The translations under genes and the position numbers were made by a program. This document shows, in pieces, positions 1 through 26,047 of a stretch of DNA of 26,047 nucleotides. The notes beneath the pieces are model-generated. The model was not told the origin of the DNA and made no database searches. It saw only the letters and a list, made by a program, of their open reading frames with translations. Location of the stretch: assembly GCA_030267965.1 (NCBI GenBank), contig BRYA01000103.1, forward strand, positions 1 through 26,047, given 5' to 3'. Each line of letters starts with the position of its first letter. The first letter of the stretch is position 1. The stretch comes from Triparma columacea. Lineage: Eukaryota > Sar > Bolidophyceae > Parmales > Triparmaceae.

Positions 1-762
1 GGTGAGAATATAATCGAGGACAAGCTGCTGCTCGTCATGAACGACTACGCCGACATTCGCTCTCTTAGTATCCCACGACTGCTCAATGATGCCTTTAACG
101 GCACCACGCTCGACAAGCACGCCCACCATCTCCTCGTGGGCTTGATAATGCTTGTCTTTTATCTTATCTAGGGCAGGGTGAGTGGTATTATTGTCGATGC
201 CACCATCAAGGGCTGCAGCAGAGTCATTGACAGCCTCAGGGGCGGCAGTATTCTCTGCGGCAACCTCAGTGGCGTCGACATAGTCTTCGGTGGCCTTGGG
301 GACATCGGCGCGGCGTTGTGCTACCTCGATGGTCTCAATGCGGTCGGCGGTACGCTCGTGAGCTGCGGCGCGATCTGCAGCGGCCCTATCAAGGGCTGCA
401 GCAGAGTCATCAACGGCCTCAGGGGCGGCAGTATTCTCTGCGGCAACCTCAGGGGCGTCGACATAGTCTTCGGTGGCCATGGGGACAACAGCGCGGCGTT
501 GCGCTACCTCGATGGTCTCAATGCGGTCGGCGGTACGCTCGTGAGCTGCGGCGCGATCTGCAGCGGCCCTAAGGGTGAGGGCGTGGTCATTTACAACCGT
601 GACAATGCCAGCTGCAGTTACTCCGGCGTCCTTGACGGCGGCGGCAACTTCGTTGGCGGAAGATGCGGCAGCAGTAAGGTCGGCAAACAGTTTTGTTGTT
701 ATAGCCTTCAGCTGCACGATCTCTTCCTCCCTCTCAGCGAGCAGAGCTTCGTGGTTATTCAT
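1..762 (-). CDS. Coiled-coil protein with duplicated 61-residue unit, 3' end outside window
   Basis: The minus strand is open from ATG at 762 to base 1 (254 codons) without a stop, so the C-terminus lies outside the window. The N-terminus (MNNHEALLAEREEEIVQLK) reads as a coiled coil. Residues of roughly 65-186 are two copies of a 61-residue Ala/Glu/Arg-rich unit containing RAAADRAAAHERTADRIE and ending near DSAAALD. The last part (EEMVGVLVERGAVKGIIEQSW) is more globular. I do not recognise a family; a structural or cytoskeletal helical protein is a guess. The plus strand also has an open frame across the repeat, but the heptad-like alanine-rich composition favours the minus strand. An in-frame ATG at 879 could extend the N-terminus by 39 residues; I prefer 762 because it has a purine at -3 and the extension crosses less coding-like sequence. 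Confidence 0.5.
   Translation of the reverse strand, partial: MNNHEALLAEREEEIVQLKAITTKLFADLTAAASSANEVAAAVKDAGVTAAGIVTVVNDHALTLRAAADRAAAHERTADRIETIEVAQRRAVVPMATEDYVDAPEVAAENTAAPEAVDDSAAALDRAAADRAAAHERTADRIETIEVAQRRADVPKATEDYVDATEVAAENTAAPEAVNDSAAALDGGIDNNTTHPALDKIKDKHYQAHEEMVGVLVERGAVKGIIEQSWDTKRANVGVVVHDEQQLVLDYILT
205..570. repeat. Tandem duplication, 2 x 183 bp
   Basis: Copies at 205-387 and 388-570 start with atcaagggctgcagcagagt and differ at about eight positions by eye. The period is 183 bp, a multiple of three, so the duplication keeps the minus-strand reading frame and adds exactly 61 residues to the coiled-coil protein. Confidence 0.93.
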
Positions 763-1554
763 CTCACAGTCCAACAGAAGCCTGCGGGAGCGCGAAAATA
801 ATTGAACGACCGCAAAAGGGGGTGAGTTAGATAGATCGAAAATAATTCGCGCGCAACCGTCGCCACAAGTCCGCCACATAAAAAAAAATGCTTAGTTGAT
901 GAAAATTTTGTCCAAATCCCCCAAATCGGTCCCAAACCCAAACCCAAGAAACAGGAAGTTGGCCATGCTGTTCCGCTGTGCCTCCTTCCTCCTGCCTCTC
1001 TCTCATCCTCTCTCCCCACCGATCCCTCTTCTGCCCCCGCCTTCTACACGCCCCTCGCCTTCTCTCCCTCCTTACCTTTGTCTCGTCCCCTCGCTTTCCT
1101 TCCCCTCCACAAGTTTTCCAAAGGCCTTCCTCCCGAAGCTTCGAGAATAGGAGAGCTTACTCTGAAGCTATGACTACCTCTCGAACGATATAAAAGACTT
1201 AACGAGGGAGAAGCAATGAATACTTGGACACGGTGCTGTATAAAACTGCAATTAAAGGTACCTAACAAAAATAAGGAACTTGATATATTTTGACAACCTG
1301 CTCTTAGCACAACAAATATCTGAGTGAACCGGCTTTACTCGGTTTGTAAGTCTCACGACGGTTGTGCGTGTGACTTAGAACAGCCTTTCTCAATCGAGAT
1401 TACAACTCTTTACACCCCTGGAACTCCCCCTCTCACTCCCTCGCCTCCCACCTACCCTAATCCTTTCCCTAATTTGTACGCTTTGAGATCAAATGTTTAA
1501 AACAAAGTCCAAAACGTTTCTGTTGACAATAGCGAGGTGAATCAAGTCCTTCCA
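763..1554. other. Intergenic region, no supported gene
   Basis: This gap lies between two minus-strand genes, so it holds the 3' flank of the SLOG/2TM gene and the upstream region of the coiled-coil gene. It contains CT-rich low-complexity sequence (about 970-1130) and lower-GC sequence after 1190. Open frames here translate to Ser/Pro/Leu-rich low-complexity peptides and look accidental. I saw no tRNA, no convincing splice-linked exons and no repeat of note. Confidence 0.6.
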
Positions 1555-4500
1555 TTACCTCTTTTCTTTGTGTTCGCCTGTTAGACCTCCGGCCCCACCT
1601 TCCGATCCCTGATTTGTAACCTGACCGCTTGCCGATTCCGCCTTGTCTTCTGGTGTCCTTTTCGTTCCCGCTGGCTCCTTCTTTGCGTCCTTTGAGGTAT
1701 TGCTTTCCCCTTGGTTTCTCTTCTTCCCGGTCCAGCTCTCTGCGAGATTCAATTCGCATTCTTCAGTCGTGAGCACAATCTTTTCCCTGGCGGCTAGTGT
1801 CCTCCTTTCCACGATTGTTAGTGAGTCCCACCACGTGAGAAGATTGTGGATGGTCGAGATGTTTGAATTGAGCTGGTCCCGTCTCGCCCTCATTCCTGAC
1901 TTTTCAATGGCAGCCTGGAGGGCCGCGGCGATTGCGACCGAGATTGCGACCCACTCAGCCAAATCTACAACGCCTAGAAGGGCTCCAAAGGACGTGAAGA
2001 AGAAGGAAATGAGCTCAAGTGAGGTAAAGATGCGGTTCACTCTTGGAGCCTCTTCCTTGTAAAGGCAGACAAGCGGGATGAGCCTGCAAGCGATGTAAGT
2101 GTCGATGGCCAGAGGGCCGAACACTGTGTCCCTTTCTATTTTGATTTGCCCCTTATCTTTGATAGAATCGTCATTGCCTCCCTCGAAGCTGTAAAGCAGG
2201 TCCTCGATCTCTTGCTTTTGGACGATATGGCGCATACGGCTCTTGCTAATGGCGTTTTCGTTTGTCACTTCTTTAACGAATTCACTGAAAGAAGCTGTCT
2301 TATTCGCGGAAATGTCCCCCTCCACATCACTCGGTGCGATCTTTGTCCCCACATTTTTCGCCGCTTCCTTGAGAGTAGCCCAATTTTTTGACCTCGCAAG
2401 ATTACGTGTAGGGTGCCCTTCCTTGTCCTTCATGGCATTACTTAATCTTCTCTCATCCTTTCTCGGCGGCTTGTCGCTGCTCGTTTCGTAGACTTTATTT
2501 TGGCTCTTTTTTTGTTGTTCTGATCTGTGCAGAACTCCTCCTATCAAGTCACTCGCCCCAAGCTTATGCTTCTGGATCTTTTTGGGTTTTTTAGACTTTG
2601 ATTTCTTCTTATCCTCAACTACGTCGCCACCAGCTACCATCGGTGCATGCCCTTTGTGCAGCTCGTCGAGAATATGATCGTTTATCCCTGCCCTACTTTT
2701 AGCGATGCTGAAACTCTTTTTTGTTTGAGCGACGAGAGCGCTTGGTTGAGAATCCAAATTGAAGGGGAGGGAACCTGTCGTTCGTGGGTGAAAGGGATTG
2801 AGAAGGTGTGAGAAGGGGCTGAGGTGTGATCTCATATCCCATACAAAAATCATATACTGCGCTTACCGTTCTCGCCGACATCGGTCGACATGGCTTCATT
2901 GAAAATAGCTTGTATGCGGGTGACAAATATGTTCCTCTCTTCCACTTTTGTACCTGAAGTCCTCTGGACTTCTTCTGCCGATACGTCCCTGTACATCCCC
3001 ACCTTGGTCCTGAACATAAAGATTTCGGAACAAATTTGCATGCTGCTCATGTAGCTAATTTTCCACTTGCTCTCGAAGCTGTTCCTCGTCATCACCGTGC
3101 CGAGAAAACCTGCGATGATGGGTAGCATCACAATGAAAGTCTTCAACGTACTGCCGAACTGAGCCATGGCTTTAGCATCCTGGACGTACGAGTAGAGTTT
3201 GTCACATGAAGCCGGACCTCCAACTCCCCCCGCATCAACCGGATCGTAAGTGGGGCACGAATCACCGAGTAGTTTGGTGCGTCCCTTAACATCAAAAGAG
3301 TAGGCAATGTTCGAGTAGATCACAGAGCACACGGTGGTGAGAAATGCTGTTACTGCCAACATAATGTAGATTATCCTCCCCGTCAAGAACAGCGACTTTT
3401 GGTTGTAGAATAGAGCCTTGTGTCTCTCCCAGGCATTAAACACCACAAGTTCCTCGGCGTTCCCGACGCCCAACTCTGGAATACCTGTCTTCCCTCCGTT
3501 GGCAAAAACCTCGGTGATCGTGTGGAGAAAGTTTTCTGTACTCGTGTTAATGAGGTCGACAGAGACGATGAATGTATCAAACAGGTTAGGAGACCTCATA
3601 ATGGTGTCGTTGCAAAGATCAATGTCACTGTGTGCGTGTGTGGTGAATAGGGTTGGGATGGTGGCTTTAGTTGAGTTTCTAATTCTGTTGAGTTTCTAAT
3701 TGTGCTCTAATTGTGCTAGGGCTCACCTGATTCCGAACTTGTACGCCCACTTGTCCTCGTGCTGCAAAACTTGCAAAGACGCCTGGACCGAGGAGTTTAT
3801 TTCAGCTGATGTGATGTTGGGAAAGGACTCCCTTGCCTCGTTCTTCCACTGCATGCCGGCCCGGAGGGAGCAAAACGCCTGTGTGGCCGATCCAGTGTTC
3901 ATTAGCATCACAGAAGGGATACCGTTCCTTATGCAACACCTTATCTGCTTGTACTCAGCGTTCCCTCCATTCGCAAAAATGTAGCCAACCGAACCAAGGT
4001 CGGACCTGTTGAAATTGTAACCTTTCTCGTCCAAGATGACGTAATGCGTACCACTCGAGAATAGCGTGGATGTGTAGTGCATGCTCCAGATGCTCTTGGG
4101 GTGCATCGTGTCACTCGAAAACTGCTTCTGGTGCTCCTCGGGGTAGAAAGGGAGGTTCTCCTGCATCGCAAATTTCCTCCAGTCGTCAAACTCCGTAAAT
4201 TCTCTGAAGCAGGGAATTTGGCATTCCTCGCAGTTCTTTGCGTTTGCGAAAGTAGCCGTTTGCAAATCTTCCACCTTTTTCAGGTTCGGGTTTTCGTTGC
4301 GCATTCTGAGAAGCTCTTTGCCCTGCTGCATCGCGATTTTGTTCGTCGCGGGTGCACTAAAAAACCTTGACATGGAGTCAATGACAATTATTACAGGGCT
4401 CGCTTGAGTGCGACGGAGGGCGTGCTCAAGCAGGAGCTCGGCTGTCGGGGAGTGGTCGGGTGAAGTGCGATCCACGAGGATCCAGTTGTTGGCCTGGGCG

Positions 4501-6207
4501 GAGCTCTCGACAATGGTGACATAGCAACTGATCAACCTTTCGAATAGCAATTTGCTCAATATCGATTCGATGTTGGACTGCTCCCTTGTGTCCGCCACGA
4601 TGGCTTTTCGAGTAGAAAATGGCAGATAGTTCCCGCCCATATTGACACCGAGCCCATCGTCGTCATCGTCGTCTACGTTGTCAATGGCCAAAGATCTGGG
4701 GGGCTTGATTTTAACCTTTTTCTTCCTTCGAAGCTTATCAACAAACCTCTTCATGCGTTTCTCTTTTTCTGAATCTGAGGAACTGGACGAGGACAGCGAA
4801 TTCGAAGATGATGACGAATCACCTGACGAGAAGCCACTTTCGTCGCAACGATAGACGTCGTATTCTGAGTCTTTGTTGAAGATGCCAGAGCCCTGTCTTC
4901 GAGCTCCTTCATCAAGGGCTAGCATCTTGGAATTTCTCAAGGAGGCCAAAAAATGCGGCGAAAAGCTTGTGGGGGCACCAGTATGGTCAACCTCGGTCTC
5001 GGTGTCGGCTTCTTCTCCTTTCGTGACCTCGAAGACTTCGGGTGATAGTCTCTTTGAAGATGGTGATGATCCTCTTGACGATGATTCTCGTCCACGATTG
5101 TGATGTTGTCTCAACCGCATTATCGGCTTTGCGAGCCTCTTCTTCAGTAACTTTTGCTTCCTCTTCACCTGCAGAGACGCTTCCTTCTTCAAATGTTGGT
5201 AACCAGGGGTTTCGGCGAGAAGGGAGTTCACGAGGACCTTAGGATGCCTACTGCCTGCGCAGAGCTTGAGAATCATGTTTGCCTCGCCCATTCCCCATAT
5301 TTCCTTCGCGATATCTGGGTAGCGTGCATTCTTGTTTTGTGTGACCTCGGGAATGAAGATGATACTCTTGGATGTATCAGAACGACTTTCGGGGACGCCC
5401 GTCCTGAAAGAGAAGCGGCCATACTTCACAAACTCATCCTCTTGGTCTTCTATTTCAAGCTCAGCAGATCCCACAATATTTTCTCCATCGTATTTGACTC
5501 CTCCAGCTGCACTTCGCATGAGATCTGCATGAACCATAATTTCCCCAGCTTCCCTGGCCTTCTCGACAAAGATAGTCGAAGCACGTGACTCGTGCATGGG
5601 AGGGGGGCTGGCGGGTGGGTTCAGGACGGATGGAAAGTAGTGCTCAGTGGGCTCTTGGCTGAACATGGCCTCGTTTTCCCTGATGAAGTTGGACGTGGTG
5701 CTGGCGTCGTCTTCGTCCAGCAGGGGTAGCTGCGTTCATGATGCGGGGTGTTTTGGCTTAGGGGCGTAGAGAGGGATGAAGGCTCGATGTGAAAGGCTCG
5801 AGGTGACATTCGTTCGAATCGTATTTCCCACCTCATCTCACCTGCTCAGCTAAAGATGACAACTCCAAATCATTGTCTTGGATACCTTGGCTGCGTTGCG
5901 GAGCCTGTCGGTTCGTCGCCCCCGCTATTCCCACCGCAGCAGTCTTGACTTGCTCCTCAATGCCCTGCTGAATCTCTGAGATTGGCGGGGATGCCCTCAT
6001 CATCACGGGGGGGCCACCAACAGAGCTGGGGACATTGGTGGGAATATTTCCCTCGAAGAAGATCCCGTCACTACTCGCCTTGGGACTCGCATCGAGTGAT
6101 CCGAACCTCTTCCTGTTCTTCATAAAGTGTGCCACAGTTTCTTCTGGCATCGCTTTGTTCGAACCTAGCTGTCTTGAAGATCCTGAGTGATGCTTTGAAA
6201 TTGGCAT
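1555..6207 (-). CDS. SLOG (TRPM/LSDAT-like) protein with two DUF4231/SLATT-like 2TM modules, four exons
   Basis: The exons are 6207-5842, 5729-3727, 3627-2867 and 2774-1555, with introns of 112, 99 and 92 bp (GTGAG, GTGAG, GTAAG donors; CAG acceptors). They join in frame to about 1449 residues. Residues 1-240 look disordered. SLOG-like segments follow: EIWGMGEANMILKLCAGSRH (about 265-284), NNWILVDRTSPDHSP (about 537-551), THYVILDEKGYNF, and IPSVMLMNTGSATQAF. A Ser/Asp-rich insert (about 330-490) separates the first from the rest. This order resembles the N-terminal LSDAT/SLOG region of TRPM channels. A first 2TM unit has helices near 882-903 and 952-968, then KWKISYMSSMQICSEIFMFR, a DUF4231/SLATT-type pattern. 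A second 2TM unit is near 1293-1336, followed by WWDSLTIVERRTLAAREK. No ion-channel pore is visible. SLOG domains bind nucleotides in the known families; membrane signalling or effector activity is my inference. The domain calls come from motif reading only. Confidence 0.7.
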
Positions 6208-6430
6208 CGTGCCAGAGCCCTCAAAATTACGATTGATTTATTAAAATCAACCTCCTCCTCTCGCACCCTCGCAAAGTCCAACAGCCAAAAGGTGTAATTC
6301 GTCGCCAAATACTCCGTAGATCACGTAAGGGGTGGTCCCAAAAGTCCGGGGGGCGGTCAACCTGCTTCCGATTACAATTTTACGCCGTAACAGCCAAGGC
6401 ACCTAACGTCTGAGTCTGAAGTCTCAAAAA
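6208..6430. promoter_or_regulatory. Divergent intergenic region of the SLOG/2TM gene and the C1a-32-like gene
   Basis: The two start codons face away from each other across 223 bp, so both promoters must lie here or overlap the 5' ends. The sequence holds an AT-rich stretch near 6235-6255 (gatttattaaaatcaacc). I cannot identify a specific factor-binding site. Confidence 0.4.
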
Positions 6431-7343
6431 ATGTCTGAGGAATCTGTTGCAACCAATGAGGTCGTCAATGAGGGCGAGGTTGAGGTGGCAATGGGCCTTG
6501 CATACAGCGACCTCAACAAGGACCAGCTCGATGCGATATTTAACACCGAGGACATGGATGAGAGAATAAGGTGAGCGGTTAAGGTTCAGGGAAGTTGGGG
6601 TTATTTGGACGTTTGGGGTCACAGCGAAGGTAATATATGGTCCCTTTGGAAGTGTTGGTCCTCAGACTAGGCTTTAGCTCTCCCCATATGACTGCGTTTG
6701 GCACCCTGGGGCATAAAACTGCCTCAGCTACCCCCTTCCCCCCCCGAGCTCTCCTCTCACCAACCTGATCTCCCCCCCCAGGCTCACGGCGGAGTCCTTG
6801 AATGTGAAACACTACTCGAACAACGCGCGGAGCGCCATAATCGTTGACTTCTGCTATTTCAATATCATGTTTGCCAAGGAGAATGAGTTCACCGACCAGC
6901 AGACGAGCGCCTTTTACTCCATCATGCTGAAGGTCTTCGTGTCGGCTGTCGACGAGGGGATTTCTTCGACCGAGGCCTTCGATTTGTTCAAGAAGCTCAT
7001 TCTTACGCACAGTATTGAAGATGGGGAGGCTGTCGAACTGTACTCACTTCCCCTCGTCAAGAAGATCAGTAACTACGTGAGCAACACCTTCTTCAGGTAC
7101 CTCGACACCTATAAGTATGTGTTCGCCACGGTCCAGTCCGTCGTCACAGAGACTACGGAGCTTCAGGTCGAAACTCCCCTCGTGCCACAATTCCTGGCTG
7201 AGGCTACGACGGAGGAGAACGTCGAAGTGTTTGATGACGGCGAGGAGGGAGGAGATGAGGGTGCTGAGGAAGAAGATGGTGCGGGAACGGGGCTGGGTCA
7301 GGGTGGAGAGGGCGTTGGGGAGGTGTTTGAGCTCAGTGTATAA
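6431..7343 (+). CDS. C1a-32/CFAP119-like flagellar central-apparatus protein
   Basis: Exon 1 is 6431-6570, the intron is 6571-6781 (GTGAGC...CAG) and exon 2 is 6782-7343, giving 233 residues. The core at about residues 60-150, with SAIIVDFCYFNIMFAKENEF followed by TDQQTSAFYSIMLKVF, matches my memory of the CFAP119/CCDC189 (Chlamydomonas C1a-32) family, which sits in the C1a projection of the axonemal central pair and helps control flagellar beating. The last 40 residues are acidic and Gly-rich (EEGGDEGAEEEDG), a common tail in axonemal proteins. The start has a good context (AAAAATG). The gene is divergent from the SLOG/2TM gene and ends 205 bp before the exchanger start. The alternative is another small axonemal protein of similar fold. 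Confidence 0.65.
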
Positions 7344-7548
7344 CGTAAAACAGTTCATTCTTTCACAACAAAGAGAAAATTCAACGTCCGGCAAACCTTT
7401 CTCGCCGCTTTTCCCCCTGCTTTTCCGCGTTGGGGTAAAAAAGACGTGCTCCATAAGTTCTGTTAATCATTTCAGTTTCCGTTGCAGAGTCTATCTTTTC
7501 TGGAAAAATGTGGGGACAAGGCGCAGCCCAAACTCCCAGAATTTGTGT

Positions 7549-9850
7549 ATGTTGCCCTGTTATGCCCTGCATGACGCCAGGACGGGGAGGGCAACTCCTG
7601 CCCTCAAGTTCTCGGTTAAGGCTGGGGCATTTTTGATGCTCGTGGGTGGTTACATCGTCTACAACGGAGTTACAGAAGGATTTTTTCATCGTGCAACCCC
7701 TCCAGGGTCTCCATCCCGGCAATTGGAAGATTGCCCTGATCCAGAGTCCGCGGGGGGGTTCGTAGTGTTTTATATAATGGGTGTCTTATATATGTTCGTC
7801 GCCCTAGCGATTGTTTGCGACGAGTACTTCGTTCCAGCCCTTGAGGTGATCAGTGACAAGTGGGATTTATCGAATGATATTGCCGGGGCCACTCTCATGG
7901 CTGCGGGGGGCTCGGCGCCGGAGCTCTTCACGTCGCTGACAGGAACGTTCAAAAATAGCGACGTCGGTTTCGGCACCATCGTCGGCTCTGCCGTTTTCAA
8001 CGTCATGTTCGTCATAGGGGTGTGTGCGGTTGCCTCGGTCAAGGTCCTGAACCTCACGTGGTGGCCTCTCGCCAGGGACTGCTCCTACTACGCCATCACT
8101 CTCTTCATCCTCTCGAGGTTCATGTCCGATACTGAAATTTATTGGCACGAGGCTTTCATCCTGCTATGTCTCTACGGCGTTTACGTATTGATGATGGCCT
8201 ACAATGTCAGAATCCACAAGTTCATCCTCGAAAGGTTGCTGAAGTACGACGATATCACGGTAAAACTTGCCCTGGCAGAGGCGGGCGACGAGGACGAGGT
8301 GAATTTGTTGAAGCCCACAGGCTTCAGGGCTGGTCTGTACAAGTTCTTGACAGGCAAAGGTGAGGAAGGAACGATTGCTGGGGGCGCGCAGCAGAAACTG
8401 TTTTTGTTTTTCGTCTCTTACTCTGCGTGCTTCCCCTTCGCCCCCTAGGTTCCCTCACAGAAACTGCCGGAACTGCCATTGTCACCCAAATTGCAGGAGA
8501 TGTCAAAGACACGTTCAACAAGATTGATAGCAACCAAGATGGCACCCTACAAGTCAATGAGGTTGGGAACTTGCTGAAGGAGGTTACTGGAGGAGGAGCA
8601 GGGGCGAAGATCAACCCCGAGGACGTCAAGGTGGTAATGGCCGAGATTGACACTGACGGGGACGGTGAGGTGAGCCTCGAAGAGTTCACCAATTGGTACC
8701 TCAAGTCGGAGGAGAGGATAAAAAGTGATATCAAGGTCGCATTCGATCGATATGATGGGACGAAGGAGGGCACTGTGAAAGACGGCACCTTGACCCCAGA
8801 GGAGGTCAAGAAGGTGAGTGAAGTATTCGTGTGTTGGACGATGACGATGTGTGACGATGGGCATATTATTGTGCATGAGATCTCCTCACAAACTTACCCT
8901 TTTCCTCAGGCCCTCAAGGAGCTCAACAGCAGCGCAGTGGACGATAACGAGGTCGATGCTGCCTGTCTGAACATGACGAAAGGTAGGCCAAACTCAATCG
9001 TAACGTTCGAGGACTTCCAGTCCTTTTACATGGGGAGCGCGCTCAGCAAAAGGAGGGCGAGCGTCATGGCGGAGCAGGCGGAAGCCGCGGCCGGGGTTGA
9101 CCTCAGCATGCCCACGGAGGGGGGCTTATTGGCAAAGGCGAATTGGGCAATTTGCCTTCCCCTTATGTACGTCATGATGGCGATCCCAGACGTGCGAGTA
9201 CCGGGGAAGGAGAAGTACTGCTTCGTATCCTTCTTCGTGAGCATCTGTTATATTGGTTTCTTCTCATACTTCATGGTCGAATGGGCATCTACCGTCGGCC
9301 AAACCTTCAGGTGCGTCAGAACCGGAGTTGGCTTGTCCACTATCGGAGCTATCTCTAGCCGCCGCCGCTCCATTCCTTCTAACCCGTCGTCCCCCGACAC
9401 TTCCTATTTTTGCGGTTAACTTTCTTCCGCCACAGGATCCCAGAGGTTGTCATGGGTCTTACGATACTTGCCGCTGGCACCTCCGTGCCGGATCTTCTCT
9501 CCTCTGTCATTGTAGCTAAACAGGGTCATGGTGACATGGCCGTAAGCTCTTCCATCGGTTCCAACATATTCGACATTCTCGTCGGTCTACCTCTACCCTG
9601 GCTGCTTTATTCCGTCTACCACAGCGGGCAGGAGAAATTCAACGTCCCCGTAAAGGTCAAGGCTGACTCCCTCGAGTTGAGCCTCTTCATATTGATCGGG
9701 ATGCTCGCCGTAGTAGTCGGAAGTATCGCATTCAGCAATTGGAGGATGACGAAGAAGATGGGCTATTTCTACTTCTTCATGTACTTTTGTTACGTGGGAC
9801 AGGAGTTACTGAGGGAGTACGTCTTCAGCGACTCGAAGTCTTGCTTTTAA
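7549..9850 (+). CDS. K+-dependent Na+/Ca2+ exchanger (NCKX/SLC24 type) with EF-hands in the central loop
   Basis: The exons are 7549-8359, 8449-8813, 8910-9310 and 9436-9850, joining in frame to 663 residues. The first helix (about 24-42) precedes the alpha-1 repeat [20 protein letters not shown] (from residue 113) and the alpha-2 repeat [17 protein letters not shown] (from 533) with [19 protein letters not shown]; these carry the acidic ion-binding residues and are typical of NCKX. The large cytosolic loop contains two canonical EF-hand loops, [12 protein letters not shown] (297-308) and [12 protein letters not shown] (338-349), and two weaker EF-like segments. The protein should export Ca2+ using the Na+ gradient (and possibly K+), with the loop sensing cytosolic Ca2+; regulation is inferred. 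The start at 7549 is the only in-frame ATG upstream of the first helix after the previous gene. Confidence 0.9.
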
Positions 9851-10181
9851 TTGGCAGGTGGGAGGAAGGAGGGAGGGGGGGGGTGGGAGCCATTGGGGGG
9901 ATTTAAGAGAAGTGGGGGGTGGGGGGGGTGGGATAAAAAAAGCTGAGTTTTTAACTAAAACCAACAAGATCTGTTCTCCATTTGTCGAAAATCGTCATGA
10001 AACCCCTAGATAACCCTCGGTCCCCTAAAACCTTCCCATCATGTAATTTGAGTATTTCCATATCCCCTCCTTCCAAAGTTGTGTAATCACGCATACCGCG
10101 CATGCTGTGTGTATCTGTGTATATTTTTGTTCCGGGCTTACGTTTCTCCCCGCCCCTCTTAACAAGTTAATCTCCCCACCT
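9851..10181. other. Convergent 3' intergenic region with G-rich tracts
   Basis: The exchanger (plus) and the methyltransferase (minus) end toward each other here. From 9857 to 9932 the plus strand is dominated by G runs, including a 9-G run near 9875. The rest (9935-10181) is AT-richer with no open frame I can support. Confidence 0.6.
9857..9932 (+). repeat. G-run cluster, possible G-quadruplex
   Basis: Several runs of three or more G occur within 76 bp directly after the exchanger stop codon, with short loops, fitting the usual G4 pattern. They would be in the 3' UTR of the plus-strand transcript. Folding is not shown by sequence alone. Confidence 0.55.
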
Positions 10182-11558
10182 TTACTTCTTGATCCTCCAA
10201 GCCTGGTGCATGTAGCTGTCATACCCCGTAACCATTTTCAGGTAAAGTGCTGTCCCCGGGTGGCGGTAGAAGTTCGCGATTAGACGCTCACCGACCTTGT
10301 GGCACCTAGGTCCGAAGTAAGGGGCGTTCATGATGTAGTAGGGCTCGAGGAGCTGAATGGGAGGAAACCGGTGCGACGGACGAATGGAGTTAGTGTATGT
10401 GTAGCTTATTCTCGGCTCCCAAAACTCCTTCTCTCATTCAATTCAACTCCCACAAAATTCTCACCTGATCCATGACCATGTCGACCCTCTCCTTGTCCTC
10501 GTCCCTCGCGATGACCGCCCCCTCAGTATGGTTCTTGTTGTTAACAAGCTCGAATCCTAGCTTAGGTAGCTCGACGTCCGCCTGCTCCCAGACGCGGGTG
10601 GGGATGGCGTTTCCCCAGAGGAAGAGTCCGTTTGGCTTGAGGATACGGCGGATCTCGGTGAAGATCTCCTTCTCGAGGTCCCCGATCTCAATGTCCGCAA
10701 TGTGAGTCTCTGAGATGACAACGAAGTCGATGGAGCTGTCTTTAACCGGGGCCTGGTTGCCACCGTTTCCGACACCGTTGGGGACAACCTTGCAAGTTAG
10801 ACCAGGGTTGTCCTCGGTGGCGTGGATGGCGTTGCAGGTGTTGATGGCTGCCTGCTGCATGTCGAGAGCTAGGTAGTGGGCGGTTGGGTGGACCTCGCGG
10901 GTGATGAGGTTGGCCCCGGCGGCTGTGCCGCAGCCAATCTCGACAATCTCAAGGGGGGTGTCACCGAGCTTCTTCTTGTACTCGAGGGCGGCGGGCTGGG
11001 TCACAAGTCCGGCGTAGGCGGCCTTTCCGTGGCGCTGAGGGTCATCCTCAGGGTAGGGGGAGGGAGCGAATCCCCAGGTATTGAACGTAAACTCTATGAA
11101 GGGGGGAGAGGGAGGGGGGCGTGGGGGGTTAATGGTGAGTGTTTAGATTAATCCTGGCCGGGGGATCGATTTTCAAGCGGGAAAAAATCATGGAGGCTCC
11201 AAAAATGGGGAACGTTTAACTTACGGTAAGTCTTTCCGTGGGGTGAAATGAGGTTTGGGGTGTTCTTGTACATGGCGTAGAGGATAGCGTAGATGGATGC
11301 CTGTGCGTACTCGTCGTTCTCGATGTCACCGTCTTCCTCGAACTTGAAGTCTCCTCCAGTTGTGTCAATTCCTTCCCTCTCGCCGAGTAGGGTACCGATG
11401 ATTGGGGATAGGCAAAAGGCAGTCATAATTGCTTGGATCTCGAGAGGACCGTGGTCGTGGTTGGAACTAAGTCCACTGAGGACGTCGGGGGGGGGGAATA
11501 TGGCGATAAGCACGGCCCCAATGGCCACTAGAGCACCAACATTCTTCAGGACGCCCAT
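10182..11558 (-). CDS. Membrane-anchored class I SAM-dependent methyltransferase
   Basis: The exons are 11558-11225, 11093-10465 and 10352-10182, with donors GTAAGT and GTGAGA and acceptors TAG and CAG, joining to 377 residues. Residues 5-24 (KNVGALVAIGAVLIAIF) form a hydrophobic N-terminal anchor or uncleaved signal. SAM motif I is LEIVEIGCGTAAGANL (from residue 159), followed by the acidic strand end YLALDMQQ, motif SSIDFVVISETHIAD and the strand before RRILKPNGLFLWGN. The C-terminal exon encodes LEPYYIMNAPYFGPRCHK, which probably closes over the substrate. The anchor suggests action on a lipid or lipophilic substrate at a membrane; the substrate cannot be read from the sequence. The gene starts 75 bp from the divergent FKBP gene. 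Confidence 0.82.
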
Positions 11559-11633
11559 ATTTCTAATTTTGGCAAAATGGTTCGATTTCCGACCGATGAT
11601 TTGAAGCTAATTTGATCCCATTTTGAGGCTGCA
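11559..11633. promoter_or_regulatory. Very short divergent promoter region
   Basis: Only 75 bp separate the methyltransferase ATG (minus) from the FKBP ATG (plus). Both 5' UTRs and core promoters must fit or overlap here. I see no TATA box; the stretch is AT-moderate with ttgaagctaatttgatccca in the middle. Confidence 0.5.
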
Positions 11634-12278
11634 ATGGGATTCACCAAAGAAATAGTTGTTGAAGGAAATGGCGCATCACCAAAGAGTGGTACGAAAGTAA
11701 CGTGAGTGTATTGATGTTTGTGTTGTCTAATATTCGTAATTTGTTGAAATTGGTTAGAAAATGATGCACAAACAGAAGAGCTAATCGTCGACAGTAGGGA
11801 TATCATCTGTAAGACATCTGTTAGACATGAGATTGGGCACATTTGAGGACTAAACAAGATACTAACTTACCCATTCCTCCCATCCAAAGTGTACACTGTA
11901 CTGGATATGGAAAGAACAATGATTTAAGTCTTCCATTCTGGTCAACTAAGGACCCTGGACAAACAACATTCTCCTTTACCATAGGATTAGGTCAAGTAAT
12001 TAAAGGTTGGGACGAAGGTGAGATGAAGAATGGGCAGACCAAGCAAAGGCTTATTGGACCCAACATTGGACCCAACATTAGCCCCCATCCCAAACCCCTT
12101 CAGCGTTTCGCTCACCTTCCCTTCCACCCCCCACTTAGGTGTCATGACAATGAAGCAGGGTGAGACCAGCCGTATCACCTGCACCCCTGACTACGGCTAC
12201 GGAGCCGGAGGGTTCCCAGCCTGGGGTATCATGCCTAACTCAACACTCATATTTGAGATTGAGCTCCTGGAGTGCTAA
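11634..12278 (+). CDS. FKBP-type peptidyl-prolyl cis-trans isomerase, single domain, altered active site
   Basis: The exons are 11634-11701, 11890-12017 and 12139-12278, giving 111 residues, close to the 108 of FKBP12. The fold markers are clear: GTKVTVHCTGYG, then FSFTIGLGQVIKGWDEG, VMTMKQGE, PDYGYGAGGF and STLIFEIELL. Kept pocket residues include the Trp of KGW, the Val-Ile pair, the Phe of FSF, the Tyr of GYG and the Phe of IFEI. Compared with human FKBP12, Tyr26 appears to be Cys (VHCTG), Asp37 appears to be Trp (PFW), and the His87 region is replaced by FPAW with extra residues. The protein has no signal peptide, so it is probably cytosolic or nuclear. Whether it still isomerises prolines or binds FK506 is uncertain. 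Exons 1 and 2 are AT-richer than most coding sequence here. Confidence 0.9.
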
Positions 12279-12481
12279 GGTGTTTTGTGCAAGAGCCAAG
12301 ACGCTGGAGCATGAGGTGGAGAGATGGCGTGGTTATGGCCCACAATATAGTAATGTGCAGAATTTTGCAATACACCCTTAGCCGTATTATTCTAGCCCCC
12401 CCCCCCCCCCCCTTTCAAACCCCCCCCACGGCTCGCTTCGCCTCGCCTTCCCGCTTCTTCTCGCCTTCCCCCAAATATCCC
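12279..12481. other. Convergent 3' intergenic region
   Basis: The FKBP gene (plus) and the Nup93 gene (minus) end facing each other across 203 bp. The gap carries a long poly-C run and then pyrimidine-rich sequence (cgcttcgcctcgccttcccg). No gene is seen. Confidence 0.6.
12396..12412 (+). repeat. Poly-C run, 17 bases
   Basis: Seventeen consecutive C residues lie between the two convergent genes. Homopolymers of this length are prone to length error in sequencing and to real length variation. Confidence 0.9.
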
Positions 12482-15400
12482 TCACATCATGTAAGCCTCC
12501 ATCCTCGCAATCTGCGCGTTAGCGTCCCCCGGCATTTTGTGGTGCAGGAGTCCAGTGTACGTTACCAGCAGCCTCGCCCTCTCCCTTATCTCCACCAGCC
12601 TCTGCTCCATGCTCGCCACAGCCGCGCCCTGGAGGATGGAGCCCCCTGCGGTCCCTGGTCCACCGGCTCCTAGGATGCTCTGCTTTACAGCGGTGTGCTG
12701 GTGGAATAGACACTCCATCCCCGTGAGGACAATCTGTGGGAAGTGCGTCTTGACGACGTTGTCGAGGTTGCTGTGGAAGTTCGAAACCCTGGTGGGGAGC
12801 TCGCCCTCGGCCCGGGGCAAGAGGTTGAGCATGTCGAGGAGCGCCCAGGCACCCTCGAACTCCCCCATCCTGAACTTGTCAAAGAAGGACATGAGGTTCA
12901 GCAAAAGCTGGAAGGTCGAGCCGACCGCCAGGCTGCCCTCTTGCTCGAGAACCTCGATAACATGCGTCCTCCCATGCGCTAGGTGCGCCTGCTGAAAGTT
13001 AACGGCTGCCTTTTTCCAGAATTTTCTCCCCTCGCTCTCGACATCCCCCTCCCATGCGTTGAGCCTCGTTGCGAGTTCCCTGTTCAGCAGGCTAAGTAGC
13101 GCTCCGTACTGTCCCGCAAGGGAGAATAGCTCCGCCGCCCCCCCTATGCCCGCTCCTCCCCCCTCCCTAACCAGTTCCTCCCCGCACTCGTACAGTAGCC
13201 TGTTGACCTCTGCAGCCCCAAAGTGTGCGTCGAGTGCCCCCCCGTTTCCCCCCCTCCCCCCTCCCCCCCCCACCCTGCTCCCGTCCGGGGCTACCACCCC
13301 GGCCAGGATGCTGTACGCCCCCGTCTGCAGCAGGAGCCTCTTCACCTGCATCCTTATGCTCCCCGCGTCCCCCGGTATTAGGACCAGGTACTCCAGCGCC
13401 GCCTCCGGGTCCCTGTTCTGGACGCTCGTGCTGTATGACACGAGGAGGGACGTGAGGAGCTGGTTCCCCGCGCTGCTGCTGACCCCGAAGACCCTGCTGT
13501 TCCCGAGGACGATGGCGAGGTGCGTGGCCTCGAGGAGGCCCGAGCTGCTGTTCTCTGCGAGGTGCGTAAGAGCCTTCTCCCACTGCTGTGCGACCAGGAG
13601 CGGGTACGCGTACGCCCAGCTGTCGCTGTTGCTGTCCTTCTGGAAGTGCCCCGGTCCCCAGTACGTGAGCATGTCGCCGAGCTTAGACACGGCGTCTGGG
13701 GTCCGACGGGTGTCCCCGAATCCTCCCTCTGTGGCATCCCACATGGCTGCGAAGAGGTAGTCCTCGATGGTCCCTATAACTCCCTCGCTCTCCGCGCTCG
13801 GGTCGCTCAAGCTAAGCAGGTTCATGGCCGCCACCTTGTACGCGTCCGCCGGTTCCCCCCCCTGCCCCTCCCTTGCCTTTGTCCTCTGGTATACCTCCGT
13901 GACGTTCTCCCTGCTCTTCTTAAGGTACACCTTGTCGACGTTCCCCCCCCCCTCCTGCGCGTTCGCCAGCGCCTGCGTTAGCTGCAGCACGCTCTGGTCA
14001 ACCTCTACCTCCCCTCCCCCCCCCTGTAGCGTCTCCTTCGCCGCCCCGTAGTCGAAGCACCTCAGCGAGAAGTAGAACCTGCACCAGAACGGCCGGCCCT
14101 GGCCCTCGAGGTTGCCGTCGCCCTCCAGTGCGACGAACGCTGAGATGTCTTGGACGAGCGCGCTGCCGGAACCCGAGCTAGCGACGTTGCGGCCGGATAG
14201 AGCGGCCTGGCGAACGCGCCTCTTTATGTGGTTCTTGTACTGACCCCCCAAACATTCCAGCGACCCGATGGCCCTTTGCGAGCACTGCGATGGGCGAGGG
14301 GAGGGGGGGGGGTAGGGGGGTTGTACGTTAGAATAAAACGGTTGTACGTTAGAATAAAACGCGTTTCGGGGGGGTGAAGGTGCGGCTGCTCCCTCACCTT
14401 GTGCTCCAGATCCCCATCCGACTTGTTAGCCAGCATGTGGCTGAGCAGCCTGTACGCCGCCGGGTACGCTGTGAGGGTGGTGTTGTTGTTGCCGACGGCG
14501 TTGCTGGGGATGAGGGACTCCGTGAGGCAGGCGAATTCTACGGAGGCGGGATCGGGGGTGGGGGTGCTATTGTTGAGAGAATGATGCTGGTTGGGGATCA
14601 GGGGCTCCCCGGTGTACCGAGACTAAAGGGAGGGGGGGGAGAGAGGGTGAGGGGGGGGAGGAACGAAGTGGAGAGGCGGGAAGCGCGCAGGCGCGAAGAA
14701 GTGACAACTTCTGACCTCTCAGTGTCCCCTCCCTTTAATTTCTCACCTGGTTGATCCTAGCCACCATGTTAGCGTGTCTCCTGGCCGCCTCAGTCAGCGT
14801 ACTTCCCCCTCCCCATGCCTCATTATTCGGCGTGAAAGCCTGCTGGTTCCCGGCGGTGCCGGTAGCGTTAAGGGCAGCCATTGCCCCCAAGGGTGAAATG
14901 AAGGACACGGAAGAGGAGGACTTGGGGTTGGGGGAGAAAAGACCGCCGGCATTTAAGAGGGCGTTGTCGAGGGAACCGTTGGTGTTATTTTGGGTGTAGA
15001 AGGACGAGGGGTCGCTGGGGTTGGGGTTGGGGTTGGCAGTCCCAGGCGTGAGTTGGGATATGTTGGTGTTGGTAGACATTATGGAGTAGTTCGAGCTGTT
15101 ATTGTTGTTACTGTTGTTGTTGTTGTTGTTGTTGTTGGAATAACCAAACCCTGAAGTTGCAGGGTCGGCAGTGAAAGAGGTGGAGAAGGAGGTGGAGTTG
15201 CCGAGGGCTGGAGGGTTCTTGGAGGCATTGGTGGGCATCCACTTTCCAGAACGGCGGCCGGCAAGGTCATGGAGAAGGCGCATTTTTTCCACGGACCAGT
15301 CCTGGATGGGTGAGAGAGGGTGCGTAAGGTTGGGTGAGGGAGGCTCGCCAAGATATAGATGTTGTTAATGTTCTTGCCCAAGAATGATTATACACTCACC

Positions 15401-15813
15401 TCCACCCTCCTCTTTTGCATCAGCGTGGTTGCGTGCCTAAGCGTCGTGGCCTGTGTGTCCGTGATCGCCGTCTGCACGATGGTGTCGTGGTGGTGCCTGA
15501 GGTAGCTGTAGAGGTCGTCTCCCTTGCCCAGCATGGCCTGGCCCTCCTGGGTGTAGGGGGCGTTGTTGGTGCGGGAGAACTCGAGGTCCATTACGGAGGC
15601 CTCGAAGGCCTGCGGGTCGAAGAACTTGGCGAGGAGCTGGTTAGCCTCCCTTTGGTGGGGAGTGGACGTGCTCATGTCCTGACTGTCCTGGGTGGGGTGA
15701 ATGGAACCTAGCTCATCAAGGGTGCGGTGGAGGGTGACGTGCTCGTTGCTGTCCAGACCGCCGCTGTACTGCATCTCGTTGGCGCTGGCCAACAGAGATG
15801 AGAAGGAACTCAT
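12482..15813 (-). CDS. NUP93: Nucleoporin Nup93/Nic96 family
   Basis: The exons are 15813-15400, 15301-14747, 14586-14398 and 14284-12482, all joined in phase 0, giving 986 residues. The family signature is clear in FACLTESLIPSNAVG, TAYPAAYRLLSHML (exon 3), then RAIGSLECLGGQYKNHI at the start of exon 4 and the long alpha-helical solenoid with WGPGHFQ, WAYAYPLLVAQQWEKAL and ALEYLVLIPG; the C-terminus ends RMEAYMM. Nup93/Nic96 is a scaffold of the inner ring of the nuclear pore and anchors the central channel nucleoporins. The length is somewhat above the roughly 820-840 residues of yeast and human, partly from an Asn-rich low-complexity insert in exon 2 (about residues 195-215) and Gly-rich loops in exon 4. 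The N-terminal region before that insert (about 1-150) is helical and includes a DWSVEKMRLL segment at the exon 1-2 join. Confidence 0.8.
14320..14361 (-). repeat. 21-bp perfect tandem duplication inside a Nup93 intron
   Basis: The two copies, 14320-14340 and 14341-14361, read gttgtacgttagaataaaac plus g on the plus strand. On the transcribed strand each contains TTCTAAC, which resembles a branch-point sequence, and they lie in the third intron (14397-14285). Confidence 0.9.
15112..15137 (-). repeat. Trinucleotide repeat coding for polyasparagine
   Basis: A run of TGT/GTT triplets on the plus strand reads as AAC codons on the minus strand and gives the Asn tract in exon 2 of the Nup93 gene; imperfect copies extend it to about 15090. 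Confidence 0.88.
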
Positions 15814-16294
15814 TGTAGGGGAGCCTTGTTGCCGAGGGTGGTGATATTTTGGCCTGTGAAGGTTTGTGAATGAATTGGTGGGGTTTTATGGTGAGATTGA
15901 GTGTATAAACGTGGGTTATGTGTGCATCTTATTCTAAAAAAGATTGTCAGTGGAGAAATAAGCACCCCAAGCTCTCATATGAGACGAGGGATTGTCCCGT
16001 CCATCTCATTTTTGGATCAATTTCTTGATTTCAAGCCCCAACATTGAAAGTAAAGGCTAATAATACAACAAAGTCCATCATAACGGAATCTCAAGGGCGA
16101 TAGGCGTATGCATCAGACTCACAAGCAGACTCACAAGCTTTGCCCCGCTGCTTCCGATGCTTTTCGGCCACTTTTTGCCAAAAATCCTCCTCCAAACATA
16201 TTATATTCTATACGACATAAAAACATAATTCAACTCACGAAGGCCGTTTTTGAGAACCATTTAGAACGTATCACTCACTAAACAAGTTCCAATA
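15814..16294. promoter_or_regulatory. Divergent intergenic region of Nup93 and RINT1/Tip20 genes
   Basis: The 481 bp between the two start codons are clearly AT-richer than the flanking coding sequence, with ttatattctatacgacataa near 16199. Both promoters must be here. I could not recognise a specific element. Confidence 0.45.
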
Positions 16295-18742
16295 ATGAGT
16301 GTTTCAATGAATTCTGATGGCTTCACCAAACCCACGAGAATAAAAGAGATGATTATGAACCTTGAAAAAACGCACGACACCAGAAAATACGACGAACGCG
16401 TCGATGAACACGTCGCTGTGTTCGATTATGTTGTAGATGATGATGTTTTAGAATCAATGAGCTTCAAAACCAACACTTCCGATGCCTCTGTTACCACCTC
16501 CAGGGCCATCTCCCTCAAATCAGAGGCCCGTTACCTAGTCCTTCTGGACAAGTACTACAAGATAAAGACAGAAGTTGAGACATCGGCCCTTTCCTTGGAC
16601 GCGCAGACTTCACCGCAACTTGAGGGGCTGAGGAAGCTCAGAAGTGTTCTGAGGGAATTGGAGGACATGGGATTTGCAAAGGAGGAGGGGGGGGGGGACT
16701 ACGACGACGACGATCAGAACAACGACGATCAGAACAACGACGATCAGAACAACGACGATGACGATGAGAACGACGACGCGTCAAACTCTAACCCAATCAA
16801 ATCCTACTTCAACGCCCTCTACTCCACCCTCCTCCATGCCTCACGTACTGCCTGCTCAACCACCCTAAAATCCCTCGACTACCCCCACTCCCCCTCATCT
16901 CTCCCCAAAGTTGCCCTCTACCTCTCCTCCCCTTCCTCGGCGTTCCATTTTCTGGCCTCCCTCCAGTCCTCTCACCCCTCCCCAAACATGAGTGACCGAC
17001 CTAGAAGAATCGCCGTCGCTGAAGTCATGGCGGAGACCCTCGTGAAGAGGCTGGATTTTCACTTCGGTGGCGATTTTGAGGAAGAGGATGATTCAGATTC
17101 CTCCTCCGACGATGAATCTCTCTCTGACTCAGACTCCTCCCCTCCTTCATTGTCAATAAAAACCAACCGGATAGACCGCCCAGAGTGGTTCTACAATCAC
17201 CTAAAAACTATCCTAGACCCTCAAATGTCGTTTCTTGACTCCCACCTCCAGCCTCTAATAGACCTCTACTTCAACTCCCCCTCCTCCCCCCTCCCCCCCC
17301 CCCGCCATCTCGACTACAAGCCTTACTACCTCTCCCCAATCCTCCACTTCTCCCGAGTCCGCATAATAAACCAGCTCCCCCTCGTCCTCCCCTCCGATTC
17401 TCTCCTCCTCCGTAACGTCGATCAGGCAGCAGCATTCGAGGCATGGCTTGAGTCTGATCACGTGCTATCTGAGGTTCACTCCCAGCACGGGTGGAGGAGC
17501 TGGAAGAGGGTCCTCGGTACGTACGCCGACGGGAAGGCCAGGATGACGAGGTGGGTAAAGATGGAGAGGGACTTAGCCGTTGGGAAGATTGCGGACGCAA
17601 TGAAGGACAACGTTGAGGGACTTTGGGACGAGGTCGTTGACGGGAGGACCATGCTGGGGGGGGGAGGGGGGGGACAACTGGGCGTCAAACTACCGACGAA
17701 GGCGTTCTGCGCGTTCGAGGAACTCGTAAGGGGGGTGGCGGTCAGGGCGAGGTTCCTGCACGGGAGGGGGGAGAGAGTGGCCATGGTGGGACACTGCATG
17801 GTGCCGGTATGCATGAAGTTCTACGACGGGATCTACGCGCTAGCGAAGAGGGAGGACGTGAGGGACGCCGGTAAGGGGGAGGTTGAGGGGGTGGCGGTGA
17901 GATGGTGCAAGGCTGTGAGTGCGGCGGGGGAGGGGGGGAGACTCATTGAGGATGTCGTGGGAGGGACGAGGGAGGAAAGGAGGGAGGAAATGGGAGGGCT
18001 TGAAAAGATCGGGAGAAGCTTCTTCGAGCTTCGAAACGCTCTCGTCGAGGACTTCGTAGGGGCAGTTGGGGAAAAGGGGAGAGAAATGACGAGTCAGTAC
18101 CTTGTCAGGAGCCACATGGTTCTGGGGCGCAAGGGAGAGGAAGAGAGGGGTAGTATGAGAAACGCGTTCGATAAAATTGTCGAGGAGGACGAGCGAAATG
18201 CGAGGATTGGGGCCGCTGAGAGGGAAGAGGAGATCAGGAACCTCCTAAAGGTCCAGGACGAAATGTGCTCGCAGAGGGTAGAAATAATTAGCCACGACCT
18301 CGTTGCCCCCGTCGCGTTCTACAGCGCCGTTGTCAGATCCATCAAGGAGAATGCGGACGACGTCGCGAAGGCCGTGCTCCTGCAGAGGCTCTCCGCGGAC
18401 CTTCACAAGCTATTCACGACGAGGATCCTTGACGCACCTGCGATTCAAAGGGTCGGGAGAAGGCAGTTCTGTGCGGACGTAGGGTTCGTACTCGGGCTAT
18501 TCGAGTCGTCGCTGTCGCCTTCAGAACCCACCCTCGTTCTCCAGGAACTTCAAAAGATTCTCCTATTGGATCAGGACAGATTAGAGAACGTGAGGGACGC
18601 CGTCATGGCGCTCATCGAGGACGACGGGACTACAACGGAAGTTGAGGCTAACGAGTGTTACTCCATTCTTGAGGCGGTTGGGCTGAAGTTCGGGGTACTC
18701 AACCTGGTTGCAGTTACAAGCGTCATGAGGAAGATGAAATGA
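16295..18742 (+). CDS. RINT1/Tip20 family vesicle-tethering subunit
   Basis: This is a single uninterrupted exon of 815 residues, the longest intronless gene here. The family is recognised from RPEWFYNHLKTILDPQMSFL and LQPLIDLYF (about residues 293-325), YKPYYLSPILHFSRVRIINQ, and FEAWLESDHVLSEVHS with RWVKMERDLAVGKIADAM, matching the layout of RINT-1/Tip20. The family member is a subunit of the Dsl1/NRZ complex, which tethers Golgi-derived COPI vesicles at the ER. The N-terminus before residue 130 is helical. Two acidic low-complexity segments follow, an Asp/Asn repeat (about 133-160) and a Ser/Asp segment (about 263-285). The start has ATG after ccaata and is the first in frame. It is divergent from Nup93 and convergent with the kinase 49 bp away. 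Confidence 0.75.
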   Translation: MSVSMNSDGFTKPTRIKEMIMNLEKTHDTRKYDERVDEHVAVFDYVVDDDVLESMSFKTNTSDASVTTSRAISLKSEARYLVLLDKYYKIKTEVETSALSLDAQTSPQLEGLRKLRSVLRELEDMGFAKEEGGGDYDDDDQNNDDQNNDDQNNDDDDENDDASNSNPIKSYFNALYSTLLHASRTACSTTLKSLDYPHSPSSLPKVALYLSSPSSAFHFLASLQSSHPSPNMSDRPRRIAVAEVMAETLVKRLDFHFGGDFEEEDDSDSSSDDESLSDSDSSPPSLSIKTNRIDRPEWFYNHLKTILDPQMSFLDSHLQPLIDLYFNSPSSPLPPPRHLDYKPYYLSPILHFSRVRIINQLPLVLPSDSLLLRNVDQAAAFEAWLESDHVLSEVHSQHGWRSWKRVLGTYADGKARMTRWVKMERDLAVGKIADAMKDNVEGLWDEVVDGRTMLGGGGGGQLGVKLPTKAFCAFEELVRGVAVRARFLHGRGERVAMVGHCMVPVCMKFYDGIYALAKREDVRDAGKGEVEGVAVRWCKAVSAAGEGGRLIEDVVGGTREERREEMGGLEKIGRSFFELRNALVEDFVGAVGEKGREMTSQYLVRSHMVLGRKGEEERGSMRNAFDKIVEEDERNARIGAAEREEEIRNLLKVQDEMCSQRVEIISHDLVAPVAFYSAVVRSIKENADDVAKAVLLQRLSADLHKLFTTRILDAPAIQRVGRRQFCADVGFVLGLFESSLSPSEPTLVLQELQKILLLDQDRLENVRDAVMALIEDDGTTTEVEANECYSILEAVGLKFGVLNLVAVTSVMRKMK
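16709..16753 (+). repeat. 15-bp tandem repeat, three copies, coding DDQNN
   Basis: The unit gacgatcagaacaac occurs three times in a row in frame within the RINT1/Tip20 gene and encodes DDQNN each time. The partial units on both sides extend the acidic tract. Confidence 0.92.
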
Positions 18743-18791
18743 GATGAAATAAGATGAAAAGATGAAATGGTTTACTGTTGTAAGTGATTGT
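18743..18791. other. Very short convergent gap with GATGAAA repeats
   Basis: Only 49 bp separate the stop codons of RINT1/Tip20 (plus) and the kinase (minus). The stretch repeats gatgaaat-like units. The 3' UTRs of the two genes must overlap or be extremely short. Confidence 0.6.
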
Positions 18792-20067
18792 TTACGGCTC
18801 ATTACCCATACTGAAAAGACACGACAAGCAGCCCGCGTTCTTCATCCTCTCTTCCCTATCTTCTTCCACTGCCTTGGCAACTTCAGTCAGCTTTTCGACA
18901 ATCTCGCTAAACTCAGGTCTCTTGTCAATATCTTGGTTCCAACACCTTTCAATCAGCTCGTCCAGGCCAAATGGCCAATAGATCTTGTTCAAAGGCTCCC
19001 TCCAGTGATTATTGGAAAATACCTCTTCCATCATGATCCGGGGGTTCTTCCTATCGAATGGGAGCTTCTGCTCAATAATCTCGAACATTATAACGCCGAA
19101 GGAGTATACTTCGCACTTGTGGTTATAGTGCTGGTGGCGAGCCACCTCCGGAGCCATGTATCTGAGAGACCCCGTGTTCCCTGTGATGTCGAAGAGGCAG
19201 TCTCCTGACATGGTCCTAGACTTTGGAAACGCCTTTTTCTTGCTCTTCCCTCTCCCCCGCGGGGGCGTCATGGGCGGCAAAGGTGGGACGGGGGACGATT
19301 GTGGATTGGGGGGGGTGTCTTCTGAGAGAAGTTCCTGCGACGATGAGCGAGCGAGCGGGTTGCGTTAGTCGTGGGGTATCCTGTTTCACTCCTTTGCCCC
19401 AACATCTCACCTCCCCTTCGTGCAGCAGCCGCACCAACCCAAAGTCCAAAAGCCGCAGGTCCCCCGTTGACGGGGTTACACCAATGTTGTTTGGCTTCAC
19501 GTCCCTGTGGAGGACCTTCTTCCCGTCTGTGGCGACTCCGCTGTGGAGGGTCTCGAATATCCTAGCCAGCGATGTCAACATTTCTAGCCTCTTCAAGTAG
19601 TCGGTCACTCTCCGAATTCGGGGGGCAAGAGTTGTCCCCGATAGCTTCTCCATTATGAAAAAGGGTCGTCCGTCCTCAGTGTCCCCACTCGCAAAAATGT
19701 TAACGGTCCCAGGGTTGTTGTTCAGCTTGGACAAAATTTGTGCCTCCGCTCTCATATCTTCCGCGGGTCCGTCTGACCCCAAGTACTCCTTCTTCAAGAC
19801 CTTGACGGCGACCTCACCGTCCGGGTGGTCCCTCCACTTGGCAGCATAAACCACAGCGTACTCTCCCTGTCCCATCATACGGAAGTTTGACAGCTCGGAG
19901 ATCCGAGCGTCCTCGCGCACATTCGTCGAGCGTATACCCACCCCGGCCAGCTCCCCCACGCTCCCTCTGGATCTTGTTGTTGATCTCGTCTTGGACATGT
20001 GCTGCTGGGAATGGAGGGGGGAATGAGATGAATGTGCCTCGTTAATCAATGACGTCGTGGGGGGCAT
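18792..20067 (-). CDS. Protein kinase, TKL-like, with long activation-segment insert
   Basis: The exons are 20067-19411 and 19334-18792 with a 76-bp intron, giving 399 residues from the ATG at 20067. Catalytic elements are all visible: glycine loop GQGEYAVV, Lys89 in VAVKVLK, the acidic alpha-C residue in RAEAQIL, catalytic loop HRDVKPNN (187-194), DFG at 208-210, and YMAPE near 278-282 with EVYSFGVIMFEI and CWNQDIDKRPEF, which point to the tyrosine-kinase-like (TKL) group rather than the AGC or CMK groups. The protein should be an active Ser/Thr kinase. Between DFG and APE lie about 70 residues, including a Pro-rich, basic insert (PPMTPPRGRGKSKKKAF). The start is uncertain: sequence before ATG 19998 looks like a pyrimidine-rich intron end (ttcccagcag), so an unseen upstream exon or a start at 19998 is possible. 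Confidence 0.85.
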
Positions 20068-20687
20068 ATACGGGTGCTCGTCGTCGTTGAAGGATGAAAT
20101 TGTGAAGGAATCTGCTGCTCCCAACCTCCAAGTGCTGGGGCAAATTGAGACTGCAGCACGTTGGGTAAAGTTGTGAGGTAAAAGCTTGGTCGTGTGACCG
20201 GGGAAGCTGTTTGAAAGGTTGGATTTCCTCGCGTAGTTTTCTTGAACCAATGAGTTGCCGTTTTTTGTGTGGAGCCCGGAGGAAAGAGAGAGGAGAATCC
20301 AGACCCAATTTTTTCAATCTGTGAGTGGGGAAACGCGCGTTTGAAAAGTAGCGCGCTCGAAAGACCATTCTATCTCCCGACCCAATGAAGGGGAGTAAAT
20401 GTCATTATTATCCAAAATATCAACCACTCCAATCCACTACAATTTGGATTAATGGTTCGGTGTTGGTAATCGCGTTTTTCGTCGCTGCTGCAATTCCTTG
20501 TTCTCCCTTCTCTCCGTCAGCTTCCCCAAGAAATAAATTAAAGAAGGGCTCCTCCTGTGGATCGTGGGGGGAGAGGGGGCGTACTGTATAGCCGTCGTTG
20601 GCTTCTGGAGGTTCTTCAAGGAGCTCGACAAGCCTCCATCGATCATCTAAGCAAAAATTGTTTGTGTTGTTTTTGTTACACGTGGCC
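20068..20687. other. Intergenic or 5' region of the kinase gene, no supported gene
   Basis: This 620-bp gap between two minus-strand genes contains the upstream region of the kinase. The minus strand stays open upstream of 20067 to a stop near 20313 but has no ATG there. A separate open frame begins at ATG 20368; I could not link it by clear splice sites. No RNA gene or repeat was seen. Confidence 0.5.
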
Positions 20688-23094
20688 TTATCTCATTTTC
20701 TCCTCATACACTTTCATTTTCTCCTCATACACTTTCCTTAGGAACCTTCCTAGCGTTTCGTCCATCTCCTTCTTCATATCCCTCGTCTTCTTCACCTTCC
20801 TTATCTTTTTGTCCACTACCTTCTTCCTATCCCTCATTGACCTCAACATTGAGTTGACGACCTTCAATGTGGATATCCCATTCAGGAAGTGGTTGTTAAA
20901 GCAGTTCCCATCGATATGATCGACGGTCGCAAAGTAGAAGCAGCGATTCTGGTATGCCCTCTTGACAACCTTCATAAGGTTTGTTGCTTTGGACCATTCT
21001 AAGCCTTCCTCATCTCCATTATCGCAAAGGATGCTCATGGCTGACCTACCTTCTTGTATATTTTGTTTGTTTGAGAACCCTGTCTGGCTGCCCTGTTGTC
21101 TGAAGTTAAAGTTAATCTTACCGCGAGGTTTAACCTTTTTTTCATCAAGATTGTCTGGTAGAGGCGGCGTAGTTGGGTGACGACGATGAATCGTTAGTTA
21201 AAGGTGCCAAATTAAATGACATTCAATTTTGCTGTGTGTTGTCTCACCTATGAACACAGCGCCATCACTGCTATTAGGATTCTCCGGATCTAGGTTGATG
21301 TCGACAAAGACACCTTCGATGTAGTTGTCGAGCGGGGTTGTGCTATAGTCACTCACATCTGACCTATGGGATTGAGCAGGACAATTGGTCTCAAAGCTCC
21401 CCTCCTTGGGCTTTCTTAACATGATGTAGCATCGGCCTCTCCACCCGATGATATTATCCTTACCATCTATGATGGGCTCCCCCTGCACTATCTTAAGAGC
21501 GTCTGGCAAGTCATCCTTCACCTTCGCCGCCTGCTGGAGTAGCTCTAGCCATAGCGGCCTCTCCTCTCTCCTCATCTCCTCGTCTCCAGCGAGCCCACTC
21601 ACTTCCACCAGCTTTTTATTAACGAATTCGCGCTCCCTGTAGACGACGACAGAGTGGAAGGTTTGGTATCGGCGAGGGTCCGTTACTTCCATCCACTCTT
21701 TCAACCATTCGTGCCATACAGGTTTCGATTTTTTATTTCCATAATAATTGGGCCGCGGAACCTTCTCCTTGTTACCGCCTGCATTGTTTATACAATCTTC
21801 GATCTCTTCTGGCAGTGTTGGCTCCTCGCCGTCTTCGACCTGCGGAGGGAGGGTGGGAAAGGAAAAGTGAGGCGACGACAGAAGGAGTTTGTTGGTTGTT
21901 GCTGTGTAACCCCAACAGAACGGTCACTGTCGCCTCACATTCACCACCCCCTCACCTCCAAGTTGTCCTGCACAAACTTCTTATAGTCGTCATATGACCT
22001 GTCCCCCTCGTAAACACCCTCTTGTGTGCCGTTCAGGAAGTATTTGATGGTCGGGTATCCTTGGATTTCATTCTGGTTGCACAGCTCGACCTCCGGTATT
22101 TCGCCAAACTCCCCCCCACAGTTAACATTGGCGATCAGGACAGACTCGCTGTTCCTATACTCAACAGAGAGCCTGTTGTAGCCGGGCGTCATGCCCTTGC
22201 AGATGGGAGACCACGGCAAGTAGAACCTCACGAGGGCGTTCTTCCCCGTGACAGAGGACTCAAAGTTCTCCATTGTGAGCTCCACGGCCCCGAGGGCCAG
22301 GGTGGGGATGTTGGCGGCGGTGGGAGGAAGGTTGAGCTCGAAGTCTTGCAATCCAGCCCCATTTTCGCCATACTGAATAAATCTACGATGTGAGGTTGAT
22401 ATGAGCGACGAAAAGAACAGGGAGATTGGGTGAGACTGGTACTGCTGTTTTGGGAGACGGTGTGTGCCGCTGCTCGCCATGTACACCCGTCAAGACCTCT
22501 CACCTTAAATGCCTCTCTATTACCCTTGGGGCAACATTTTCTGCAATCAACATCGTTGCCTCAGTGTACAAGCTAACGGCATAGTTATCATCCTCGCGGC
22601 TTTGATCATGATATTCATTGTGTGCTTTGAGGGTCTTCCATTTTTTCCCAGTACACCAGCGCAGGGGGGCCTTTTCATTTTTTTTGCCTAAACAGGTTTT
22701 GTGTTCAGATGGGCCGTACATAAAGTTCATGTAAGCCTCGGTGTACCTCCTCACTCCGCAATCTTTATAGATTTCGCAAAGCCTATCGATAAATTTTTCG
22801 GCCTCATCTAGCTTGTGCGCCATCAAGCGAAGACGGGCCCTATTGTCCTCCTGCTGATTTCTTGCTTCTCCTTCTTCTCCTTCTTCTTCTAATTCTTCTT
22901 CTTCTTCTGTGAGAGAGAGAACACCGTCCTCCTGCTTCTTCTGAAGATATGCTTTAGCGAATGCAGCTCCAATTCTTTTTCGTTCGTCTGTCCTATGAGT
23001 GACGGTAACCCCAACTATGTAGTTTGCTGTACCCCCATCAGGTGGTACAGCACTGAATGACTCCGGAGGCGATCCAACATGAGTAGAGAGGTCC
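20688..23094 (-). CDS. Unknown multi-exon protein with a thioredoxin/PDI-like domain (SPIC active site), 5' end unresolved
   Basis: Supported exons are 23094-22504, 22382-21956, 21839-21248 and 21154-20688, with introns of 121, 116 and 93 bp (GTGAG donors) joined in frame to about 691 residues. Exon 1 has a Glu-rich stretch and a helical Cys-containing region (KFIDRLCEIYKDCG). Exon 2 encodes a thioredoxin fold: VELTMENFESSV, VRFYLPWSPICKGMTPGYN and the cis-proline site IQGYPTIKYFLNG. The usual CGHC is replaced by SPIC, so only the second cysteine remains. Exons 3 and 4 match nothing I know; the C-terminus is very basic and ends in a duplicated KVYEEKM. The exon at 23094 starts mid-codon after tttttttag and has no ATG, so a short first exon lies upstream; ATG 23366 followed by a donor at 23346 would fit the phase but is weak. 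No signal peptide can be judged without it. Confidence 0.65.
20693..20734 (-). repeat. 21-bp tandem duplication at the C-terminus of the PDI-like gene
   Basis: The unit tcattttctcctcatacact plus t occurs at 20693-20713 and 20714-20734. It is in frame and gives two copies of KVYEEKM just before the final residue and stop. Confidence 0.9.
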
Positions 23095-23572
23095 CTAAAA
23101 AAATGAGGGAGCGAACAAGGAATGTGAGAACAGGTGAATGTGAATGGGACAGATCTGACACCACCGAGAACTCTAGATTTCCAAATTCGGACATTTCGGA
23201 CATTACGGCCTTTATAAGCGCACACACAATAACAGATTTAACGCAAGAATTTTCCGGACATGGGATCCTTTTAGCGATGCTCACATAAAGGTTTATTTTA
23301 GCAGTTAGTTTGTCAACATCTGTCCGAAATCTGATGTTCATTCAACCTCAATTCGGGACTCAACATGAAAGGAGCTGGAATGCGAATGGAAGCCAATTTT
23401 TGACTTCTCCTCTTCTCCAATTTAAGTTAAGTTTCCAAGCGTTTTCGTCGGAGTTACGATCAAGAACGGAGGAAAGAGGACTGACTGAGGGAACAGATCG
23501 AGAGAGGGGGAGGGGACAACCAAGCCAAGGTCATACAGAGAAACTGGAGGAAGAGGGGAGAGCAGAGGGAGG
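23095..23572. promoter_or_regulatory. Divergent region between the PDI-like gene and the C2-domain gene
   Basis: The region carries the upstream end of the PDI-like gene, probably including its unresolved first exon and intron, and the promoter of the plus-strand C2 gene. It is AT-richer than the flanks up to about 23450 and then becomes purine-rich. No specific element is recognised. Confidence 0.35.
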
Positions 23573-26047
23573 ATGTTGAGAAAGCCGCCGCCGCCGAAGT
23601 CCCCCGCCGTGCAGGCCGCAGCGTACCCAGCCGACTTCTCCACAGACACGGCCAGGAGCCTACCCCTCGAATGCGACACCCCCCCCCCCTCCCCCCCTTA
23701 GAATACAGTCCCCTCCAACTCCGAAGAGGAACAGCGCGGACTCCAAATTGCTCCAAGACCTCGACAAGAAGGTTTCAAGGCCCGCCATCTCAAAGAGCGT
23801 AGCTCTAAGCGGGCAGGAGGAGGAAAAGAAGAAGGAAAAGGCGAGGAGCTGCCTTTCGACAGGGGAGACTGGAAGGGTTTGAAGGAACACTACTTGAGGA
23901 AGAGCATGGAGAGGATCGACACCTTAGACGACAGGGGTTCGGGATCTTCGGACCCCACAGTTACCTTGGGGGAGAAGGACGACGAGGATCACCCAGAGGG
24001 GGAGGGACTCGTCAAGTACACGCTCTCGCTACACCCGATGAGCACGTCGGTTATCCCATTGAACGACAACGACAACGCGACCCAAACACCGTGGGGGTGC
24101 TACCTTAGGTACTCCATACCTTGGTCCGACGCCACCGCCGGGGCAGGGGCCGTGGATTTAGGGGAGGACGGTTGGGGCAGGGACACGTGGCTATGGTGGG
24201 ACGCGGATTCGGAGCTACTTAACGGGACGAGTAGACACGAACTTTTCATACCGAGCATTATGGGGGTTGCTGAAGCGGTGGGGAGGGAAGGGGTTGGGAT
24301 CGAGATATGGGCTAAGAGGGGGGAGGGAGATGTAGAGAAGGTCGGAACGTGCAACCTGGAATATGATGACCTTAAGAGGATGGAGGGGAGGTGAGAGGTT
24401 AAGAAGGATAGAGAAAGCGGGCCGGGGAGGGGGGGGGGGCATAAGCTGAGCGGAAGCGAAATCGCGAAAAGGCCTTTTGAGCGGCGGTGTTGCAGACGCA
24501 CTTTATCCTAACCCAATCCGTGACCCCCCGCTTCGAACCACCCGCAGGACCGGCGTCGAGAGGCGCAAGGTGATCACGTGCGCCATTGAGAAAATCGGAA
24601 CCGGAGGCTCGCTGGTTAAGGGTCGGGTCACGGTCGAGATCAGGGTAAGGGGCGAGCCCAAGATTGTTCGGGTCAGAAGAGAGAGGAGGGCAGGTAAGGA
24701 GGGCCAGGAGAGAGGCGCACTACAGGCCAGGCTCACGGCGCCCCCGGACATCGCACCGAAAGAAAGGAGGACGGCGAAGGACGAGGGTTTCAAAACCAAC
24801 CTTAAGATAAAGCTAGGCAGAGCGACTGGGGTTAGGGAGCTCCTTACTCTTTGGGGAGGGATGAGGGACCCCAACGTCGGAGGTGTTATCGCGACCTTCA
24901 AGGTCCTCGTCGGTGGAACCGGGGAAGGGGAGGGTATGTGGGAAGCTTTCACTACCCCCGTCATTGACTTTGAGGACATCAACTCGAGGGCGCCGGCAGG
25001 GGCAAAGGCGACCTTGACAGACCTAACTGTCCTGGATATGGGCATGGAGACGGAGACGCCTGTGAGGGTATCGAGGGACTGGAGGGAGTGGGTAAGGGAG
25101 GGCATGGACGTCACCCTCTGGTACGTCAGCTACGTCACAGAAGAGCTGAAGGCACTCGGAGGGACTGTGGTCTCAGGCCCGAAGAGCTACTTCCGGAGGG
25201 ATGTGTCAACATAGGAACGGCCAAGGTTAGGATGGAACTGTTGACGGTGAAGAGGGAATTACAGGAACTTGTCGCGTGGAGGATTGATGGGGAGAATGTT
25301 GGAGGCATCGAAGGTGAGGGAGGGAGTCACCTTGGAATTTCTCGCCCCTAATTCTGGTCCGATTCCTACTCATGATCCTGACTCTCTTCTCGCTTCGCTT
25401 CGCCCATTTCAGTTTCGGCAAGGATCGGAGAAGGGGACGACGTGGTTTTCGACACGCCGACCGAGAAGGTCGTCAAGGCTTGGGAGCCGGAACAGAGTTC
25501 CGAGAACGTCGACCCCAACGTCGGGACAGTCTCGGAGGCAGACGCAGAGGCTGCACCGAAGAAGGACTCCACCGTTAAGGTCAGGATCGAGAGCGTCGCT
25601 GGGTTGATCTACCAGGGCAGCGGTTTCGTCACTGCCAATTTACGCCGTTTACCAGTGGGATTGCGATGAGAAAGGGATCGCCACGGGCAACGGGAGCGCC
25701 GGCTATTGCAACCTCGCCGACGAGCGGGAGTTCAAGGCTCCCTCGACTCCCCAGTACTGGGAAAGGAAGGTCGAGGACGGCTTGACTGTGAAGCTCTTTG
25801 AGAGGGGGCAGGGGGGGGAGGAGGGAGAGGTCGTGAGCGGGCCGTTCGGCGTGGTAGGCGGAAAGACTGCGGCGGACGTATGCATAGGAACGTGCAGGGT
25901 GCCGCTGGACGTCCTTAACGTTAGGGGCGCAGGAATTCTCGATGGCTGGTACCATGTCGAGGATGGAGAGAGGGGGGGGAGGGTGGGACAGGTCAGGGTT
26001 AAGGTGGAGGTCGAGGGGAAGGACGGGTGGAGCGTCGAGGAAATGAT
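23573..26047 (+). CDS. C2-domain protein, C2CD3-like, with several apparent frame breaks; 3' end outside window
   Basis: A plausible start is ATG 23573 (MLRKPPPPKSPAVQAAAY). Two introns are clear, 24391-24547 and 25314-25412. C2-type features include TPWGCYLRYSIPW and HELFIPSIMGVAEAV (first part), GVIATFKVLVGG with RDWREWVREGMDVTLWYVSY (middle), and VKVRIESVAGLIYQGSGF, VYQWDCDEKG, GTCRVPLDVLNV and GWYHVED followed by GQVRVKVEV (end). The GWYH-D-x-GQ-x-V ending resembles C2 domains of C2CD3, a centriole-elongation protein; that is a family impression only. The coding signal changes frame at about 23685 (within C runs), 23835, 25205 and 25640, without splice sites to explain it. The gene may be a pseudogene or the sequence may have local single-base errors. 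The last frame is open to the window end. Confidence 0.5.

Follow-up and report, generated by a model that had tools for sequence, protein, structure and literature searches.

The gene described here lies in a 26,047-nucleotide stretch of DNA, hereafter the window, from Triparma columacea, a member of the Parmales, which the consulted part of the Parmales genome paper places as the sister group of the diatoms (PMC10328945). It encodes a protein of 1449 residues that almost certainly belongs, as a diverged eukaryotic representative, to the SLOG(LSDAT)-DUF4231-SLATT_1 family, whose single-chain proteins are known from bacteria. The best overall explanation, which we consider reasonably probable, is that this three-module protein is seated in the membrane as a pore driven by a SLOG ligand. 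The four-exon gene, with the features observed in the sequence-only reading, is confirmed: its three introns of 112, 99 and 92 bases all have GT-AG borders, and the joined exons give a single open frame ending in a stop codon. The first junction is bridged by the T. retinervis sequence P0009, compared by eye, and the second and third by P0001 of T. verrucosa in an alignment. The features are:

5842..6207, minus strand: exon 1, residues 1-122, N-terminus without Pfam match
3727..5729, minus strand: exon 2, residues 123-789, SLOG region plus insertion
5223..5369, minus strand: N-terminal SLOG segment W..GEANMILKLCAGSRHPK, residues 243-291, likely the first strand and loop
4584..5198, minus strand: Ser/Lys/Arg/Asp-rich insertion splitting the SLOG domain, residues 300-504 (alignments)
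3861..4583, minus strand: SLOG core, residues 505-745 (profile-profile comparison)
4428..4475, minus strand: DR-x(5)-SPTAEL loop, residues 541-556, bacterial counterpart DGGTQaGVM
3870..3905, minus strand: NTGSATQAF loop, within residues 731-742, bacterial counterpart GSGGlAD
2867..3627, minus strand: exon 3, residues 791-1043 (codons 790 and 1044 shared), DUF4231-type 2TM module
2868..3464, minus strand: DUF4231-type 2TM module, residues 845-1043 (profile-profile)
3303..3395, minus strand: candidate TM1, residues 868-898 (hydropathy)
3084..3158, minus strand: candidate TM2, residues 947-971 (hydropathy)
2988..3077, minus strand: conserved helix F.SKWK..Y...Q..SEI..FR.K...Y after TM2, residues 974-1003 (tree alignment)
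1555..2774, minus strand: exon 4, residues 1045-1449 with the stop codon, comprising a charged linker, the SLATT_1-type 2TM module and the tail
2140..2769, minus strand: Lys/Ser-rich linker between both 2TM modules, residues 1046-1255
1735..2139, minus strand: SLATT_1 module, residues 1256-1390 (profile-profile)
1906..2031, minus strand: TM hairpin of the SLATT module, residues 1292-1333 (hydropathy)

The family assignment rests on collinearity with bacterial proteins. The window family profile aligns with them from the C-terminal half of the SLOG domain to the SLATT module with an E value of 1.7e-25 (hhalign), and the profile-profile comparisons were run with reversed and swapped-module controls. 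In a database search that scored 7999 candidates for the presence of the three families, all 120 of the matches listed, out of 412, carry them in one chain. Bacterial LSDAT_prok-DUF4231-SLATT_1 proteins such as WP_243803067.1 (Hymenobacter tibetensis plasmid) have the same modules in the same order on a single polypeptide, and the order LSDAT-DUF4231-SLATT_1 is shared by all five bacterial proteins mapped; they are shorter than the window protein, however, with 588-773 residues among the matches listed. The bacterial family is patchy: a sample of 395 genomes from the phylum of Hymenobacter gave only two matches, one of them the query's own genome, and 72,556 plasmid records gave two. A scan of genome contigs gave two loci out of 23 pattern stretches.

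All direct Pfam matches of the window protein lie below their cut-offs; support beyond chance comes from homologues, the controlled profile-profile comparison and the structural model of a paralogue. The earlier proposal of a SLOG region followed by a DUF4231-like and then a SLATT-like 2TM unit was right. Its description of the protein as of an undescribed kind needs qualifying: the same three families occur in bacterial single chains and two Triparma homologues are already named in databases as 'SMODS and SLOG-associating 2TM ...' proteins, but the eukaryotic fusion is genuine, is encoded by a spliced gene and occurs in several Triparma species. The literature searches, which covered sources other than Burroughs et al. 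2015 (the likeliest place for a discussion), listed no paper on the eukaryotic family.

The DUF4231-type module matches the DUF4231 region of the bacterial three-module proteins with an E value of 4.1e-16, whereas the direct match to DUF4231 (PF14015) reaches 15.3 bits against a cut-off of 24.7 (E=0.028, exon 3 alone), and 17.3 bits in the best relative, P0008. The SLATT_1 module likewise matches its bacterial counterpart at 7.2e-22, and for exon 4 alone the direct SLATT_1 (PF18181) score is 15.6 bits (E=0.017), where the cut-off is 26.3. This cut-off is passed by C563 (27.6 bits) and, alone among the six homologues covering the module, by P0001 (33 bits); P0002 (25.2), P0003 (24.1), P0007 (21.6), P0008 (17) and P0005 (13 bits) stay below it. 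NCBIfam gave sub-threshold matches alone (SLATT_1, 13.9 bits against 41). Like SLATT_1 and the SLATT_3-related DUF4231 domains, the algal modules consist of a TM hairpin followed by long helices, and the algal chain differs in carrying both modules in tandem within a long eukaryotic protein. A WW..L motif, present in 26 of the 27 rows of the tree alignment, is common to algal and bacterial sequences, as is, in most rows, the [KR]W...E[IM] helix. The latter contains the KWK...SEIFMFRTKVGMYR stretch that the sequence-only reading had noted in the first 2TM unit, located here at residues 977-1003 (window 2988-3068), where all 27 rows have E[IM] and 24 of them [KR]W; the helix would lie on the cytosolic side. 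In some of the bacterial relatives, P0012 and P0127, the second TM hairpin falls short of the hydropathy threshold.

The C-terminal half of the SLOG region matches bacterial LSDAT with an E value of 8.6e-7, and its N-terminal half aligns in the same register with an E value of 0.056, which alone is not significant. Direct Pfam scanning for SLOG/LSDAT (PF18139, PF18171) gave no match in the window protein, and the best relative, C563, remains below the cut-off (15.4 bits against 25.4). In a nine-row alignment the segment 243-291 is kept in the window protein, P0001, P0002, P0009 and P0005, with a close variant in P0007 and a degenerate form in P0003; the rows of P0004 and P0008 do not span it. 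The predicted structure of P0005 has strands at this segment. The AF2 model of the SLOG region of the window protein itself (A6, 9 rows) failed, with a pLDDT of 38.5 and a pTM of 0.29, but the model of the paralogue P0005 is good and has a SLOG part that resembles TRPM MHR1/2 in Foldseek. The TM-scores of this likeness are low, at 0.17-0.25 by query length and 0.44 of the target for two isolated TRPM domains, with an rmsd of 17-20 A in several of the top VIA rows, and the fold is not fully independent evidence since 25 of the 32 rows in the model's alignment are bacterial. Searches of PDB sequences gave one chance-level match with exon 2 (E 0.96) and three matches with profile A5 (E 0.57 and worse).

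The glycine-rich loops of the bacterial SLOG members, a DGGTxxGV-like loop in 110 and a GSGGxAD-like loop in 108 of 121 proteins, were not found in the algal rows that cover them. The first is replaced by DR-x(4-6)-S-xxx-EL in eight of eight covering rows, with a displaced GG remaining in P0007, and the second by x[TS]G[GS]x[TS]Q in seven of seven, where TQ or SQ takes the place of AD. Nucleotide binding may therefore be changed or lost in the algal proteins.

Homologues occur in several Triparma species and in an MMETSP transcript, and several related genes are located on other contigs of the same genome. In the tree of 27 rows a long branch parts the algal from the bacterial set; bootstrap values had not settled, a long-branch warning applies, and C38 and P0003 are very long.

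The chances that the protein functions as a pore or channel gated by a ligand in the membrane are about even. Two helical hairpins, with four TM segments, most likely seat the protein in the membrane, and its cytosolic parts would comprise the SLOG domain, the linkers and both ends of the chain. A small ligand, probably nucleotide- or phosphate-bearing, would bind the SLOG domain, upon which the 2TM modules may repack so that an ion-permeable pore opens or assembles, much as TRPM channels gate a different pore with the same kind of domain. We infer the topology, oligomerisation, pore formation and ligand, as well as the physiological role, which may lie in stress, infection or prey signalling. 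More tentatively, Parmales and some other marine protists may use a TRPM-type SLOG sensor to gate a non-TRP channel or pore. It would go back to an ancient acquisition of bacterial SLOG-SLATT effectors, followed by multiplication into several genes and adaptation to a new ligand by way of a pocket particular to the lineage, made up of the loops DR...S...EL and N[TS]GG.TQAF.

The altered loops would also suit a scaffold whose SLOG domain no longer has a ligand, which we regard as rather unlikely; such a protein, held together by the 2TM modules and the long charged linkers, would act constitutively as a membrane anchor or a platform for assembly. The change extends to every covering row, C38 lacks both algal loops and, like P0003, has a very long branch, and the window protein carries Ser/Lys-rich insertions of 205 and 210 residues. 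However, the algal loop x[TS]G[GS]x[TS]Q[AV]F is conserved in seven of seven rows and in C563, which suggests a maintained pocket, and the paralogue model keeps its TRPM-like fold.

It is improbable that the protein is a conflict-system effector, in which a virus- or stress-induced nucleotide signal leads to membrane permeabilisation and cell death as predicted for bacterial SLATT. The parts consulted of two sources predict SLATT to be a nucleotide-responsive pore effector (PMC7159879, PMC9503650), the gene of one bacterial homologue is arranged tail to tail with a TIR-NACHT-TPR neighbour, a peptidoglycan hydrolase gene is found just upstream on the same strand in two of five bacterial loci (both from the genus Hymenobacter), and the algal genome holds several related genes. 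Yet the other three loci (L019, L028, L029) share neither the hydrolase nor any other neighbour, and none of the three exon pieces matched a PADLOC profile. The genome (G000) has no SMODS match and one TIR_2 match that is under the cut-off, so that no signal maker was identified in it. Viral contigs yielded no relative in two scans of limited reach that used two peptide patterns per profile (none of 59 and none of 96 pattern stretches).

The MHR1/2-like fold of the paralogue model would fit a TRPM channel with a pore that was read wrongly or sits in an unannotated exon, but this is very improbable and already conflicts with the collinear bacterial match. The gene ends in a stop codon, its downstream modules match bacterial DUF4231 and SLATT_1, and exons matching LSDAT_euk (67.7 bits) and Ion_trans (38.6 bits) are on a separate contig (C372). 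The Pfam scan found no Ion_trans match in the window protein, in agreement with the earlier statement that it lacks a TRP pore. Bacterial contamination or an assembly artefact, suggested by an architecture otherwise known from bacteria, is practically negligible, being already contradicted by the three GT-AG introns, the relatives on other contigs and the homologues in named Triparma records and the MMETSP transcript.

TRPM channels, in which MHR1/2 corresponds to LSDAT_euk, are among the closest known systems. Judging by the paralogue model, both would be membrane proteins with an MHR1/2-type SLOG fold, but TRPM joins a bacterial-type sensor to a TRP pore, whereas the alga joins the same kind of sensor to two bacterial 2TM effector modules. 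This second solution stands beside TRPM-like exons in the same algal genome, and the joining offers a natural test of SLATT pore formation and of eukaryotic SLOG uptake. The main text of the Parmales genome paper, in the part consulted, has no word beginning 'TRP' and no 'ion channel' (PMC10328945). A module family predicted for bacterial conflict systems thus turns up in the diatom sister group as a stable gene family whose several copies are spliced. The SLATT proteins of cryptophyte polinton-like viruses resemble it in their putative 2TM pore domain and protist setting; they differ in being SLATT_4, known from two viral-element transcripts, with no SLOG fusion mentioned in the part of the source consulted (PMC12220804). 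Compared with the bacterial proteins, the algal ones have long insertions, and one algal clade carries a Cys pair between TM1 and TM2.

The interval 1555..6207 of the window holds exactly one gene, which lies on the minus strand and has four exons; the three introns between them, 112, 99 and 92 bases long, are all GT-AG. Its product comprises 1449 residues plus the stop codon. The top match, at 46% identity, is a Triparma verrucosa protein annotated as hypothetical, with further matches in T. retinervis and T. laevis.

Exons of the window gene and candidate TM segments of its product (hydropathy)
6207-5842, minus strand, exon 1
5729-3727, minus strand, exon 2
3627-2867, minus strand, exon 3
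2774-1555, minus strand, exon 4
Residues 868-898, TM candidate
Residues 947-971, TM candidate
Residues 1292-1333, TM hairpin candidate

The sequence-only reading had placed a SLOG (LSDAT) region ahead of two 2TM modules. Direct profile evidence for these domains is weak: Pfam scans of the protein return DUF4231 in exon 3 (15.3 bits) and SLATT_1 in exon 4 (15.6 bits; 13.9 bits with NCBIfam), both below threshold, and no LSDAT match anywhere in the chain. Judged by the refuting condition that the sequence-only reading set for itself, the direct scan alone would leave the question open; the relatives settle it. Among the algal/environmental homologues, P0001 passes the SLATT_1 cut-off with 33 bits, P0002 and P0003 fall just under it (25.2 and 24.1 bits) and P0007, P0008 and P0005 lie further below (21.6, 17 and 13 bits). 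A paralogue on contig C563 of the same genome is also over the SLATT_1 cut-off (27.6 bits) and has a marginal LSDAT_prok match, E 0.011, near NNTGGCTQAF. Of the relatives taken as eukaryotic, three carry a Triparma name (P0001, P0005 and P0009) and one, P0007, comes from an MMETSP transcript; P0002, P0003, P0004, P0006 and P0008 are assigned by similarity. The divergent environmental P0003 has a long N-terminal region of its own, 400 residues, ahead of the SLOG core.

A search with P0001 finds a Hymenobacter plasmid protein (E 7e-4, 10% of the length covered) whose LSDAT_prok, DUF4231 and SLATT_1 domains follow one another in the order of the window protein, and the order is the same in four of four further bacterial proteins. 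An alignment of five bacterial proteins with P0005 and P0007 returned 412 proteins from the database; all three families are present in each of the 120 matches listed, and the 15 of these with an organism name are all bacterial, including Hymenobacter, Blastocatellia, Pyrinomonadaceae and Methylumidiphilus. In hhalign nine algal/environmental sequences set against five bacterial ones form a single collinear alignment, from where SLOG ends to where SLATT ends (probability 99.7, E 1.7e-25). When 7-8 algal/environmental rows per module are compared all against all with 121 bacterial sequences, significant profile-profile pairings occur between like modules only: E 8.6e-7 for the C-terminal half of SLOG, 4.1e-16 for DUF4231 and 7.2e-22 for SLATT, against 0.014 for the top unlike pairing and 0.023 for the best of 25 reversed-sequence controls. 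Over 53 columns the N-terminal half of SLOG keeps the expected register; alone it is not significant (E 0.056). The chain with SLOG followed by two 2TM modules is real in a eukaryote, where its gene is spliced. The suggestion of an undescribed kind holds for a diverged, spliced, multi-gene eukaryotic version, which is what is new here, but not for the layout, which has bacterial precedent. The observation is confirmed and its interpretation partly supported. With the SLOG profile of the bacterial proteins, a PDB chain of 346 residues named 'Cation channel family protein' (9nw3_6A) is matched at 2.4e-15.

A tree of the DUF4231 and SLATT region separates eight algal/environmental from 19 bacterial rows with support of 98/96 and groups the window protein with P0001 (100/91). 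It is compatible with a single origin; C38 and P0003 have long branches, the tree tool issued a long-branch warning and the bootstrap is unsettled. Phagotrophy, which has been inferred for Parmales (PMC10328945), would in our view offer a route for the uptake of bacterial genes.

Of seven bacterial proteins analysed, two (P0012 and P0127) have a second hairpin that falls under the hydropathy threshold. A cysteine pair (SCP...CDKL) between TM1 and TM2, present in the window protein and three relatives (4/8 rows), suggests that this loop is exoplasmic. SLATT_3 matches the DUF4231 region over the cut-off of 26.3 bits in two of four bacterial three-module proteins (37.9 and 27.7 bits) and under it in the Hymenobacter plasmid protein (15.3 bits), so that SLOG with two modules of SLATT type is a possible description of the chain. 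In the window protein a Ser/Lys/Arg-rich insertion of 205 residues interrupts SLOG and a Lys/Ser-rich linker of 210 residues lies between the 2TM modules.

The bacterial ligand loops read DGGTqaGVM and GSGGlAD, and relaxed patterns for them occur in 110/121 and 108/121 sequences. The algal/environmental rows have DR-x(4-6)-S-xxx-EL in the first (8/8, with a shifted GG kept in P0007) and x[TS]G[GS]x[TS]Q[AV]F in the second (7/7), where the [ST]-G core is maintained. In the C563 paralogue NR replaces DR and the second loop is retained; C38 lacks both loops. The algal pocket may have been lost; we read it as changed, not dead. SLATT domains are predicted to be nucleotide-responsive pore-forming effectors (PMC7159879; PMC9503650), and ADP-ribose is reported as a ligand of the MHR1/2 region of zebrafish TRPM2 (PMC13143021). 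The best-supported mechanism is a putative one in which a ligand on SLOG would gate a pore built from both 2TM modules. Searches of the Triparma columacea genome for a signal-making partner gave no SMODS and a TIR_2 match only below cut-off, and two scans of viral contigs, of limited reach, gave no viral copy.

Five bacterial loci were read (L018, L019, L020, L028 and L029). At both Hymenobacter loci a Glyco_hydro_108/PG_binding_3 gene, whose product is a predicted peptidoglycan hydrolase, lies directly upstream of the three-module gene on the same strand, within about 55 bases; at L029 a TIR-NACHT-TPR gene lies tail to tail with the homologue, its NACHT match (26.3 bits) just below the cut-off of 26.7. 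Both neighbours are absent at L019 and L028.

Genes beside the bacterial homologues
L018 (plasmid) 1995-2660, Glyco_hydro_108/PG_binding_3 gene, 65.4 bits
L020 (chromosome contig) 1976-2947, Glyco_hydro_108/PG_binding_3 gene, 63.5 bits
L029 (genome G035) 5550-8621, TIR-NACHT-TPR gene

A hydrolase gene beside a 2TM protein gene is reminiscent of phage lysis pairs and would fit a permeabilising role, of which two loci in one genus are no proof.

The Triparma columacea assembly (37.85 Mb, 789 contigs) contains further related genes. The C563 gene is related to the window gene over nearly its full length and is close to P0005 of T. laevis (40% over P0005 residues 321-912). Its reading frame carries a TGA where the KWK motif has its conserved Trp and stays open on both sides, which may reflect a pseudogene, a sequencing error or readthrough. 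C38 carries a single long open frame of weak similarity (SLATT_1 12.3 bits, under cut-off). The SLATT_1 module of the C683 gene scores 35.6 bits, above the cut-off, and no SLOG part was detected in this gene. The LSDAT_euk and Ion_trans exons of C372 likely form one TRPM-like gene.

Features on other contigs of the genome
L014 (G000:C563:21500-30000) 3235-3237, minus strand, in-frame TGA
C372 (L017, L031), one strand, within about 4.3 kb, exons for LSDAT_euk (67.7 bits) and Ion_trans (38.6 bits)

What we take from motifs to be cytosolic chaperonin (CCT) subunit-like genes adjoin the SLATT genes of C563 (L014 5922-7803) and C683 (L016 2409-4416). In the window, plus-strand frames over 7500-9850 may encode a sodium/calcium-exchanger-type transporter with EF-hand-like stretches, again by motif, and a long direct repeat at 172-572 has AADRAAAHERTADRIETIEVAQRRA twice, in a minus-strand frame over 1-891.
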